Assembly (NCBI GenBank): GCA_018394315.1
Contig: CP074575.1
Location: 310,001 to 374,000, forward strand
Length of the DNA: 64,000 nucleotides
DNA from: Mycoplasmatota bacterium
GTDB lineage: Bacteria; Bacillota_I; Bacilli_A; MAG-NZ
Reading direction: 5' to 3'
Every line of letters begins with the position of its first letter. Within the stretch, counting starts at the first letter, position 1. The notes beneath the pieces are model-generated. The model was given only the letters and a program-made list of their open reading frames with translations, searched no databases and was not told where the DNA came from. The translations under genes were made by a program, and so were the position numbers. Shown piece after piece: positions 1 through 64,000 of this stretch.

Positions 1-602
1 ATTGTCAATTGAGCAAATGAGTTAAGTAGATCTTCAGGAACTGTTTTAAGTATATCTGTCATTATGTATCCTGGTGAAATAGCATTTACTCTTACAGGTA
101 CACCTTTTCTTGCAAATTCTTTTGCCCAAGTTTTCGTAAGCCCGATTAATCCAGCCTTAGTAGCTGAATAATTGGCTTGTCCAATATTTCCATATTCGCC
201 AACAACACTTGAGATATTAATTATCGATCCTCCACCATTTACTTCCATCTGTGGACCAATATGTCTTACTAAGTTGAATACTCCTTTTAAATTTACGTCA
301 ATTACTAGATTCCACTGCTCATCAGTCATCTTTCTAGTCATTGAGTCTCTAGTAATTCCTGCATTATTAACTAGAATATCTATTTTTCCATACTTCTCAA
401 TAATCTTATCAAAAAAATTCTTACAATCTTCGGTATTAGTTACATTCAGTACATATCCTTCTACTTGATCGTTTTCATAACTTAATTCAGTCATGTCTAC
501 AGCTACGACTTTAGCACCTTCTTTTGCATATCTTAATGCCATTTCCATACCTAAACCTTTTGCTGCTCCAGTTACAACAGCTACCTTATTTTCAAGTCTC
601 AT
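1..602 (-). CDS. SDR-family 3-oxoacyl-ACP / acetoacetyl-CoA reductase, cut by window edge
   Basis: Short-chain dehydrogenase that probably reduces a 3-oxoacyl thioester with NAD(P)H. About 200 N-terminal codons are present; the family is usually ~245 residues, so the C-terminus lies outside the window. Visible: the nucleotide-binding glycine motif near residue 12 (VTGAAKGLG), an NNAG motif, and the catalytic Ser followed by YSATK (Y-x-x-x-K). A GGAGGAGAG ribosome-binding site lies in the end of the upstream thiolase gene, and the ATG overlaps the thiolase TGA (ATGA), so the two are translationally coupled. Coupling to acetyl-CoA acetyltransferase suggests acetoacetyl-CoA as substrate (PhaB-like), but FabG activity cannot be excluded. 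Confidence 0.85.
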   Translation of the reverse strand, partial: MRLENKVAVVTGAAKGLGMEMALRYAKEGAKVVAVDMTELSYENDQVEGYVLNVTNTEDCKNFFDKIIEKYGKIDILVNNAGITRDSMTRKMTDEQWNLVIDVNLKGVFNLVRHIGPQMEVNGGGSIINISSVVGEYGNIGQANYSATKAGLIGLTKTWAKEFARKGVPVRVNAISPGYIMTDILKTVPEDLLNSFAQLT

Positions 603-1816
603 TTACTCTCCTCCATACTTTTAAGAATTAATGCAGTACCCATTCCTCCACCAATACAAAGTGAAGCTAATCCATATTTTGATTTTCTTCGAAGCATTTC
701 GTGTACTAACGTAGTGGTAATTCTATTTCCACTAGCACCAACAGGATGACCTAATGCAATAGCTCCACCATTAACATTTGTTCTTTCCATAATTGCTTCT
801 TCTGTCATTTTGAATTCTGAAGCTAATTCTTTAACAACTCCTAGACTTTGTGCAGCAAAAGCTTCATTTAACTCTAATAATTCGATATCACTTAAAGTTA
901 AATCTGTTTTACCAATTGCATCTATTACAGCAGGAACTGGTCCTAGTCCCATATAAAGGGGTTCTACGCCACCTTGCCCAACACTTATAATTTCAACTAG
1001 CGGGTTCAAGTTATGTTCTTTTACTGCTTCTTCACTAGCTATTAACATAAAACTAGCACCGTCATTTATTCCAGAACTATTTCCAGCTGTTACCGAACCA
1101 TCCTTTTTAAAGGCTGCTCTTAATTTTCCTAATTTCTCTAGAGTAGTCTTACCGTTAGGATATTCATCTTTATCAAATATGATTTCTTCTCTTCTACTCT
1201 TAACTGTAACAGGTACTATCTCATCATTAAATTTGTTTTCTTCTAAAGCCTTAACAGCTTTCTTCTGAGAGTTAATAGCGAACTCATCCTGTTCCTCTCT
1301 TGTCAAAGAGTACTTCTCAACGATATTTTCAGCTGTTATTCCCATATGAACTTGATTAAAAGCATCAGTTAGAGCATCATCAATCATATGATCCTTAACA
1401 TTGAATCCAACCATCTTTATCCCATTTCTTACTTTTTCTGGCAGTAAGTATGGCGACAAACTCATTGATTCAGTACCACCAACAACTACCAGATTGTGAA
1501 TCCCTGCTTTAATACTTGTGAATGCATTCATTATCGTTTTCATCCCTGATCCACATACCATGTTTAAACTGTACGCTGGTACACTTACTGGTATTCCAGC
1601 TTTGATAGATACCTGTCTACCAAGTCCTTGACCCAATCCTGCAGGCAAAATATTACCTACAATTACTTCATCAATTTTCTCAGCACTAATTTTAGTCTCT
1701 TCTAAAATGTTCTTTACTACTACCGCTCCTAAATCCGCTGGATGCACCGATTTAAGAGTGCCAAGAAATGACCCAATTGCTGTACGTTTTGCTGATACAA
1801 TGTAAACTTTACTCAT
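599..1816 (-). CDS. thlA: Acetyl-CoA acetyltransferase (thiolase)
   Basis: Interconverts two acetyl-CoA and acetoacetyl-CoA. The 405-residue reading starts at ATG 1816, 7 nt behind a GGAGGAGGA site; a TTG 15 nt further upstream is less likely. Family hallmarks: nucleophilic Cys88 in MVCGSGMK, the GGAIALGHPVGASG histidine motif, and the C-terminal CIGGGMG cysteine. It is closely related to the second thiolase at 53247-54452, which has the same Cys88. It leads a unit with the SDR reductase and is divergent from a TetR regulator across an inverted repeat, so TetR control is plausible. Biosynthetic versus degradative direction cannot be read from sequence; a role in acetoacetyl-CoA cleavage after lysine fermentation is an inference. 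Confidence 0.92.
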   Translation of the reverse strand: MSKVYIVSAKRTAIGSFLGTLKSVHPADLGAVVVKNILEETKISAEKIDEVIVGNILPAGLGQGLGRQVSIKAGIPVSVPAYSLNMVCGSGMKTIMNAFTSIKAGIHNLVVVGGTESMSLSPYLLPEKVRNGIKMVGFNVKDHMIDDALTDAFNQVHMGITAENIVEKYSLTREEQDEFAINSQKKAVKALEENKFNDEIVPVTVKSRREEIIFDKDEYPNGKTTLEKLGKLRAAFKKDGSVTAGNSSGINDGASFMLIASEEAVKEHNLNPLVEIISVGQGGVEPLYMGLGPVPAVIDAIGKTDLTLSDIELLELNEAFAAQSLGVVKELASEFKMTEEAIMERTNVNGGAIALGHPVGASGNRITTTLVHEMLRRKSKYGLASLCIGGGMGTALILKSMEESK

Positions 1817-1917
1817 ATAATCCTCCTCCAAAATATTAAAAGTTTTACACAGTTAAAAACTACAAATTGTCATTTAAACTTATACTTGAAATTTGTACTT
1901 TTTTCCTTTATACTATC

Positions 1918-1949
1918 TTCAGTTACTGGTTATCTCGTTAGTAACTGAA
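1918..1949. promoter_or_regulatory. 10-bp inverted repeat, candidate TetR operator
   Basis: TTCAGTTACT (1918-1927) is repeated exactly as its reverse complement AGTAACTGAA (1940-1949) with a 12-nt spacer. It lies between the divergent thiolase and TetR genes, about 100 nt from each start. The arm length and symmetry fit a TetR-type operator; binding is inferred. Confidence 0.45.
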
Positions 1950-2049
1950 TAACTGTTCATAACATGAAGACTTATTCAATAAATATCATAAAACGCTTAC
2001 AATGTCAATGCTATTAACGCGTTTTCGAGCTATATTAGGAGGAATTTAT

Positions 2050-2649
2050 ATGATTAGTGGAGTTAAGATACCAACCACTAGAAACGGAAAGGCAACCTTC
2101 AACATCATAGTAGAAACAGCGATAGAACTGTTTTATATAAATGGCTACCACTCTACAACCATCGGTAATATAACATCTGAGGCAGGAATTGGAGCTGGAA
2201 CTTTTTACCTATATTTCGCAAATAAAAAAGCATTATACACATATATATTGATGGAATTTCAACACGATATAAGAAAGAGAATTGCTACAAAAGTAAACCA
2301 AGTTGAAGGAAGATTTGAAAAAGAAAAAGAGGGTCTTAAAACATTCATTAAATACGCTTTAGAAAATCCTCATTCTTATAACATAATCTGGGAATCTTTA
2401 TATATTGATAGAGAATTATTCATAAATTATTACGATACTTTTGCCAAAAGATACGAAGTAGGTCTTAAGGAATCTGTTGAAAAAGAAGAAATGTATGACG
2501 TGGACACTGAACTTGTTTCATATATTCTAATGGGTGTAAGTAACTTCATTGGTCTAAAAGTATTACTTAAGTTAGGTGACAACAATTCTAATGTTGATCA
2601 AATAGTTGATAACGTAATGAACATAATAAGGACAGGTATTTTTAAGTAA
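2050..2649 (+). CDS. TetR/AcrR-family transcriptional regulator
   Basis: A 199-residue one-component regulator. ATG 2050 is chosen because AGGAGGAA lies 7 nt upstream; a longer in-frame reading from 2002 has no such site. The N-terminal ~55 residues hold the TetR helix-turn-helix (AIELFYINGYHSTTIGNI, then GAGTFYLYFANKKALY). The rest is an all-helical ligand domain with no recognisable ligand signature. It is divergent from the thiolase/SDR pair, and the 10-bp inverted repeat between them is a probable binding site. Fatty-acid or CoA-thioester sensing (FadR-like) is a guess from context. Confidence 0.85.
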   Translation: MISGVKIPTTRNGKATFNIIVETAIELFYINGYHSTTIGNITSEAGIGAGTFYLYFANKKALYTYILMEFQHDIRKRIATKVNQVEGRFEKEKEGLKTFIKYALENPHSYNIIWESLYIDRELFINYYDTFAKRYEVGLKESVEKEEMYDVDTELVSYILMGVSNFIGLKVLLKLGDNNSNVDQIVDNVMNIIRTGIFK

Positions 2650-2676
2650 ACTTAAATTTTAAATTAAGTTTTTTTA
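2649..2676 (+). terminator. Terminator after tetR
   Basis: Stem AACTTAA/TTAAGTT with an 8-nt loop, followed by a run of T, immediately at the tetR stop. Confidence 0.5.
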
Positions 2677-2749
2677 TTTCCGATTAATGGGAGATAGCGT
2701 TATCATAAATAAAAATGTTCCACACTACTATAAAGTGTGCTAGAATAAC

Positions 2750-2976
2750 TACTAAATACGATGAACAAGAGTAGTAGTTAACAATCTTTAGTTATAGAGA
2801 ACTACAGTTTGGTGAAATGTAGTACAAAGAATTAATGAACGTGCTTGGGAGTATAATTATCGAATTTTGAGGTAATTACGTATATCTTGCGTTAAAAGAT
2901 TTGAGTGCTCTTTTTTAAAGAGAATTAAGGTGGTACCGCGTTAATAACGTCCTTTTTATGAGGGCGTTTTTTTATT
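2750..2976 (+). promoter_or_regulatory. T-box leader, predicted arginine (CGU) specifier
   Basis: tRNA-sensing attenuator upstream of the ABC transporter. Visible elements: the stem I start GATGAACAAGAGTAGTA (from 2760), an AGAGAACTACAG..GGTGAAATGTAGT apical region, the specifier-side segment GAA-CGT-GCTTGGGAG, and the T-box AATTAAGGTGGTACCGCG (2923-2940). By analogy with known leaders (GAA-NNN-ACCTTTGAG), the specifier reads CGT, an Arg codon. Uncharged tRNA-Arg would then stabilise the antiterminator and turn the transporter on. A 6-bp inverted repeat (CACACT/AGTGTG, 2721-2739) precedes a TAGAAT box at 2741, but no good -35 is seen. The T-box identity is very secure; the specifier is good but should be folded. 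Confidence 0.9.
2946..2974 (+). terminator. T-box regulated terminator
   Basis: AACGTCCT/AGGGCGTT hairpin (one G-T pair) followed by seven T residues, directly after the T-box sequence; the usual competitor of the T-box antiterminator. Confidence 0.85.
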
Positions 2977-2988
2977 AGGAGGATTATT

Positions 2989-3687
2989 ATGGAAAAATTA
3001 TTTGATTTCGAATCAGTTTATGTATGGATACCGTATTTGATAAAGGGACTATCTATTACACTAATTATTGCATTTACTAGTGCTTTATTTGGTATAGTCC
3101 TAGGAGTTATCTTAGTAATAATGACAAGGAGCAAGTTCTTGCGGTTTATCTCAAGCACATACATTGATATATTTAGAGGTACACCTGTTATTCTACAATT
3201 ATCAATAATTTATTTTGCGGTACCACAAATACTAGATAGATTATTTAACACAATGTTAGGTAATAATATAGATTTTGCGATGAATGCAGTTTTCGCAGCT
3301 ATTATTACTTTCAGTCTAAATTCAGCTGCATATGTTGCTGAGGTGATCCGTGCTGGGATCAATAGTATTGATAAAGGAGAGATTGAAGCAGCTAGAGCAC
3401 TAGGAGTTAGTAAATTTCACATATATAAAGACATCATATTTCCTTTAGCTTTTAAAAATTCATTACCAACATTGATGAATGAGTTAGTAACCTTAGTAAA
3501 AGAGTCATCAGTAGTCTCAATTATCGGTGTTCAAGATTTAATGAGAAGACAACAAATTGTAACATCACAAACATTCATGTACTTTGAACCACTTTTGTTT
3601 ATTGGAGTGATTTACTATATCGTTATTAAATTAATGACGATTACTAGTAGACAAATAGAAAAGAGGTTAGTTTATGATAACTATTAA
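2989..3687 (+). CDS. Polar amino-acid ABC transporter permease (HisM/GlnP family)
   Basis: Membrane subunit of an amino-acid importer, 232 residues. About five hydrophobic segments are visible, with the conserved permease loop (EAARALGVSKFHIYKDIIFPLAFKNSLP) in the C-terminal half that contacts the ATPase, and a FRGTPVILQL segment typical of the HisMQ class. Start ATG 2989 follows AGGAGG by 7 nt. It overlaps the ATPase gene by 14 nt. As the only permease, it probably works as a homodimer. Arginine, or another basic amino acid, is inferred as substrate from the CGU specifier of the T-box leader. Confidence 0.9.
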   Translation: MEKLFDFESVYVWIPYLIKGLSITLIIAFTSALFGIVLGVILVIMTRSKFLRFISSTYIDIFRGTPVILQLSIIYFAVPQILDRLFNTMLGNNIDFAMNAVFAAIITFSLNSAAYVAEVIRAGINSIDKGEIEAARALGVSKFHIYKDIIFPLAFKNSLPTLMNELVTLVKESSVVSIIGVQDLMRRQQIVTSQTFMYFEPLLFIGVIYYIVIKLMTITSRQIEKRLVYDNY

Positions 3688-4393
3688 AAACATACATAAA
3701 TCATACGATAGTTTAAAAGTTTTAAAAGGAATTGATTACGAATTTAAACATAATAAAACTACCGCAATAATTGGTTCAAGTGGTAGTGGTAAGTCTACAT
3801 TACTAAGGTGTTTAAATTTGTTAGAAAATCCTAATGAAGGAGATATATTCTTCTTAAATGAAAATGTACAAGAGCTAAAAGATACAACTACTTTAAGAGA
3901 ACAAGTTGGAATGGTTTTTCAATCATTTAACTTATTCTCAAATATGAGTGTTCTAGAAAATGTTTCATATGCGTTAAGGGTGGTAAAAAAAATGAAAAAG
4001 ACAGAAGCCGATACTATCTCAAAAGCGTTGTTAGAAACCGTTGGATTAAGCGATAAAATAAGCGCTTATCCACATCACTTAAGTGGAGGGCAGAAACAAA
4101 GAGTAGCAATTGCTAGAGCATTAGCAATGAAACCACAGGTATTACTATTTGATGAACCTACTTCTGCTTTAGATCCTGAGATGGTTAACGAAGTCTTAGC
4201 GGTCATTAAAAAGCTTACTAAAACAGGAATTACAAGTATTGTAGTAACACACGAAATGAAATTCGCTAAAGAAGTAGCCGATGAAATAATCTATATGGAT
4301 AAAGGAGAATTAATCGAGAGCGGAAACGCATCTGAATTCTTTAATAATCCCAAGTCTAAAAGAGCCAAAGAATTCTTAAAAAATATAATATAA
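3674..4393 (+). CDS. Polar amino-acid ABC transporter ATP-binding protein (GlnQ-like)
   Basis: Energises the importer by ATP hydrolysis on the cytoplasmic face. At 239 residues it is the usual GlnQ/HisP length. Walker A GSSGSGKST (about residue 35), Q-loop MVFQSFNLF, signature LSGGQKQR, Walker B VLLFDEPTSALD and the switch histidine VTHEM are all intact. Its start lies inside the permease gene (14-nt overlap), so expression is coupled, and the binding protein follows 11 nt downstream. Confidence 0.93.
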   Translation: MITIKNIHKSYDSLKVLKGIDYEFKHNKTTAIIGSSGSGKSTLLRCLNLLENPNEGDIFFLNENVQELKDTTTLREQVGMVFQSFNLFSNMSVLENVSYALRVVKKMKKTEADTISKALLETVGLSDKISAYPHHLSGGQKQRVAIARALAMKPQVLLFDEPTSALDPEMVNEVLAVIKKLTKTGITSIVVTHEMKFAKEVADEIIYMDKGELIESGNASEFFNNPKSKRAKEFLKNII

Positions 4394-4404
4394 GGAGAAT
4401 TAAA

Positions 4405-5148
4405 ATGAAAAAAACAATTATAATATCGTTAATAATAACTTTATTAACTGGATGCAAAGCAAATACTGAAACAATTACTGTATTAACTAGTACAGGATAT
4501 GAACCATACGAGATGGTAGATACTAATGGAGAATTATCAGGTTTTGATATTGAGCTTTTTGAAGCGCTAGCTCAAGAAACTGGTTATGAAATCAAATGGA
4601 AGGACGTATCTTTTGACGGAATCATCGCCGCACTGCAAGCAAATCAAGCGGATGCTGCAATAGCCGGAATTACTCCAAGCAATTCAAGAAAAGAGAAAGT
4701 AGATTTTTCTAATACTTATTATAATTCAGAGGATGGGTTGATAAATTATCTTATTGTAATGAATGATAGCTCAATCACTGGAGTGAGTGATTTAGAAGCT
4801 AAAGTGCTTGGAGCACAATTAGGTACTATTCAAGCTGATCTAGTTGAAGAAATTAAGTCAATATATAACTTTGAGACTGATTTAAGAAATATTAATGCAC
4901 AAATTATTCAGGAGTTGAAGTCAGGTAGAATCGACGCACTTGTAGTAGAAAGTGCTGTTGCAGACTCTATTTTAGATTCGGAAAACACGTTTAAAAAAGT
5001 TCTACTGGAAGTTTCAAGCGAAAGTATCACCGGTAACGCAATTGCTTTTCCTAAAGATAGCAACCTAACTCAAGACTTCAATAATGCTTTAGAAACTCTA
5101 AAGTCAAATGGAAAATTAAAAGAGTTAGTTGATAAGTGGTTTAATTAA
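4405..5148 (+). CDS. Amino-acid ABC transporter substrate-binding lipoprotein
   Basis: Extracellular solute-binding protein of family 3, 247 residues. A signal peptide ends in a lipobox (LLTGC, Cys at about 17), so the mature protein is membrane-anchored. Family features: YEPYEMVDTNGELSGFDIELFEALA near the N-terminus, the DGIIAALQANQADAAIAGIT segment, and an LKELVDKWF C-terminus. Start ATG 4405 follows AAGGAGAA. It is the last gene of the T-box operon. Ligand specificity cannot be read directly; basic amino acids are inferred from the leader. Confidence 0.9.
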   Translation: MKKTIIISLIITLLTGCKANTETITVLTSTGYEPYEMVDTNGELSGFDIELFEALAQETGYEIKWKDVSFDGIIAALQANQADAAIAGITPSNSRKEKVDFSNTYYNSEDGLINYLIVMNDSSITGVSDLEAKVLGAQLGTIQADLVEEIKSIYNFETDLRNINAQIIQELKSGRIDALVVESAVADSILDSENTFKKVLLEVSSESITGNAIAFPKDSNLTQDFNNALETLKSNGKLKELVDKWFN

Positions 5149-5175
5149 ACTAAAGAGGTAATTAACTTTATCATT

Positions 5176-5206
5176 AAAGGTGTTATGGGTTTTCATAACA
5201 CCTTTT
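5176..5206 (+). terminator. Terminator of the amino-acid ABC operon
   Basis: AAAGGTGTTATG / CATAACACCTTT perfect 12-bp stem with a 6-nt loop, then T residues, 28 nt after the binding-protein stop. Confidence 0.85.
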
Positions 5207-5361
5207 TATTTACCTTTTAGGCACTTTTTAAATAACTTAAGTGATAAAGGCACCTTCGGAAATTATATATTCTGAATACATATATATTGAATACTAAACT
5301 TGATGAACACTTAAGTAAAAATAAGATGTATTCCTCATATTCTACGAAAAGGAGGGAGGGT

Positions 5362-5829
5362 ATGGATAAAGAGTTAGATTCTATTATTGAAAAGGAAATA
5401 ATAAATCAGGAATTTGAAGAATGGTTTGGAGAGTTTCCATGTAGGCGTACAATATGGAGTTCTGATGAACCAATTGAAAATGCTACTTTAATATTTAATT
5501 ATCAAAATGGAACTGATGAACTCAGACTCTATATAAACGACAGTTCAAGACCTACAGAAATCCTTAACCCAGGAGAATCATATAAAAAAACAAAAATAAA
5601 CTTATATAGAATAGAAATCTGCTGTGGTAACGAGACCCCTGTAAGTAATAATAGATGTTTAAATATGTGTAAAAGACGAAGAATTAACGAATCACATTGT
5701 TCAGGTACTATAAGGATATGTACTTATCACAAAAAACCTTGTGCAAAACCAAAGTGTAATTATGCATTATGGTTAATTATATTTATATTAAATGTAATTA
5801 TAGCCCATTCTTGCTCTGACTGTTGTTAA
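5362..5829 (+). CDS. Cys-rich protein, possible S-Ena (endospore appendage) type
   Basis: A 155-residue protein from ATG 5362 (GGAGGGAGGG just upstream). Residues ~27-110 read as a small beta-rich domain: Cys-x-x-TIW, a strand with NG-turn, LNPGESYKKT, then IEICC and CLNMC. This order (C..W...N.G...PG.S...I.I.C) resembles the S-Ena type endospore-appendage subunits (DUF3992), but I can only judge by eye. The tail carries a Cys-rich stretch (CTYHKKPCAKPKC), one hydrophobic segment (ALWLIIFILNVIIA) and ends SCSDCC. Disulfide cross-linking outside the cytoplasm is plausible. It sits next to genes of the YheC/YheD/ATP-grasp type, which include spore-coat-associated proteins. Function is unproven. 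Confidence 0.55.
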   Translation: MDKELDSIIEKEIINQEFEEWFGEFPCRRTIWSSDEPIENATLIFNYQNGTDELRLYINDSSRPTEILNPGESYKKTKINLYRIEICCGNETPVSNNRCLNMCKRRRINESHCSGTIRICTYHKKPCAKPKCNYALWLIIFILNVIIAHSCSDCC

Positions 5830-5845
5830 TCTAATTCTAATAATC

Positions 5846-5874
5846 AATAACCCACAATCAATTTGTGGGTTATT
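5846..5874 (+). terminator. Hairpin after the Cys-rich gene
   Basis: 12-bp stem AATAACCCACAA/TTGTGGGTTATT, loop TCAAT, 16 nt after the stop codon. The T tract is weak, so it is a probable rather than certain terminator. Confidence 0.6.
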
Positions 5875-5969
5875 ACTATTTTGAACTTTTTGAAAAATTT
5901 AACATTTATACAACTTATCACCTAGTCAAAAATCAAACTTAATAATACTATAAAGTAGGAGTTGATAAT

Positions 5970-7211
5970 ATGAGGGCTATCATATTCATAAACACAACAG
6001 AGTCGGGTACATCTAGAGAAGTATTAAAATCTGCGAAGAGATTAGGTTATAAAGTAATTCTTTTTACAGACAATTCAAAACAAGATAAAGAAAGACATCG
6101 ATTCACTGAAGTAGATGAACTAATATACTTAGAATATCTATCCTACGGCGATATAAAATCTTACATTGAAAGATATATTTTACACTTTTATGAGATCTCC
6201 GCTATCTTAAGCTTTTTAGATGGTTATGTAGGAATGGCATCTAGACTCGCAGACGATTTTACTGATAATATACTTAGTTCAAAAGCACTTGAAATAATGG
6301 AAAACAAACTTAAAACTAGAATGTTTTTTAAAGATGATAGTTTTACCCCGAAGTTCTCAAGTCTTAAAGATTTGTTAAATAAATCTCATTTGAATTTTCC
6401 TGTTGTCTATAAAGAATGTACTTCAACTGGTTCAAAGGGAGTAAAAAAAATAAATTCAAAATATGAACTTACAAACTTCGTGACGTCAGATGCCTTCATA
6501 GAAGAATATATACCAGGTCAGCAATATATGGTTGAGGTTTTAGTAAAAAATAGTAATCCAAAGATAATTGCCAAAATTAAGCAGATTATTTTGCAAACTA
6601 GTTATGATACATTCATTGTAAAAGGTTACTCTTTAGATAAAGATTTTAAGCTCCACACAAGTGAAAAAGAAATGATCAACAAAATTGTTTCTAAATTAAA
6701 GATTAAGAATGGACACATTCATATTGAATATAAGATGAATAAAGATGGGGTTAAACTCATTGAAATAAATCCTAGGATCTCAGGCGCAGGCATGCATGCG
6801 TTACTTGAAGAAGGACTTGGAATTAACTATACTGACCAAATGTTGAAGTTTTACCTAAAAGAAGATATACAAATTCCCAAACTTAAGAATAATTGTTACG
6901 CTCATTACTTTCTATCTAACAAAGGAGGGATACTTTCTAGAGTCACTGGAAGAGCAAAATCAATCATTCAAAAAGATATAAAGAGATTATTCATTAAACC
7001 TAAACAAGGTCAATTTATTAGATTACCAAAGTCAATGGCCAATCGATATGGTTACATCATTGGAACTGGTAGAACAATAGAGGAAGCAAGAACAAATACT
7101 CTCAAAGCTTCAAAAAATATCAAATTCCATCTAGTTCAAGAGTCATACTTAAACCTAATTCTCTTTATACTTCTCGTATTGGTACTTTCACTGCATTTGC
7201 ATAACTTATAA
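5970..7211 (+). CDS. ATP-grasp ligase with C-terminal hydrophobic segment
   Basis: An ATP-dependent carboxylate-amine/thiol ligase-like protein, 413 residues. The N-terminal ~110 residues form a PreATP-grasp domain; the ATP-grasp follows (FPVVYKECTSTGSKGVKK glycine loop, EEYIPGQQYMVEV, and LIEINPRISGAG, the Mg-binding E-x-N-x-R). A C-terminal domain like that of L-amino-acid/dipeptide ligases follows, and the last ~20 residues are hydrophobic (LNLILFILLVLVLSLHL), suggesting membrane attachment. It is a paralog of the ATP-grasp protein at 8293-9480, with nearly identical layout and motifs such as Q-LKFYLKED and GYIIGTGRT. It stands alone on the plus strand, convergent with that operon. Substrates are unknown. 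Confidence 0.8.
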   Translation: MRAIIFINTTESGTSREVLKSAKRLGYKVILFTDNSKQDKERHRFTEVDELIYLEYLSYGDIKSYIERYILHFYEISAILSFLDGYVGMASRLADDFTDNILSSKALEIMENKLKTRMFFKDDSFTPKFSSLKDLLNKSHLNFPVVYKECTSTGSKGVKKINSKYELTNFVTSDAFIEEYIPGQQYMVEVLVKNSNPKIIAKIKQIILQTSYDTFIVKGYSLDKDFKLHTSEKEMINKIVSKLKIKNGHIHIEYKMNKDGVKLIEINPRISGAGMHALLEEGLGINYTDQMLKFYLKEDIQIPKLKNNCYAHYFLSNKGGILSRVTGRAKSIIQKDIKRLFIKPKQGQFIRLPKSMANRYGYIIGTGRTIEEARTNTLKASKNIKFHLVQESYLNLILFILLVLVLSLHLHNL

Positions 7212-7241
7212 AAATTCATTATCAAAGAAGAGACTACTATT

Positions 7242-7270
7242 TACCATTCGTTTTTGAATGGTATTTTTTT
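7242..7270 (+). terminator. Terminator of the plus-strand ATP-grasp gene
   Basis: TACCATTC/GAATGGTA stem with a 6-nt loop and seven T residues, 30 nt after the stop. Confidence 0.75.
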
Positions 7271-7297
7271 AATTAAAAAAAGAATTTAAAAATTCTT
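7271..7297 (-). terminator. Terminator of the murF-like/ATP-grasp/yheC operon
   Basis: On the minus strand, AAGAATT/AATTCTT with a 4-nt loop followed by T residues; it overlaps the yheC-like stop codon at 7286. Confidence 0.55.
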
Positions 7298-8293
7298 AAT
7301 TTTATATTCACTATATTTAATAATATTTCTGGCGTGATCAAGTTCACCTCTAAAAATTATTGGTACTCCCGGTCTCCAATTTATCTCATAAAGATAAATT
7401 TTATTATTCTTATCGAGTCCAATATCGATTCCTAGTTCATTAAGATCATCTCCATAATAATCATTAATGAATTCAGCCAACTGAATAGCGAACACTTTCA
7501 TGTATTTAAAAATGGCATTCCACTTCTCATCATACTCTCCCTTTAAATATGACTCGATATCAACTGTATATCCTCCTTGACTATAGTTTGTTACTTTGTT
7601 CTTGACGTTAGCTATTCTTGGATAGATAGTTGTAAGTATATATTTACCCTCTCCATTTTTTTGAGTATGAAGTCTAAAATCGACAGGTAGACCTTTTGAA
7701 GTCTCAGAGAAAATATATTGTTGTATTAAGTATGACTCTAAATCTATATTCTTTAAAGGCTCTTCTAAAGAGTTAACTACAAATTTACTACCATTCTCGT
7801 AGATTATATATGTTTTAGATTTTTTTTCAATAAACAAAATCCCGATCCCCTGGCATCCACTCATAGGCTTCAAAACGATTTTTTTATACTTATTCAGGAA
7901 TTCATCTACATTACTAATATTAGAGGCTAATTTAGTTTTCGGTAAGAAACCTCTAAAACAAGTGTCCTCCATTATTATTCTATGAATATCTTCTTTATCC
8001 CCTATTGGATTCTCTAAATACGATATTTCATCTCGTAATCTCAAGTAAATATCATTTTGTTTATCTGTATTTGGTTTAAACATATTAATTACAACCTTTG
8101 GAAACGGATAGGTCTTCTTAATCCACTCTCCATTTTCATAACTAAATCCCTCTATCGTCCTACTTATAAAGTCAACCTTTCCTGGTGAAAAATAGAAAAA
8201 TTCTACTCCCTCCATTTTAGCTGCAGCTGCAAAAGTATAGACCCTACTAATTTTGCTTGGATGAGCCCTCATATGCATAGCCCCTACTAACAT
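7286..8293 (-). CDS. YheC/YheD-family ATP-grasp protein
   Basis: A 335-residue protein of the YheC/YheD family, named from Bacillus spore-coat-associated proteins. The N-terminus (GAMHMRAHPSKISRVYTFAAAA.MEGVEFFYFSPGKV) is the family's characteristic domain. The ATP-grasp core is visible in KKIVLKPMSGCQGIGI, the YLIQQYI strand, PVDFRLHTQ and YEINWRPGVP. Its ATG overlaps the stop of the preceding ATP-grasp gene (TAATG), with GGAGGACG upstream, so it is co-translated as the last gene of a MurF-like/ATP-grasp/YheC operon. The biochemical reaction of the family is not established; peptide or amino-acid ligation is inferred from the fold. Confidence 0.82.
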   Translation of the reverse strand: MLVGAMHMRAHPSKISRVYTFAAAAKMEGVEFFYFSPGKVDFISRTIEGFSYENGEWIKKTYPFPKVVINMFKPNTDKQNDIYLRLRDEISYLENPIGDKEDIHRIIMEDTCFRGFLPKTKLASNISNVDEFLNKYKKIVLKPMSGCQGIGILFIEKKSKTYIIYENGSKFVVNSLEEPLKNIDLESYLIQQYIFSETSKGLPVDFRLHTQKNGEGKYILTTIYPRIANVKNKVTNYSQGGYTVDIESYLKGEYDEKWNAIFKYMKVFAIQLAEFINDYYGDDLNELGIDIGLDKNNKIYLYEINWRPGVPIIFRGELDHARNIIKYSEYKIKNF

Positions 8294-9480
8294 TATTCGT
8301 CCTCCCTTAAATGAAAAGTAATTTTTTTCGCAGCATCCAATGCAGCTTTTTTGGCATCTTCAACTGTCTCTCCAGTTGCGATAATGTAACCATTTCTATC
8401 TCCCATGTGCCTTGGCTTTCTAATATAATTCCCTTTTCTTCTCTTAATAAACACCACTTCAACACCAGGAGAGTTAAGAGCTTTAATCTTTCCAGTTACT
8501 CTGAGACTTTCTCCTTCTTTTTCTGATATTAAAAAGTGAGTGTACACATTTTCTTTTACTTTTGGCAACTCAAAATCTTCTTTTAAATAAAATTTAAGTA
8601 TCTGCTCTGCGTAATCAATTCCACTAGCTACTTTCATAATGTCATTCATTCCTGTACCCGTTGTTCTTGGATTTATTTCAATCAGTTTATAGATATCTCC
8701 ATTCTTTCTCATTTCAATATGTAATTCACCATTTTGAACTTCTAATTTCTTGGTAATATCTATAATGATTTTTTCTTCATTACTAGTTATATAGTCATCC
8801 TTATTTAGTGAGTATCCTAGTATAATGAATGAATTGTTTTTAGTATAAATATTATCCTGATGGAACTTAACGATATAAACAGGATTACCGTTTTCAACAA
8901 ACACCTCAAATAAGTACTGTTCTCCGTCTACATACTCTTCTACTAAAACATCATCAGAATTGTAAAATGATTCAGGGATGTCTTCTACTGTATCGACTTT
9001 TTTTACATCTCTAGAGGCTGATGAAGATGATTTCTTAATTATAAAAGGATAATTCAATAGAAAAGCGTCGCTCTTATTCATTTTTGCTTTTATGTAAATT
9101 GGCGAAAAATCATAGTCCTTAAATACTTCTCTAGTACGTAATTTGCTCTCCATAATCTCTAAAGCATTAGTGTTCCTAGGATTAAAAGTGAATTTATCTC
9201 TTAATCTAGAAGCCAAGGTAACATAACCATCTACAAAACTCAAAATAGATACTATTTCGAAATGTGGCTTTATATTTTGTTTTATATATTTTTTTAATTT
9301 ATCAAGAGATAAATCTTCCAAATAGAGCATTTGATGAACATCATGATACTCATCTAGCTGATTAATTTGTTTTTTGTTATCAGTTATTAAAATAGTATAA
9401 TAATTTAACCTGTCACAAGCCTTAATTACGTCCCTGCTTAATCCAGATTTATTCGTCTTAATGAAAACTACTGCCTTCAT
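8293..9480 (-). CDS. ATP-grasp ligase, middle gene of the MurF-like operon
   Basis: A 395-residue ATP-grasp enzyme, paralog of the plus-strand protein at 5970-7211 but without its C-terminal hydrophobic tail. The glycine loop FIIKKSSSSASRDVKK binds ATP; EEYVDGEQYLFEV and LIEINPRTTGTG supply the metal-binding acidic residues. The C-terminal domain contains GYIIATGETVEDAKKAALDAA, as in carboxylate-amine ligases of the BL00235/DdaF type. It follows the MurF-like gene by 55 nt and overlaps the yheC-like gene by 1 nt. Joining an amino acid to a carboxylate is the family expectation; the actual substrate is unknown. Confidence 0.82.
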   Translation of the reverse strand: MKAVVFIKTNKSGLSRDVIKACDRLNYYTILITDNKKQINQLDEYHDVHQMLYLEDLSLDKLKKYIKQNIKPHFEIVSILSFVDGYVTLASRLRDKFTFNPRNTNALEIMESKLRTREVFKDYDFSPIYIKAKMNKSDAFLLNYPFIIKKSSSSASRDVKKVDTVEDIPESFYNSDDVLVEEYVDGEQYLFEVFVENGNPVYIVKFHQDNIYTKNNSFIILGYSLNKDDYITSNEEKIIIDITKKLEVQNGELHIEMRKNGDIYKLIEINPRTTGTGMNDIMKVASGIDYAEQILKFYLKEDFELPKVKENVYTHFLISEKEGESLRVTGKIKALNSPGVEVVFIKRRKGNYIRKPRHMGDRNGYIIATGETVEDAKKAALDAAKKITFHLREDE

Positions 9481-9535
9481 AATATCACCCTATCATATAC
9501 TATGATTTGTTAACAAACACAATTAGTGTAAATGT

Positions 9536-10894
9536 TTAGATATATATATTTTCATCAACTAGGTAATCAAATATTTCTTCAAAATTGTCCAGCATTGATA
9601 TTTTTACTAAAACCACAGTATCTTCATCAATCAATTCACTTAACAGTTCTTTTACACCTTCGACACTATCTAACATAATCACTCTATCTTCTTCTAGTCC
9701 ATTTTCAATTGCTCCATAACCAATGAGCTTAGATACCTCATCTAGAGTAATTAAATAATCCACATCAGTTAAGTATTGCCCCATTTCTCTATGTAACTCT
9801 TCTTCTAAATCATCTAGATACCCCATCTTAGATAAAATAATAATTTTCTTTTTGGGGAATTCCATCAATACATCAATAGCTGCTTTTAAAGATGTTGGGT
9901 TTGATGAAAATGAATCATCAATAATCAATGAACCATTTATACCACTTTTTAGTTCTAAGTGTTTACTAACATATTTATAGTCCTTTAGGATTGCAATTGA
10001 TTCAGTTATATCTATACCTAATAAACGACAAGCTATAATCGCAGCAGTCGCATTATACATATTGTGTTCTCCTAGACCTGGCAACTTAACAATATACTTT
10101 TTATCATCATGAATAAGGGTATAAGACATTCTTAACACATCAACATCAGTTATTCTGTACTCACTCTCATTTTTACCAAAGTATATTAATTTTCCTTCAA
10201 AGTCGCTTATATCTATCTTTGCAGTATTTTCACAATCTTTATTTAGAATCACAAAACCTGACTCATCAATTATTTCAAGCATTTCTGCTTTAGCCTTAAT
10301 ATAACCATCTAAATCCTTACAACCATTAAAATGATCATAACCTATGTTGGTTATGATTCCAATATTGGGATTAAAGTACATATTTGCCTCAAGTATGTCA
10401 TTTGGCTCAGCAACACCCATCTCATAAACCGCTACATCAATGTAATCATCTAAGGCTACTAAATATGGCAAATTAAAATACCCTGCATTTTTACTCGATA
10501 TTGTTCCTTCGACATTATAAAACTTAGATAATATAAACTTGATCATTTCTTTTGTAGTTGTTTTTCCACATGTTCCTGTAACCCCTACAACTGGAATATC
10601 AAATAATGATCTATAGTATTTAACAAATTTCTCTAATGCTTGGTCAACATCATCGACATAAATAACAGTAAAATCATCAAATTCCGACTCAAGCTTAACA
10701 TCAGAAACAATCACTACGTTGGTCCCATTAAAATCTGATGGATAAATCCTTGAATTAGATACATAAAAATAAGCAGAATTAACATCAAGAAACCTAACTC
10801 TATAACCGACATACTCTATGTCACCTAAAAAGTTATCCTGTGCAATTTCACCCCCAATAATTTCATTAAATTCGTCAAGCGAAAACTTCTTCAT
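9536..10894 (-). CDS. Divergent MurF-like Mur ligase
   Basis: A Mur-ligase-family ATPase of 452 residues, similar in length to MurF. Visible: P-loop VTGTCGKTTTKEM (about residue 105), the GYIKAKAEML lysine used for carbamylation in Mur ligases, the GLGEHNMYNATAAIIA segment, and IIDDSFSSNPTSLKAA, where true MurF normally has D-x-YNANP-x-S. Loss of the YNANP motif and the operon with two ATP-grasp proteins argue for a specialised peptide ligase rather than the housekeeping UDP-MurNAc-tripeptide:D-Ala-D-Ala ligase. It starts at ATG 10894 after AGAGGTGA. The product could be a cell-envelope or spore peptide, but this is inference. Confidence 0.8.
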   Translation of the reverse strand: MKKFSLDEFNEIIGGEIAQDNFLGDIEYVGYRVRFLDVNSAYFYVSNSRIYPSDFNGTNVVIVSDVKLESEFDDFTVIYVDDVDQALEKFVKYYRSLFDIPVVGVTGTCGKTTTKEMIKFILSKFYNVEGTISSKNAGYFNLPYLVALDDYIDVAVYEMGVAEPNDILEANMYFNPNIGIITNIGYDHFNGCKDLDGYIKAKAEMLEIIDESGFVILNKDCENTAKIDISDFEGKLIYFGKNESEYRITDVDVLRMSYTLIHDDKKYIVKLPGLGEHNMYNATAAIIACRLLGIDITESIAILKDYKYVSKHLELKSGINGSLIIDDSFSSNPTSLKAAIDVLMEFPKKKIIILSKMGYLDDLEEELHREMGQYLTDVDYLITLDEVSKLIGYGAIENGLEEDRVIMLDSVEGVKELLSELIDEDTVVLVKISMLDNFEEIFDYLVDENIYI

Positions 10895-11003
10895 AAAATC
10901 ACCTCTACCTTAACCTATGAAAATATTTACTTTAACGACTGAGCAATTATCTTATAGTTTCTCTATAAAGTGGTTCGTTTTTTCATCAAATTATATTACA
11001 CTA

Positions 11004-11034
11004 TAAAAAAAGCCTAGAGAGTAAGCTCTAGACT
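11004..11034 (-). terminator. Terminator of the tRNA-Val/tRNA-Thr unit
   Basis: Minus-strand hairpin GTCTAGAG/CTCTAGGC (one G-T pair) followed by seven T residues, 13 nt beyond the tRNA-Thr CCA end. Confidence 0.75.
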
Positions 11035-11046
11035 TTAGATTATAAA

Positions 11047-11122
<76 letters not shown>

Positions 11123-11130
11123 ATAAAAAA

Positions 11131-11206
11131 TGGTGGAGAATGACGGACTTGAACCGCCGACCCTCTGCTTGTAAGGCAGATGCTCTCCCAACTGAGCTAA
11201 TCCTCC
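11131..11206 (-). tRNA. tRNA-Val (TAC)
   Basis: 76 nt with encoded CCA. Acceptor GGAGGAT/ATTCTCC (one G-T), anticodon loop CTTACAA gives TAC, T-arm GGTTCAAGTCC. First gene of the two-tRNA unit. Confidence 0.95.
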
Positions 11207-11254
11207 AACTGAAATTATTATATCAAATACTAAAATAGTTGTAAATAGAAACTT

Positions 11255-11277
11255 AAAAAGGGAATTTCTTCCCTTTT
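11255..11277 (-). terminator. Terminator of the ABC-2/hydrolase operon
   Basis: Minus-strand AAAAGGGAA/TTCCCTTTT hairpin ending in T residues, touching the hydrolase stop codon. Confidence 0.75.
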
Positions 11278-12181
11278 AAAGTTTACTTGTAATCCAATTA
11301 CTTATATCCTCATAAACCTCTTCTTTATTCGTTTCATTTATCATTTCATGAAGTGCACCTTCGTATATTTTTAAAGTTAAATCAGTTATTACCTTTTTGT
11401 ATTTTTTATGTATCTTATAAACTAGATGACAGTTTTTACCCCCTACTGGATCCTTTTCACCAGAAAACATAAGAAGTGGTATATCATTTATATTTTGATA
11501 ACTAGCTTTCGACTCTATATATAAAACACCCTTAGCCATTTCGTTTGCATAATCAATTGTAATTGTTTCACCGCAAAGGGGATCGTTATTATATTTTTTT
11601 ATAACTTCTTCATCCCTTGATACAAAACTAGACACTCCTAATTTTATAGCTTTTTTGTCTAGACCACCATAAATTAGTTTGTGCAATTTTTTACTATAAG
11701 CTTCTTTTCCATGCTTTCTCTTTTCTCTTCTTATCATCCATAAGGCTATTTTCATCATAATTGGCGAAGTAGATCCTGTTCCACTCAATATAGCACCATC
11801 AATTAAATCAGAGTATTTACTCAAGTAATCTCTTACTATGAATGATCCCATACTATGACCCATTAAAAAGATCTTTTTATTTGGATTCTCTTCTTTAATT
11901 ATTTCTGTTAACCTCTTTGTCTCTTCTACATATAAGTCCCACCCATTATCTTCATTAGATAGATAATTAAGTTTTTTATTTATACTTCTTCCATGACCTC
12001 TTAAGTCTGCGATATAAACAGTGAATCCATTATCTTTTAAAAAACTCGCAAAATTCTTATATCTCTTTCCATGTTCTATTGAACCATGAACTATCTGAAT
12101 AACTGCTTTAGCGTTTTCACGCTCATACTTATCATAAAAAATTTGTGTATTATCATTTCCATAAAAATTATACTCTAACAT
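11276..12181 (-). CDS. Alpha/beta hydrolase (monoacylglycerol lipase / lysophospholipase type)
   Basis: A cytoplasmic serine hydrolase of 301 residues. Family features: an oxyanion-region VHGSIEHGKRY near residue 32, the nucleophile elbow GHSMGS (Ser about residue 110), an acid in FSGEKDPVGG and the catalytic His in YEGALHEMINE near the C-terminus. This is the Hydrolase_4/PldB class acting on lysophospholipids or monoacylglycerols. Start ATG 12181 follows AAGGGGGA. It is 9 nt downstream of the ABC-2 permease gene and is probably the third gene of that operon; whether it serves the exporter is unknown. Confidence 0.85.
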   Translation of the reverse strand: MLEYNFYGNDNTQIFYDKYERENAKAVIQIVHGSIEHGKRYKNFASFLKDNGFTVYIADLRGHGRSINKKLNYLSNEDNGWDLYVEETKRLTEIIKEENPNKKIFLMGHSMGSFIVRDYLSKYSDLIDGAILSGTGSTSPIMMKIALWMIRREKRKHGKEAYSKKLHKLIYGGLDKKAIKLGVSSFVSRDEEVIKKYNNDPLCGETITIDYANEMAKGVLYIESKASYQNINDIPLLMFSGEKDPVGGKNCHLVYKIHKKYKKVITDLTLKIYEGALHEMINETNKEEVYEDISNWITSKL

Positions 12182-12190
12182 GATTCCCCC

Positions 12191-13108
12191 TTATCGTTTT
12201 ATTCTACTTAATCTAAACACTGATAATCCAAAAAATATAAACGCAATAACAATCATATATAGTATCATTACAGATACCGATATATCATATCCAAATAAAC
12301 TCATATCAACACCATAAAAACTTCGGTAAAAATCTGTTGTTCCTGCTGGGGCATCACTAAACACTATACCAAGCGGTTTTTCCATAAATATTTGTCTAAA
12401 TATTGATGAAGTGTGTGCTGCGGGATTAATCTTAATAACCGTTTGAAGTGTTTCTCCAATTACTCCAATCGGAATATAAATACCTGCTAGAAAACCAATT
12501 AATGTACCAACAAGAGTGTTTATTACTCCAACTGTTGAAACAGATTTAACAAATGATAATATAAAGAAAGAAATTGATGAAAAACTAACTACTGAGAGGA
12601 TTATTAGTAATATTGACTTAATGAATGTCATAAAAGATATAATTTCTCCTCCATTAGATATCATATAAAATTGACCTAACCCAAAAGTTATTAGTGATAA
12701 AACTATACCTACTGCCCAACTAGCAATCAAATATCCTAAAACGATTTGCCCTCTTGAAATTGGAGCGGTTAGAAAATCATTTAAAGTTTTATTTTCAGTA
12801 TCACTTATCATATCACTCAATATACTTAGTGGTACTGTTATTGAATTTACTGTTACTATCCCAGCTAAGATCCAACTATCAACTAACCATCTAATACTTT
12901 GCGTACTTGGAACACTTCCTTGTTCTAAAAACCCATTACTAACTAAATTATTAAACCTATTTATAAGACTATCAACTTGGAGTTCACCTAAAAAACCAAC
13001 ATATAAGAAAATAATAATCAAAACACTTAGTAAAGAGAAGAAAATAGATGTTTTGTCGTAAAGATAGTTTAAACAGTTTCTCTTAACTAATTTCAATACT
13101 ACTCTCAT
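12191..13108 (-). CDS. ABC-2 type exporter permease
   Basis: A membrane subunit of 305 residues with an N-terminal hydrophobic segment (SIFFSLLSVLIIIFLYVGFLG), a long extracytoplasmic loop, then about five more membrane spans. The central NKTLNDFLTAPISRGQIVLGYL segment is characteristic of ABC-2 permeases that follow drug/antibiotic-type ATPases. It is one base downstream of the ATPase gene and they form one transporter. Substrate unknown; drug, peptide or lipid export are all possible. Confidence 0.86.
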   Translation of the reverse strand: MRVVLKLVKRNCLNYLYDKTSIFFSLLSVLIIIFLYVGFLGELQVDSLINRFNNLVSNGFLEQGSVPSTQSIRWLVDSWILAGIVTVNSITVPLSILSDMISDTENKTLNDFLTAPISRGQIVLGYLIASWAVGIVLSLITFGLGQFYMISNGGEIISFMTFIKSILLIILSVVSFSSISFFILSFVKSVSTVGVINTLVGTLIGFLAGIYIPIGVIGETLQTVIKINPAAHTSSIFRQIFMEKPLGIVFSDAPAGTTDFYRSFYGVDMSLFGYDISVSVMILYMIVIAFIFFGLSVFRLSRIKR

Positions 13109-13109
13109 C

Positions 13110-14021
13110 TTATACCTCCAACCTATTTCCAGTAATATTTATGAAAACATCATCCATATTACCTCTAATAACTTCAAATGCTTCAACATACTTATCTACA
13201 TTATTTAGAATTCTAAGACCTTCTAAACTATCCTTAATCCTTATAATTATTGAATCTACTGACTTTTGATACTTAATATCTAATTCATCTAACAAAGATA
13301 ATATTTGATCACTGCTTGGAACTATTTTTAAAACATCACTACTATATTTTATCCTAAGTTGTTCTGGTGTTCCTGTTGCTACAATTTCACCCTCATTAAT
13401 AATAACAACATTATTAGCAGTATTCGCCTCTTCCATATAATGCGTGGTTAAGAATATTGTGATATGTTCATCATTTCTAAGTTTTTCAATTATTTGCCAT
13501 ACTTCACTTCTTGTCTTAGGATCCAATCCAGTCGTGGGTTCATCTAAAATAAGTATACTAGGAGTATTAATTAAAGCTCTCGCAATATCAGCTTTTCTTC
13601 TTTGTCCTCCACTTAAAGTTCCATATTTTTGATCAATAAACTTTCCTAAATCAAGCATATTGCTGATTGTATTTATACGACTCTCTAAGGAAACTTGGTC
13701 TAAGCCATAAAAACTGCCACGTATATCTAGGTTTTGCCTAACTGATAATCTTCTATCAAGCATATTCTCTTGAAATACAACCCCTACCTTTTTTCTTATG
13801 AGATTATCATCTTTTCCTAATGCGTTATCATCTACGATTACTTCGCCATTATCATATTCAAGTAGAGTACATATGATATTTATTGTCGTACTTTTACCAG
13901 CTCCATTTGGGCCTAAAAACGCGAAAAATTCTCCTTCAATAACATCAAAACTTATTCCTTTAACAGCTTTTATATCATCGTAACTTTTTTGTAAATCTTT
14001 CACTGAAATAATTTTTTTCAT
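13110..14021 (-). CDS. ABC exporter ATP-binding protein
   Basis: A 303-residue ATPase of the DrrA/CcmA class. Walker A FLGPNGAGKST (about residue 37), Q-loop VVFQENMLD, signature LSGGQRRK, Walker B ILILDEPTTGLD and switch His TTHYMEE are intact. A ~90-residue C-terminal extension (from about residue 215) is typical of the drug-exporter subclass. ATG 14021 follows AGGAGGGGG. It heads the ATPase-permease-hydrolase operon, divergent from mgtC. Confidence 0.9.
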   Translation of the reverse strand: MKKIISVKDLQKSYDDIKAVKGISFDVIEGEFFAFLGPNGAGKSTTINIICTLLEYDNGEVIVDDNALGKDDNLIRKKVGVVFQENMLDRRLSVRQNLDIRGSFYGLDQVSLESRINTISNMLDLGKFIDQKYGTLSGGQRRKADIARALINTPSILILDEPTTGLDPKTRSEVWQIIEKLRNDEHITIFLTTHYMEEANTANNVVIINEGEIVATGTPEQLRIKYSSDVLKIVPSSDQILSLLDELDIKYQKSVDSIIIRIKDSLEGLRILNNVDKYVEAFEVIRGNMDDVFINITGNRLEV

Positions 14022-14154
14022 GCTCCCCCTCCTATATCATAATCTTCATTTAATTAATTATTATTGATGAATAATTATATCATTTACTATATCAATAGAC
14101 AACTAATGTCATCTTAATCTTATCCTATAAATATACTATAAGTAGCTAGTGTTA

Positions 14155-14183
14155 ATTACAAAATACTCAAGATATGATATAAT
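14155..14183 (+). promoter_or_regulatory. Predicted promoter of the mgtC-like gene
   Basis: ATTACA (4 of 6 matches to the -35 consensus) and TATAAT separated by 17 bp, with a TGA extension before the -10 (TGATATAAT), 25 nt before the ATG. Confidence 0.55.
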
Positions 14184-14207
14184 TAACTCCAATGAAAGAG
14201 GGATATT

Positions 14208-14702
14208 ATGGAACTAAGTATAAATGAAATAATCATTAGAATCGGTATTACATTACTCTTTTCGTCTCTTTTGGGTTATGAAAGAAGCAAGCATAATAAA
14301 GCTGCTGGAATCGTAACTCACTCACTAGTAGCAGTAAGTACTGCAGCTATCGCAATTCTTCAAGTTGAGTTATATAATGATAGCATTAACTTTGTATTAT
14401 CAAATCCAGAACTAGTAACACACATCACATTCGAAAGACAAAGAATTGTCGCACAAGTAATTACTGGTATCGGTTTTTTAGGCGGGGGAGCTATCTTAAA
14501 AACAAAGAGCGAAATCAGAGGATTAACAACTGCCGCTACTCTTTGGGCAAGTGGTATTGTAGGTATAATATTTGGAATGGGTTATTATTCATTAGGTATA
14601 ATTCTTTCTGTTTTGATACTTGTACTAGTCTATGGTGTAAAAACCTATATTAGAAACAAAAGAATTAATAGAGAAACTACAGATGATAGTATCGAAGGAT
14701 AA
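14208..14702 (+). CDS. MgtC/SapB-family membrane protein
   Basis: A 164-residue inner-membrane protein. MgtC hallmarks are present: LLGYERSKHNKAAGIVTHSLVAV early, RIVAQVITGIGFLGGGAILK in the middle and GLTTAATLWASGIVGI, over about four or five hydrophobic segments. The C-terminus ends shortly after the last span, so the ~70-residue soluble domain of long MgtC proteins is missing. Members modulate growth in low magnesium or interact with ATP synthase; many short homologues have no known role. It is monocistronic with its own promoter and terminator. Confidence 0.88.
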   Translation: MELSINEIIIRIGITLLFSSLLGYERSKHNKAAGIVTHSLVAVSTAAIAILQVELYNDSINFVLSNPELVTHITFERQRIVAQVITGIGFLGGGAILKTKSEIRGLTTAATLWASGIVGIIFGMGYYSLGIILSVLILVLVYGVKTYIRNKRINRETTDDSIEG

Positions 14703-14735
14703 TCAGATATATCTTTTAACATTTTAATCCAAATT

Positions 14736-14762
14736 AAAACCCCTTTCAAAAAGGGGTTTTTT
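14736..14762. terminator. Bidirectional terminator between mgtC and kbl
   Basis: AAAACCCC/GGGGTTTT stem with A- and T-tracts on the two sides, serving the convergent mgtC and tdh-kbl units. Confidence 0.8.
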
Positions 14763-14765
14763 AGT

Positions 14766-15938
14766 CTAAATTATGTTCAATTCTTTCCCAACTCCAACAA
14801 ATACTTCAACTGCTTTATCTAATTGTTCTTTAGTGTGCTCAGCAGTAATCATACAACGTAATCTTCCTGTACCCATCGGAACAGTTGGAAATACTATTCC
14901 TGAAACAAAAACTCCACGTTCTAATAACTTTCTAGAAAACTCCATTGTTTTCGCTTCATCACCGATTATTACAGGAGTGATTGGAGTTTCACTATTCCCG
15001 ATATCAAATCCGGTCTCCTTCATTTTATCTTTAAAGTAGTTTCCATTATCCCATAATCTTTCAGATAACTCTTTGCTTTCACTCATTACTTTAATACTTT
15101 CATTGATCGCAGCTACTGTCCCTGGAGGAAGTGCAGTAGAGAATAGAATTGGGCGCCCTCTATGTGATAACCACTCTTTTGTAGCATAACTTCCTGCTAT
15201 GTATCCACCAATTACACCTACAGCCTTACTTAAAGTACCCATAATGAAATCTACTTGACCGTGCAAATTAAAATGATCAACCGTACCTCTACCATTTTCA
15301 CCTAAAACACCAGAACCATGTGCATCATCTACATAAGTTAAGCAATCATATTTTTTAGCTAAAGCAACTATTTCTGGAAGTTTACAAATGTCACCATCCA
15401 TACTAAATACACCATCGGTAATTATTAAAACTGTTTGATAATCATTTCTTTTTTCCTTAATTAATCTTTCTAGATCTTCCATATCACTATGTTTAAAAAC
15501 AGCTTTATCAGCTCTAGATAATCTAACACCATCAATGATTGAAGCATGGTTTAATTCGTCACTTAAAATTAAATCCCCCTTACCTGTAACAGCTTGAATA
15601 GTACCTGCATTACAGTTAAATCCAGATTGAAAAACCATTACTGCTTCTTCTTTTTTGAACTTAGCTAAAGTTTTTTCTAACTCTTCATGTAAATCCATAT
15701 TACCCACAATAGTTCTTACAGCTCCAGCACCAACCCCATACTTTTCTATCGCCTTAATACTAGCTTCCTTTAACCTAGGGTGACTTGCTAAACCCAAATA
15801 ATTATTACTCGTTAAGTTAATAACTTCTTTTCCATTTAAATTAATTACTGAACCACAAGCACCATAGTTAATTGGTAACTTTCTATAAACACCTTGATCT
15901 TTCAACTCTTGAACTTTCTTTTCTAATAACTTACTCAT
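14766..15938 (-). CDS. kbl: Glycine C-acetyltransferase (2-amino-3-ketobutyrate CoA ligase)
   Basis: PLP enzyme that cleaves 2-amino-3-oxobutyrate with CoA to glycine and acetyl-CoA, the second step of threonine breakdown. At 390 residues it has the usual KBL length. Family features: [28 protein letters not shown], the [11 protein letters not shown] segment, [15 protein letters not shown], and the PLP lysine in [14 protein letters not shown]. It overlaps the end of tdh by 8 nt, so the two pathway enzymes are translationally linked. The related AONS (BioF) is less likely given tdh next door. Confidence 0.92.
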
Positions 15939-16983
15939 TTATTCCACCTGGGAAAAGAACAATCTTTCCACATTTTCCTTCCTTCATAAGTTTAAATCCC
16001 TCTTCAAAATCTTCTAAAGCAAATTCATGCGTAACAATTTTATCTAAATCTAACACTCCTGATTCTACTAATCCAACTACTTTATACCAAGTATCATACA
16101 TTAATCTACCGACAACACCATATATTTCAATTCCCTTAAATACTACATCTTTAGCTAAATCTATTTCTATATTTTTACTAGGGATTCCTAGTAAAGACAT
16201 TTTTCCGCCTAGCTTAACGTATTTGAAAGCAGCCTCGATTGCATTTTTGTTTCCACTAAACTCTGCAACTACATCAACACCATTTTCAGTTTCTATAAAC
16301 ATTCTTTTTATTACATCTTCCTTTACAGGATTGATTATTACATCAGCTCCTAAATCTTTAGCCATTTGAATTCTATACTCATCCACTTCAACTGCGATCA
16401 CCTTTTTTGCACCTAGTGCTTTAGCTACATTAACTGCCATCAATCCGATTGGCCCACATCCCACAATCGCAACATTTTTTCCGACAATATCAAAATGCGT
16501 AAGTGTATGAACAGCATTTCCTAATGGTTCTAAGATTGAAATATATTTGGGATCAATTTTTGTTTTATTTACCATACAATTACTTGCGGGCATTTTAATG
16601 TACTCCGCGAATGCACCATCAACATCAACGCCAATAATTTCAGTATTTTGACAAATGTGACCATTACCAGTTCGACATTGCTCACATTCCCCACAAACTA
16701 TATGAGTTTCAACTGATACAATATCTCCAACATTTAAAGTTACAACGTTCTTTCCAAGCATAACTATTTCACCAGCTAGTTCGTGACCAACAGTAACAGG
16801 GGGTTTAATTCTGTTTTGACTCCACTCATCCCACTCATAAATGTGTTTATCAGTACCACAAATACTAGCAGCAATAACTTTAATTAAGACTTCATTGTCA
16901 GAGATTTCAGGTATAGGCTTTTTCGATAAGGTAAGCCCTTCTCCTTCGGTCTCCTTGATAATAACATTCATAAATTCTTTCAT
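15931..16983 (-). CDS. tdh: L-threonine 3-dehydrogenase (zinc-dependent)
   Basis: Medium-chain dehydrogenase oxidising threonine with NAD+ to 2-amino-3-oxobutyrate, 350 residues. Catalytic zinc ligands lie in [16 protein letters not shown] and [10 protein letters not shown]; the structural zinc cysteines in [15 protein letters not shown]; the Rossmann glycine motif is [21 protein letters not shown] is characteristic of TDH among sorbitol/threonine dehydrogenases. ATG 16983 follows AAGGAGAG. Threonine conversion to glycine plus acetyl-CoA by this pair fits an amino-acid-fermenting lifestyle. Confidence 0.93.
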
Positions 16984-17245
16984 CTTACTCTCCTTAATTT
17001 GGAATTAATAATAGAAGTTGTGATTAATATATCACTACTTCGTAACAATAATTATCAAAAAGAAATTAGTCATAAATCATGTATGTTTTATATTGTTAAT
17101 TTGACAACTATATAATAACAAATAATAATTACAATTGATACTAAAATCATAAAAAAAACTTATGACTATTCAAAGAATATTAAAAAAGTATAGATATTAT
17201 CTATACTCTATATTCAAAACAAATATTAATAAAAAATTTTATGGT

Positions 17246-18304
17246 TTAAGAGGACTTAATTAGCTTCTTATACTCTATGCAAGCAAAAAATAAAGCAGCT
17301 AATCCATAAGAAGAATTATTTTCTTTTCTAACATATTTATACCCTGAGTATTTTCCTAGTCTCATTCGGTACGGAAGCAAAGGAATTGGATATGTTACAT
17401 CGCTAACTTCCTGTAAATAAACCTTATCACCCTTATATGCAATATTTTCCACAATTGCTTTAAAAGCGTTGATTGCGGGTGCTCTAAACTTTTCACTAAG
17501 ATATCCTTCTCTTACTCCTTGCATCCAGCCTGAAGCAATAAATGCTGTCACACTTGACTCTCTGTAACTATCACTTCTATTAATCACTGTATTAAAATAA
17601 TAATCTTCTCTTTGATAGGACAATATTGCATTTGAAATCTCGTTTAGATGTTTTATATTTTCTTCATCATGTATCGCGCTTATCATGATAGGAAGTCCAA
17701 AAATCATCAAGCCATTACCCCTACCCCAATATAAATTTTTAGGAGAAGCTTCATTTAAAAATTGAACATACGTATGAGTCAGTAGTTTTGTTTCTTCATT
17801 CTGTAAATATTTGATAAAATGTCTTGGGTGTTTAACTGCTTTTTCAATTAATAGACTATCATCAACATCTCTAGCATAAACACTAGAAAAGATACCAAAG
17901 ACTACAACTGAATCAATCCAAATACTTTTTGGATAAAATTTTGAAGTACCACTATGACCTAAGTGATTTGGTAAATCTTCAATAAGTTTTGGTTCATTTA
18001 TTAAGTAATCAACTACTTCTTGTATCAATTTATTGTATTTTTCTTCCTTAGTTTTCTTATATAATTCATGAGTTATTAGAGCTGGGGCACACGTGTTTGA
18101 CCTGTTAATATTTACTCCTTTTTCATAATGGTAATCAACATATTCCTTATAGAAATCAAAATATCTATTTTCATTTAATTCTTTATCAAGTAATGACAAA
18201 GAATACATTAATAATCCTTCTCCCCATGACCACTTCAAGTCTTTGGGGTCTACTACTTTTGTGACAAAATCCGCTAAATCTATAACTCTATTAAAATAAT
18301 CCAC
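17246..18304 (-). CDS. GH88/GH105-family glycoside hydrolase (unsaturated uronyl hydrolase type)
   Basis: A 352-residue (alpha/alpha)6-barrel enzyme of the YteR/YesR type that removes unsaturated uronic acid from pectin- or glycosaminoglycan-derived oligosaccharides. Signature parts: WSWGEGLLMYSL near residue 25, KFYPKSIWIDSVVVFGIF, YWGRGNGLMIFGL, SSVTAFIASGWMQGVREGYL. No signal peptide, so it acts in the cytoplasm on imported sugars. It starts with GTG 18304 after AGGAGATG. It is a single gene with no sugar transporter nearby, so the substrate is open. Confidence 0.85.
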   Translation of the reverse strand: MDYFNRVIDLADFVTKVVDPKDLKWSWGEGLLMYSLSLLDKELNENRYFDFYKEYVDYHYEKGVNINRSNTCAPALITHELYKKTKEEKYNKLIQEVVDYLINEPKLIEDLPNHLGHSGTSKFYPKSIWIDSVVVFGIFSSVYARDVDDSLLIEKAVKHPRHFIKYLQNEETKLLTHTYVQFLNEASPKNLYWGRGNGLMIFGLPIMISAIHDEENIKHLNEISNAILSYQREDYYFNTVINRSDSYRESSVTAFIASGWMQGVREGYLSEKFRAPAINAFKAIVENIAYKGDKVYLQEVSDVTYPIPLLPYRMRLGKYSGYKYVRKENNSSYGLAALFFACIEYKKLIKSS

Positions 18305-18394
18305 TTAATCATCTCCTGACGCCTAAATTAATATAGCGAAAAAAAATATACCATACATTTTTATTATAGTCAAATATGGTATATTAATTAATAA

Positions 18395-21382
18395 TTACTT
18401 TTCTAAGACATAATACATTGCTGGAACAACAAATAAAGTTAAAATTGTTGATGCCATAATACCTCCCATAAATACTATAGCTAACGGTGAGAAAAATTCT
18501 CCTCCATTCATCACTAAAGGAATCAATCCCATAATAGTCGTAATACTAGCTAATAAAATAGGCCTTAATCTTCGTTTAACTGCTAAAATACAGGCATCAA
18601 AAACTACTATCCCCTCGTCAACAGCCTTATTGATATAATCAACCAACAAGATTCCTGTATTAACTACAACTCCAATTAAACTTACTACCCCAAGTAAAGA
18701 CGTCAAAGAGATTGGAGCATCATGATATACTAACATCACCGATGAACCTATCAATGATAAAGGTATAGTAATAAAAACAATTAGTGGTTGTTTATATGAA
18801 TTAAACTGAACAAACATTATTAAATATATTAGTACCACCGCAATTATTGCGGCAAGAACTAAATCATTAAATATTGATCTAGTTAGTGCTGTATCTCCAC
18901 CATACTCTAGTTTTATCTCACTTGTTATATGCTTATTAATTATATCCTCAATATCATTCTCTAGTTTAAATGAAGAATAATTAATGACTGGTTCAGCTTC
19001 AATTGTTACCAGTTGTCTACTGTTATATCTATATATACTGTCCTTGGTAGCAGTCTCGTTAATTTTAATTAAATCTTTCAATTGAATAGCTTTACTCGTT
19101 CTTCCAATAATAGATAAGTTTAAGAGTTCCTTGATATCAGTAAAATTGGATTTAACTAAAACAGCTATTTTATTATTATTGTAGGAAAAAACATCAGCGC
19201 TTAGTCCATTTAAATGAATAGCAATGAACTCCTCTATCTCAAAAACAGTCAATCCATATTGAGTTAATAAACTATCATCAATTTCTAAGTTATATTCTTG
19301 CTTATATGTATTCTCAATTATATTAAAGCTTCTTATATTAGACAGTTGATTTAAATCGTTTCTAATCTTATCTAAAGTATTCTCTAGTAAATTAGCATTA
19401 TAAGACATTAATAATAACTCAACAGATGCAGAATCCATTCCTAATGTTATTTGTTTAACTGATGCACTCCCATAATCATTATCGATAGCATCAATCTTGT
19501 CTTGTAAACTATTAACATAATCACTTATTTCATCAATCTCTAAATCTAGATTTAAATAAAACCTTCCTACATTTACTATCTCATTAGTCTTCCTAACATT
19601 AAGACTAAATAACGGCAACGATCCACCAACACTAAAAGTGTATTCATCTACATTCAAATCATCTTTTAGTACAGATTCTATCTCTAAAGCATATTCAGTT
19701 GTTTTTTCTTTATCTAAACTTTCATACTCATAATCAATATAAATATGAGTTTTTTCATCTGGTGGAAAAATCTCAATGGGTTGCTCTAGACCTACATATG
19801 ATAAAGTTCCAATAACTAGTACTATACTAAAGGTAATAATTAACCAAGCGTTACTTAAAGTAAAATTCATTATTGTTTCTAAAACTCTTTTCTTAGAATC
19901 TTTTTTCCTTTTCTTAGGTCTAAAGATTAAAGAAGCAAGTACCGGGGTAACTAGCATGGCGAATATATACGATAATATAATAGCTGTCATCACTGTTAAA
20001 GGTAAAGATCCTGCCATCTGACCTGCTAATCCCGGAAGCATAGCTAAAGGAATAAATGCAGCTACTGTAGTTAATGTTGACGATAATACTGCTACAGCAT
20101 TATCCTTTACTGCATTCTTGCATGAATCATATTTACTAGATCCTCTATCTAGATGATATTGAATTGATTCAGAAATCACAATCGAATTATCAACTAAAAT
20201 ACCAATGGATATAATAATTCCCGCAATACTCACTTTCTGTAATTCGTATCCTGCAATATCCAAAACTGAAATCGTAGTAAATACGATAATTGGAATTGTA
20301 AAAGCAATCCCTACTGTATTTCTAACACCCAGACCTATCATCACCACTACCATGACAATCAATATACATAATAACAATGAATTCATGGCCTGAGAGATTT
20401 GTTCATCTACAAATTCAGGAATAAAGTTAACTTCGGAAGCATTACTAGATTCATTAGTACTATTGAATTTATTCATCACTTCTCGTAAGTCATCCCCTAC
20501 TGCTGTAAAATCAATGTTTTCATCGAAGTAGACTTCTAATAATACTGCTTCTTTCCCCTTATAATAGTATTCTTTATTATCTGATACTTCCTTTAATTCA
20601 ATAGAAGCAATATCTTTCAAGAATAAAGGTATTGTTTGGCTCTCAGCTAGTCTGTATCCAACAACTAAGTTTTCTAATTCATTAATACTTTTATAATTTG
20701 GATTGACAAAGACAGATATAAACTCACCATTCTCAAGTATACTACCTAAAGGTATCTTATAACCATTCGCATATATCGAACCATATACATCCTTTAATGT
20801 AGTATAATTTTGAACCAACATTTCAAAGTCAATATTGACCTCAACATATTTTTCATGTGGAGAATCAATCTTAACAGATTTAACGTGATTAATATCCAGT
20901 AAATCATTCTTAAAATCAAGGGCATCCTCTTTTAGTCCTAGAAAACTACTGTTACTATGAACCGCATAAATTGCATGCGGAATATCAAAATCTGTTATAA
21001 AATGTCTTTCTATTACTTCATCGGGCAATTCTAAATCTGATAGTTCACTTTTAATCTCATTTGATATTGCACTCGTATCCTTCACATCAAAATCATACTC
21101 TAAAGATATAAATGCAACATTATCAAGCGTTGTTGATGAGTACTTTTCAACCTCATCATAACTATTAATTAAGTCCTCAATCTCGTAAGTAATAGTTTCT
21201 TCTATTTCAGTAGCGCTAAGTCCAGGTGCAATTATTTGAACAATTCCCATTGGCGCAATCATATCAGGCATTTCTTGCTTAGGTATTGTGATATAACTAT
21301 ATATTCCATAAAACAATAATATTATCGACACCACTAAAACAAAAACTTTTCTCCCTAAAACAAAATCTAATAATCTCCTCAC
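18395..21382 (-). CDS. RND-family efflux transporter permease
   Basis: A 995-residue AcrB/SwrC-like proton-driven exporter. Two homologous halves each have one membrane span, a large extracytoplasmic domain and five spans. TM4 carries the GISIGILVDNSIVISES motif with the proton-relay Asp, and TM10-12 carry the matching GVVSLIGVVVNTGILLVDY. The gene starts at GTG 21382 behind AGAGGTGA. No membrane-fusion protein or outer-membrane channel gene adjoins it, as expected for a single-membrane cell where such permeases act alone or with a distant partner. Divergent tetR is the likely regulator. Confidence 0.9.
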   Translation of the reverse strand: MRRLLDFVLGRKVFVLVVSIILLFYGIYSYITIPKQEMPDMIAPMGIVQIIAPGLSATEIEETITYEIEDLINSYDEVEKYSSTTLDNVAFISLEYDFDVKDTSAISNEIKSELSDLELPDEVIERHFITDFDIPHAIYAVHSNSSFLGLKEDALDFKNDLLDINHVKSVKIDSPHEKYVEVNIDFEMLVQNYTTLKDVYGSIYANGYKIPLGSILENGEFISVFVNPNYKSINELENLVVGYRLAESQTIPLFLKDIASIELKEVSDNKEYYYKGKEAVLLEVYFDENIDFTAVGDDLREVMNKFNSTNESSNASEVNFIPEFVDEQISQAMNSLLLCILIVMVVVMIGLGVRNTVGIAFTIPIIVFTTISVLDIAGYELQKVSIAGIIISIGILVDNSIVISESIQYHLDRGSSKYDSCKNAVKDNAVAVLSSTLTTVAAFIPLAMLPGLAGQMAGSLPLTVMTAIILSYIFAMLVTPVLASLIFRPKKRKKDSKKRVLETIMNFTLSNAWLIITFSIVLVIGTLSYVGLEQPIEIFPPDEKTHIYIDYEYESLDKEKTTEYALEIESVLKDDLNVDEYTFSVGGSLPLFSLNVRKTNEIVNVGRFYLNLDLEIDEISDYVNSLQDKIDAIDNDYGSASVKQITLGMDSASVELLLMSYNANLLENTLDKIRNDLNQLSNIRSFNIIENTYKQEYNLEIDDSLLTQYGLTVFEIEEFIAIHLNGLSADVFSYNNNKIAVLVKSNFTDIKELLNLSIIGRTSKAIQLKDLIKINETATKDSIYRYNSRQLVTIEAEPVINYSSFKLENDIEDIINKHITSEIKLEYGGDTALTRSIFNDLVLAAIIAVVLIYLIMFVQFNSYKQPLIVFITIPLSLIGSSVMLVYHDAPISLTSLLGVVSLIGVVVNTGILLVDYINKAVDEGIVVFDACILAVKRRLRPILLASITTIMGLIPLVMNGGEFFSPLAIVFMGGIMASTILTLFVVPAMYYVLEK

Positions 21383-21425
21383 ATTATCACCTCTATTTTA
21401 CAAATTAAGACACACTTGTCCCATT

Positions 21426-21444
21426 AGTGTTTTTATGATACACT
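21426..21444. promoter_or_regulatory. Short inverted repeat in the RND/tetR divergent spacer
   Basis: AGTGT and ACACT separated by 9 nt, with another ACACT-like motif nearby (21410-21416). A candidate TetR site, weak on sequence alone. Confidence 0.25.
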
Positions 21445-21498
21445 TCAAATAGAAGGTAGTCAACGGTTAAATGGACCAACGAAACAGGGGGAAACTGA

Positions 21499-22050
21499 AT
21501 GTATCATAAAATCAATGATAAAAGAGCAGTTCGTTCTAAAGAGTGGATTTATCAAGCATTAATCAAACTTATATATTTGAAAAAATATGAAAACATAACT
21601 GTTACAGATATCATTAAAAAAGCAGGAGTAGGTAGGTCAACATTTTATAGAAATTATGATCTTATAGATGATGTCCTATTAGAACATTTAGATAATACAT
21701 TTGAAGACTTCTACTTATATATTTTCAATGAAAACTTTAAAGAAGAAACTGATATTTCTCCACAACTCTTCATACCATTCTTTAGTTACTGGGATTCTAA
21801 ATCAGAGATACTTGAAATAATAATCAGAGCAGATAAACTAAGCTTTATTAATGATCGTATGGAAAAATCAATAACCAAAGTAATTAATACCTATAAGATT
21901 TTCGATAATTTTAGTAAGACCGACAATGATTATGCAGTAGTAATTATGGTAGGAATACTCCAATCAGTTCTAGTCAAGTGGATTAAAGATGGAAAAAAAA
22001 TCTCTACAAATAAATTAGCTGAAATAGTAATTAATTCAATATTTAAGTAG
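21499..22050 (+). CDS. TetR-family regulator (DhaS/AcrR-like)
   Basis: A 183-residue regulator. It opens with a short basic tail, then the helix-turn-helix NITVTDIIKKAGVGRSTFYRNYDLIDDVL, the wording of the TetR_C_8/DhaS-type group in Bacillota. The remainder is helical. It is divergent from the RND pump with a 116-bp spacer and is followed after 8 nt by an OsmC gene with which it forms an operon. Control of both the pump and OsmC in response to a lipophilic or thiol-reactive compound is a reasonable inference. Confidence 0.85.
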   Translation: MYHKINDKRAVRSKEWIYQALIKLIYLKKYENITVTDIIKKAGVGRSTFYRNYDLIDDVLLEHLDNTFEDFYLYIFNENFKEETDISPQLFIPFFSYWDSKSEILEIIIRADKLSFINDRMEKSITKVINTYKIFDNFSKTDNDYAVVIMVGILQSVLVKWIKDGKKISTNKLAEIVINSIFK

Positions 22051-22058
22051 GAGGACAT

Positions 22059-22448
22059 ATGGAATACATCAATATTACATTCCCTGGAGGAAAAAGAGTA
22101 ACAAGTCACGTAAATGAATTCACAATTGAAACAGATCAATCTATTCAAGGTGGAGGAGAAAACACTGCACCATCACCTATGGACTTATTTCTGTCGTCAA
22201 TCGCTACTTGTGTTGGCATGTGCGCTCTTGGATTCTGTAAATCTAGAAACATCGATACGAAAGGAATGAAATTAGCTTTATGCTTAAAAAAAGAAGATAA
22301 AAAAATTAAGGAGATAAACCTTAAACTAACCAGACCTGCTTCATTCCCTAAAAAGTATGAAAGAGTTATAATTGACGCAATCAATCAATGTTGTACTGTA
22401 AAAAAATATATATATAATCCACCAGTAATAAGTACTTCTTTAATATAG
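22059..22448 (+). CDS. OsmC-family peroxidase-like protein
   Basis: A 129-residue OsmC/Ohr-fold protein; the family uses two cysteines to reduce organic hydroperoxides. The first conserved Cys lies in SSIATCVGMCALGFC (about residue 48) and the second in INQCCTVKKYI near residue 108, the normal spacing. GGENTAPSPMDLFLSS is the typical N-terminal substrate-pocket segment. AGGAGG sits 6 nt before the ATG. Co-transcribed with tetR. Confidence 0.88.
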   Translation: MEYINITFPGGKRVTSHVNEFTIETDQSIQGGGENTAPSPMDLFLSSIATCVGMCALGFCKSRNIDTKGMKLALCLKKEDKKIKEINLKLTRPASFPKKYERVIIDAINQCCTVKKYIYNPPVISTSLI

Positions 22449-22613
22449 AAATGACTTATTCTATAAATACTTGTTTAATTTTCAATGAAACCAATACATA
22501 TTTGTCATCTAAATTAATTTTTTAGATTTTTTCTATGTAAATTCATTTGTAAAAGTGTTATTATGTGTGTGTAATATTTAATTCTTAAATTTTAGATATA
22601 AGGGAGATGAACA

Positions 22614-23804
22614 ATGAGACTTTCTAATCGAGTAAATGCAATGCAAGAATCACCGATAAGAAAACTAGTTCCATATGCAGAAGCTGCAAAAAAATCTGGA
22701 AAAAAAGTATATCACTTAAACATAGGACAACCCGATATTGAAACTCCAAAGGCATTTATGGAGTCTATCAAGGATTTTAATGATCCAGTTATCAAATACT
22801 CATTTTCTCAAGGTGATCCTAAGTTAATTAATGCTATTATTGAATATTATAAGGGATATAATATGCATTTTACTGAAAACGAAATCTTAATAACAAATGG
22901 TGGATCAGAGGCGTTATTATTTGCGATAATCGCAATTTGTGATCCGGGTGATGAGATTTTAGTTCCTGAACCATTTTATACTAACTATAATGGTTTTACT
23001 GGAGGAGTGAGTGTAAATATTAAACCTATTACCACTTCTGCAGAAAATGGATTTCATTTACCAGATAAAAAAGAAATCGAACAATTGATTACCAATAAGA
23101 CTAAAGCAATTCTCTTTAGTAATCCAGGTAATCCTACTGGTGTTGTTTATTCTAAAGAAGAGATTAATATGTTAGCTGAGATAGCTAAGCAAAATGATTT
23201 ATTTATTATCAGTGATGAAGTCTACCGAGAATTCGTTTATGATAATCTAGAGTATACGTCTTTTGGAAATGTAGAAGGTATAAGTGATAGAGTAATACTA
23301 GTAGATAGCGTTTCAAAACGTTATAGTGCTTGTGGAGCTAGAATTGGTTCATTAGCATGTAAAAATAAAGATTTCATTAAGCAAGTACTAAAACTTTGTC
23401 AAAGTAGATTATGTGTTCCTACTTTAGAACAAATAGGCGCAACAGCTCTATATCATGTTGATAAAGCCTACTTAGATACAGTAAACATTGAGTACAATAA
23501 GCGTCGAGATATCGTATATGAAACATTATCATCGATTGATGGTGTTATATGTGAAAAACCAACTGGTGCATTTTATGTAGTTGCAAAACTCCCTATTGAA
23601 GATGCTGAAGACTTTGTAATCTGGCTCTTAAAAGATTTTGATCTAAACGGTGAAACTGTAATGTTCGCTCCAGCTGCTGGTTTTTATGCAACAAAAGGAC
23701 TAGGCCAAAACGAGGTTCGAATAGCTTATGTCCTAAACGAGGATGATTTAAAGAAAGCGATGAATATCTTAAAATATGGTTTAGAAAAATACTCAAGAAG
23801 ATAA
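22614..23804 (+). CDS. Class I PLP-dependent aminotransferase (AspC-like)
   Basis: Fold-type I aminotransferase, 396 residues. Features in order: YHLNIGQPDIETPKAF (substrate arm), NGGSEALLFAI (cofactor phosphate contacts), FSNPGNPTGVVYS, ISDEVYREFVYD, and the Schiff-base lysine in DSVSKRYSACGARIG. Residue pattern matches the aspartate-aminotransferase Igamma group; the exact amino acid donor cannot be set from sequence. ATG 22614 follows AGGGAGATG. Monocistronic, with a strong terminator 24 nt downstream. It could feed amino-acid carbon into 2-oxoacids in this fermenter. Confidence 0.9.
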   Translation: MRLSNRVNAMQESPIRKLVPYAEAAKKSGKKVYHLNIGQPDIETPKAFMESIKDFNDPVIKYSFSQGDPKLINAIIEYYKGYNMHFTENEILITNGGSEALLFAIIAICDPGDEILVPEPFYTNYNGFTGGVSVNIKPITTSAENGFHLPDKKEIEQLITNKTKAILFSNPGNPTGVVYSKEEINMLAEIAKQNDLFIISDEVYREFVYDNLEYTSFGNVEGISDRVILVDSVSKRYSACGARIGSLACKNKDFIKQVLKLCQSRLCVPTLEQIGATALYHVDKAYLDTVNIEYNKRRDIVYETLSSIDGVICEKPTGAFYVVAKLPIEDAEDFVIWLLKDFDLNGETVMFAPAAGFYATKGLGQNEVRIAYVLNEDDLKKAMNILKYGLEKYSRR

Positions 23805-23827
23805 AAAGGGATATGAATATAAAATAA

Positions 23828-23872
23828 AAAACGGGCACTTAAAAATCATTAGATTTTCAAGTGCCCGTTTTT
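23828..23872. terminator. Strong bidirectional terminator
   Basis: AAAACGGGCACTT/AAGTGCCCGTTTT, 13-bp stem with an imperfect AT-rich upper part, between the convergent aminotransferase and TauE genes. Confidence 0.85.
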
Positions 23873-23891
23873 CAATAAGCATAATCCCCCT

Positions 23892-24671
23892 TTATATAGA
23901 GAATTTTATTAAATTTAAAATATTCAATACGATAATCAAAAGAATGATAAAATTAAAAATGCATTTTATATTTGATTTGCTTAATTTCTTGATTAAATTT
24001 GTTCCTAGTAATCCACCTAAGATTCCTCCAGGAATCATATATAAAAGCATTTCTAAATTATAATTACTAAAGCCGGTCGTGAAACTAATACTTACTACCT
24101 TAGCAAACTGTGAAAGCATAATAATCAAGATAGAGTGAATTGCTGCAATTTTTGCATCCATAGAAAAGATCAAGTAAAGAAACGCTACATTAATAGGCCC
24201 ACCACCAATTCCAAGAAATGAAGCTATGAATCCAAGAATAATTCCTGTTATAACTATAACTAACTTATTATAAATATTATACGTTTTCAACTTGCTCTTT
24301 TCATTCACAAATACTAAAACAAATATCATCAATAAGCATAGAGTACCTGATTGAATTATTTTTATTGTGTTTTCTTCAATGTATATAAGAGTATAATTCA
24401 AAATCATATTTCCCAAAATACCACCAAGGATAGAACCTAATACGAGAAAAAAAGTTCTTAAACCTTCTAATTTAACTTTTGAAAGGATTTGTCTAGTTGT
24501 TGATACAATCGCCATCGAAAGAACAGTAATACTTGATAATAGTCCTATAGTAGCTACATCGTAACCACCTATAGTATCAAGAACTGGTTTTATTATTACT
24601 CCACCACCAACTCCCGCTAATGCTCCAAATATGGTAGAAAATAACGCTACAAGTAAGTAAATAATTTCCAT
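23892..24671 (-). CDS. TauE/SafE-family sulfite/organic anion exporter
   Basis: A 259-residue integral membrane protein with about eight spans in two repeats. Each repeat carries the family motif: GALAGVGGGVIIKPVL near residue 17 and ASFLGIGGGPINVAFL near 150. Family members move sulfite, sulfoacetate or similar anions; the substrate here is unknown. ATG 24671 follows AAAGAG. It is 15 nt downstream of the YczE-like gene and likely co-transcribed with it. Confidence 0.88.
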   Translation of the reverse strand: MEIIYLLVALFSTIFGALAGVGGGVIIKPVLDTIGGYDVATIGLLSSITVLSMAIVSTTRQILSKVKLEGLRTFFLVLGSILGGILGNMILNYTLIYIEENTIKIIQSGTLCLLMIFVLVFVNEKSKLKTYNIYNKLVIVITGIILGFIASFLGIGGGPINVAFLYLIFSMDAKIAAIHSILIIMLSQFAKVVSISFTTGFSNYNLEMLLYMIPGGILGGLLGTNLIKKLSKSNIKCIFNFIILLIIVLNILNLIKFSI

Positions 24672-24686
24672 CTTTATTCTCTTTCT

Positions 24687-25313
24687 CTAGACAAAAAATC
24701 TATTTATGCTTTCTTTATATGTTTTAATAAGTACTCCTATAATAGGTCCTACTAATAACGCAGAGATAATAGTACCTTCTCGTATGATTACTATATCATT
24801 TAAAAAGACTAGTCCTATTAGAAGCGCAGAAGTCGATGTGATTATATCGTGAATTAACTTTACTCTACCAAAATCTTTATTATACCTAATAGTAATTGCT
24901 CTAATAAATCCTTCAGCTGTTGAGTCAACAATATGAGGTACTATGATAAACAACAATCCAAAAGATATAAACATAATACTAGCCAGTTGCAGAATGACTC
25001 TAAACAAATAAACATCCGGTGTAGAAAATATTAGTAGCATACCCGTTAAGTCAATAAAAACTCCAAATAATATACCGAATGGAATTTGTAATAAATACCT
25101 CTTCTTGAATTGTTTCCTTAAAATAAATACTTGTGAACCAACATAAACAAGATGGGTTAAAATTGTTGCATTACCAAAGGATATACCCCAGACATTACCC
25201 AAAGCATAAGGTAATGCACTCACTGCAGATAACCCTAAATTACTCTTACTTGAAAACGATACACCTAACGCTAGTAAAAATAAACCAAATATATATACTA
25301 CTAATTTCTTCAT
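24687..25313 (-). CDS. YczE/YitT-like membrane protein
   Basis: A 208-residue membrane protein with about five hydrophobic segments. The N-terminal part (GLFLLALGVSFSSKSNLGLSAVSALPYALG) is the hallmark of the YczE/YyaS family (DUF6198). ATG 25313 is preferred over a GTG three codons upstream, as it lies 9 nt after GTGGAG. Family role is unknown; Bacillus YczE affects lipopeptide synthesis, which need not apply. It precedes TauE in one unit. Confidence 0.75.
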   Translation of the reverse strand: MKKLVVYIFGLFLLALGVSFSSKSNLGLSAVSALPYALGNVWGISFGNATILTHLVYVGSQVFILRKQFKKRYLLQIPFGILFGVFIDLTGMLLIFSTPDVYLFRVILQLASIMFISFGLLFIIVPHIVDSTAEGFIRAITIRYNKDFGRVKLIHDIITSTSALLIGLVFLNDIVIIREGTIISALLVGPIIGVLIKTYKESINRFFV

Positions 25314-25349
25314 GTTATACACTCCACTTCCTTATACATTCTAACATAA

Positions 25350-25379
25350 AAAAACTTTAAGTCTAACCTTAAAGTTTTT
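25350..25379. terminator. Bidirectional hairpin upstream of the YczE-like gene
   Basis: AAACTTTAAG/CTTAAAGTTT with A and T tracts on both sides. It would end a minus-strand transcript from the decayed stretch at 25602-25820. Confidence 0.6.
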
Positions 25380-26121
25380 TCCTGAAAAGCTTTCTACGAT
25401 AATGATGGAGATATGTAATATTTATAGATTATTTTATTAATCAATTTTAATTACTTTTAACTATAAATAACTCCGCATGTGTACTCCGTATACACTTACA
25501 TAAAAGGCTGAAGCTATTAACTTAAGATATAATGAACAAAATCCGTCTATGGAAACTAGGATTATTAATTAGCTGCTATACTTAATTAAATTTTAGACAG
25601 TTTAAGTCATTAATATTTTAAGCTTAGTATTAAAGTAAAAATAATCTACTAAAGATGCACCAACAATTGTTGATCGACTAATATCAATTAATAAAGAATC
25701 TTCTGCGGTAAATATTTTATATCTCAATCACAATTTTTAAAGCTCTTTATATGAATCTATTATCACCTTATAAATGAGGTTGTCTTCATCAATAAGTGAC
25801 TTATTTACCCGCATATACATCCTTTATGTTTTATATTTTACCAATTTTCTTCACTATTTCAACTTAAGTTCACTAAACTTTGATTCCATTATACCTATTC
25901 AATCGGTTTTTTACCTTAGAAATTAATTGCTCTCTTAAATAAAAACTACATTTTGTCTCATATCTTGGATATTTGTCGCATTTTTTATTACTGTTTTTCC
26001 TAACTTAAGTTATAAATAACTGTTTCTAAGATAATCTAAGCACCCACTTTTTTCAGATTTATTATAAATAGATTTTCATGTTTTGATTTATCTACCATAT
26101 AGAAAGTTTACATCTTAGAAT
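25380..26121. other. 742-bp AT-rich stretch with no intact gene
   Basis: No complete gene on either strand; stops are dense. Only the possible minus-strand gene debris listed at 25602-25820 stands out. No tRNA, repeat array or clear promoter seen. Confidence 0.5.
25602..25820 (-). pseudogene. Possible remnant of a minus-strand gene
   Basis: On the minus strand a reading MYMRVNKSLIDEDNLIYKV.. from 25820 meets a stop after 27 codons. After it, in another frame, KIFTAEDSLLIDISRS..IVGASLVDYFYFNTKL runs to a stop at 25602. Amino-acid composition looks protein-like across the frameshift, and a terminator follows at 25350. Family not recognised; it may be noise. Confidence 0.3.
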
Positions 26122-26143
26122 AAAAAAAATGGCTGTTAGCCAT
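26122..26143 (-). terminator. Terminator of the CPBP/TPR-regulator operon
   Basis: ATGGCT/AGCCAT with a 3-nt loop and eight T residues on the minus strand, just after the stop at 26146. Confidence 0.8.
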
Positions 26144-26145
26144 AT

Positions 26146-27372
26146 TTAGGTACTTATTTTACTGAGAAGTGCGTACTTTCTTTTCGCAACTAGGTAATTT
26201 CTATAATCTGAAATAACTGTTGTATAATTCCTATTTGAAATCTTGGATTTGTTAGGAATAATTTTTTTGATAATATAGTCTTCATAATCCTTCTCGTTAT
26301 ATTCATGTTTAAGTAAAAAGACTGTTGAACATTTAATTTCAGTTAAGTTTAAACCACTCTTAAGTTCGTTGGTAATGTCTATATATTTGTCATGATTTAT
26401 TTCCTTATATACCCTGATTAATAATGTATATATAAAGTCTTTTAAATCGTTATCAATCAAAGAACCATCTTGACACTTTAGAGCGTTTTCTAAATGTATA
26501 AGAGCTTTTTTAAAATGTGATTGTTTAAGCGCCAATTCGCCCTTTACAAGGTTAAATAAACACTCATTACTCTTAAGTGCTTTTTTGATCATCTTTTTTC
26601 CTTCATTGTATCTATTTAAGTAATCTGATGCTTGCTCAATTTCGTTAATAATTAAGAATACTTCTGCAAGTTCAAGTAATACATTCTCCACTCCGAGAGT
26701 ATTATTTTCGAACTTAAACATTGTTTCAACCTCAAGGTAATATTTTACAGCCATAATCTTTCTTCCAAAATATTTCAATGCGTACGCATACCAAAAAACA
26801 ATATAACTGTTTCTACTATTGTCCATATTATCAAAACTTAATCTGAAATTTTTTATTAACTTATCCACGTCTTTATTCAGAATCAATTCTACCAATCCTA
26901 GATTAAAATAAAACTTTTGAAGTTGTACTCTAGACATTATGTTCTTTAGGTTCTTTAGGCTCTTTAGAAACGTAATTCTTTTAATAGCCAGATCATGGTT
27001 AATAAATTGAATTAATTCAAATGTAGCAAGTTCATTGAATGAGTCAATAACTAGATTTAAATCGAAGCATAATGAACCTTGTCTACTAATTAAAAAATCA
27101 TAAATTTTAAGACTAGCTGGATAATAAAACCTCTCTTGACTTCGAGAAAAAGTAGAGACTTTTCTTTTTAAGAAGCCAATGTCTGCTTCATGGGGAATTA
27201 TCTTGATTCCATATTTATCTAATAATTTGGCTTTTATTTTATCAGTTAGGTTGATTTTACCAGTTTCAAATTGGCTTAAAGCGCTAGCTGTACAAATATC
27301 ATCAGAAGCTTCATTTAAATTTAAACTATTAAACTTTCTTAATCCTTTGAATAGTATATTATCAACTTCCAT
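26146..27372 (-). CDS. HTH regulator with TPR-like helical repeats (RNPP-like architecture)
   Basis: A 408-residue protein. The first ~60 residues look like an XRE helix-turn-helix (ASDDICTASALSQFETGKINLTDKIKAKLLDKYGI). The remainder is helical with repeat-like pairs, for example YAYALKYFGRKIMAVKYYLEVETMF and LVKGELALKQSHFKKALIHLENALKC, which match TPR geometry. This is the layout of Rgg/PlcR-type peptide-responsive regulators. It is 52 nt downstream of a CPBP membrane protease gene. Ligand peptide and target genes are not visible. ATG 27372 follows AAGGTGGTGAT. Confidence 0.65.
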   Translation of the reverse strand: MEVDNILFKGLRKFNSLNLNEASDDICTASALSQFETGKINLTDKIKAKLLDKYGIKIIPHEADIGFLKRKVSTFSRSQERFYYPASLKIYDFLISRQGSLCFDLNLVIDSFNELATFELIQFINHDLAIKRITFLKSLKNLKNIMSRVQLQKFYFNLGLVELILNKDVDKLIKNFRLSFDNMDNSRNSYIVFWYAYALKYFGRKIMAVKYYLEVETMFKFENNTLGVENVLLELAEVFLIINEIEQASDYLNRYNEGKKMIKKALKSNECLFNLVKGELALKQSHFKKALIHLENALKCQDGSLIDNDLKDFIYTLLIRVYKEINHDKYIDITNELKSGLNLTEIKCSTVFLLKHEYNEKDYEDYIIKKIIPNKSKISNRNYTTVISDYRNYLVAKRKYALLSKIST

Positions 27373-27424
27373 AATATCACCACCTTATAATTTGATTAAA
27401 CTCAGACAATTAAATAATAAGCTA

Positions 27425-28165
27425 TCAACCTATAAGTAATGTAAGTAATACAGATAACAAATTATTTAAAGCATGTGCTACGATAGGTACGTAAATATTT
27501 CTATTACTTTTTAAATATATATACCCTAATACTATTCCCATTATTACATAAATAGGTAAGAAAATTATATCTCCTGTTATTACGTGCATAAGTCCAAACA
27601 TTAATGATGATATACCAATCCCGATAATGTTACCCCATTTTCGAAAGTATTCTAATATAACTTTTCTAAACATCAACTCTTCAATGATTGGTATAAATAA
27701 CACAACTGTTAAAGACATCAAAAGCGGAGACACAACCAATAAATCTACGACAGCATCTTGGTTCGCCGAATTTCCTTCAATACCCAGGAGAATGTACAGA
27801 GAACTAATAAAATAATTACCTAAAAGCATTATAATAAAACCAACAATACTTAACACTTTCAATTCTTTTGTCCCAAGGAATTTATTTAATTCTACCTTCA
27901 AGAATTTCTTTAATATCAGATAGAAAATAATCAATATGATAATTGAAGAAACAATCATTATCACTGGAGTCTTCAAAGTAAGATATTCCTTTAATTGATC
28001 CTCCATAAATAAAAGATCATCTGATGCGAAAAATCCACCGTTTTCTTTAATATAGTCCAAAGTATAGATTATTACGTAACCTATAGAAATAAGTATTTGT
28101 AGACCATTAAAAATAACTAAGTAACCCCAAAACACCCAGAGTTTTTCTCTTTTAGAAAGTTCCAC
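27425..28165 (-). CDS. CPBP-family intramembrane glutamic endopeptidase
   Basis: A 246-residue protein with about seven membrane spans. The three CPBP/Abi motifs are present in the C-terminal half: EELMFRKVILEYF (EE-x-x-x-R), SLMFGLMHVI (F-x-x-x-H), and VPIVAHALNN (H-x-x-x-N). Members cleave prenylated proteins in eukaryotes; bacterial ones mature or confer immunity to peptides. Start GTG 28165 follows AGGAGGAAA. It forms an operon with the TPR-type regulator, suggesting peptide processing or sensing, which is inference. Confidence 0.88.
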   Translation of the reverse strand: MELSKREKLWVFWGYLVIFNGLQILISIGYVIIYTLDYIKENGGFFASDDLLFMEDQLKEYLTLKTPVIMIVSSIIILIIFYLILKKFLKVELNKFLGTKELKVLSIVGFIIMLLGNYFISSLYILLGIEGNSANQDAVVDLLVVSPLLMSLTVVLFIPIIEELMFRKVILEYFRKWGNIIGIGISSLMFGLMHVITGDIIFLPIYVIMGIVLGYIYLKSNRNIYVPIVAHALNNLLSVLLTLLIG

Positions 28166-28384
28166 TATTTTTCCTCCTTAGAAGTTAATTCATCACAATA
28201 TAGACAAAATCTTTTCTTTTATAATTATTATAAGACAGGACTTTTATCTACTTAAGATTTATACAATTAAGACTAATTATATTCTAACTTTCTTATTATT
28301 TCATTCTACTACTAGACTATCATAACTATGTACTTTTATAAATTGTTTTTTAATATAATAAACGACAAATTCACAAAAATTAAA

Positions 28385-29014
28385 CTATAAATGACTTTTT
28401 TTACACGCAAGTATAATTGTTAGTACATGTAGTAGCACTGTTATTAAAACTACTATAATAGCGGTAACAAAAAAGAAATTAATAGGGAGCATTACTAAAA
28501 GAGGATCATCATATCTAAGCATCCATAAGTCATTTGTAAATAATGTTTTATGAAACATAGTAAATGCAAAGTCGAAGTTAACAATCATTAAAAGAGTAAT
28601 AGAACCGACAAAGACCGTAGGAAATATCCAAATTTTTTTTAGAGTACTCCAAAATTCCTTTCTATCCCACAGGTAAATGCCACTTACTGCTACCATAACA
28701 ATGGAGAATGCAATTAAAATCTTTCCTCTTTCATACAGTACTTTAACATCCTCCATATGAGCTAATCCACGCTCTGTCATCAAAACATCACTCATGATTG
28801 GACTTGACCCAAAAACTAAATTGTCCTGCTTACCATTCAAGTAATCCATAATATTCGTAACTGCAAATTCATAGTCCCAAGTAATTTCTTGGTGTCTTTC
28901 ATACTGATTGTAGCTAACCATCATATACTGTTTAGTGGAAACTATTTGAAACGCTATTAATATAAAGACAATTGATAAAAACACACTCAGTGTTATTTTA
29001 GATAATATTTTCAT
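28385..29014 (-). CDS. lit: TIGR01906/DUF1461 membrane protein, likely lipoprotein intramolecular transacylase
   Basis: A 209-residue protein with four hydrophobic segments and a large loop after the first. It carries the conserved family residues: a His-Met in GLAHMEDVK (about residue 86), and FDFAFTMFHKTLFTNDLW with a second His, followed by LPINFFF. This is the DUF1461 family, whose characterised member Lit moves an acyl chain inside bacterial lipoproteins to give the lyso form. Its ATG abuts the EamA stop (TAAATG), so the genes are coupled. Several lipoproteins in this window are potential substrates. Assignment rests on motif recognition. Confidence 0.65.
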   Translation of the reverse strand: MKILSKITLSVFLSIVFILIAFQIVSTKQYMMVSYNQYERHQEITWDYEFAVTNIMDYLNGKQDNLVFGSSPIMSDVLMTERGLAHMEDVKVLYERGKILIAFSIVMVAVSGIYLWDRKEFWSTLKKIWIFPTVFVGSITLLMIVNFDFAFTMFHKTLFTNDLWMLRYDDPLLVMLPINFFFVTAIIVVLITVLLHVLTIILACKKSHL

Positions 29015-29923
29015 TTATAAATTTACCTTTCTTCTAAATTTAACAGTACCGTAAACACCGGCAATTATTAAGACACTACCAATAATCTGATAGTAATAAA
29101 AACTTTCTCCTAGTATTATTGTACCTGCAAGTATAGATACTATGGTAGCAATATTAGCAAAAATACTAGACACATGGGCCTCTAACTTACTTAAAGAATA
29201 ATTAACTAAGAAAAATCCACAAATTGATGCTACTATACTTAAATATAAAATCGGAGCTATAATGCTTCTATTTAATAACGGTGTAAAATAATTCTCTAAA
29301 TTTCCTTCTGCAATACCCTGAAAAACTGCAAAGCCGTTAAAAACAATCATCCCTGATAACATCATAGAATATGTAAGCTCATAAGAATTAAATTCCCTAG
29401 AAGATCTTCTAGATAGTGTATTAAAAATAGCAGCACTAATAACAGCACCTAATAATAGTATGAGTCCTAAATAATTAACCTCTTCACCACTAGATTGCCT
29501 CATTAAGTTAATATAAAAAACTCCTGATACACTTATCAAAATAGTAATTAATTGTAATTTAGTTGGTTTCTCATTTAAAAATATTGCACTAAGTATGGTA
29601 ACGAAAATAGGGATTAGGGCTATCATCATACCGGCCTCACTTGATTGAGTTAAGGATAAACCATAAGTTTCCAAGATGAAATATAAAACAGGTTGGAATA
29701 AGGCAGTATAAAACAATAACATTATTCTTTTACCTTTGAAATTAATTTTAATAATCTTAAGTAATCTAAGAACTTCAAATACTATAAAAGCTATTAAAAA
29801 TCTATATGCTAATAACTGCATTGTTGTAATATGTCCTAGTATTATTTTGGAAAACATAAATGAAAATCCAAAGATTGTTGCAAACACTAAGCCTGATATA
29901 TATGGTAAATATTTATTATTCAT
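29015..29923 (-). CDS. EamA/DMT-superfamily exporter
   Basis: A 302-residue metabolite exporter with ten predicted membrane spans in two EamA repeats. Visible are YRFLIAFIVFEVLRLL and YLGLILLLGAVISAAIF in the first/second repeats, and LEAHVSSIFANIATIVSILAG near the C-terminus, typical of amino-acid or nucleoside DMT carriers. ATG 29923 follows AGAGGTGCAGG. First gene of a pair with the Lit-like protein. Substrate unknown. Confidence 0.87.
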   Translation of the reverse strand: MNNKYLPYISGLVFATIFGFSFMFSKIILGHITTMQLLAYRFLIAFIVFEVLRLLKIIKINFKGKRIMLLFYTALFQPVLYFILETYGLSLTQSSEAGMMIALIPIFVTILSAIFLNEKPTKLQLITILISVSGVFYINLMRQSSGEEVNYLGLILLLGAVISAAIFNTLSRRSSREFNSYELTYSMMLSGMIVFNGFAVFQGIAEGNLENYFTPLLNRSIIAPILYLSIVASICGFFLVNYSLSKLEAHVSSIFANIATIVSILAGTIILGESFYYYQIIGSVLIIAGVYGTVKFRRKVNL

Positions 29924-30126
29924 TCCTGCACCTCTTTTGTTACTAAATAATTGTACTATATAAAAAGAAAAATTGATACATATATAATTTCATAAATTAT
30001 CTGTTATCTGAAACTTAAGAATAAATCCTCTACTTTTTGTTAGATTATCATTTAATAGAATTATATATAATAATAATCTTAATTATTGAGAAAATAATAA
30101 AGAAAAAAATGATTGAGGGTGTTTTA

Positions 30127-31026
30127 ATGAGAACGAGAAAATCAACAAAATCAAGTGTATCCATTACTCACAGTATAGATGAATGTATCGCTATAGAAAA
30201 AGGGTTAAAGAGTATCCACATAAATAAATTGATTAAAAGTAAAGACACTGTAGTTATAGTACCTAATTGGGTCAATTATAAAAAGCCTGATCCGAAAGAT
30301 GCTGTAGTTGTAGGGCAAAACAGTCTTAGAACAATAATCGAAATAGTTAAGTCGAGTAACCCAAAGAATATAATAGTTGCTACTGGTTCAGATGGAGATA
30401 AGACTTCAAAGGTAATGAAAAAAGTCGGATATAAAAGAATAATAGATGAAACCGAGGCAAAATTTATTGATCTTAACTATGGTCCTTATTTTGAAATAAG
30501 TCTAAACAACAAAAGACCATCATCTACAGAAATAAATAAGATCATAGAACTCGCAACTGTAATAATTTCATTCACACCACTTAAACATCACGAAGAATCT
30601 ACAATGTCAGGCTCTATTACAAATATCGCTTTAGGATTGCCACCAGCTGAAATTCATGGATACCCTAAGAAAAATCTTGGTATTCACGAAGACCTCCACG
30701 GATTCATAACCGCGATGGCAGAAAGAATAGCTATTGATATTTCGATAGTGAGTTGTGACCCTGTAATGATAGGAAAGGGACCAAGTAACGGTATTGCAAG
30801 ACATGCAAATCTAGTTATATGTGGAACTGATCCAGTCGCAACTGATACAGTTGCAGCAAGACTCTTAGGTTTCAAACCTCAAGCAATACAATATCTATTT
30901 AATTGCGGTAAGCTTAACATTGGTGAAACTGATTTAGAAAAAATAGATATAAAAGGTATAGGAATAAAAAAAGCAGAAGGAATTTTTAGTCAGAACGTAT
31001 ATGGTGAGGAAATAGTAATAGATTAA
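30127..31026 (+). CDS. DUF362 domain protein
   Basis: A 299-residue soluble protein. DUF362 features: VVIVPNWVNY near residue 45, NIIVATGSDGD, PLKHHEESTMSGSITNIALGLPP in the middle, and ICGTDPVATDTVAARLLGF in the C-terminal third. No ferredoxin domain is attached, unlike many relatives. ATG 30127 is chosen because GAGGGTG lies 5 nt upstream; in-frame starts further upstream lack a site. The family (including LarA-like folds) has no agreed activity. Monocistronic with its own terminator. Confidence 0.75.
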   Translation: MRTRKSTKSSVSITHSIDECIAIEKGLKSIHINKLIKSKDTVVIVPNWVNYKKPDPKDAVVVGQNSLRTIIEIVKSSNPKNIIVATGSDGDKTSKVMKKVGYKRIIDETEAKFIDLNYGPYFEISLNNKRPSSTEINKIIELATVIISFTPLKHHEESTMSGSITNIALGLPPAEIHGYPKKNLGIHEDLHGFITAMAERIAIDISIVSCDPVMIGKGPSNGIARHANLVICGTDPVATDTVAARLLGFKPQAIQYLFNCGKLNIGETDLEKIDIKGIGIKKAEGIFSQNVYGEEIVID

Positions 31027-31033
31027 AATACCT

Positions 31034-31065
31034 AAAAAAATTATCTAACTCTAGATAATTTTTTT
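31034..31065. terminator. Bidirectional terminator
   Basis: AATTATCTA/TAGATAATT with A7 before and T after, between the convergent DUF362 and GDYXXLXY genes. Confidence 0.75.
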
Positions 31066-31630
31066 ATTCAGTGATTATTTCTTTCAATAATGGATAGCCA
31101 TTATACACTTTTATCAATGCGTAAGCGTCTCCATTTCTTATTTTTTCTTCCAACTCTCTACCCGTATTTTCTGGTACAAAGTATTTATCAAGAGCATATT
31201 CCACTCTTATGCCAACTCCATTTTCAATCCCCATATCTAAAGTATATGAATATTCACCAATTAAATAAATTCCTTCCCTTGGTCTAGTCAACGTTACTTT
31301 CTCAACCTCATAGTACTTCCCACTCTTAGTTAAAGTAACATATATTATTTCATTACGTAATTCATGACTGATAAAATAGTCTTTTTCAACATAAACTTCC
31401 AGTATATCTTGATCTAATTTATTAAGATCTATCTGATTAATTTCATAATTCAAATCAACGTAATCTCCTCTAAATACGTCTCTAGGATCATAAGCCATAG
31501 TCTTAATCAATATCGACTCACCCATTATATCAGTTATTAGTGGTTTAACACCCATTGACAGAATAATCATTAATAGTACTATAAATGATATTAAATATCT
31601 GTTTTTGCTTTTCCTTAAAAGTTTACGCAT
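31064..31630 (-). CDS. GDYXXLXY domain protein
   Basis: A 188-residue protein with an N-terminal membrane anchor (FIVLLMIILSMGVKPLI) and an extracytoplasmic domain containing the name-giving motif GDYVDLNY near residue 55. It starts inside the end of the DUF2157 gene (8-nt overlap), its standard genomic partner. Function unknown; probably forms a membrane complex with the DUF2157 protein. Confidence 0.85.
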   Translation of the reverse strand: MRKLLRKSKNRYLISFIVLLMIILSMGVKPLITDIMGESILIKTMAYDPRDVFRGDYVDLNYEINQIDLNKLDQDILEVYVEKDYFISHELRNEIIYVTLTKSGKYYEVEKVTLTRPREGIYLIGEYSYTLDMGIENGVGIRVEYALDKYFVPENTGRELEEKIRNGDAYALIKVYNGYPLLKEIITE

Positions 31631-32696
31631 CTATCTCACCCCCTGGATGTTTTCTAAATCTTTCGATGTAGTAACCAAATCCCAATAAGATTAAACCACC
31701 TATTATAAAGAATAAAGACTTAGGCATAAAATCATATAATGTGTCAAAATAATACCTTAGTATCAATATACATGTAAATATAAGTGGAGTAATTTGTCGT
31801 CTTCTCACTAAACTTAATAAATAAACAATTAAGGAAATACCCACAGTAACTGCAACAACATCTGGTCTATCTATATATGGTAACTGACTCCAAGTTCCCT
31901 CAAAAGTTAAAATAAATCCACTTATACCAATCAATAAAATACCAATGAGCTTAACTACGTCTAAGTTTAAATCATGTTTGATATAATACATCCCTAAACC
32001 AATGACTATGAAGATTAATGCTATGTAGGTAGGCTCCACATCAACAAAATCTAATAAGTAAAGTATAAAGTTTAATGAAAATACAGTTGTAAAGAACGTA
32101 ATAATTTTATTGAAGCTGAAGTATTTATTTCCTGCATAGAAAGCGGTAATTAACAATAATGAACTAATTATTACATTATCATTGAAGTTACTATTCAGAT
32201 ATATTAAAGCTAATATATGTGCGAACAGAATCAAAATAATGTTTTTAAATAATATACTAATTACGATTATACCAATTGTCCACAGCAAGAACGCTCGACT
32301 ATAATCTCCTGCATAATTAAAGATCTGTTCCATTAAGAATATACCCGCACCATATATAAGCGCACTTAAATAAAGTAAGGACTCAGATGTCTTCGGATAT
32401 TTTTTCTCTAATTTATATGATGAAAACATCGAAACCCCTAGTGCTATAATTATAGTAATTACTTTTAATAACTTTGACATATAATCCCAATTACTTGCGA
32501 TGAAACTCAAAACCCCAAGTCCTAATAATATAGATCCTATTGTAACAAGAACTTTAATGAAGTTTAGCCCTAACCCTTCTTCATAATATGTCATTATATC
32601 ATCAACTTGTTGTTTACTAATTATCCCTTTCTCTTTTTGAGAGTTAAGTTCTCTTACTAAGAACCTATAGTTAAATCTACTCAATCTCTTCTTCAT
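31623..32696 (-). CDS. DUF2157 membrane protein
   Basis: About 357 residues: an N-terminal cytoplasmic DUF2157 domain (EKGIISKQQVDDIMTYYEEG, residues ~20-45) then roughly ten membrane spans. ATG 32696 (MKKRLSRF) lies behind AGGAGTGAAG inside the end of the XRE gene. Operon order is XRE regulator, DUF2157, GDYXXLXY. Function unknown. Confidence 0.82.
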   Translation of the reverse strand: MKKRLSRFNYRFLVRELNSQKEKGIISKQQVDDIMTYYEEGLGLNFIKVLVTIGSILLGLGVLSFIASNWDYMSKLLKVITIIIALGVSMFSSYKLEKKYPKTSESLLYLSALIYGAGIFLMEQIFNYAGDYSRAFLLWTIGIIVISILFKNIILILFAHILALIYLNSNFNDNVIISSLLLITAFYAGNKYFSFNKIITFFTTVFSLNFILYLLDFVDVEPTYIALIFIVIGLGMYYIKHDLNLDVVKLIGILLIGISGFILTFEGTWSQLPYIDRPDVVAVTVGISLIVYLLSLVRRRQITPLIFTCILILRYYFDTLYDFMPKSLFFIIGGLILLGFGYYIERFRKHPGGEIDA

Positions 32697-33165
32697 GATC
32701 TTCACTCCTTTTTATAAGCATTTGGAACTCTTCCATTATAAATTCTTTATTGAATGAACTATACCATCTCTTTTCATTACCATCAATAATTCTATAATGT
32801 GAGCTTATTATATTTTTTTGAACCTTAAATTTTCCTCTTGAGTCAACTGTTCTCCAGAACATCCTACCACCACCAGTAATGTTTCTTGGTACCGAAACAC
32901 TTTCAAATACGATAGCTTCTACTAATTCAATAGGATCTCCTCCTAAAGTCATTTTCAAGATTTCACTTTCTCTAAAGATGCCACATATAGCTACTACCAT
33001 TGTCCACGATGATATTATTCTTTCCTTTTCTATTTGAACCAAAGTTTTTTTAGATATACCTAAAATTTCTGACATTTTTGCTTGTGAAAAGTTATATTCA
33101 CTTCTAAGTAATCGAATCTTTTTAGATACAATACTTATTAAATCATCTTTAGTTATATTATTCAT
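32677..33165 (-). CDS. XRE-type helix-turn-helix protein
   Basis: A 162-residue protein. The N-terminal HTH reads RLLRSEYNFSQAKMSEILGISKKTLVQIEKER (residues ~18-50). The C-terminal ~90 residues are of the kind found in DNA-binding partners of DUF2157/GDYXXLXY operons and hold no enzyme motif. It ends in an acidic tail and overlaps the DUF2157 gene by 20 nt. Likely autoregulates its operon. Confidence 0.75.
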   Translation of the reverse strand: MNNITKDDLISIVSKKIRLLRSEYNFSQAKMSEILGISKKTLVQIEKERIISSWTMVVAICGIFRESEILKMTLGGDPIELVEAIVFESVSVPRNITGGGRMFWRTVDSRGKFKVQKNIISSHYRIIDGNEKRWYSSFNKEFIMEEFQMLIKRSEDHEEEIE

Positions 33166-33534
33166 ATTATCTCCTCAATTTCATTATTATACTAGAATAA
33201 ACATATCGTAGTGTAATTTTACACTATTATGAGAACAATTACAATAATTAAGATATATTTCCATATAACCAAGATAGTATTCCATATAAAACTAACTAAT
33301 ATAATCAGTTTACAGAACATTGGTTAATAATTAACTGCAATCATGAAAGACCTTACTTATCTACGTATAAACTGACAATTTGATTATGATATAATAAGAT
33401 ACTTGAATCAATTAGGGTTTAGTTTATCGAAAACTGAAAAACATTATTTGTGCAACCATAGATTGCTAAATATCACTTAAAGATTTCTTTATCTTTAATA
33501 AATAGTCTCATATACTTAAACTAGGAGGGGTACG
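33166..33534. other. 369-bp divergent intergenic region between two XRE genes
   Basis: AT-rich, no gene. An extended -10 (TGATATAAT, 33387-33395) may be the promoter of the plus-strand XRE gene, leaving a leader of ~130 nt. A 6-bp hairpin AAAGAT/ATCTTT lies at 33479-33496. A TTCCATATA motif occurs twice (near 33258 and 33280). Confidence 0.4.
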
Positions 33535-34767
33535 ATGATTGAGGAGAGAAAAATAGGTATTACAATACAAGAGTTAAGAAAGAAAAATAAGATGTCCCAA
33601 GGAGATCTTGCTGATATTATGCACATATCAAGACAAGCAATATCAAGATGGGAGCGAAATGAAGCACTACCTGACATCTATAACCTTCAACAGTTGTCGA
33701 TAATTTTTAATACATCTATTGACGACATATTGAGTAATACAGTCGATAGGAGTGATGCTATATCTCAAGATGATCAAAACACAAACAGTTCATCATATCG
33801 GCTTCTATATGCAAGTAAAATAATAAATATTATTTTCGTTGGATTGTCTAGTATATTATTATTGTTACACTATATAAATTCAATAATTTGGAGTATACAC
33901 GGAATATTTGATAGAACTTATCATAAAACAACTAGCTTTGAAAATTACTTAACAGTATTATTTATTTTATTAGTGATTTTCATATTAATAGAAAAGTGGA
34001 TAATTGACAACCTTGAAAAAGCAGTCAATTTAGATGAACTAAAAGTCACTACCATGATTTTAGGTATTATGAAGTTTATACTTTTAGCACCACTAGCCTT
34101 TCTAATAGTAGATCGGGCTGCAACCGATATAGTACCCTTAGGTATATTAGTTTCAATAATCTTTTTTATAGAAGGGATAATTAATATTGTTTCTAGCATC
34201 AAAATAGGAGTAAAAGCAAAGGAAGTACAAAAGACTCTTTTTAAAAATTTATCACGAATAGAGAAAGTAATAAGTATTACATCCAAACTTCTTATATTCT
34301 TACTAATCATATATACAGCCCTACAACTTTTATTTCCTATTAGACCAATAACCTATCATATCAACGAGTCAAGTGACTTTGATATTATATTAGATGGCTT
34401 GACTGAATTACAACATTCTCCAATTCCTGTGATTGAACCATATTTTGAACTCAAATTCTCTGAAGATTTCTCTACTCTTACGATCACCAACCTTCAAGAA
34501 CCTGCATTTAGTGTTAATTATATGCCTACAAATTGGACAGTTTGTTCAACATATGAAGGAGAGTGCGCTTTCCAATTCAATGAGTTCATGGCAAAGAAAC
34601 TAGTATCAGGTAATTTTCAAATTTCTATCAAGGATAGCAGCAGTTCTAAACCGATCGATTTAATTAAGGAACCATTAACTAGCCAATATTTCAAGCGGAA
34701 ATTTTTCTTGGTTAGAGTAAAGTGCCAAAAACTAACACGGGGAGAATTCACTATATGTACTTACTAA
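33535..34767 (+). CDS. Membrane-anchored XRE-family regulator
   Basis: A 410-residue protein. The N-terminal XRE HTH is clear (QELRKKNKMSQGDLADIMHISRQAISRWERNEALPD). Five hydrophobic segments follow between residues ~95 and 265, then an extracytoplasmic C-terminal domain of ~140 residues with no known motif and four Cys. HTH-plus-membrane proteins of this kind occur widely in Bacillota and may sense the envelope. ATG 33535 follows AGGAGGGG. Monocistronic with terminator at 34827. Confidence 0.8.
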   Translation: MIEERKIGITIQELRKKNKMSQGDLADIMHISRQAISRWERNEALPDIYNLQQLSIIFNTSIDDILSNTVDRSDAISQDDQNTNSSSYRLLYASKIINIIFVGLSSILLLLHYINSIIWSIHGIFDRTYHKTTSFENYLTVLFILLVIFILIEKWIIDNLEKAVNLDELKVTTMILGIMKFILLAPLAFLIVDRAATDIVPLGILVSIIFFIEGIINIVSSIKIGVKAKEVQKTLFKNLSRIEKVISITSKLLIFLLIIYTALQLLFPIRPITYHINESSDFDIILDGLTELQHSPIPVIEPYFELKFSEDFSTLTITNLQEPAFSVNYMPTNWTVCSTYEGECAFQFNEFMAKKLVSGNFQISIKDSSSSKPIDLIKEPLTSQYFKRKFFLVRVKCQKLTRGEFTICTY

Positions 34768-34826
34768 TGAATGTACGATTTGTAAATTCCTATAAACTTT
34801 ATAAGTGTGATATTATCTAGTATAGA

Positions 34827-34859
34827 AAAGAGAAAATCATGAGATTTTCTCTTTTTCTC
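34827..34859 (+). terminator. Terminator after the membrane XRE gene
   Basis: 12-bp stem AAAGAGAAAATC/GATTTTCTCTTT with loop ATGA and further T residues. Confidence 0.85.
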
Positions 34860-34937
34860 TTTTCTATTGAACATAGACACTATGGAGTGTCTTCCCTAAA
34901 AATTGTTATAAAATTCTAGTATTATCTGTAATTATAT

Positions 34938-35588
34938 TTAGACATTCATGGTTTTCAGGTTATCACTAATAATTAGTTTTGCTTCAGTTACTTCTTGTAC
35001 TTGTTCTACTGTAGTATCAGGAGCTATTTCTGTTAACAGGATACCCTCTGGTGTAATCTCCATAACACCTAATTCTGTAACAATCATATTTACCTGATTA
35101 ACAGCAGTAAAAGGTAACGTACATTTCTTTAATATCTTCATCTTTCCTTTAGCTGTATGTGTCATAGCGACAATTACTTTCTTTGCCCCCACAACTAAAT
35201 CCATGGCTCCGCCCATTCCAGGAACCATTTTTCCAGGAATAATCCAGTTCGAAATATTTCCCTTTTCATCAACTTGAAGTGAACCTAGTACAGTGATATC
35301 AACGTGGCCCCCTCTTATGATTCCAAATGAGGTAGCACTATCAAAACACACACCATCCGTACTCATCGTGATGGGCATACCTCCAGCGTTTGTTAAGTCG
35401 AAATCTTCTTCACCCTCTTTAGGAGCAGGCCCTAACCCCAACATTCCATTTTCAGACTGAAAAGTTATATCTTTATCATCAGTAACAAAAGAAGCAACCA
35501 TTGTTGGTAAGCCAATACCTAAGTTGACCACATTACCATCTTTTAATTCTTGTGCCACACGCTTAGCTATAAATTCTTTAATATTCAT
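34938..35588 (-). CDS. atoA: Butyrate/acetoacetate CoA-transferase, subunit B
   Basis: Beta subunit, 216 residues, which carries the glutamate that forms the CoA-thioester intermediate: [12 protein letters not shown] with Glu46. [15 protein letters not shown] is the CoA-site glycine loop. It follows atoD directly with no gap. As the last gene of the lysine-fermentation operon, it most likely transfers CoA from butyryl-CoA to acetoacetate made by Kce, releasing butyrate. A close paralog lies at 55843-56496. Confidence 0.92.
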
Positions 35589-36242
35589 TTACTTATCCCC
35601 CTTCACAATATAGTCCACAAAGATATGTGGAGTAACAATATTGTCTGGATTTAAGTCGCCAATACTAACTACTTCTCTTGCTTCTACTATTACTATTTCA
35701 CATGCAGTAGCCATCATTGGATTAAAATTACGCGTAGTTTTACTATAAATAGTATTGCCTTTTTCATCAACTTTGTGCCCTAGTAGTAGTGCTATGTCAG
35801 CTTTTAGAGGTTTTTCTAAAAGAAATTTTTCTCCTTCAACTTCTATTATTTCTTTACCTTCTTGAACGATAGTTCCTAGTCCAGTAGGTGTAAGGAATCC
35901 ACCTAATCCCGCTCCACCTGAACGAATTTGCTCAACTAAAGTTCCTTGGGGAACTAGTTCTACTTCCATAGTTCCTTCACTCATTCTTTTTCCAGCTTCA
36001 GGATTTAATCCAATGTGAGACGCGATTAGTTTTTTTACCTTACCAGCGCTAATCAATTTCCCAACACCTTTATTTGGTAATCCTGCGTCGTTACATATAA
36101 TTGTTAGATCTTTAATATCACTTTTTACAATCTCTTCTATTAGGTTTTCCGGAGTACCAACAACCATAAAGCCACCAACCATAATACTCATTCCGTTTTT
36201 TAGCTTAGATATAAACTCACTCTTATCTATTATTTTTTTCAT
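35589..36242 (-). CDS. atoD: Butyrate/acetoacetate CoA-transferase, subunit A
   Basis: Alpha subunit, 217 residues. The N-terminal oxyanion/CoA loop [18 protein letters not shown] and the [32 protein letters not shown] and TTRNFNPMMATA motifs are those of the 3-oxoacid CoA-transferase family. AGGAGGA lies 5 nt before the ATG; the gene is 8 nt from kamE. Works with the next gene as an alpha/beta pair. Confidence 0.92.
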   Translation of the reverse strand: MKKIIDKSEFISKLKNGMSIMVGGFMVVGTPENLIEEIVKSDIKDLTIICNDAGLPNKGVGKLISAGKVKKLIASHIGLNPEAGKRMSEGTMEVELVPQGTLVEQIRSGGAGLGGFLTPTGLGTIVQEGKEIIEVEGEKFLLEKPLKADIALLLGHKVDEKGNTIYSKTTRNFNPMMATACEIVIVEAREVVSIGDLNPDNIVTPHIFVDYIVKGDK

Positions 36243-36250
36243 AGTTCCTC

Positions 36251-36997
36251 CTAGACCAATTTTCTATTAATCATCTCTTGAACAATAAATGAAGCTACAT
36301 CATCTGCGTATTTCTTTGATCCAAATCCCGCATCATAACCTAATTCTTTAGCAAGTTCATGTGTAATTCTAGGTCCTCCAGCTACTACTATTACCTTATC
36401 TCTTATTCCTTCAGCTTCCAATAACTCAATAAGGTTGGTTAAGTTATCAACATGAATCCCTTTTTGTGTTACAACTTGAGAAACCAAAATTGCATCAGCT
36501 TTTACTTCGATAGCTTTTTTTATTAACTCTTCATTTGGAACTTGACTTCCCATATTTAATGCATCTATTCCAATATATCTTTCTAATCCGTAATGTCCCG
36601 CAAAACCTTTCATATTCATGATTGCATCTATTCCTACTGTATGAGCATCAGTTCCTGTAGCAGCTCCTATAATGACAACATTACGTTTGATATTTTTTTC
36701 AATGAATTTTTGAACTCCATACATATCCATTTTATCTGTATCTACAGCTTCAATTTTTATATCATCGTAATTTACTGAGTTTTTATAATTACCGTATACT
36801 ACATAATAAGAAAAATTCTTATCAAGTTCTTCTTGATGAGCAATTGAAGGATTCTCTAAATTCATCCCTTTGGCTACTAACAAGGCAGCCTCATAAGCTT
36901 TTTCATCAGCTGGTAAAGGCAATGTAAATGAAACTTGAACTTTACCATCATCTAATGTATCGCCATATGGCTTTACTTTTTTAAGATCAACTTTCAT
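36251..36997 (-). CDS. kamE: Lysine 5,6-aminomutase, beta subunit (B12 and PLP binding)
   Basis: Small subunit, 248 residues from ATG 36997 (GAGGAG 8 nt upstream; a GTG three codons earlier is less likely). With KamD it moves the 6-amino group of beta-lysine to C5. The cobalamin motif D-x-H-x-x-G (DAHTVG, His119) is followed 11 residues later by Lys130; in the Clostridium enzyme the B12 His and the PLP-lysine have the same spacing. The Rossmann-like B12 domain continues through QVPNEELIKKAIEVKADAILVS and VVAGGPRITHELAKELGYDAGFG. Overlap with kamD is nil (1-nt gap). Confidence 0.95.
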   Translation of the reverse strand: MKVDLKKVKPYGDTLDDGKVQVSFTLPLPADEKAYEAALLVAKGMNLENPSIAHQEELDKNFSYYVVYGNYKNSVNYDDIKIEAVDTDKMDMYGVQKFIEKNIKRNVVIIGAATGTDAHTVGIDAIMNMKGFAGHYGLERYIGIDALNMGSQVPNEELIKKAIEVKADAILVSQVVTQKGIHVDNLTNLIELLEAEGIRDKVIVVAGGPRITHELAKELGYDAGFGSKKYADDVASFIVQEMINRKLV

Positions 36998-36998
36998 T

Positions 36999-38558
36999 CT
37001 ATTCACTCCTCAATTCTTTAATCATCTCAGTTAAAACTGGATTGAAATAAGACTCACTTTTTTCAAATACTCCAATTAATCCTTTACCCATATTTTTACC
37101 ACGCTTAATACCTGCAAAAATACCTCTTTCAATTGTATTAAATAAACCAATTTCATCAATCTTAGATAAAAGGTCAATTGATTTATCTAACACTTCATTT
37201 GCTCTTGTTTGGATAATCCCATTCTCTTTAAACACTATTTCATCTGAGATATCTGCCATAGTATTAAATATATAGTTTGCATTCTCAATTGCTAACGCTC
37301 TATCTGATAAGAATGGTGTGTGTATTGCTTCAGTCATCATTCCCAGTAAATGAATCTTTTGATTTGTTAAAATTGTAGTTATATTAAATAAAGCATCTTG
37401 AACATGTCCTTTAAATATATTACCTGTCATGAATTTAGTTGGAGGCATATATTTCAGTGGCGCTTTAGGGAAAATTTCTCTAGCCATTTGTGCTTGTGCA
37501 ACTTCATAAAGAAATCCATTCTTAACATCAGGATTAATCTCAAAAGCATGACCAAGTCCTTGTAATTCTTCAGGTAAATAAGCCAAAAGTGCAAATTGCT
37601 CATTAATAAATTGACTAGCAAGAACCGTATGTGCTTCTTCTACGGCATCAGCTGTTGTTAAATAATTATCTTCACCAGTATTAATTATAATACCTGCATA
37701 TGAATCGATAACTCTAGAAAAATATTGATCGACAAATGTTCTCTTCATATTTATGTCTCTAAATAAAACTCCATACAAAGAATCATTAAGCATAACATCT
37801 AATCGCTCTAAAGCACCCATTGCAGCTATTTCAGGCATACATAACCCAGAAGCATAGTTAACTAATTTTATATATCTACCTACCTCTTCACCTACTTCAT
37901 CTAATGCTTTACGCATAATCTTGAAGTTTTCTTGTGTTGCGTAAGTTCCTCCAAATCCTTCTGTGGTAGCTCCGTATGGAACATAATCTAATAAACTTTG
38001 TCCTGTAGTTCTTATAACTGCAATAATATCTGCACCCTGTCTAGCTGCTGCTTGGGCTTGTAGAACATCTTCATATATATTACCTGTCGCAACAATAACG
38101 TATAACTCTGGTCCAGATTTCTTTCCGTATTTTTTATAGTAACCATCTCTTAGGTCTTTATTATTCTTAATCTTATCTAAATACATCTTAACAACAGTAT
38201 TCATTTTCTCTTTTATTAGACTAATATCACTAAACTTTAATTTGGTAATATCTAATGATTGATTGGATACATTTTTAGCTATTTCATTTGGAGTTAATCC
38301 AGTTTCAATCATCGCGTTTCCTAAGTAATAAGATACACCTAGTGAAATATCACCATTTTCAACAATATAGTCAACAAGAACATTTGGTAGCGGCACACCG
38401 AAATCATCAACGCCATCGATACCTACTAATCTGCAAATAGTCCTTTCTACTGTAAGAGTAGAATGGACATCAATATATACCTGTGTTTCCAACGCTATGT
38501 TTTTAGCTAAAGTTCTAGCTTTAGAAATTAATTTTTTATCTATATTTAGCTTACTCAC
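36999..38558 (-). CDS. kamD: Lysine 5,6-aminomutase, alpha subunit
   Basis: Large TIM-barrel subunit, 519 residues from GTG 38558 (AGGGGTG upstream); the Clostridium subunit has about the same length. Family segments: AVIRTTGQSLLDYVPYGATTEGFGGTYATQENF, which lines the substrate/AdoB12 pocket, and PLKYMPPTKFMTGNIF. It overlaps the end of kamB by 8 nt, so the aminomutase and its reactivase subunit are coupled. Confidence 0.94.
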   Translation of the reverse strand: MSKLNIDKKLISKARTLAKNIALETQVYIDVHSTLTVERTICRLVGIDGVDDFGVPLPNVLVDYIVENGDISLGVSYYLGNAMIETGLTPNEIAKNVSNQSLDITKLKFSDISLIKEKMNTVVKMYLDKIKNNKDLRDGYYKKYGKKSGPELYVIVATGNIYEDVLQAQAAARQGADIIAVIRTTGQSLLDYVPYGATTEGFGGTYATQENFKIMRKALDEVGEEVGRYIKLVNYASGLCMPEIAAMGALERLDVMLNDSLYGVLFRDINMKRTFVDQYFSRVIDSYAGIIINTGEDNYLTTADAVEEAHTVLASQFINEQFALLAYLPEELQGLGHAFEINPDVKNGFLYEVAQAQMAREIFPKAPLKYMPPTKFMTGNIFKGHVQDALFNITTILTNQKIHLLGMMTEAIHTPFLSDRALAIENANYIFNTMADISDEIVFKENGIIQTRANEVLDKSIDLLSKIDEIGLFNTIERGIFAGIKRGKNMGKGLIGVFEKSESYFNPVLTEMIKELRSE

Positions 38559-39561
38559 AATTTTCACCCCTAACTTTTAATACATTATATATAGGTAAAT
38601 CTATTTTCTTTTCTAACATTTCCCTAAATAAATAATCATCATATTCATATCCAAGTGGTGAATATGGATTATATGTTAAACAAACTAAGTTTATATTATT
38701 TATCACCAAAATGTTCACACCTATTTTCTGTAAATTTATATATGAATCGTGATCCAAAAATGCTTTTGTACCATCCTTAATAATAATAGTAAGCTCATCT
38801 AACTTTTGTCGTTTTCTAATCAACTGATTAACCAATTCAATAGTTAAGGCTCCATTAATAATTAAGTATTTACTTGTTTTATCAAGTCTTGATACAATTT
38901 CTTCTTTTGAACCTAAAACTGATTCTAAATCAAATGTAAACACTTCGTCAAATTTATCTATTATTGAAACAGCATGATTGCTTATTAAATCCTTGACTCT
39001 CTTAGAGTTGATTGTTGGTAAAGTCAATAACTTATAGATCGTATATGTATCATCAACAGTCTTTTTAATATCCTTATCATATGAAGCACCAGTTACCAAA
39101 ATAGTAGCTTCCATCAAGTGATTACTTGCTATTTGCTTTCTAGAAAAAGCTCCATCAACTATAAAAATATCTACTTCATCTTCAATCAATGACAAAACAT
39201 CTTTAACCTGTTGGTTAAAAGATGGTCCTGCTAAATCAGTGAACCCATCACTTATTACTTCTGCAATATGAACTAATCCCATTGGTGTATTCATATTAGT
39301 CTTATAAAGTACTTTTAATGAAGATGTTGAATTCTTTATTGCTTCTGAAGTAGTAGCAACAATCGTACCCTTTTTTAAATAAACTCTTGGTTTACTTACG
39401 AAATAAACACTATCTTCCTTTTCTCCATCTCTACCAATTGAAGTTAAGCCAATTTTCTTATCAGATAATTCCTTTAATATATGATTTAACACAGTAGTCT
39501 TACCAACATTTTTTTGCATGCCGATAATAGATAAAGTCTTTACATTTAACAAATGTCTCAT
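38551..39561 (-). CDS. kamB: Lysine 5,6-aminomutase reactivase subunit KamB (P-loop)
   Basis: A 336-residue protein with a P-loop at IIGMQKNVGKTTVLNHIL (residues ~12-28) and a second conserved segment DIFIVDGAFSRKQIASNH. It matches the KamB family found next to kamD/kamE and is thought to help replace damaged cobalamin in the aminomutase. Start ATG overlaps the kamA stop (ATGA) and its end overlaps kamD. The usual partner KamC, a MutS-like ATPase, is not in this operon. Function is known from context in other genomes. Confidence 0.82.
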   Translation of the reverse strand: MRHLLNVKTLSIIGMQKNVGKTTVLNHILKELSDKKIGLTSIGRDGEKEDSVYFVSKPRVYLKKGTIVATTSEAIKNSTSSLKVLYKTNMNTPMGLVHIAEVISDGFTDLAGPSFNQQVKDVLSLIEDEVDIFIVDGAFSRKQIASNHLMEATILVTGASYDKDIKKTVDDTYTIYKLLTLPTINSKRVKDLISNHAVSIIDKFDEVFTFDLESVLGSKEEIVSRLDKTSKYLIINGALTIELVNQLIRKRQKLDELTIIIKDGTKAFLDHDSYINLQKIGVNILVINNINLVCLTYNPYSPLGYEYDDYLFREMLEKKIDLPIYNVLKVRGENCE

Positions 39562-40826
39562 TGCTTACCGTTTCTCAATTTTCTAGCAAGAATTTTTGGT
39601 TCTAAGGCTATATTTTCACCTCTTAATAAACCAGCTACTCCTGTGGTTTGATTATCTTCTTGGCAATACTCACAATCACAATGATCATCGTAATTATTAG
39701 GTACATGATACGTAGTTATCACGCCTTCAAAGTTCCTTAAAACTACTCTTCTTGGTGATTGAGATATCATATATTGAGGCATAACAGGAATTTTCCCTCC
39801 TCCACCTGGTGCATCAACAACAAATGTTGGTACTGCAAATCCAGATGTATGTCCTCTAAGTGCCTCTATTATTTCTATTCCTTTTGTAATAGGAGTTCTA
39901 AAGTGTTCAATACCTTCAGACAAATCACATTGATATATGTAATATGGTCTAATTCGTAACGCTACTAAATCGTGAACTAGCTTTTTCATAATATTAACAC
40001 AATCGTTAATACCACGAAGTAAAACTGACTGATTTCCTAACGGAATTCCAGCATCAGCTAATAAATCAATAGCTCTTTTAGATTCTAACGTAAATTCTTT
40101 TGAATGATTAAAGTGAGTATTGAACCAAATAGGCTGATACTTTTTCATAATGTTAACTAGCTCTGGTGTAATTCTTTGCGGCATTACCACTGGAACTCTA
40201 GAACCAATTCTGATTATTTCTACATGTTCGATATTTCTTAATTCACTTAATATATAGTCTAATCTTTCATCACTTACTAATAATGCGTCTCCACCTGATA
40301 ATAATACATCTCTAATTTGTGTATTTTTCTTGATATAGTCAATAGCCATTTTAACTTTATCAATTGCATACGATGCATCTGTTTGACCAGCTAATCTTCT
40401 TCTTGTACAGTGTCTACAATACATACTACACATATCAGTAATTAGTAATAAAACTCTGTCTGGATATCTATGCGTTAAACCAGGAACAGGAGAATCCCCA
40501 TCTTCGTGTAGTGGATCAGTTAAGTCGTGTTTCCCAATATGAGTTTCATAAGCGCTCGGTACCGCTTGCATCCTTATTGGACACTTAGGATTATTAGGGT
40601 CCATCAAAGCAAAATAATATGGAGTTATACTCATCCTAAATCTATCCAAAACTTTTTCAATTGACTCTTTTTCTGATTTCTCAAGTTTAATATATTTTTC
40701 AATTTTTTCAATTGAATCTATTCTATTTTGTACTTGCCATTTCCAGTCATTCCATTCCTTAGCACTCACATTTGGAAAGTACTTCGCTTTTCTTTTTAAA
40801 TAATCATTATTTAACTTAACACTCAT
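39558..40826 (-). CDS. kamA: L-lysine 2,3-aminomutase
   Basis: Radical-SAM/PLP enzyme converting L-lysine to L-beta-lysine, 422 residues. The cluster cysteines are C-x3-C-x2-C in DMCSMYCRHCTRRR (Cys133, 137, 140); the PLP lysine lies in DAPGGGGKIPVMPQY. The C-terminal CDCEYC segment fits the zinc-site cysteines of the dimer. ATG 40826 overlaps the phzF stop (ATGA) and is 9 nt from GGAG; a closer ATG at 40832 is poorly spaced. First dedicated step of lysine fermentation. Confidence 0.95.
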   Translation of the reverse strand: MSVKLNNDYLKRKAKYFPNVSAKEWNDWKWQVQNRIDSIEKIEKYIKLEKSEKESIEKVLDRFRMSITPYYFALMDPNNPKCPIRMQAVPSAYETHIGKHDLTDPLHEDGDSPVPGLTHRYPDRVLLLITDMCSMYCRHCTRRRLAGQTDASYAIDKVKMAIDYIKKNTQIRDVLLSGGDALLVSDERLDYILSELRNIEHVEIIRIGSRVPVVMPQRITPELVNIMKKYQPIWFNTHFNHSKEFTLESKRAIDLLADAGIPLGNQSVLLRGINDCVNIMKKLVHDLVALRIRPYYIYQCDLSEGIEHFRTPITKGIEIIEALRGHTSGFAVPTFVVDAPGGGGKIPVMPQYMISQSPRRVVLRNFEGVITTYHVPNNYDDHCDCEYCQEDNQTTGVAGLLRGENIALEPKILARKLRNGKQ

Positions 40827-41647
40827 AAACATTCACTCCAATCAACTTCAATTAATCTTTCTTCTATTAATTGCGTTTTTCCACTCAAAAACACTTCATC
40901 CTCAACTCTTACATAAATCAACGACTCGGCATTCATATTAACACCCTGTAAAAAAACTAACTCTTTATCAACCATTTTAAGTTCAGATAAGTAAAAACCT
41001 AACGCACTATTAGCGCTCCCAGTAGCACTTTCTTCATCAATACCATATAGCGGCGCGAAATTTCTAACGACTGCAGTATAATCACTATCCAGGGAAAACA
41101 AGTGATACCCAACCACATCAAATTCTTTACTAATTTCTTCAACCATTTTAAAATCAGGATTTATATTTAGCAAAAGATCTTTGTTCGCAATAGGTATAAG
41201 TATATCTTGTACTCCACTACTTACTACTTTAATAGGAATTCTATTATCTAAATCTTTATTTGTGATGCATAAACTTTGAAGTATCAGCTCTTCATTTAGA
41301 TCTTTTTCAACTATACTAGGTTTTCCGACAGAAAAATAAATGTCTCCATCATTAATAGCTCTTATTTCAATAGAATTTGTACTAATCTTTGCGTCAGTAA
41401 AATCTAATTGACTTAAACCAGCAACAGTAGCATGACCACAAAAATCTATTTCTGACAGTGGAGTAAAATACTGAAAATTATATTCTGAATCACTAATCTT
41501 AGTTATAAAAACAGTTTCTGATAAACCAAGTTTAGAAGCTATTTCTTGCTTAACCTTATTTGATAAATCAGAGTCAATAACAACACCTGCTAGATTTCCG
41601 CCCAATCCATTTTTTGTAAAAGCTGAAACTATCTTTACTTTAACCAT
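40823..41647 (-). CDS. PhzF-family isomerase inside the lysine operon
   Basis: A 274-residue protein with the diaminopimelate-epimerase-like fold of PhzF. Conserved family elements: KLGLSETVFI with the catalytic Glu44, DFCGHATVAGL, and ATGSANSALGFYL. ATG 41647 overlaps kdd by 8 nt; its stop overlaps kamA by ATGA. Tight coupling on both sides argues for a role in the pathway, perhaps isomerising an amino intermediate or clearing a by-product. PhzF is not part of the textbook lysine-to-butyrate pathway, so the role is unknown. Confidence 0.85.
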   Translation of the reverse strand: MVKVKIVSAFTKNGLGGNLAGVVIDSDLSNKVKQEIASKLGLSETVFITKISDSEYNFQYFTPLSEIDFCGHATVAGLSQLDFTDAKISTNSIEIRAINDGDIYFSVGKPSIVEKDLNEELILQSLCITNKDLDNRIPIKVVSSGVQDILIPIANKDLLLNINPDFKMVEEISKEFDVVGYHLFSLDSDYTAVVRNFAPLYGIDEESATGSANSALGFYLSELKMVDKELVFLQGVNMNAESLIYVRVEDEVFLSGKTQLIEERLIEVDWSECL

Positions 41648-42671
41648 AGATTTCTTCAAATAATTTTCTAATCTTATCTGATTCTTTAAGAAGGTTTAAT
41701 GTTAGCTCTGCATGACCTTTTGTATATCCATTTCCAACGATCATAGTCACATCACTACCAACACCTTCTGCACCTAGTGCAGCTTTTGTGAATGAAGTAG
41801 CCATACTAAAGAAATAAACCACACCACTATCTTTAGTAATTAATATTGCACTCATTTCACAATTTGGAACATTTACAACATTTATAGTTACATCTACCTG
41901 TTCATCATTTAATGCCATAACTTTTTCATAAACATCAACAGCTTTAGTAGCATCCGCGACAATAATATCATCTGTTACACCTAATTCTTTTAACCCCTTT
42001 ACCTGTTCTTCGAACGGTACTATTCCGATAACCTTACCATTATTCCCAACTTTCTTTTTTGCTTGATAGCAACATAAGACACCACTCTTACCAGCAGCAC
42101 CAATAACAGCTACCGTATCACCTTTAGAAACTAATTTGTCAGTTTGAGCAGGTGCTCCAGCTACATCTAAAGCGGCTAAAACTAATTTCTCAGGCATATC
42201 ACTAGGAACTTTTGCATAAATCCCAGACTCAAAAAGAATTGCTTCACCATCAATATCTACTTGATCGTTTTCTAGTTTGATATCTCTAATTTTCTTTATT
42301 TTTAGTGGAGTTAAACTTAAACTAACTAAAGTAGCAATAGTATCTCCAACAGATAAACTCTTATCAGGAAAATCTGTTCCGATTTCCTTTACCCTGCCAA
42401 TTAACATTCCTCCAGAACCAGTAACTGGATTCTGCATTTTACCTCTTTTACTAACTATATCTGAAATCATCTCTTCCATTAATGATTTATCAGAATTACA
42501 AACATCTTTTATTTGTGTAAAACTTGCTGAATCAATATTTAAAGTAATTACCTCAATTAATAATTCGTTTGAATTAATTTTCATTTCATTATTAATTTTT
42601 AATGCTGCTTGTGGTAATACACCACTTGGTTCTACTACTCTATGAGTACCAAATCTACATCCTTTATTCAT
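41640..42671 (-). CDS. kdd: L-erythro-3,5-diaminohexanoate dehydrogenase
   Basis: NAD(P)+-dependent deaminating dehydrogenase converting 3,5-diaminohexanoate to 5-amino-3-oxohexanoate, 343 residues. N-terminus GCRFGTHRVVEPSGVLPQAA is the Kdd hallmark. The nucleotide fold shows VIGAAGKSGVLCCYQAKKK. Two adjacent ATGs (42674, 42671) are possible; the second has better spacing to GAGGTG. It overlaps the kce end by 8 nt. Confidence 0.93.
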   Translation of the reverse strand: MNKGCRFGTHRVVEPSGVLPQAALKINNEMKINSNELLIEVITLNIDSASFTQIKDVCNSDKSLMEEMISDIVSKRGKMQNPVTGSGGMLIGRVKEIGTDFPDKSLSVGDTIATLVSLSLTPLKIKKIRDIKLENDQVDIDGEAILFESGIYAKVPSDMPEKLVLAALDVAGAPAQTDKLVSKGDTVAVIGAAGKSGVLCCYQAKKKVGNNGKVIGIVPFEEQVKGLKELGVTDDIIVADATKAVDVYEKVMALNDEQVDVTINVVNVPNCEMSAILITKDSGVVYFFSMATSFTKAALGAEGVGSDVTMIVGNGYTKGHAELTLNLLKESDKIRKLFEEIYG

Positions 42672-43494
42672 CATACACCTCTATTCCTAAAATTTTTCTA
42701 GCCTCGTTAGGGGTAGCTATTTCTCTACCAAATTCAAGTGCTAATCTAACTACTTTAGCAACTAACTCGCCATTATCTTTAGCTAAAACTCCTTTTCTAA
42801 TGTAAATATTATCTTCTAATCCAACTCTTACGTGACCACCCTCTAAAATAGAGGCAACTGCAAGAGGAAATTCATATCTACCAACACCAGCAACAGAGTA
42901 AGTCGTACCATGTGGTAGTGATTCCTTCAAAAACAGGAAATCTCTAAGCTCACCACTTTGTCCACCATTAACTCCTAAAACAAAACTTACATGCATTGGT
43001 GATTTGATATATCTTTTTTTATGTAATCTTAAAACCATATCAAGATGTCCCTTTTCAAAACATTCTAATTCTGGTTTTATTCCTTTACCATATATTCTTT
43101 CAGCAAACTTTTTAATATCGTTCTCAGTATTAACAAAAATTTCATCTCCACCAAAGTTAAGAGTTCCACAATCTAAAGTACACATTTCTATATCAATTTC
43201 AGTTGGTGCTAATCTCTCATCAATACTCATCCCAACAGCCCCACCCGTAGATGGCTGAATAATTACATCAGGACACTCTTTCTTTATCGCTTTAATCGCT
43301 TGATTAAATCTATCCTTACTTTGAGTAGGTGTCCCATCATCTTCTCTAACATGTAAATGTATAATAGCAGCACCTGCATCATAAGCACTTTTAGCTTCTC
43401 TTACTATTTCCTCAATCGTATAAGGGATAGCTTCAGTATGATCCTTAGTAACTTCTGCTCCGCAAATAGCCGCGGTTATAATCAATTTTTCCAT
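42664..43494 (-). CDS. kce: 3-keto-5-aminohexanoate cleavage enzyme
   Basis: Zn-dependent BKACE-family enzyme, 276 residues, that cleaves 5-amino-3-oxohexanoate with acetyl-CoA into 3-aminobutyryl-CoA and acetoacetate. Zn ligands His46 and His48 in IIHLHVRE, the active Glu14 in CGAEVTKDH and the GLEDNIY segment near the C-terminus match the characterised enzyme. ATG 43494 follows GAGGAA; one base separates it from kal. Confidence 0.94.
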   Translation of the reverse strand: MEKLIITAAICGAEVTKDHTEAIPYTIEEIVREAKSAYDAGAAIIHLHVREDDGTPTQSKDRFNQAIKAIKKECPDVIIQPSTGGAVGMSIDERLAPTEIDIEMCTLDCGTLNFGGDEIFVNTENDIKKFAERIYGKGIKPELECFEKGHLDMVLRLHKKRYIKSPMHVSFVLGVNGGQSGELRDFLFLKESLPHGTTYSVAGVGRYEFPLAVASILEGGHVRVGLEDNIYIRKGVLAKDNGELVAKVVRLALEFGREIATPNEARKILGIEVYDE

Positions 43495-43495
43495 A

Positions 43496-43876
43496 TTATT
43501 TCCTCTGTTTATCTTTTGGGACTACGCAAGTTCCACTAGCCCTCGCTACTAAGATAGGTTCATCCAATAAATCACACGCAGAATCACTAATATCTGGTCT
43601 TGGAACGATAACTTTATACGCTTCAAAGACCATTTTTCTTGAAGTGTTACCAGTATTGACTATCTCTCCTTTAGCCTCAATAAAATCACCTGCATAAACT
43701 GGAGCCAAGAACTCAATCATATCGTAAGCTTTAAATAAACCTTCATCCCCATCATTTTTTATTAAGAGTTCGGTCGCAACATCTCCAAATAAAGCTAACA
43801 TTCTTGCTCCATCCACTAATCCACCACCATAATGTGCATCATGAGCACTCATTCTAATTCTAATAACAGATTTCAT
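43496..43876 (-). CDS. kal: 3-aminobutyryl-CoA ammonia-lyase
   Basis: A 126-residue hotdog-fold lyase that removes ammonia to give crotonyl-CoA. [18 protein letters not shown] near the N-terminus and [25 protein letters not shown] are typical. First gene of the lysine operon, 20 nt after the riboswitch terminator U-tract, with GGAGGAAAT before the ATG. The next step, reduction to butyryl-CoA, needs enzymes outside this window. Confidence 0.93.
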
Positions 43877-43900
43877 ATTTCCTCCTAAAAATTAAAGAAT

Positions 43901-43929
43901 AAAAAACCGACTGCTTAAAAGCAGTCGGT
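43901..43929 (-). terminator. Riboswitch-linked intrinsic terminator
   Basis: Minus-strand ACCGACTGC/GCAGTCGGT, 9-bp perfect stem, 6-nt loop, six T residues. Its 5' arm overlaps the aptamer P1 3' strand by two bases, so aptamer and terminator compete. Confidence 0.9.
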
Positions 43930-44085
43930 GGTTCTCCATCAAAAAATGACAGCCTTACTTCCATCCAAAGTAAGTCCAACAAATAGGCCGGGCCTTCCTA
44001 TTTATTTCGGCACTATAATCTTTTTACTATCTTCAACGTTGCCAACTCCAATAGCATATACATTAATAGTGCTCCCCCACAAATA
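43928..44085 (-). promoter_or_regulatory. Lysine riboswitch (L-box) of the lysine fermentation operon
   Basis: The minus-strand leader contains the L-box signatures in order: GGGGGAGCAC, GGAGTTGGCAACG, GCCGAAATAAATAGG paired with CCTATTT (P4), ACTTAC..GTAAGGCTGTC, and TGATGGAGAACCACC. These match the B. subtilis lysC leader pattern (GCCGAAGCAAATAA...GTAAGGCTGTCA...TGGAGGG). P1 can form from GTGG (44077-44080) and CCAC (43928-43931). No separate antiterminator is obvious; since P1 and terminator exclude each other, lysine binding would favour read-through, the reverse of biosynthetic lysC switches. Confidence 0.88.
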
Positions 44086-44099
44086 TTCAATTCACCAAA

Positions 44100-44128
44100 A
44101 TTATAACATAAGAGCCCTATAAGCTCAA
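44100..44128 (-). promoter_or_regulatory. Promoter of the lysine fermentation operon
   Basis: Minus-strand TTGAGC (44128-44123) and TATAAT (44105-44100) with a 17-bp spacer. The expected start near 44093 lies just upstream of the aptamer. Confidence 0.7.
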
Positions 44129-44131
44129 TAA

Positions 44132-44932
44132 TCAAATAAATAATACTAAACTAACTGCCATTATAAACATTCCTAAGACTAATCCATACATTGCTGAATG
44201 TGCTTCACCGTACTCTCTGGCTGTAGGTAATAACTCATCCAATGAAATAAAAACCATTATCCCCGCTACCGAAGCGAAAACAATACCAAACACAACTTCA
44301 TTCAAAAAAGGCATAAGTATCAAGTAGCCAATCAAAGCGCCAACAGGCTCAGATAAACCAGATAGAAATGATAATCCAAATGCTTTTTTTCTATCTCCTG
44401 TTGCATAGAATAAAGGTATTGAAACAGCTATCCCTTCTGGAATGTTATGGATAGCAATTGCGATTGCAATTGCAATTCCTAGCGAAGGATCTTGAATAGC
44501 GCTAGTGAACGTAACTAACCCCTCTGGAAAATTATGAATTGCTATCGCTAAAGCAGTATACTTACCCATCTTAACCAAACTTGATTTATTAAGTTCTTTT
44601 ACATCCTCTACTCTTCTTACTTCATGAGGATTATCCTCTGATGGAACTAATTTATCTATAATCCCTATTAATAACATCCCACCAAAGAATGCTAATATGA
44701 CAGTTATATTTCCCAGTTCATCTCCAAGCTCATTTACTAAAGATGTTTTAGCCTTAGAAAAAATTTCTACCATTGAAACATAGATCATTACTCCTGCTGA
44801 AAAACCTAACGCAACTGATAACATCTTAGTATTAGTCCTTTTAGCAAAGAAAGCTATTAGTCCACCAATTCCAGTAGATAATCCTGCAAACAAAGTTAAC
44901 AGAAACGCTAATAGTATAGTATTAAATTCCAT
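44132..44932 (-). CDS. zupT: ZIP-family zinc/divalent metal transporter
   Basis: A 266-residue transporter with eight membrane spans. The metal-site motifs HNFPEGLVTF in TM4 and HNIPEGIAVSIPL in TM5 are the ZIP/ZupT signatures; between spans 3 and 4 lies a charged loop (DNPHEVRRVEDVKELNKS). Its ATG is 14 nt after the MaoC stop. It ends just before the lysine operon promoter. Zinc supply to Kce is a tempting but unsupported link. Confidence 0.9.
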   Translation of the reverse strand: MEFNTILLAFLLTLFAGLSTGIGGLIAFFAKRTNTKMLSVALGFSAGVMIYVSMVEIFSKAKTSLVNELGDELGNITVILAFFGGMLLIGIIDKLVPSEDNPHEVRRVEDVKELNKSSLVKMGKYTALAIAIHNFPEGLVTFTSAIQDPSLGIAIAIAIAIHNIPEGIAVSIPLFYATGDRKKAFGLSFLSGLSEPVGALIGYLILMPFLNEVVFGIVFASVAGIMVFISLDELLPTAREYGEAHSAMYGLVLGMFIMAVSLVLFI

Positions 44933-44946
44933 AAAACCACCTAACC

Positions 44947-45360
44947 CTACTTAGGAGGCATCACTAATGCATTACCCTCAATAACAACTACACCATCTTG
45001 ATTAGTTGTTATAGTTTCCATTTTAACTCTATTCTTTTCTAGTATTTCTTTAACAATAACTTTAGCAGTTAGCTCATCACCCAAATAAACTGGTGCTAAA
45101 AATCTAACTTCCTGAGACAAGTAGATTGTCCCATATCCAGGCAATTTAGTCCCTAAAATAGTTGAAAAAAGAGATGCACATAACATTCCATGAGCAATAC
45201 GCTTTTTAAAGATTGTTTTAGAAGCATACTCACTATCAAAGTGAGCTGGATTCATATCACCAGATACTTCACCGAACAACTCTACTTCTTTTTCTGTTAT
45301 TTTCTTCTTAAATGTTTCGAAATCACCTACATTAATTTCTGATATTCTTTTACCGATCAT
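44947..45360 (-). CDS. MaoC-family dehydratase
   Basis: A 137-residue hotdog hydratase, (R)-specific enoyl-CoA hydratase (PhaJ) type. The hydratase-2 catalytic segment is EVSGDMNPAHFDSEYASKTIFKKRIAHGMLCASLFS, with the Asp-x4-His pair. Substrate is probably a short 3-hydroxyacyl/crotonyl-CoA. AGGAGG-like GGAGGTATT precedes ATG 45360. It shares a unit with the ZIP transporter and may work with the SDR reductase and thiolase seen elsewhere in the window. Confidence 0.88.
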   Translation of the reverse strand: MIGKRISEINVGDFETFKKKITEKEVELFGEVSGDMNPAHFDSEYASKTIFKKRIAHGMLCASLFSTILGTKLPGYGTIYLSQEVRFLAPVYLGDELTAKVIVKEILEKNRVKMETITTNQDGVVVIEGNALVMPPK

Positions 45361-45476
45361 AATCTAATACCTCCATTTACCAGAATAATTCATGTTTCAT
45401 AATATGATTCACACTATTTCTAATTAAATAAGATAAATACATTTTTATGTTAGCATAATTTATTATATCTGTAAAT

Positions 45477-46448
45477 TTAACATAATATATCTTTTAAAAC
45501 TCTTAGTGCATTCTTATACCAAATCTTTTCAATTTCTTCCTCTGTAAAGCCCTCATCTTTTAAAGCATTAATTAATTTGTCCATCTCAGATATATTATTA
45601 ATCTCTAAAATTCCTTCAATTCCATCAAAATCAGTACCGAGCGCAATACAGTCAATTCCTCCAACTTCTTTTATATGTTTAATGTTTTTAACTAGGTCCT
45701 TTACATACATCTCTTTACTTTTAGTATCTTCAGTTAGAAAAGCACTACAAAAATTGATTCCAGTTACTCCACCTCTTAAAGATAATGCTTTAATCATATC
45801 ATCGGTTAAGTTTCTTACATGATGACCAATACTTCTTGCATTAGAGTGTGATGCAACAAATGGTTTAGTCGAGTACTTGACTACATCCCAAAAACCAGCA
45901 TCAGATAAATGAGATACGTCTATTATCATCCCTAACTCATTCATCTTAGCTATAGCTTTGATACCAAAATCGGTCAATCCCTTACTCATATTCTCTTTCG
46001 GGACATTCGGATACCCTAAAGAATTAACATAATTCCAAGTAATAGTTATAAGTCTAACCCCCATGTCATAATATTCTTGAAATCTTTCTAGCTTACCATC
46101 TACTGACCCAGCACCCTCAATAGCTAATAAGGCTGATATCTTACTATCTTTTGAATTCCTACTAATATCACTAAATTCTTTGACAATAGCTATTTCGTCT
46201 TTATGTATTTCTACTTCTTCCATAAATCTATCATACATCTCTAATACTAATTCATGTTGATTACTCGCCTTTACATCTTCTCTTTCGCAAAACTCTGGTG
46301 AAGCGAAAATCGCAAAGGTCTGTAAATAAGAATTAGACTCTTTTAGTTTACTTAAATCAACATGAAAATCGTTTTTATTTAAAAGACCTTTTTCTTTATT
46401 AAATAAAAGCTTCAAAATAGTATCACAATGTAAATCAATCATTTTCAT
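45477..46448 (-). CDS. Membrane dipeptidase (renal dipeptidase family, M19)
   Basis: A 323-residue zinc peptidase for dipeptides. Metal ligands are in IDLHCDTILKL (His and Asp), LLAIEGAGSV (Glu), ASHSNARSIGHHVRNL (His residues) and ALGTDFDG near the C-terminus. ATG 46448 lies 7 nt after GGGTG; a GTG three codons upstream is unlikely. No signal peptide, so cytoplasmic. It would supply amino acids, lysine included, from imported dipeptides. Monocistronic. Confidence 0.92.
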   Translation of the reverse strand: MKMIDLHCDTILKLLFNKEKGLLNKNDFHVDLSKLKESNSYLQTFAIFASPEFCEREDVKASNQHELVLEMYDRFMEEVEIHKDEIAIVKEFSDISRNSKDSKISALLAIEGAGSVDGKLERFQEYYDMGVRLITITWNYVNSLGYPNVPKENMSKGLTDFGIKAIAKMNELGMIIDVSHLSDAGFWDVVKYSTKPFVASHSNARSIGHHVRNLTDDMIKALSLRGGVTGINFCSAFLTEDTKSKEMYVKDLVKNIKHIKEVGGIDCIALGTDFDGIEGILEINNISEMDKLINALKDEGFTEEEIEKIWYKNALRVLKDILC

Positions 46449-46475
46449 ATATATCACCCACTTTATAGTTTAACA

Positions 46476-46495
46476 CAAAAAGAGCCTATGGCTCT
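46476..46495 (-). terminator. Terminator of dps
   Basis: Minus-strand AGAGCC/GGCTCT, 3-nt loop, four T residues, about 50 nt after the dps stop. Confidence 0.65.
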
Positions 46496-46544
46496 AATTC
46501 TGTTATATATAATTAAGTAGTAACTAATCGGATAATTGAATAAC

Positions 46545-46991
46545 TTATTTCAACAAACTAGTTAACATCCATAATTCCTTTTCATAAAAATCAATATAAT
46601 CACTAAATAAAGAAGCAGTAGTTGGATCATTTATATTATTTGCAAGAATCAAAATTTTTCTGGCACTATCCAGTAAATACTTAAAGTCATTAATTATATA
46701 CTCAATAACTTCTGCACCTTTATAATCCCTACTCTTCATTTCTTTTATCTTAGTTTGTTTTGCATACTCACTTAGCAAAGTCTCAGGATATGTATTGAGC
46801 ATTTTCATCCTTTCAGCTACCTGATCATACATAAGTTCTGCTTGTTCATAATATGCTTGAGTTCTTTCATGAATATCACCAAAAAACGGCCCTACTACAT
46901 TCCAGTGTAAATTATGTAATTTTACATTCAGTGCCGCCATATCCATAACGTATTGATCTAATCGACTTATTAGATTATCATTGTTAAACAA
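46545..46991 (-). CDS. dps: Dps-family ferritin-like DNA-protection protein
   Basis: About 148 residues from TTG 46991, five bases after AGGGGTGAT; a longer reading from 47039 lacks a site and exceeds the family length. Ferroxidase residues are in VKLHNLHWNVVGPFFGDIHERTQAYYEQAELMYDQVAER. It stores iron and protects DNA from peroxide as a dodecamer. Monocistronic, between the yyaL terminator and its own. Confidence 0.9.
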   Translation of the reverse strand: MFNNDNLISRLDQYVMDMAALNVKLHNLHWNVVGPFFGDIHERTQAYYEQAELMYDQVAERMKMLNTYPETLLSEYAKQTKIKEMKSRDYKGAEVIEYIINDFKYLLDSARKILILANNINDPTTASLFSDYIDFYEKELWMLTSLLK

Positions 46992-47035
46992 ATTATCACC
47001 CCTAATAAAATGTATTAATCTAAAAAGAGTTCTAT

Positions 47036-47063
47036 ACAAAAAAGATACCGATTATACGATATC
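47036..47063 (-). terminator. Terminator of yyaL
   Basis: Minus-strand GATATCG/CGGTATC (one G-T), 6-nt loop, then seven T residues, just after the yyaL stop. Confidence 0.75.
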
Positions 47064-47080
47064 TTCTTAAATTTTATAAC

Positions 47081-49069
47081 TTACTCATTAAAATGTCTTT
47101 TTAACTCTTCTAAAGAAGTAATCGGCTCCTTACAAGAGTAATTTTCGCAAATGTATATAGTAAAGTCTTCGTTTTTATTCTTATAGTTCTCCAAGAACTT
47201 AAATTCTTTTATACTCTCTTCATCCTTCAAAATGACTGAAGTAAATGGCATATGCTTTCCTCTTAGATATACTAATACCTCTTTCATCTTCTTCTTATCA
47301 CCTGTTATTACTACTTCCTTAGTAGAATTAAGAATCATTTGATAAGAACTAAGCATAGCGCTATATCCAGTTTCATAACTCTTTATCTCGCTAGAAAAAT
47401 AATCAATAGTACCTTCAGCATATTGAATTAGAGATTCATCTTGATAAATTCTTGCTAGTCTTATTATATTTCTTATAGCTATAGAGTTACCTGATGGCAT
47501 AGCCCCATCATAACCTTCTTTTGGTCTATAGATTAACTCTTCAGAATCATTTCCAGTTAAATAGAATGCACCCAACTCATTATCATAAAATAGATCTATC
47601 ATGAGTTTATTTATTTCATAAGCTTTCTTAATATATTTTATATTAAATGTAGATTGATAAAGTTCAATTAATGAATCAACCAAAAATGCATAATCATCTA
47701 AATAACCTAAATAGGAGCTCTCTCCATCAATATGTCTAGCAAGTAGTCTATCATCCTCTATTAAATTACATAAAACAAATTCAACTGCTTTTTCTGCGAT
47801 CTTAGTGTAAGTATCTTCCAAAAAAACTCTACCAGCCGAAGCAAAAGCTGAAATCATCAATCCATTCCATGAAGTAAGAATTTTCTTATCCTTATGCGGC
47901 CTCTTTCTGTTTTCTCTAAAGTCAAACAACTTCATCCTTTGATTGTCAGATAATGAATTATTTATATCTGAGTTAATTAAATTTAATATATTCTTACCTT
48001 CAAAATTCCCTGCTTGAGTTACATTATACAGTTCACAAATTATAGGAGCTTCTTTTTCTAAAATTCTATAAATTTCGTCTCTTTCGAATAAATAAAATTT
48101 CCCCTCTTCTCCCTCGCTATCAGCGTCTTCTGCAGAATAGAACGCTCCCTCTTCAGAAGTCATATCTCTATCAATATATATAAATATACTTTTAATTACT
48201 CTTTTATATAGTGGATTCTTTGTTATTTTATACGCTTCTAAATAAGCAATAACTAAAAGCGCATTGTCATAAAGCATCTTCTCAAAATGAGGAACTAACC
48301 ATTTTTCATCAACAGAATACCTAGAAAATCCGAATCCAATATGATCAAAAATCCCACCTCTATACATTGACTTCAAAGTATGTTCGACCATCTCTAGTAG
48401 TTCTTTATCATCAGAAATGTAATAATTATTCAATAAGAATGTTAGATTATGTGGCGATGGGAACTTAGGTAAATGTCCAAATCCACCATATGACTCATCA
48501 TAGAGCCTTTTATAAGATGAGATGGCTTTCTCAATAGTTTCTTTACCAATACTAACAACATTACCGACCTTGTTCTCTAGAATTGAGGAAAAGTCATTTG
48601 CTCTTTTAATAATGTTTTCCTTGTCTTCTTTCCATAGCTCACTTATCTTAGTTAGCACCTCTATAAGTCCCGAAAAGCCTGCTCGCCTATTTTTAGGTAG
48701 ATATGTGAAGGCATAGATTGGTTTCTTATCTGGAGTCAGAATTACATTTAGTGGCCATCCACCACTCCCGGTTAATCGCTGACATGCTTTCATGTATATA
48801 CTATCAATATCAGGTCTTTCTTCACGATCAACTTTTATTGATATAAAATGATCGTTTAACACATAAGCCACTTCATCATCCTCAAAACTCTCTTTCTCCA
48901 TTACATGACACCAATGACATGTTGAGTACCCAATACTCAAAAATATTAACCTGTCTTCGTCTTTGGCCTTTTTGAGTGCATTATCTTTCCAAGTGTACCA
49001 ATAAACAGGATTATAGGCATGTTGTAATAAATAAGGACTTTTTTCATTTATCAAATTATTCACATTCAT
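47081..49069 (-). CDS. yyaL: YyaL/SSP411-family thioredoxin-domain protein
   Basis: A 662-residue protein from ATG 49069 (TTGGGTGATC upstream). It begins with the diagnostic [21 protein letters not shown], then a thioredoxin-like domain with [14 protein letters not shown], a family-typical [10 protein letters not shown] segment, and a long (alpha/alpha)6-barrel with [13 protein letters not shown] and [13 protein letters not shown]. The domain resembles N-acylglucosamine epimerases; activity is not established. Monocistronic. Confidence 0.92.
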
Positions 49070-49147
49070 ATGATCACCCAATTTATTGTTTCCACTTAGC
49101 TGCTTTATATGATTTCTAATCATAAAATATCACTGAATAGTATGGAT

Positions 49148-49179
49148 GAAAAAAGGTATCACTCTAAAGAATGATACCT
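49148..49179 (-). terminator. Terminator of the DUF4349 gene (copy A)
   Basis: Minus-strand AGGTATCA/TGATACCT with a 10-nt loop and six T residues. The same hairpin occurs at 52355-52382 in copy B. Confidence 0.8.
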
Positions 49180-49190
49180 AACGTTTATTT

Positions 49191-50324
49191 TTATTTTCTA
49201 AATCTCTTATAAATAAATCTTACCGGTAAATATATTACTCCTAATATCAATAAGTATGGACCAATAACTATTATCCCTAACACTAAGAATTCTACAACTG
49301 AAACAACAGAGTTAATCGATGCATCAAACAAATCAGTACTTTTGATCAAGAAAGTTTTTTTAGTATGCACATCTTTATAATATTTATTTGACTCAGTATG
49401 ATCAGATTCTAATCCATAGACTTCAATACTATATACTTCATCTGATTCAAGATTGTCAACTGTAAATGATACATAACTAGAGCCATGAGTATCTTCTTCT
49501 AGTTCTTCTACGAGCTCTCCATTTAATTTTATTTTTGCATAAAGAGTTGCTGCATTTTTACTTTCATTATAAACACTAAATGTAATAGATTTGGTACCGA
49601 TTTCTAAATCTATTATATTAGGCCTTTCAGTCTTAGGTAGTTGTTCAGGTTCGTCACTCACAAGATTAATAGTTAAGTTTATAGTACTATAATCTATTAG
49701 CGAATCATAGTTTGATAGCTGACTCCCAATATAATTTAGATCAGCTTCAACTTCAACCCGAACCGCTTCAAGGGCTATTATACTTTCTACACTATCTGCA
49801 ACTTCAATTAACTCAAGTATTCTTTTATGTTCCGCTTCTAAAGCTTCTTTTCTAGATTCAAAAGTAGAATACTTAGTAGTAACATCTTGAGAAGTCTTGG
49901 AATAGCTAATTACCTCTCCATCCGTTTTAATGTCATTTACAAAATCTATCAAATTCTCTGATCTAACTCTAATTTTTAAAGTGAATCGTTTCTCTGTAAT
50001 CGTCTCTTGTTCAATGTATGCATCATATAAAGCGAGTTTATTTACTAAATTAGTGTAAACATTATCAGGTTCAGTTGACTCAAGAACCAAATTAGAAGTA
50101 TAGATAATTTTACGATTCTCTAAAGCCGGAATATCAGATACTTCCTCAACTTTACCAGATTCTATAGAAATAGTCTCACTTGGAACTTCTACATAGACAG
50201 TCTCTACAGAAGACTCCACCTCAACTTCTTTCTCAACTTCTACTATCTTTTCAACTTCTTTTGTACAAGCTCCTATAGATAGAGATAAACCTAATACTAG
50301 CATTAAAACTAATAATTTTTTCAT
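49191..50324 (-). CDS. DUF4349 lipoprotein
   Basis: A 377-residue lipoprotein from ATG 50324 (GGGAGGAAA upstream). The signal peptide ends LSIGAC (Cys ~20). A charged valine/glutamate-rich linker (KEVEKIVEVEKEVEVE) follows, then the DUF4349 domain: RKIIYTSNLVLES, EQETITEKRFTLKIRVRSENL, and a coiled region SRKEALEAEHKRILELIEVADS. A Fn3-like segment and a C-terminal membrane span (VVEFLVLGIIVIGPYLLILGVIYLPV) follow. It may be anchored at both ends. A damaged second copy lies at 52394-53168. Function unknown; possibly envelope-related. Confidence 0.85.
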   Translation of the reverse strand: MKKLLVLMLVLGLSLSIGACTKEVEKIVEVEKEVEVESSVETVYVEVPSETISIESGKVEEVSDIPALENRKIIYTSNLVLESTEPDNVYTNLVNKLALYDAYIEQETITEKRFTLKIRVRSENLIDFVNDIKTDGEVISYSKTSQDVTTKYSTFESRKEALEAEHKRILELIEVADSVESIIALEAVRVEVEADLNYIGSQLSNYDSLIDYSTINLTINLVSDEPEQLPKTERPNIIDLEIGTKSITFSVYNESKNAATLYAKIKLNGELVEELEEDTHGSSYVSFTVDNLESDEVYSIEVYGLESDHTESNKYYKDVHTKKTFLIKSTDLFDASINSVVSVVEFLVLGIIVIGPYLLILGVIYLPVRFIYKRFRK

Positions 50325-50723
50325 TTTTTTCCTCCCTCTAAAATGAACAATACTCATATGAACATTACTTTTCTCTATAAGACCATATATTATATGTTCG
50401 TGAGTCTTAATAAAGTAATTTAACTTATAAATTATTATATCATATTTCATTATTACTGACTATTATAGAATTCAATATAAAAACGAGAGTTAGTCTCATT
50501 TCATCATATATAAATAGAATGAATGTTATTTTACAATAATTGCAGTACCCATTCCACTAATAGAAAGTGGTGCTAGTCTAAACTATTATTTCTTTTCCTC
50601 ATTTCATGGATTAAAGTTACTACTACTCTAACAACTACAACCTACCGGATGCGCAACCGAGATTATCAGTTAAATATACTCCTATCTCCTTGCTTTATCG
50701 ATTGTTATTTGCTCCATAATCGT
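50325..50723. other. 399-bp spacer holding a thiolase remnant
   Basis: The first ~200 bp are the upstream region of the DUF4349 gene; AAAACGAGA..TTAGTCTC at 50481-50502 has a counterpart in copy B. The rest is the thiolase 3' remnant described separately. No intact gene. Confidence 0.7.
50528..50665 (-). pseudogene. 3' remnant of a thiolase gene
   Basis: Aligns with the last ~150 nt of the intact thiolase at 53247. The reading LAPLSISGMGTAIIVK corresponds to LASLCIGGGMGTAIIVK of the intact protein: one codon is lost and the catalytic C-terminal Cys is Ser. Upstream, changes destroy the histidine motif region. It cannot encode an active enzyme. Confidence 0.85.
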
Positions 50724-51287
50724 TTACTTTTTAATTTCTCGTTCCTCGTATATTTTTTTCATATCATTTATCGAACTCAAATAACTTATGTATACAATTA
50801 AATTTGCAACTATTAAAACGATTAATAAAAAAACAGTCAATGAATCATCTACTACTGGAATTAGTGAAAGATTTATTAGTTGTAAAAATCCAACTATTGC
50901 CGCAAGGGTTTGACGACCCTCAAACATAGCTTTGTCATACTCAAGATATTTAACTAATTTGATTATTCCTGAGTAAAAAGTAAAAAATATAGTTATTTCA
51001 ACTAACGCACTAATATAAATAAAAGACAAGTTGAGACTAGGTATATATACTTCTACACTATAATTAATAGGGTAAAAAAACGCCAAAATTGAAAATACTA
51101 AATTCACAATGCTTAGTAGCTGAGCATAAAAAAATTGTTTTATATTCGTTTTATTATATAGATTTGATAAGGCAGATATAATAATTAAATATCCAATAAA
51201 ATCAGGAATAATATCAATATATCCAACATTGATATCAATAAATACTATTAAAGTTCCAAGAAATATGTTCTTAAAATAACTACTCAT
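50724..51287 (-). CDS. Unknown six-span membrane protein
   Basis: A 187-residue hydrophobic protein with about six spans; N-terminal VFIDINVGYIDIIPDFIGYLIIISALSNLY is a pattern seen in uncharacterised Bacillota membrane proteins. ATG 51287 follows AAGGAGTTT. It overlaps the upstream gene by 8 nt, so the two are a pair. No enzyme motif. Both lie between the two duplicated blocks. Confidence 0.7.
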   Translation of the reverse strand: MSSYFKNIFLGTLIVFIDINVGYIDIIPDFIGYLIIISALSNLYNKTNIKQFFYAQLLSIVNLVFSILAFFYPINYSVEVYIPSLNLSFIYISALVEITIFFTFYSGIIKLVKYLEYDKAMFEGRQTLAAIVGFLQLINLSLIPVVDDSLTVFLLIVLIVANLIVYISYLSSINDMKKIYEEREIKK

Positions 51288-52116
51288 TATTAAACTCCTT
51301 CTCCTTAACATATTCTCTTAATTGTTTATCAGTTAAATTAGGTTGATAAGATAAATATGCATGAGTGTGACGACCATCTACTAGATTTAATTCTAAGGAG
51401 TACTGTTGAATCACATATGGATGAACATCATTTCTTTTTGCCATTATAGTCAAAGGACTAGATACTTCTTGATTTACTCTAATCTTTGTTTCACTTTTAT
51501 GAATTCCTGTATTTGAAATATGTCTATTATTAATATTTAGATCATATTCATCAAGTAAATCATAAAGATAAAATGATTCTATTTCTTCAATTATTGCATC
51601 TCCTTCTAACAAATATACATCTTTACTAGTATATACACTATCTGGTCCAGATGAGGAAGATGATAAATAACTTGTAATTGTGTTTTCAGACATTTCTTTT
51701 TTCTTGAGAACTATTAGTCCAAAATTTACTCTATCAGTACTTCCATCAGTGTATGATATTGTTGCATAATCAAGTTCTATATGACCTTGTTCTAATTTAT
51801 CTTTATCTAGTTCATCCAATATAGAATCCAACCATATGACTTTATGTAGATATTCTTCATATTGTATAAATACATTACTGTTTCCAAAAAGTGGTGTTTC
51901 AAGATTATCGAAATCAATTCTATATATGTCTTTGTCTTCTCCACGATTAGTTAAATAATTAAGTCTTGCATCAAACCTACCACCTATTATATTTACTTCA
52001 TATTTGTGTTCAAAAATAATAACGCCGTCAATTTTATAGTATTCACGGTAAACTATCATAGATATAAAAAGGATAGTTATCAAAGTAATAGAAATTAAAA
52101 ATGTCTTTCCCCTCAT
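51280..52116 (-). CDS. Unknown secreted or membrane-anchored protein
   Basis: A 278-residue protein from ATG 52116 (GAGGTG upstream). One N-terminal hydrophobic segment (FLISITLITILFISMIVY) anchors a polar, beta-rich extracytoplasmic domain without Cys or known motifs. It shares an 8-nt overlap with the six-span protein gene downstream. Family not recognised. Confidence 0.65.
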   Translation of the reverse strand: MRGKTFLISITLITILFISMIVYREYYKIDGVIIFEHKYEVNIIGGRFDARLNYLTNRGEDKDIYRIDFDNLETPLFGNSNVFIQYEEYLHKVIWLDSILDELDKDKLEQGHIELDYATISYTDGSTDRVNFGLIVLKKKEMSENTITSYLSSSSSGPDSVYTSKDVYLLEGDAIIEEIESFYLYDLLDEYDLNINNRHISNTGIHKSETKIRVNQEVSSPLTIMAKRNDVHPYVIQQYSLELNLVDGRHTHAYLSYQPNLTDKQLREYVKEKEFNNE

Positions 52117-52354
52117 GTTACACCTCATTCCATGGTTCTAAGAAAGTTACTCCGTTGCAAGAAATCAACTCTTTCCAATAATGATATGTTTATAGTATAC
52201 ACCTACAGTACTATCTAGACAAGAATGTAAAAACTACTAACCACAAAGTTACTCAATAGCTAACAGAATATCATTCATTAATACAAATAACCCCATAGTA
52301 GAACATGTATTGGAAGCATAATCCTATCATAAGCAAATTATAAAGATATAACAA

Positions 52355-52382
52355 AAAGGTATCACTCAAATGAATGATACCT
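52355..52382 (-). terminator. Terminator hairpin of copy B
   Basis: Same AGGTATCA/TGATACCT hairpin as at 49154-49179, here following the dead DUF4349 copy. Confidence 0.75.
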
Positions 52383-53398
52383 AACGTTTATTTTTATTTT
52401 CTAAATCTCTTATAAATAAATCTTACCGGTAAATATATTACTCCTAATATCAATAAGTATGGACCAATCACTATTATCCCTAACACTAAGAATTCTACAA
52501 CTGAAACAACAGAGTTAATCGATGCATCAAACAAATCAGTACTTTTGATTAAGAAAGTTTTTTTAGTATGCACATCTTTATAATATTTATTTGACTCAGT
52601 ATGATCAGATTAGCGAATCATAGTTAGATAACTGACTCCCAATATAATTTAGATCAGCTTCAACTTCAATTAATTCAAGTATTCTTTTATGTTCCGCTTC
52701 TAAAGCTTCTTTTCTAGATTCAAAAGTAGAATACTTAGTAGTAACATCTTGAGAAGTCTTGGAATAGCTAACTACTTCTCCATCGGTTTTAATGTCATTT
52801 ACAAAATCTTTCATATTCTCTGATCTAACTCTAATTTTTAAAGTGAATCGTTTCTCTGTAATCATCTCTTGTTCAATGTATGCATCATATAAAGCGAGTC
52901 TATTTTCTAAATTAGTGTAAACATTATCAGGTTCAGTTGACTCAAGAACCAAATTAGAAGTATAGATAATTTTACGATTCTCTAAAGCCGGAATATCAGA
53001 TACTTCCTCAACTTTACCAGATTCTATAGAAATAGTCTCACTTGGAACTTCTACGTAGACAGTCTCACCTGAAGACTCCACCTTCTACTTTCTCAACTAT
53101 CTTTTCTACTTCTACTTCTTTAGTGCAAGCTTCTAAAGATAGAGATAAACCTAATACCATTTTTTCATTTTTTCCTCTTATAAAAAAACGAGAATTAGTT
53201 CAAATTAGTCTCGCTTTTATCATATATAGATAGAATTAATGTCATACTAAACGTTTTTTACAATAATTGCAGTACCCATTCCACCACCAATACAAAGTGA
53301 TGCTAGACCTAAACTACTATTTCTTTTCTTCATTTCATGGATTAAAGTTACTACTATTCGAGCTCCACTACATCCTACCGGATGCCCCAACGAGATCG
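52356..53398. repeat. Duplicated block, copy B (dead DUF4349, intact thiolase)
   Basis: Direct repeat of 49152-50665, shortened by deletions. It includes the terminator, a broken DUF4349 gene, a shorter 5' spacer and the 3' end of a functional thiolase. Confidence 0.88.
52394..53168 (-). pseudogene. Broken DUF4349 lipoprotein gene (copy B)
   Basis: Compared with 49191-50324, three lesions are visible. A deletion in the signal peptide region gives ATGAAAAAATGG.. and an early stop. About 48 nt are missing between two CAACTTCAA repeats near 52660. About 280 nt are missing at 52610, where GATCAGATT joins AGCGAATCAT. The remaining central part is still over 90% alike by eye, so the inactivation is recent. 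Confidence 0.88.
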
Positions 53399-54452
53399 CT
53401 CCTCCATTAACATTAGTTCTTTCCATAATCCATTCTTCTGTAATATCATGTTCATCAGATAGTTCCTTTATTACACCTAAACTTTGTGCAGAAAATGCCT
53501 CATTCAATTCTAATAAATCTATTTCATCTAATTTTAAATCCGTTCTATTGAGTGCATTTCTAATCGCAGGTACTGGTCCTAATCCCATTATACTAGGATC
53601 AACTCCTCCTTGATCGACTCCTATAATTTCCACAAGAGGTTCTAAGTTATGTTTCTCAACTGCTTCTTCACTTGCTAGCATCAAGAAAGCGGCTCCATCA
53701 TTTATTCCTGAAGCATTCCCAGCTGTTACAGTTCCATCTTTCTTGAATGCTGGTCTTAATGTACTTAATTTCTCTATTGTAGTTTTTCTATTTGGGTATT
53801 CATCAGTATCAACAGTAACTGTTTCTCTTCTTAGTTTTACTTCAATCGGAACTATTTCATCATCAAACTTTCCTTCATCAATAGCCTTAATACACTTTGC
53901 TTGAGAATTAAAAGCAAATGCATCTTGGCTTTCTCTAGAAATATTATATTTATCTACGATGTGTTCAGCTGTAATACCCATATGATATCCTTCGTACACA
54001 TCTATTAATGCATCATAAATCATATGATCAATTGCTTCAAGATTCCCCATCTTAGCACCTATTCTTACCTTATGAGGTAACAAAAGTGGTGCTTGAGACA
54101 TAGACTCGGTTCCTCCGGCTATTAACAAATTACTCCACCCAGATTTTATCTTCAGGTATCCATCCATTATGGCTTTCATTCCAGATCCACATACCATACT
54201 TACAGCATATCCAGGCACTGAATATGGAATACCAGCTTTAACCGATACCTGTCTACCCACTCCTTGTCCTTGTCCAGCTGGCAATATGTTACCAGCAATA
54301 ACTTCACCTATTTTACTTGGATTAACTTTCGTTTCCTCCAAGATATTCTTTACAAGAACCGCTCCTAATTCACTAGCTGATAAACTTGAGAGACCACCTA
54401 AAAATCGCCCAATTGCAGTTCTTTTTGCAGCTACTATATATACTTTTGACAT
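53247..54452 (-). CDS. atoB: Acetyl-CoA acetyltransferase (thiolase), second copy
   Basis: A 401-residue thiolase with Cys88 in SMVCGSGMK, GGAISLGHPVGCSG and CIGGGMG intact. Paralog of 599-1816. It is last in the atoD-atoA-atoE-atoB operon, 19 nt after atoE, with TTGGAGGATAA before ATG 54452. Splits acetoacetyl-CoA made by the CoA-transferase into two acetyl-CoA, or works in reverse. Its 3' end belongs to the duplicated block. Confidence 0.93.
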   Translation of the reverse strand: MSKVYIVAAKRTAIGRFLGGLSSLSASELGAVLVKNILEETKVNPSKIGEVIAGNILPAGQGQGVGRQVSVKAGIPYSVPGYAVSMVCGSGMKAIMDGYLKIKSGWSNLLIAGGTESMSQAPLLLPHKVRIGAKMGNLEAIDHMIYDALIDVYEGYHMGITAEHIVDKYNISRESQDAFAFNSQAKCIKAIDEGKFDDEIVPIEVKLRRETVTVDTDEYPNRKTTIEKLSTLRPAFKKDGTVTAGNASGINDGAAFLMLASEEAVEKHNLEPLVEIIGVDQGGVDPSIMGLGPVPAIRNALNRTDLKLDEIDLLELNEAFSAQSLGVIKELSDEHDITEEWIMERTNVNGGAISLGHPVGCSGARIVVTLIHEMKKRNSSLGLASLCIGGGMGTAIIVKNV

Positions 54453-54471
54453 AATTATCCTCCAAATTTTT

Positions 54472-55833
54472 TTATAATAAGATCAATCCTAAACTTATTA
54501 CAATACCAGAATATAGTAATACCATTAAACAATATCCCATGATGTTCTTAGCACCTAATTTAGCAATACCTAATACGGGAAGTGCCCAGAATGGTTGTAT
54601 CATATTTGTCCAAGCATCACCCCACGCGATTGACATTGCTGTTTTAGCAGCATCTACATTTAATGCAGCACCTGCTGGCATCATAATTGGAGCCTGGACC
54701 GCCCATTGTCCACCACCACTTGGCACGAAAAAGTTTACAATCCCCGCACTTAAGAATGTGAATAATGGGAATGTTCTTACCGTTGAAATATTAACGAACA
54801 TATCTGAAATTGCTCCTGCTAATGAAACACCCTCAGGTCCTTTAGCGATCATAATACCCATAATACCCGCATAAAATGGGAACTGCAAAATAATTCCACC
54901 AACGCTCTTAACAGCACTATTAACCGCTCTAACAACTCTAATAGGAGTACCGTGAAATAATATAGCCGTGAACAAGAATATAAAGTTAACAATATTTAAA
55001 TTTAACTTGAAGCCATTTAAAGCAAAGTATCTAATAATAAATGCATATCCTAAAACGCTTAAGATAATATTGATTATTCTACTATTTTCTAATTTCTCAG
55101 CTGGAGTCATTTCGGAACGCTTCTTGTTTTCAATAGCTATATCATCATCTAATAACTTTGGATCAACTACTTTTGTATCTTCAAGTTTTGGATGCATGAA
55201 GGATAGTAAGAAAGGTAAAGTAACTAGGATCACACCAAAGATAATAAGGTTAAACGTTGAAAATATAGTTAAATTAGTCATGATAGGATCAACAACTGCT
55301 CCGTTAGTAGCTATTGCAAGACTTTCTCCTGCAGTTGCTAATTTTAGCGGAATTGAGCCCGATATTCCTGCATGCCAAACAACAAATCCACTGTATGCAG
55401 CAGCAATCAATAGTGGATAATCTACATTTTTAACTTGCTTAGCAACTTCTTTAGCGTAAATTGCACCGATAACTAAACCGAATCCCCAGTTTATAAAACA
55501 TGCGACTAAAGCAATTAAATTTACATAGATAATTGCTTGTACTTTGTTTTTAGGTAACGATGCTAATTTCTCAAGTACTCTTTTAAATGCAGGTGCAGTA
55601 GCTAAGATTGTACCAGTAACTAGTACCAAAGCCATTTGCATTGAGAATGCTAATAAATTCCAGAAACCACCATACCAAGCCTCAACCACACCCATCGCTG
55701 TTGTTTTAGTAACAAAGATAGATGCAATAACAACGACGAATGTCAATAATACTGCGAAAATAAACGGATCGGGTAGATATTTTTCTACTAAATTAACCGA
55801 ACCTTTAGTCATTCTGTTAAATAATTTTTTCAT
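54472..55833 (-). CDS. atoE: Short-chain fatty acid transporter AtoE
   Basis: A 453-residue membrane protein with about eleven spans. Typical AtoE segments: PDPFIFAVLLTFVV at residue ~20, WYGGFWNLLAFSMQMALVLVTGTILA, and NFFVPSGGGQWAVQAPIMMPA in the C-terminal half. Moves acetoacetate, butyrate or similar acids. AGGAGATAA lies before the ATG; placed between CoA-transferase and thiolase genes as in E. coli ato. Confidence 0.93.
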   Translation of the reverse strand: MKKLFNRMTKGSVNLVEKYLPDPFIFAVLLTFVVVIASIFVTKTTAMGVVEAWYGGFWNLLAFSMQMALVLVTGTILATAPAFKRVLEKLASLPKNKVQAIIYVNLIALVACFINWGFGLVIGAIYAKEVAKQVKNVDYPLLIAAAYSGFVVWHAGISGSIPLKLATAGESLAIATNGAVVDPIMTNLTIFSTFNLIIFGVILVTLPFLLSFMHPKLEDTKVVDPKLLDDDIAIENKKRSEMTPAEKLENSRIINIILSVLGYAFIIRYFALNGFKLNLNIVNFIFLFTAILFHGTPIRVVRAVNSAVKSVGGIILQFPFYAGIMGIMIAKGPEGVSLAGAISDMFVNISTVRTFPLFTFLSAGIVNFFVPSGGGQWAVQAPIMMPAGAALNVDAAKTAMSIAWGDAWTNMIQPFWALPVLGIAKLGAKNIMGYCLMVLLYSGIVISLGLILL

Positions 55834-55842
55834 TTTTATCTC

Positions 55843-56496
55843 CTATATCCTAATTGTTTCTAAATTTTCACTAATAATTAATTTAGGTTCTGTAACTTCT
55901 TGAATCTCCTCTATTGTCACTCCAGGTGCAATTTCTGTTAGTAAAATTCCTTCGTCAGTTATTTCCATGACACCCAATTCAGTGACTATCATGTTTACTT
56001 GTTTAACTGCAGTAAATGGTAAACTGCATTTTTTTAATATCTTCATTTTCCCTTTTGCTGTATGAGTCATCGCGATGATTACTTTTCTTGCTCCAACTAA
56101 CAAGTCCATTGCTCCACCCATACCAGGAACCATCTTACCGGGAATTATCCAATTCGATATATTCCCTTGTTCGTCTACTTGAAGTGATCCTAATATAGTA
56201 GCATCAACATGTCCACCTCTAATGATTCCAAATGATGTTGAACTATCAAAGCACACCCCACCAATACTCATGGTGATTGGTTGCCCTCCTGCGTTAGTTA
56301 AGTCCCAGTCCTCTTCTCCTTCTACTGGAGCCGGACCTAATCCTAACATTCCATTTTCAGATTGGAACGTAATGTCAACACCTTCAGGTAAGTAATTTGC
56401 TACCATTGTTGGTAACCCGATCCCCAAGTTAACAACATCTCCATCATTTAACTCTTTAGCTACTCGTCTTGCTATCAATTCTTTCGGAGTCATCAT
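55843..56496 (-). CDS. atoA: Acetoacetate CoA-transferase subunit B, second copy
   Basis: 217 residues, with the catalytic Glu in [12 protein letters not shown] and the [14 protein letters not shown] loop. Strongly similar to 34938-35588. ATG overlaps the atoD stop (ATGATG), 9 nt before atoE. Likely activates acetoacetate or butyrate imported by AtoE. Confidence 0.93.
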
Positions 56497-57149
56497 TCTT
56501 TACCTCCTATCAAGTAATCTACAAAGATATGTGGTGTAACAATATGATCTGGATCTAATTCTCCTAATTTAACCACTTCTTTTGCTTCTACTATCACTGT
56601 TTCACAGGCAGTTGCCATCAGAGGATTAAAGTTCCTTGTTGTTTTGTTATAGATTGTATTCCCCTTCTCGTCTGCCCTATGTCCTAAAATTAGAGCCATA
56701 TCTGCCTTCAAGGGTTTTTCCAATATATAATCTACACCATCAACGTTCACTATCTCTTTTCCTTCTTCAACCGTAGTTCCAAGACCTGTTGGTGTTAAAA
56801 AGCCACCTAATCCCGATCCACCTGCACGAATTTGTTCAGCAAGCGTCCCTTGTGGTACCAAAATCACATCCATGGTTCCTTCGCTCATTCTTTTTCCCGC
56901 TTCAGGATTTAATCCAATGTGAGAAGCAATCAGTTTCTTAACCTTGCCGGCTGTTATCAGCTTTCCTACACCCTTATCCACCAATCCTGCATCGTTACAG
57001 ATTATTGTTAAATCTTTTACTTCTGTATTCACAATTTCATCTATCAAATTTTCTGGAGTTCCTACAGCCATGAAGCCACCAACCATAATACTGATTCCGT
57101 TTCTAAGCTTTTCTATAAACTGTGCTTTGCTAATAATTTTGTTAGTCAT
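56493..57149 (-). CDS. atoD: Acetoacetate CoA-transferase subunit A, second copy
   Basis: 218 residues, [18 protein letters not shown] loop, [32 protein letters not shown] and [12 protein letters not shown] all present. Paralog of 35589-36242. First gene of the four-gene ato operon. No riboswitch, sigma-54 box or regulator gene is visible upstream. Confidence 0.93.
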
Positions 57150-57463
57150 AACATCCTCGCATTCTAATTACTTTTTTATAATTTTGCCCAAGTTTCAGAC
57201 TAATATTCTTATTTCACTTAATCGTTTGGTAATTTCAAAATGTAAAAAGCAGAAGTCTAAAGTAAATTTATAAAGATTTATCTAATATATTTCGACAATA
57301 AATCATAGACAAGAAATAATTTATATTATAAAAAGACTAGATTAGAATTCCTACATATATATTTATTTATTCTGATAATCTTGCAATTAATGAAAGTTAT
57401 AACATAATGAGGTAGTCTAGTGCTGGAAAAAATTACTATTAGTACCACGAAACATAAAAAAGC
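57150..57463. other. 314-bp region upstream of atoD2, no gene
   Basis: AT-rich; no coding signal on either strand. The promoter of the ato operon should lie here but no convincing -35/-10 pair was found. Confidence 0.5.
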
Positions 57464-57495
57464 CATCAACTACCAACTTACTAGTAATTAATGGC
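57464..57495 (-). terminator. Terminator of the GGDEF pseudogene
   Basis: Minus-strand GCCATTAA/TTGATGGC (one G-T) with a long loop and six T residues, 55 nt beyond the GGDEF stop. Confidence 0.65.
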
Positions 57496-57550
57496 CTACT
57501 ACATAAAATTCTTAATAATTAAATAAATTTTGTTTGAGTTTAATATACGT

Positions 57551-57930
57551 TTATATTTCCATTGATACTATTTCATTAACTCCACTCTCCCTAGCATTGT
57601 AAAGTAGTTCAATAGTATCATCTATTTTAACTCTTGGTTCTTTGATTAGTCCAGCTTTAGTAGTCAAGGTACCAATATAGCATCCTTGTTGATGCTGACA
57701 CCCAATGGTCTTTTATATCATCAACTACTCTCTCTGAAGTACTGCGAATTTTCTTCAAATCCCCCCCTTATAAAAACCACAAATTCATCGCCTCCAGCTC
57801 TACCAATAAAACTATCCTCCATGTTCAATACCCTATTATTAATTATCTTAAAGAATTCCACTATCACACTAGCACCAACATCATAACCATAATTATCATT
57901 AACTTGTTTAAAGTGGGTTAAATCTAGTTA
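57551..57930 (-). pseudogene. Frameshifted GGDEF (diguanylate cyclase) gene remnant
   Basis: Minus-strand reading LDLTHFKQVNDNYGYDVGAS.. then GRAGGDEFVVFIRGG carries the conserved I-D-x-D-x-F-K-x-x-N-D, and GGDEF signatures. At the C7 run (57761-57767) the frame breaks and meets a stop. The C-terminal part resumes in another frame as TIELLYNARESGVNEIV, the counterpart of the usual AD-x-ALY-x-AK-x-x-GRN. The N-terminal sensor region is lost or unrecognisable. No functional protein is expected. Confidence 0.8.
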
Positions 57931-58143
57931 ATTATAATCTTTCCCCTAATGGTAAAGTCAACAGTTTATTACAAAAAAAAGATAAATCTACTCTTAAAAT
58001 ATTATTACTGGCTTGATTCGTGATATTACAGAACATACTTCGTAGGATTTTTTCTTTACGGTATGGAATCGTACTCTTCTGCCTCATCATATTAAAAATG
58101 AAACAAGATGATAGTAGAGAAATTGCTTAATTCCTTGATAAAC
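57931..58143. other. Decayed stretch upstream of the GGDEF remnant
   Basis: No open gene. Minus-strand fragments such as MMRQKSTIPYRKEKILRSM (near 58090) may be the lost N-terminal part of the GGDEF gene. Confidence 0.35.
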
Positions 58144-58176
58144 AAAAAAGACGAATCTTAGTTCGTCTTTTTTTTA
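58144..58176. terminator. Hairpin next to the ISL3 left end
   Basis: AAAGACGAA/TTCGTCTTT, 6-nt loop, T run. Originally it lay directly after the tRNA-Glu fragment now at 59691; the IS split them. Similar to the terminator of the intact tRNA-Glu (61289-61312). Confidence 0.75.
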
Positions 58177-58303
58177 GGCTGTAAAATTAAGTTTGGGGTA
58201 AGAGAGTTATTCTCTTATTTCAAACTTTTTTAGCGGAAATAAAAAAAGTGCATAATAACACGTTATAATTAAAGCGACGAAACCCAATTAAAAGAGGTGT
58301 ATT

Positions 58304-59590
58304 ATGCAAAGAAATTTTATCACATTTAATGAAGATTTGAAATCACTATTCAACATTGATGATCAAAATATTCACATTGATGGTTATGAACATGTAGGAG
58401 ATGAAATTATAATTAACTTATCCAGAGAGCGTCAGTTATCTAAATGTCCTGTATGCGGAGAGCTAACTGATAAAGTTCATGACTACTATACTCGAACTAT
58501 TAATCACGGTGTTTTCAATAACCGTAAGTGTTTTATTAGATACAAACAACGTAGATATCGTTGTGATTGTGGTAAGAGGTTCTCTTTACCTAATCAATTC
58601 GTAGAGAAGTACAATAAGATAAGTACTAACTCTAAATGGAGTGTTATTAAAGAAGCTATACTTGTTTCTTCTTTCAAAGACATGGGGAAAAGACTTAATA
58701 TGTCTTCTACCACTGTAAGAAGAATATTTAATATGTATTGTAAACAATCTAGAAAGTCTTTACCTAGAGTATTAAGCATTGACGAATTCAAAGGTAATAG
58801 TGGTGGATATAAGTATAATCTATCTCTATGTGATCCGTCGAACAGAAAGATAATCGACATATTACCATGTAGGTATAAGGATTATTTACATCATTACTTT
58901 AGTAAGTTTAGTTCTGAAGAACTTAATAATGTAGAGGTTATTACTATGGATATGTATCATACTTACTATGATATTTGTAAGGAGTTCTTCCCTAACGCTA
59001 CTATAGTTATTGATACATTCCATTTTGTGAGACTAGTCACCAATGCAGCTAAAAAGATAAGAATACGGATTATGAAGAAATTTAATCGTACTGATAAAGA
59101 ATATAAAGTTCTCAAGTCTAGGTGGAGATTATTTAATACAAAGCCGGAAAACATCTCTAATGATTGGAAGTTTGACAAAAGAACTAAACAATGGACTAGC
59201 GATTCTTACTTACTAGATTATATGAGAAACATCCATCCAGAGTTAGCTACAGCTAGGGAACTACTAGAATCATTTTATGAGATTGTTCATAGCTCTACTT
59301 ATCCTGATGTTTATTCTAAAATCTCTAGTTGGATAATTGAATCTAAAAAATCTAACATTGGTGAATATAGAGAAGCAGCATTATCAATTGAACGATGGTT
59401 ACCTGAAATAGTCAATTCATTTATGATTAATCCTGATACGAATACTAAATATACTAGTTCTTTTATAGAAGGATCTAACAACTATATCAAAGTGATTAAA
59501 CGTACTTCATACGGGTTCAGATGTTTCAATACCTTTAGAAACAAGATCCTTTATCATCACAATAATTCAAGACACGTTGTATCTGCATAG
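58304..59590 (+). CDS. tnpA: ISL3-family transposase
   Basis: DDE transposase of 428 residues, full length for the family. Zinc-binding CPVCGELTDKVHDYY and RYRCDCGKRF near residues 45-90; HTH around MGKRLNMSSTTVRRIF; catalytic acidic residues expected in VLSIDEFKGN and VITMDMYHTYY, with the IDTFHFVRLV segment and an Glu in the C-terminal SFIEGSNNYIKVIKRTSYG motif. ATG 58304 follows AAGAGGTGT. No frameshift or stop, so probably active. Confidence 0.96.
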   Translation: MQRNFITFNEDLKSLFNIDDQNIHIDGYEHVGDEIIINLSRERQLSKCPVCGELTDKVHDYYTRTINHGVFNNRKCFIRYKQRRYRCDCGKRFSLPNQFVEKYNKISTNSKWSVIKEAILVSSFKDMGKRLNMSSTTVRRIFNMYCKQSRKSLPRVLSIDEFKGNSGGYKYNLSLCDPSNRKIIDILPCRYKDYLHHYFSKFSSEELNNVEVITMDMYHTYYDICKEFFPNATIVIDTFHFVRLVTNAAKKIRIRIMKKFNRTDKEYKVLKSRWRLFNTKPENISNDWKFDKRTKQWTSDSYLLDYMRNIHPELATARELLESFYEIVHSSTYPDVYSKISSWIIESKKSNIGEYREAALSIERWLPEIVNSFMINPDTNTKYTSSFIEGSNNYIKVIKRTSYGFRCFNTFRNKILYHHNNSRHVVSA

Positions 59591-59602
59591 TTATGCACAA
59601 AA

Positions 59603-59634
59603 AAAGGACATAGATTTTTCAATCTACATCCTTT
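59603..59634 (+). terminator. Transposase terminator-like hairpin
   Basis: AAAGGACATAGATT/AATCTACATCCTTT, 12 of 14 pairs, 12 nt after the transposase stop, inside the IS. Confidence 0.6.
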
Positions 59635-59690
59635 GAGCTCTTACTCTTTTATTGAGTTTACCCCAATCCTTGACTTAGAGCCTTTTTTTA

Positions 59691-59719
59691 TGGTGACCCG
59701 TACGGAATTCGAACTCCTG
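59691..59719 (-). pseudogene. 3' fragment of tRNA-Glu
   Basis: TGGTGACCCGTACGG.ATTCGAAC.C is shared with the 3' end of the intact tRNA-Glu at 61325, in the same orientation with two substitutions (59706 and 59715). It covers the CCA, acceptor 3' strand and T-arm only; the rest of the tRNA is missing. Confidence 0.85.
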
Positions 59720-60301
59720 TTATGTATACTTATCGATAAATTAGAGTGTATTTCTTTAACCTTTTATCATATATAGTCTCTTAAGTAATAAAATTATTCT
59801 ATGTTATATTTTATCCACAAATATATTTGGTTACAGTTCTTCTGCGAATACTTAAATTTCTAGAATAATCTCTATCATTCATAGATGATCCCAGGAGTAC
59901 ATGGTAAAAGAATAAAATAAGTTACTTAGTTCTCTACACTTCAATAATTAATTCCCTCCTATTATACAACATATGGGTAGACAGTATATGTACTGTCTAT
60001 ATTCAAAAAAAATCCGACTTCTTATTGTTTTATGGATTACTCTATTCAGTAGAAAGACAAATCCATATATAACCATTAACACACAAAAAAAGTGTTCACA
60101 TAAATCCATACTTTTATCAATAAGAAAATAAAGAGAGTATCGTTATGTAATTCCAAGAGTATAATAGGCTTTATAATATCTTTTGTCGCTACCATAATTA
60201 AAAAACAATGTCTAGAGAATTAACTCCAATCATTGTTATAGTAAAATTTTATATGCATCTAATTAAAGTAACAAAAACCGAATCTCTTCTTATCTGAAAG
60301 A
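59720..60301. other. 582-bp region without a recognisable gene
   Basis: AT-rich DNA between the tRNA fragment and the small remnant at 60302. It holds a 9-bp palindrome at 59978-59999 and, on the minus strand near 59890, a 23-codon reading MNDRDYSRNLSIRRRTVTKY; no other signal. Confidence 0.5.
59978..59999. promoter_or_regulatory. Near-perfect palindrome
   Basis: TAGACAGTA-TATG-TACTGTCTA: 9-bp arms with a 4-bp centre. Shape fits a dimeric repressor operator; no regulator gene is adjacent. Confidence 0.35.
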
Positions 60302-60469
60302 CTAAGGTATTTCAGTTCCTTCAATTGGAAAACCTAGAGATTGCAACTCATCTATTGTCATTAAACCTCTTTCTATAATTATATTACCCTTATAGTCTTG
60401 ATTGTTGCATCTAACTTTATACTCATTAATACATCCAATATTATAAACGACATAATGATGTCCTCCCAA
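60302..60469 (-). pseudogene. Small open remnant downstream of the lipoprotein gene
   Basis: A 55-codon minus-strand reading ends ..GLMTIDELQSLGFPIEGTEIP and looks protein-like (CINEYKVRCNNQDYKGN). A GGGAGG site precedes an ATG in a different frame, which would give only 24 codons. Probably the 3' end of a lost gene; family not recognised. Confidence 0.35.
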
Positions 60470-60485
60470 TTATTTAATGTAGTAA

Positions 60486-60929
60486 TTAATGATAATGTCT
60501 AATTAAAAACTCTCTCACAAGTGTACCAGGAGCAGCTCCGATAATCTTGTCTTGTATATACCCATTAGCAGCAACATATGTAGCTGGAATAACTGATTCT
60601 TGATAGTATTCTGTATAGTTAGACTCTTCTTCTATGGTCATCTGTGAGGTATCTATATAGTATAATTCAATAAAGTCAAATTCCTCAAGTTCATTTACAA
60701 TTATAGGAAAATATAATTGACAGTGATCACTTTCAGGATTACTAAATAGAATCAACTCTCTTGTCCCAGTACTACTTTCTACTAATTCTTTTGACTCCTC
60801 ATATGAAATTACATTAATAGTTATATGATATTCTTCGAGATCATCATAGCCATAATCTTCAACAGAAGCTTCACACCCACTAATAAATAACATCGTAATT
60901 AAATATACAAAAGTAATTATTTTTCTCAT
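60486..60929 (-). CDS. Thioredoxin-like lipoprotein with a single active-site Cys
   Basis: 147 residues from ATG 60929 (AAAGGAGAG upstream). Signal peptide with lipobox FISGC (Cys ~19). The domain resembles thioredoxin-fold accessory proteins: RELILFSNPESDHCQLYFPIIVNEL (SDHC in place of C-x-x-C), FIELYYIDTSQM, and VIPATYVAANGYIQDKIIGA with the cis-Pro. With one cysteine it cannot do classic disulfide exchange alone. Similar proteins accompany bacteriocin export (PedC type), but no such genes are nearby. Lies between the two tRNA-Glu copies. Confidence 0.65.
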   Translation of the reverse strand: MRKIITFVYLITMLFISGCEASVEDYGYDDLEEYHITINVISYEESKELVESSTGTRELILFSNPESDHCQLYFPIIVNELEEFDFIELYYIDTSQMTIEEESNYTEYYQESVIPATYVAANGYIQDKIIGAAPGTLVREFLIRHYH

Positions 60930-60961
60930 ATTTCTCTCCTTTTTATTAACTTTAAACATAA

Positions 60962-61167
60962 CTAATTACATGATTCGTAGCGAACACAAATATCTACATA
61001 GTCACCCATATAAATAATTCTTCTAAGACTTTGCAACTTCGGCACTGTATATAATACTTCTCCAAAATATATATATTCTTTCTCTCTAATTATATCATGT
61101 AGAGAATACTTTATATACCATATTTTTTATGATAATTTCCACAATATTCAACAATACTTATTGACAT
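60962..61167 (-). pseudogene. Possible short frameshifted gene
   Basis: From ATG 61167, MSISIVEYCGNYHKKYGI meets a stop. In the next frame KYSLHDIIREKEYIYFGEV..VPKLQSLRRIIYMGDYVDICVRYESCN runs to TAG at 60962. Composition is protein-like. No ribosome-binding site. Unknown family. Confidence 0.35.
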
Positions 61168-61288
61168 TATATTAGTCACAAAAAAAAACAAATCTAATAA
61201 ATACTCACAAGAGTTAATTAAAAAATTCTTATATACTACTATCTAAAATGAGCCACGATATATTAGTAAAATAAAAACTCAGTGTAAG
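61168..61288. other. AT-rich spacer
   Basis: No feature seen; includes A9 at 61179-61188. Confidence 0.4.
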
Positions 61289-61312
61289 CAAAAAAAACGA
61301 ACCTAAATTCGT
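61289..61312 (-). terminator. Terminator of tRNA-Glu
   Basis: Minus-strand ACGAA/TTCGT with a 6-nt loop followed by seven or more T residues, 13 nt after the tRNA 3' end. Confidence 0.7.
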
Positions 61313-61324
61313 CTGATTTTTGTA

Positions 61325-61401
61325 TGGTGACCCGTACGGGATTCGAACCCGTGAATGCATGCGTGAAAGGCATGTGAGTTAAGCCGCTTCTCCAACGGGC
61401 C
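61325..61401 (-). tRNA. tRNA-Glu (TTC)
   Basis: 77 nt with encoded CCA. Acceptor GGCCCGT/ACGGGTC (one G-T), anticodon loop CTTTCAC gives TTC, T-arm CGGGTTCGAATCCCG. Its 3' part is repeated at 59691-59719. Confidence 0.93.
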
Positions 61402-61629
61402 TTTAATTATACTAGATATACTGTTTATTATCCTTAATCATTATATAAGAAAGTTCTTTCATTTTCAATAGTTATTTTCTTAAGTCTCCTAATCGTATTA
61501 ATAATACGATACTAAAATATGCAATATTAGGAAATATAATCATTTAACCTCAAACTGAGTGTATTTAACTAGAATAAATACAATTTTTTTATAAGATACT
61601 GTATAATATTTCCAAGGGGGGTATATGTT

Positions 61630-62361
61630 ATGTCTTATTTTTTTAGTCACGGACAACCAGGGGAGTTTCAATATTTTTCTTTTCCACATTTTGTTCCATT
61701 GTTTTTAATGGTATTGATTATTTATTTAATATATCGATTTCGAGATAAAATCAAAGAATTTAAACATGAAGATAACATCAGATTAGTATTAGCATTTATT
61801 ATGATTATCGCTGACATGTCATATTTTTGGCATAAGATGTATATAGGAGCGGAAATAAAAAACCACCTGCCAATCACAGTTTGTGGATGGTCCGCAATAT
61901 TAGGTGGATTTATGTTATTAAGCAAGAAACAATCATTATTTGATATAGTTTATTTTTGGGTTTTAGCGGGGTCTATTAATGCACTTATAACACCTGCTGT
62001 GATTACTGATAATGGACCAACACACTTTAGATATTATCAATTTTGGATTGAACATACTTCTATTTTTATTGCGGTATTTTACATGATTTTTGTGCATAAA
62101 TACAAGGTTAACTTTAAGTCATTAATTAAAGCTTTCGTAGCCATTGTATTTCTCACATTAATAGCTATATACGTTAACAGTAACATCACTGGAGCCAATT
62201 ATCTATTCTTATCAACGACTGAAGCTGGAGATAGCATTTTAAACTTTTTACCAAATAATTTAGGACTTAGATTGTTAGTAATGGGCGGTGTGATATTATT
62301 CTTATTCTTCTTATCTTATTTACCATGGTTAATAATTAAAAAGTCAAAGAGAATTGACTAA
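61630..62361 (+). CDS. TIGR02206/YwaF-family membrane protein
   Basis: A 243-residue protein with about seven spans. N-terminal FSFPHFVPLFLMVLIIYLIYRFR, then LPITVCGWSAILGGFMLL, GSINALITPAV and a WIEHTSIFIAVFYMI segment fit the family, whose function is unknown. A -10 like TATAAT (61602-61607) and GGGGGG precede ATG 61630. Monocistronic. Confidence 0.78.
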   Translation: MSYFFSHGQPGEFQYFSFPHFVPLFLMVLIIYLIYRFRDKIKEFKHEDNIRLVLAFIMIIADMSYFWHKMYIGAEIKNHLPITVCGWSAILGGFMLLSKKQSLFDIVYFWVLAGSINALITPAVITDNGPTHFRYYQFWIEHTSIFIAVFYMIFVHKYKVNFKSLIKAFVAIVFLTLIAIYVNSNITGANYLFLSTTEAGDSILNFLPNNLGLRLLVMGGVILFLFFLSYLPWLIIKKSKRID

Positions 62362-62370
62362 CAAATCTTA

Positions 62371-62398
62371 AAAATCTCAATCAACTGATTGAGATTTT
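62371..62398. terminator. Bidirectional terminator
   Basis: AAAATCTCAATC/GATTGAGATTTT, 12-bp perfect stem with a 4-nt loop, between convergent genes. Confidence 0.85.
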
Positions 62399-62402
62399 AA
62401 CT

Positions 62403-63476
62403 TTAGAATCTACCTTTTATAACTTCCTCCTCAGTTAAGATTTTAGCGTCAACTAAGGCTCTTTGATAAGAAGTACTTTCTCTTGACATTCTCACAGTTG
62501 CTCCTGCAATCCCATCATATGAATTTTGAGCTGATTTAGTAGCACCCGCAGATGCATCGTAATCAACCCCAAAGAAATTATCTTCGTTGATAGCTAATGC
62601 CCATCTCTCTACCGACCAATCAACTAACGAAGTCAATTCTGTAGCGTTTTTCCCAATTAAGTACTCTTCGATCGCTTCATAGTTACCCTGCCATCCACCT
62701 TTTGAGTGGCGTCCGAGTGTAACTGGTAACTCATTTGGTGTACCATTCGTAAATGTAACACCAGCAGCCTCCATCAATTCTTTCATAGTTGATGTTTCAC
62801 TCAAACCTGCAAATACACCAAAATCTATTAAAATATGATTATAGTGACTGATACTTAAGATGTTTTTTCCTGTTAATTCATCCCATGAATTAGGTTTCAT
62901 TAAACCTGCACCTGATGTTCTCACAGTAGGGATAAATCCTCCTTCTGTACCATCAACAGTTACATCACCTAATAGGATTGAATAGTCATAATCAGCAGGT
63001 AATTTAATTTCAAACTGATATCTAGTTACTGGTTCTACAATTAATAAAGCAGCGCTTCCATCAGGATCTACTTTCACTGCATATAAAGACATCTTATCAT
63101 GTGTGTCTATATTAAACATAGATGTACCTTTAGCATATTCGCTTCCTGGAGTTGCAGCAGTTGGTGTTATACTTAAATCTGCGCTAATTCTTGCAGTACT
63201 ATCTTGTCTTGTATACCATGATCCTTGTGACGATTTGAAAAATAAAACACTTGCATCAGTGATTATTCCATCATCATCTATTGTGATAATTGTTTGAATT
63301 TTTTGAGATGCTTCTTCTAAGGTAGTTCCTTTAGATTCACCTTTCCAAGACCACCCCATATAAGTACCATCTAAAGATTCAATCGGAATTTCTACAGGTA
63401 CTTCAACCTCCTTAGTACATGCAACTATTGTTAACAACAGTGCAAATGTTGCTAAAAGTGACAAAAATCTTTTCAT
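62403..63476 (-). CDS. Lipoprotein with FMN-binding-like C-terminus
   Basis: A 357-residue lipoprotein: signal peptide ending LLTIVAC (Cys 20), followed by TKEVEVPVEIPIE, similar to the DUF4349 lipoprotein linker. Two FMN_bind-like stretches may be present: YMGWSWKGESKGTTLEEASQKIQTIITIDDDGIITDASVLF and, near the C-terminus, SYDGIAGATVRMSRESTSYQRALVDA, where the FMN-threonine motif S/D-G-A-T is recognisable. Covalent FMN attachment would need an ApbE enzyme, not seen here. ATG 63476 follows GGAGAGAA. Possibly in extracellular electron transfer; inference. Confidence 0.65.
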   Translation of the reverse strand: MKRFLSLLATFALLLTIVACTKEVEVPVEIPIESLDGTYMGWSWKGESKGTTLEEASQKIQTIITIDDDGIITDASVLFFKSSQGSWYTRQDSTARISADLSITPTAATPGSEYAKGTSMFNIDTHDKMSLYAVKVDPDGSAALLIVEPVTRYQFEIKLPADYDYSILLGDVTVDGTEGGFIPTVRTSGAGLMKPNSWDELTGKNILSISHYNHILIDFGVFAGLSETSTMKELMEAAGVTFTNGTPNELPVTLGRHSKGGWQGNYEAIEEYLIGKNATELTSLVDWSVERWALAINEDNFFGVDYDASAGATKSAQNSYDGIAGATVRMSRESTSYQRALVDAKILTEEEVIKGRF

Positions 63477-63935
63477 AAATTCTCTCCTTCTATTTGTGTA
63501 AACTTGGAATATGATATTTTGAAATCATAATGAATAATAAAAAGAAAGATAATATATTAAACTATTTGTAGTAATTGAATCTATTTCATATTACACTTCC
63601 TGTCAATACAAAAAAAGTCAGAAATCACATTATATTTTTTCAGGTTTTGAAAGTATTTATTAGAGAAAAATTTAACATAAAAGTTAATACAATTACAATC
63701 TAAAAGTAATAATCTTTAAAAATTTTACTGTTCTTTCTTCCTTTTTAATCTTGGGTACATAGAGTAATTCCAAAGGAATAAAACAATCATCAATTTAAAG
63801 CATATTTGTTTTAGTAAAACATATTAAAAGATAATAGACAATTGTGGAAAAGAATCGAAGTAAGCTGAAATTTGATTAAGTTATACGTGTACAAACAAAT
63901 ACATTCTAATGCAAATCGTTTCTCTCAAGAAAAAT
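63477..63935. other. Intergenic, no gene
   Basis: AT-rich upstream region of the lipoprotein gene. No coding signal, repeat or RNA gene recognised. Confidence 0.5.
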
Positions 63936-63939
63936 CATA

Positions 63940-63992
63940 ACTACCAGTTGAACTGGTAGTTTGCTCAGCGCCTATAAGGCTTGATGCTGGCT
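63940..63992. repeat. Structured palindromic sequence, possible IS200/IS605-type end
   Basis: ACTACCAGTT-G-AACTGGTAGT is a perfect 10-bp hairpin (63940-63960). It is followed by CAGC..GCCTATAAGGC..GCTG nested pairs. The GC content is higher than the surroundings. Subterminal hairpins of this kind mark IS200/IS605 elements; the element itself would lie past the window edge. Not proven. Confidence 0.4.
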
Positions 63993-64000
63993 ATGTCTCA

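Follow-up and report, generated by a model that had tools for sequence, protein, structure and literature searches.

The locus analysed here raises the question of what a MurF-like ligase could be making in the company of several ATP-grasp enzymes. Both Mur ligases and ATP-grasp enzymes use ATP to turn a carboxylate into an acyl phosphate, which is then coupled to an amine. An earlier note on the window (the whole stretch of 64,000 nucleotides that was analysed) had proposed that these genes form a peptide-building system and had suggested a connection with an envelope or spore polymer.

Organization of the locus

The genes and the elements that border them are laid out in the window as follows.

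5287/5362-5829, + strand: Cys-rich endospore-appendage-like ORF with 12 Cys; alternative ATG at 5362
5970-7211, + strand: second LAL-type ATP-grasp, 413 aa, with a C-terminal membrane-type tail; convergent on the operon
7242-7263: terminator-like stem between the convergent units
8293-7286, - strand: YheC/YheD-type ATP-grasp, 335 aa (PF14398, E 4e-56)
9480-8293, - strand: LAL-type ATP-grasp (ATP-grasp_4 + LAL_C2), 395 aa (PF18603, E 8e-18)
10894-9536, - strand: MurF-like ligase (Mur_ligase_M + Mur_ligase_C), 452 aa, first gene of the operon
11009-11036: terminator-like stem that parts the operon from the upstream tRNA-Thr and tRNA-Val

The reverse-strand genes constitute an operon (7286-10894, - strand) in which the MurF-like gene (PF08245, E 2.4e-31; PF02875, E 5.8e-13) is followed after a 55-nt gap by the LAL-type ATP-grasp gene, which in turn overlaps the YheC/D gene by 1 nt at position 8293. 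The tRNA-Thr and tRNA-Val genes lie immediately upstream. The coordinates and the Pfam matches agree with the three-gene operon described in the earlier note.

The LAL-type protein of the operon (8293-9480) has the features of L-amino acid ligases, i.e., the ATP-grasp and LAL_C2 domains and an ExNPR motif, and its nearest solved structure by sequence is the L-amino acid ligase BL00235 (3vot, E 3e-23). The ATP-grasp protein encoded at 5970-7211 is 44% identical to it and has a hydrophobic C-terminus (mean KD 2.36 over 19 residues), which bears out the suggestion that a second copy with a membrane tail faces the operon. The YheC/D protein (7286-8293) scores 190.4 bits with PF14398, far over the cut-off of 26.8, and carries the KPxxGxxG and EINWRPG stretches of ATP-grasp enzymes. 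As to the ORF previously described as a possible spore-appendage protein, its position beside the operon and its richness in Cys (12 residues) were confirmed, but the appendage identity is borderline: the match to the Pfam family Enas (PF13157) reached 21.3 bits (E 2.9e-4), just below the 22-bit cut-off.

The MurF-like protein is a paralog of the housekeeping MurF

Had the window gene been the only murF in the genome, it would have to be regarded as the ordinary wall enzyme. The source genome (2.17 Mb, one contig) contains seven places with a Mur-ligase domain, and the other proteins with this domain are MurC, MurD, two MurE, FolC and a 499-aa MurF. The best family of the 499-aa protein is MurF, it has a TM-type long hydrophobic N-terminal region, and Ddl comes next to it. 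A separate housekeeping murF is thus present elsewhere in the genome, the window gene is not the sole murF, and the MurF-like protein is a paralog and not the ordinary wall enzyme. The MurF-like protein scored 223.9 bits with TIGR01143, under the curated cut-off of 288.6; however, this threshold does not settle the matter, as the housekeeping MurF (241.6 bits) fails to reach it too.

In an AlphaFold2 model (pLDDT 91), the MurF-like protein has the full three-domain MurF fold, with a TM of 0.86 to MurF 4qf5.

Searching genome contigs with the MurF-like protein as a single query gave 7 matches (24-32% identity), none of them with partner genes, and profile searches took over for finding clade relatives. 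A clade profile built from five relatives was searched in 395 genomes of the window's class. The members of the clade scored between about 490 and 750 bits, G176 being split into two pieces, compared to about 205-250 bits for other MurFs. The MurF-like clade (support 99/96) also stood apart from the housekeeping MurF in a maximum-likelihood tree built on the Mur M and C domains.

The residues K111, E158, H188, K202 and N281, corresponding to the P-loop, Glu, His, the carbamylation-type Lys and Asn, are invariant in 30 clade members. At the same time, a position that is almost always Arg in other MurFs holds His in 80% of the clade rows and Gln or Lys in the rest; judging from this replacement, the catalysis of the clade may be altered. 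The D[ST]R motif of the N-domain, through which MurE and MurF make contact with the UDP moiety of their substrate, was found in 7 of the 9 full-length Mur proteins compared from outside the clade (seven canonical MurFs) and in none of the clade rows. With the MurF fold kept and D[ST]R gone, this implies that the scaffold was retained while the nucleotide-sugar motif was lost. The earlier note had also stated that the protein lacks the YNANP motif. The usual motif has indeed diverged, but it is not simply absent, since the aligned stretch is DDSFSSNPTS in the window protein (clade consensus DDTWSSNPTS) and the N-P pair is retained.

Conserved neighbourhoods and domain fusions

The neighbourhoods of 33 MurF-clade loci from two classes and of 21 control Mur loci were counted with one script. 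YheCD was found near 28 and a LAL ATP-grasp near 23 of the 33 clade loci, which come from related genomes of the window's class and of Bacilli and are not phylogenetically independent. In comparison, neither was found near any of the 21 controls, which comprised housekeeping MurF, MurC/D/E and FolC loci together with the 320-354-bit Bacilli MurF paralogs L194, L195, L196 and L199. The clade loci without YheCD nearby were L100, L152, L182, L186 and L188. Since the co-location is kept across two taxonomic classes, the gene set represents more than a chance assembly. Moreover, the order of the module genes differs between loci, a variation better explained by selection acting on the whole set than by inherited synteny. 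The co-occurrence on which the earlier note had made its proposal depend is therefore conserved in other genomes.

Seven Bacilli genomes encode a fusion in which YheCD is followed by the Mur M and C domains and the intervening Mur N-domain is missing, and in two further genomes the fusion is reversed (Mur followed by YheCD), each of these genes adjoining an Asp/Glu racemase. One such YheCD-Mur fusion lies at L142:9557-11749. In the tree, the Mur domain of the seven Bacilli fusions is on a separate branch from the window's clade, and thus the pairing of YheCD with a Mur ligase probably arose more than once. Recurrent neighbours of the module are an LPG_synthase_C-type acyltransferase and an Asp/Glu racemase (Asp_Glu_race), and in one locus YheCD is fused to a COOH-NH2 ligase.

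Association with sporulation

All 31 sampled genomes with the MurF clade carry spoIVA. In the window's class the gene was present in 14/14 clade genomes compared to 112/395 overall (hypergeometric P 1e-8), and in Bacilli in 17/17 compared to 178/251 (P 0.002), both P values ignoring shared ancestry. Likewise, spoIVA was present in every Bacilli genome that carries the LAL ATP-grasp clade (22/22). As to sporulation genes in the source genome itself, which the earlier note had named as a check, this genome also has a SigG-like factor, whose score of 391 bits stays under the cut-off of 457.

In the window's class, the strict form of a sigmaK-like site precedes 12 of 37 transcription units of the module, compared to 2 of 128 other genes from the same loci (P 2e-7), and CATAnnnTA ranked at the top of the permuted motifs tested. 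The strict motif was not enriched in Bacilli loci (2/38 vs 4/171), no strict-form site was detected upstream of the window's own genes, and the enrichment of a sigmaE-type promoter motif was not significant (P 0.08-0.10).

Coat-type genes were also observed near the module. CotZ neighbours scored above the cut-off at L149 and L092 and just below it at L154, and CotF neighbours occur at L096 and L098. The Priestia megaterium plasmid pBM300 encodes a collagen-like protein near its YheCD/ATP-grasp pair, and a related pair is also present on pBM600; neither plasmid carries a MurF partner. pBM600 has been reported as needed for the exosporium, the YheCD/ATP-grasp genes not being named there (PMC4674009). 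In B. subtilis, yheC and yheD are members of the sigmaE regulon (PMC517825), and YheD self-interacts and encases the spore, its function being reported as unknown (PMC7911427). The spore link that had previously been suggested is thus supported by spoIVA, by coat-gene neighbours and, in one class, by sigmaK-like promoters.

The restriction to spoIVA genomes is a property of the MurF clade and does not hold for YheCD alone. YheC/YheD-family genes are also located on plasmids of Staphylococcus epidermidis, a genus not known to form spores, and the family is therefore not confined to spore-formers.

A proposed peptide-assembly module of the spore surface

On balance, we favour the interpretation that these genes encode a late-sporulation, probably mother-cell module for non-ribosomal peptide assembly that acts on the coat or exosporium. 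The idea of a peptide-building system is supported by the co-occurrence of the genes, the YheCD-Mur fusions, the neighbouring coat-type and racemase genes and the sigmaK-like promoters. The MurF-like protein and YheC/D would be paired amide-bond formers, comparable to the two halves of cyanophycin synthetase, one Mur and one ATP-grasp, each of them phosphorylating a carboxylate and then coupling an amine. We infer that in the window organism the two enzymes would take turns in extending a single peptide chain. The LAL-type ATP-grasps probably contribute more units, either by producing a dipeptide or by attaching another residue, and in related loci the Asp/Glu racemase and the LPG-synthase-type acyltransferase could provide acidic residues in the D form or carry out residue transfer. 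What results would be an oligopeptide or a poly-amino acid serving to decorate or cross-link the coat, the exosporium or appendages. We put forward more tentatively a narrower version, according to which the coat or exosporium contains a hitherto undescribed poly-amino acid or a peptide of repeating units, either of which may include D-Asp or D-Glu. Its synthesis would fall to YheC/D and a MurF paralog that has given up UDP-MurNAc as a substrate, the two being a split counterpart of cyanophycin synthetase. This would assign a reaction to YheC/YheD.

It is also conceivable, but in our opinion unlikely, that the enzymes attach amino acids or peptides to coat proteins post-translationally in the manner of RimK or tubulin-tyrosine ligase and make no free polymer. 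The weak matches of YheCD to the RimK and TTL family profiles and the genes for Cys-rich, CotZ- and CotF-type proteins beside the modules are consistent with such tagging; however, no protein substrate is common to all loci, and the racemase and LAL enzymes suggest that free amino acids are used.

Less probable still is a sporulation-specific MurF that produces UDP-MurNAc-pentapeptide for cortex peptidoglycan, with the ATP-grasp genes as incidental neighbours. The late-sporulation expression of mur genes has been discussed (PMC10745906), and the full-length MurF fold and the core Mur catalytic residues would suit this role. Nevertheless, every clade member lacks the D[ST]R motif that canonical MurFs carry, the protein falls under the TIGR01143 cut-off, and Ddl does not adjoin the gene as it does the housekeeping MurF. 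In addition, incidental neighbours are difficult to reconcile with partners that are kept though their orders are shuffled, and with relatives in which a Mur ligase devoid of the N-domain is fused to YheCD. A bacilysin-like pathway for a small-molecule dipeptide or antibiotic, expressed by chance in sporulation, is very improbable: the LAL-type ATP-grasps do resemble L-amino acid ligases with their C-terminal LAL_C2 domain, but no recurring exporter or tailoring gene was seen among the neighbourhoods read, whereas coat-type genes recur.

To return to a peptide-assembly module of the spore surface as the preferred interpretation, the pairing or fusion of YheC/D with a Mur ligase, together with the connection to LAL ligases and a racemase, leads to the testable claim that these proteins form peptide bonds for the spore surface. 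If this is true, spore coats would hold a non-ribosomal peptide component that is absent from textbook descriptions, and a wall-precursor enzyme would have been recruited away from UDP-MurNAc. Peptide ligation by YheC/D has been predicted earlier. Iyer, Abhiman and Aravind reportedly predicted in 2009 peptide-making neighbourhoods of ATP-grasp, COOH-NH2 ligase and acyltransferase genes, including some for cell surfaces. Our search of the open literature for PF14398/YheCD returned genome papers only, and no paper was found there that ties a MurF-paralog clade to YheC/D and sporulation or that joins ATP-grasp, Mur ligase and spore coat. The MurF-paralog clade, the YheCD-Mur fusions and the promoter link appear to be new.

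Comparison with known systems

The window protein shares with MurF the three-domain fold and the P-loop, Glu, His, carbamylated-type Lys and Asn. It differs in belonging to a separate clade, in the loss of D[ST]R and the replaced Arg, and in having ATP-grasp partners instead of Ddl. YheC/D resembles YheC and YheD of B. subtilis in its PF14398 match and in the association with spores; in contrast, the window's YheCD sits with a Mur ligase and is fused to one in relatives, and reports of spore-coat localisation concern only YheD of B. subtilis (PMC7911427).

Cyanophycin synthetase, a single chain that starts from a CphA N-domain, likewise combines an ATP-grasp and a Mur ligase (CphA1), as do the fusions of seven relatives, in the same order. 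Foldseek aligned the model of the YheCD-Mur fusion along 7lgn (E 3e-17), although this is a low-confidence model (pLDDT 67, thin alignment). However, the ATP-grasp of the fusions is of the YheCD family and their Mur part best matches MurF, and in the window YheC/D and the MurF-like protein are encoded by separate genes. The fusions matched the YheCD and MurF models and gave no CphA match at E 1e-20, in the window the match to TIGR02068 (cyanophycin synthetase) reached 62.6 bits against a cut-off of 850, and no CapB/PgsB poly-gamma-glutamate synthetase model was among the best 25 NCBIfam matches listed.

The L-amino acid ligases BL00235 and BacD have the same combination of ATP-grasp and LAL_C2 domains, and 3vot is matched in sequence, but the window type is distinguished by its conserved spore-linked context with MurF-like and YheCD genes. 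Finally, Mur ligases and ATP-grasp genes also form conserved clusters for archaeal pseudomurein, to which there is a weak match (NF053643; PMC11915815). Unlike the module described here, that cluster belongs to an archaeal vegetative wall and consists of other Mur and ATP-grasp families.

Housekeeping MurF and other Mur paralogs

The housekeeping MurF of the window's lineage is a membrane-anchored MurF, in which the usual N-domain is replaced by a long hydrophobic N-terminal region, and its gene is often adjoined by ddl. The same hydrophobic N-terminus was seen at loci L047, L054, L055 and L057.

L050:6690-8189 (own genome C1:967166-968140), housekeeping MurF with hydrophobic N-terminus

A second group of MurF paralogs was found in Bacilli (loci L194, L195, L196 and L199), scoring 320-354 bits against the MurF-clade profile. 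These genes are without YheCD partners, and three of the four loci are surrounded by sugar-nucleotide-type gene clusters. A third, more diverged Mur-like paralog occurs in the family bearing several modules, and the D[ST]R motif of canonical MurFs is absent from it too.

L092:4189-5610, third Mur-like paralog
L102:6964-8367, third Mur-like paralog

YheCD genes beyond the window operon

In the own genome, a second pair of LAL-type ATP-grasp and YheCD genes lies outside the window locus and is without a MurF-like gene; further YheCD genes were also observed.

L169:7049-9219 (about C1:178-180 kb), second LAL-type ATP-grasp and YheCD pair
L170:6086-8815, 909-aa protein carrying a pair of YheCD domains; an 88-aa Cys-rich ORF lies nearby
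L171:6833-8900, additional YheC/YheD-like gene, adjoining a 252-aa ORF

Genome G024 has two modules, the first of which (locus L045) appears decayed: its YheCD is broken up over a pair of ORFs, and its ATP-grasp is short.

L045:5286-6341 and 6411-7319, decayed-looking module

Elsewhere in the window, a lysine-fermentation-type gene cluster was assigned by eye from ORF translations (34938-43876).

YheC/YheD-family genes are also borne by the Staphylococcus epidermidis plasmids NZ_CP121481.1, NZ_CP121479.1 and NZ_CP121517.1; spore formation is not known in this genus. Among relatives, YheCD occurs in fusions. Each of the two fusions in the order Mur-YheCD is adjoined by an Asp/Glu racemase gene, and a MurF-clade gene lies directly downstream of the COOH-NH2 ligase-YheCD fusion.

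L193:7732-10140, fusion of Mur (without N-domain) to YheCD
L197:7109-9667, fusion of Mur (without N-domain) to YheCD
L184:4601-7318, COOH-NH2 ligase (PF14395)-YheCD fusion, 905 aa
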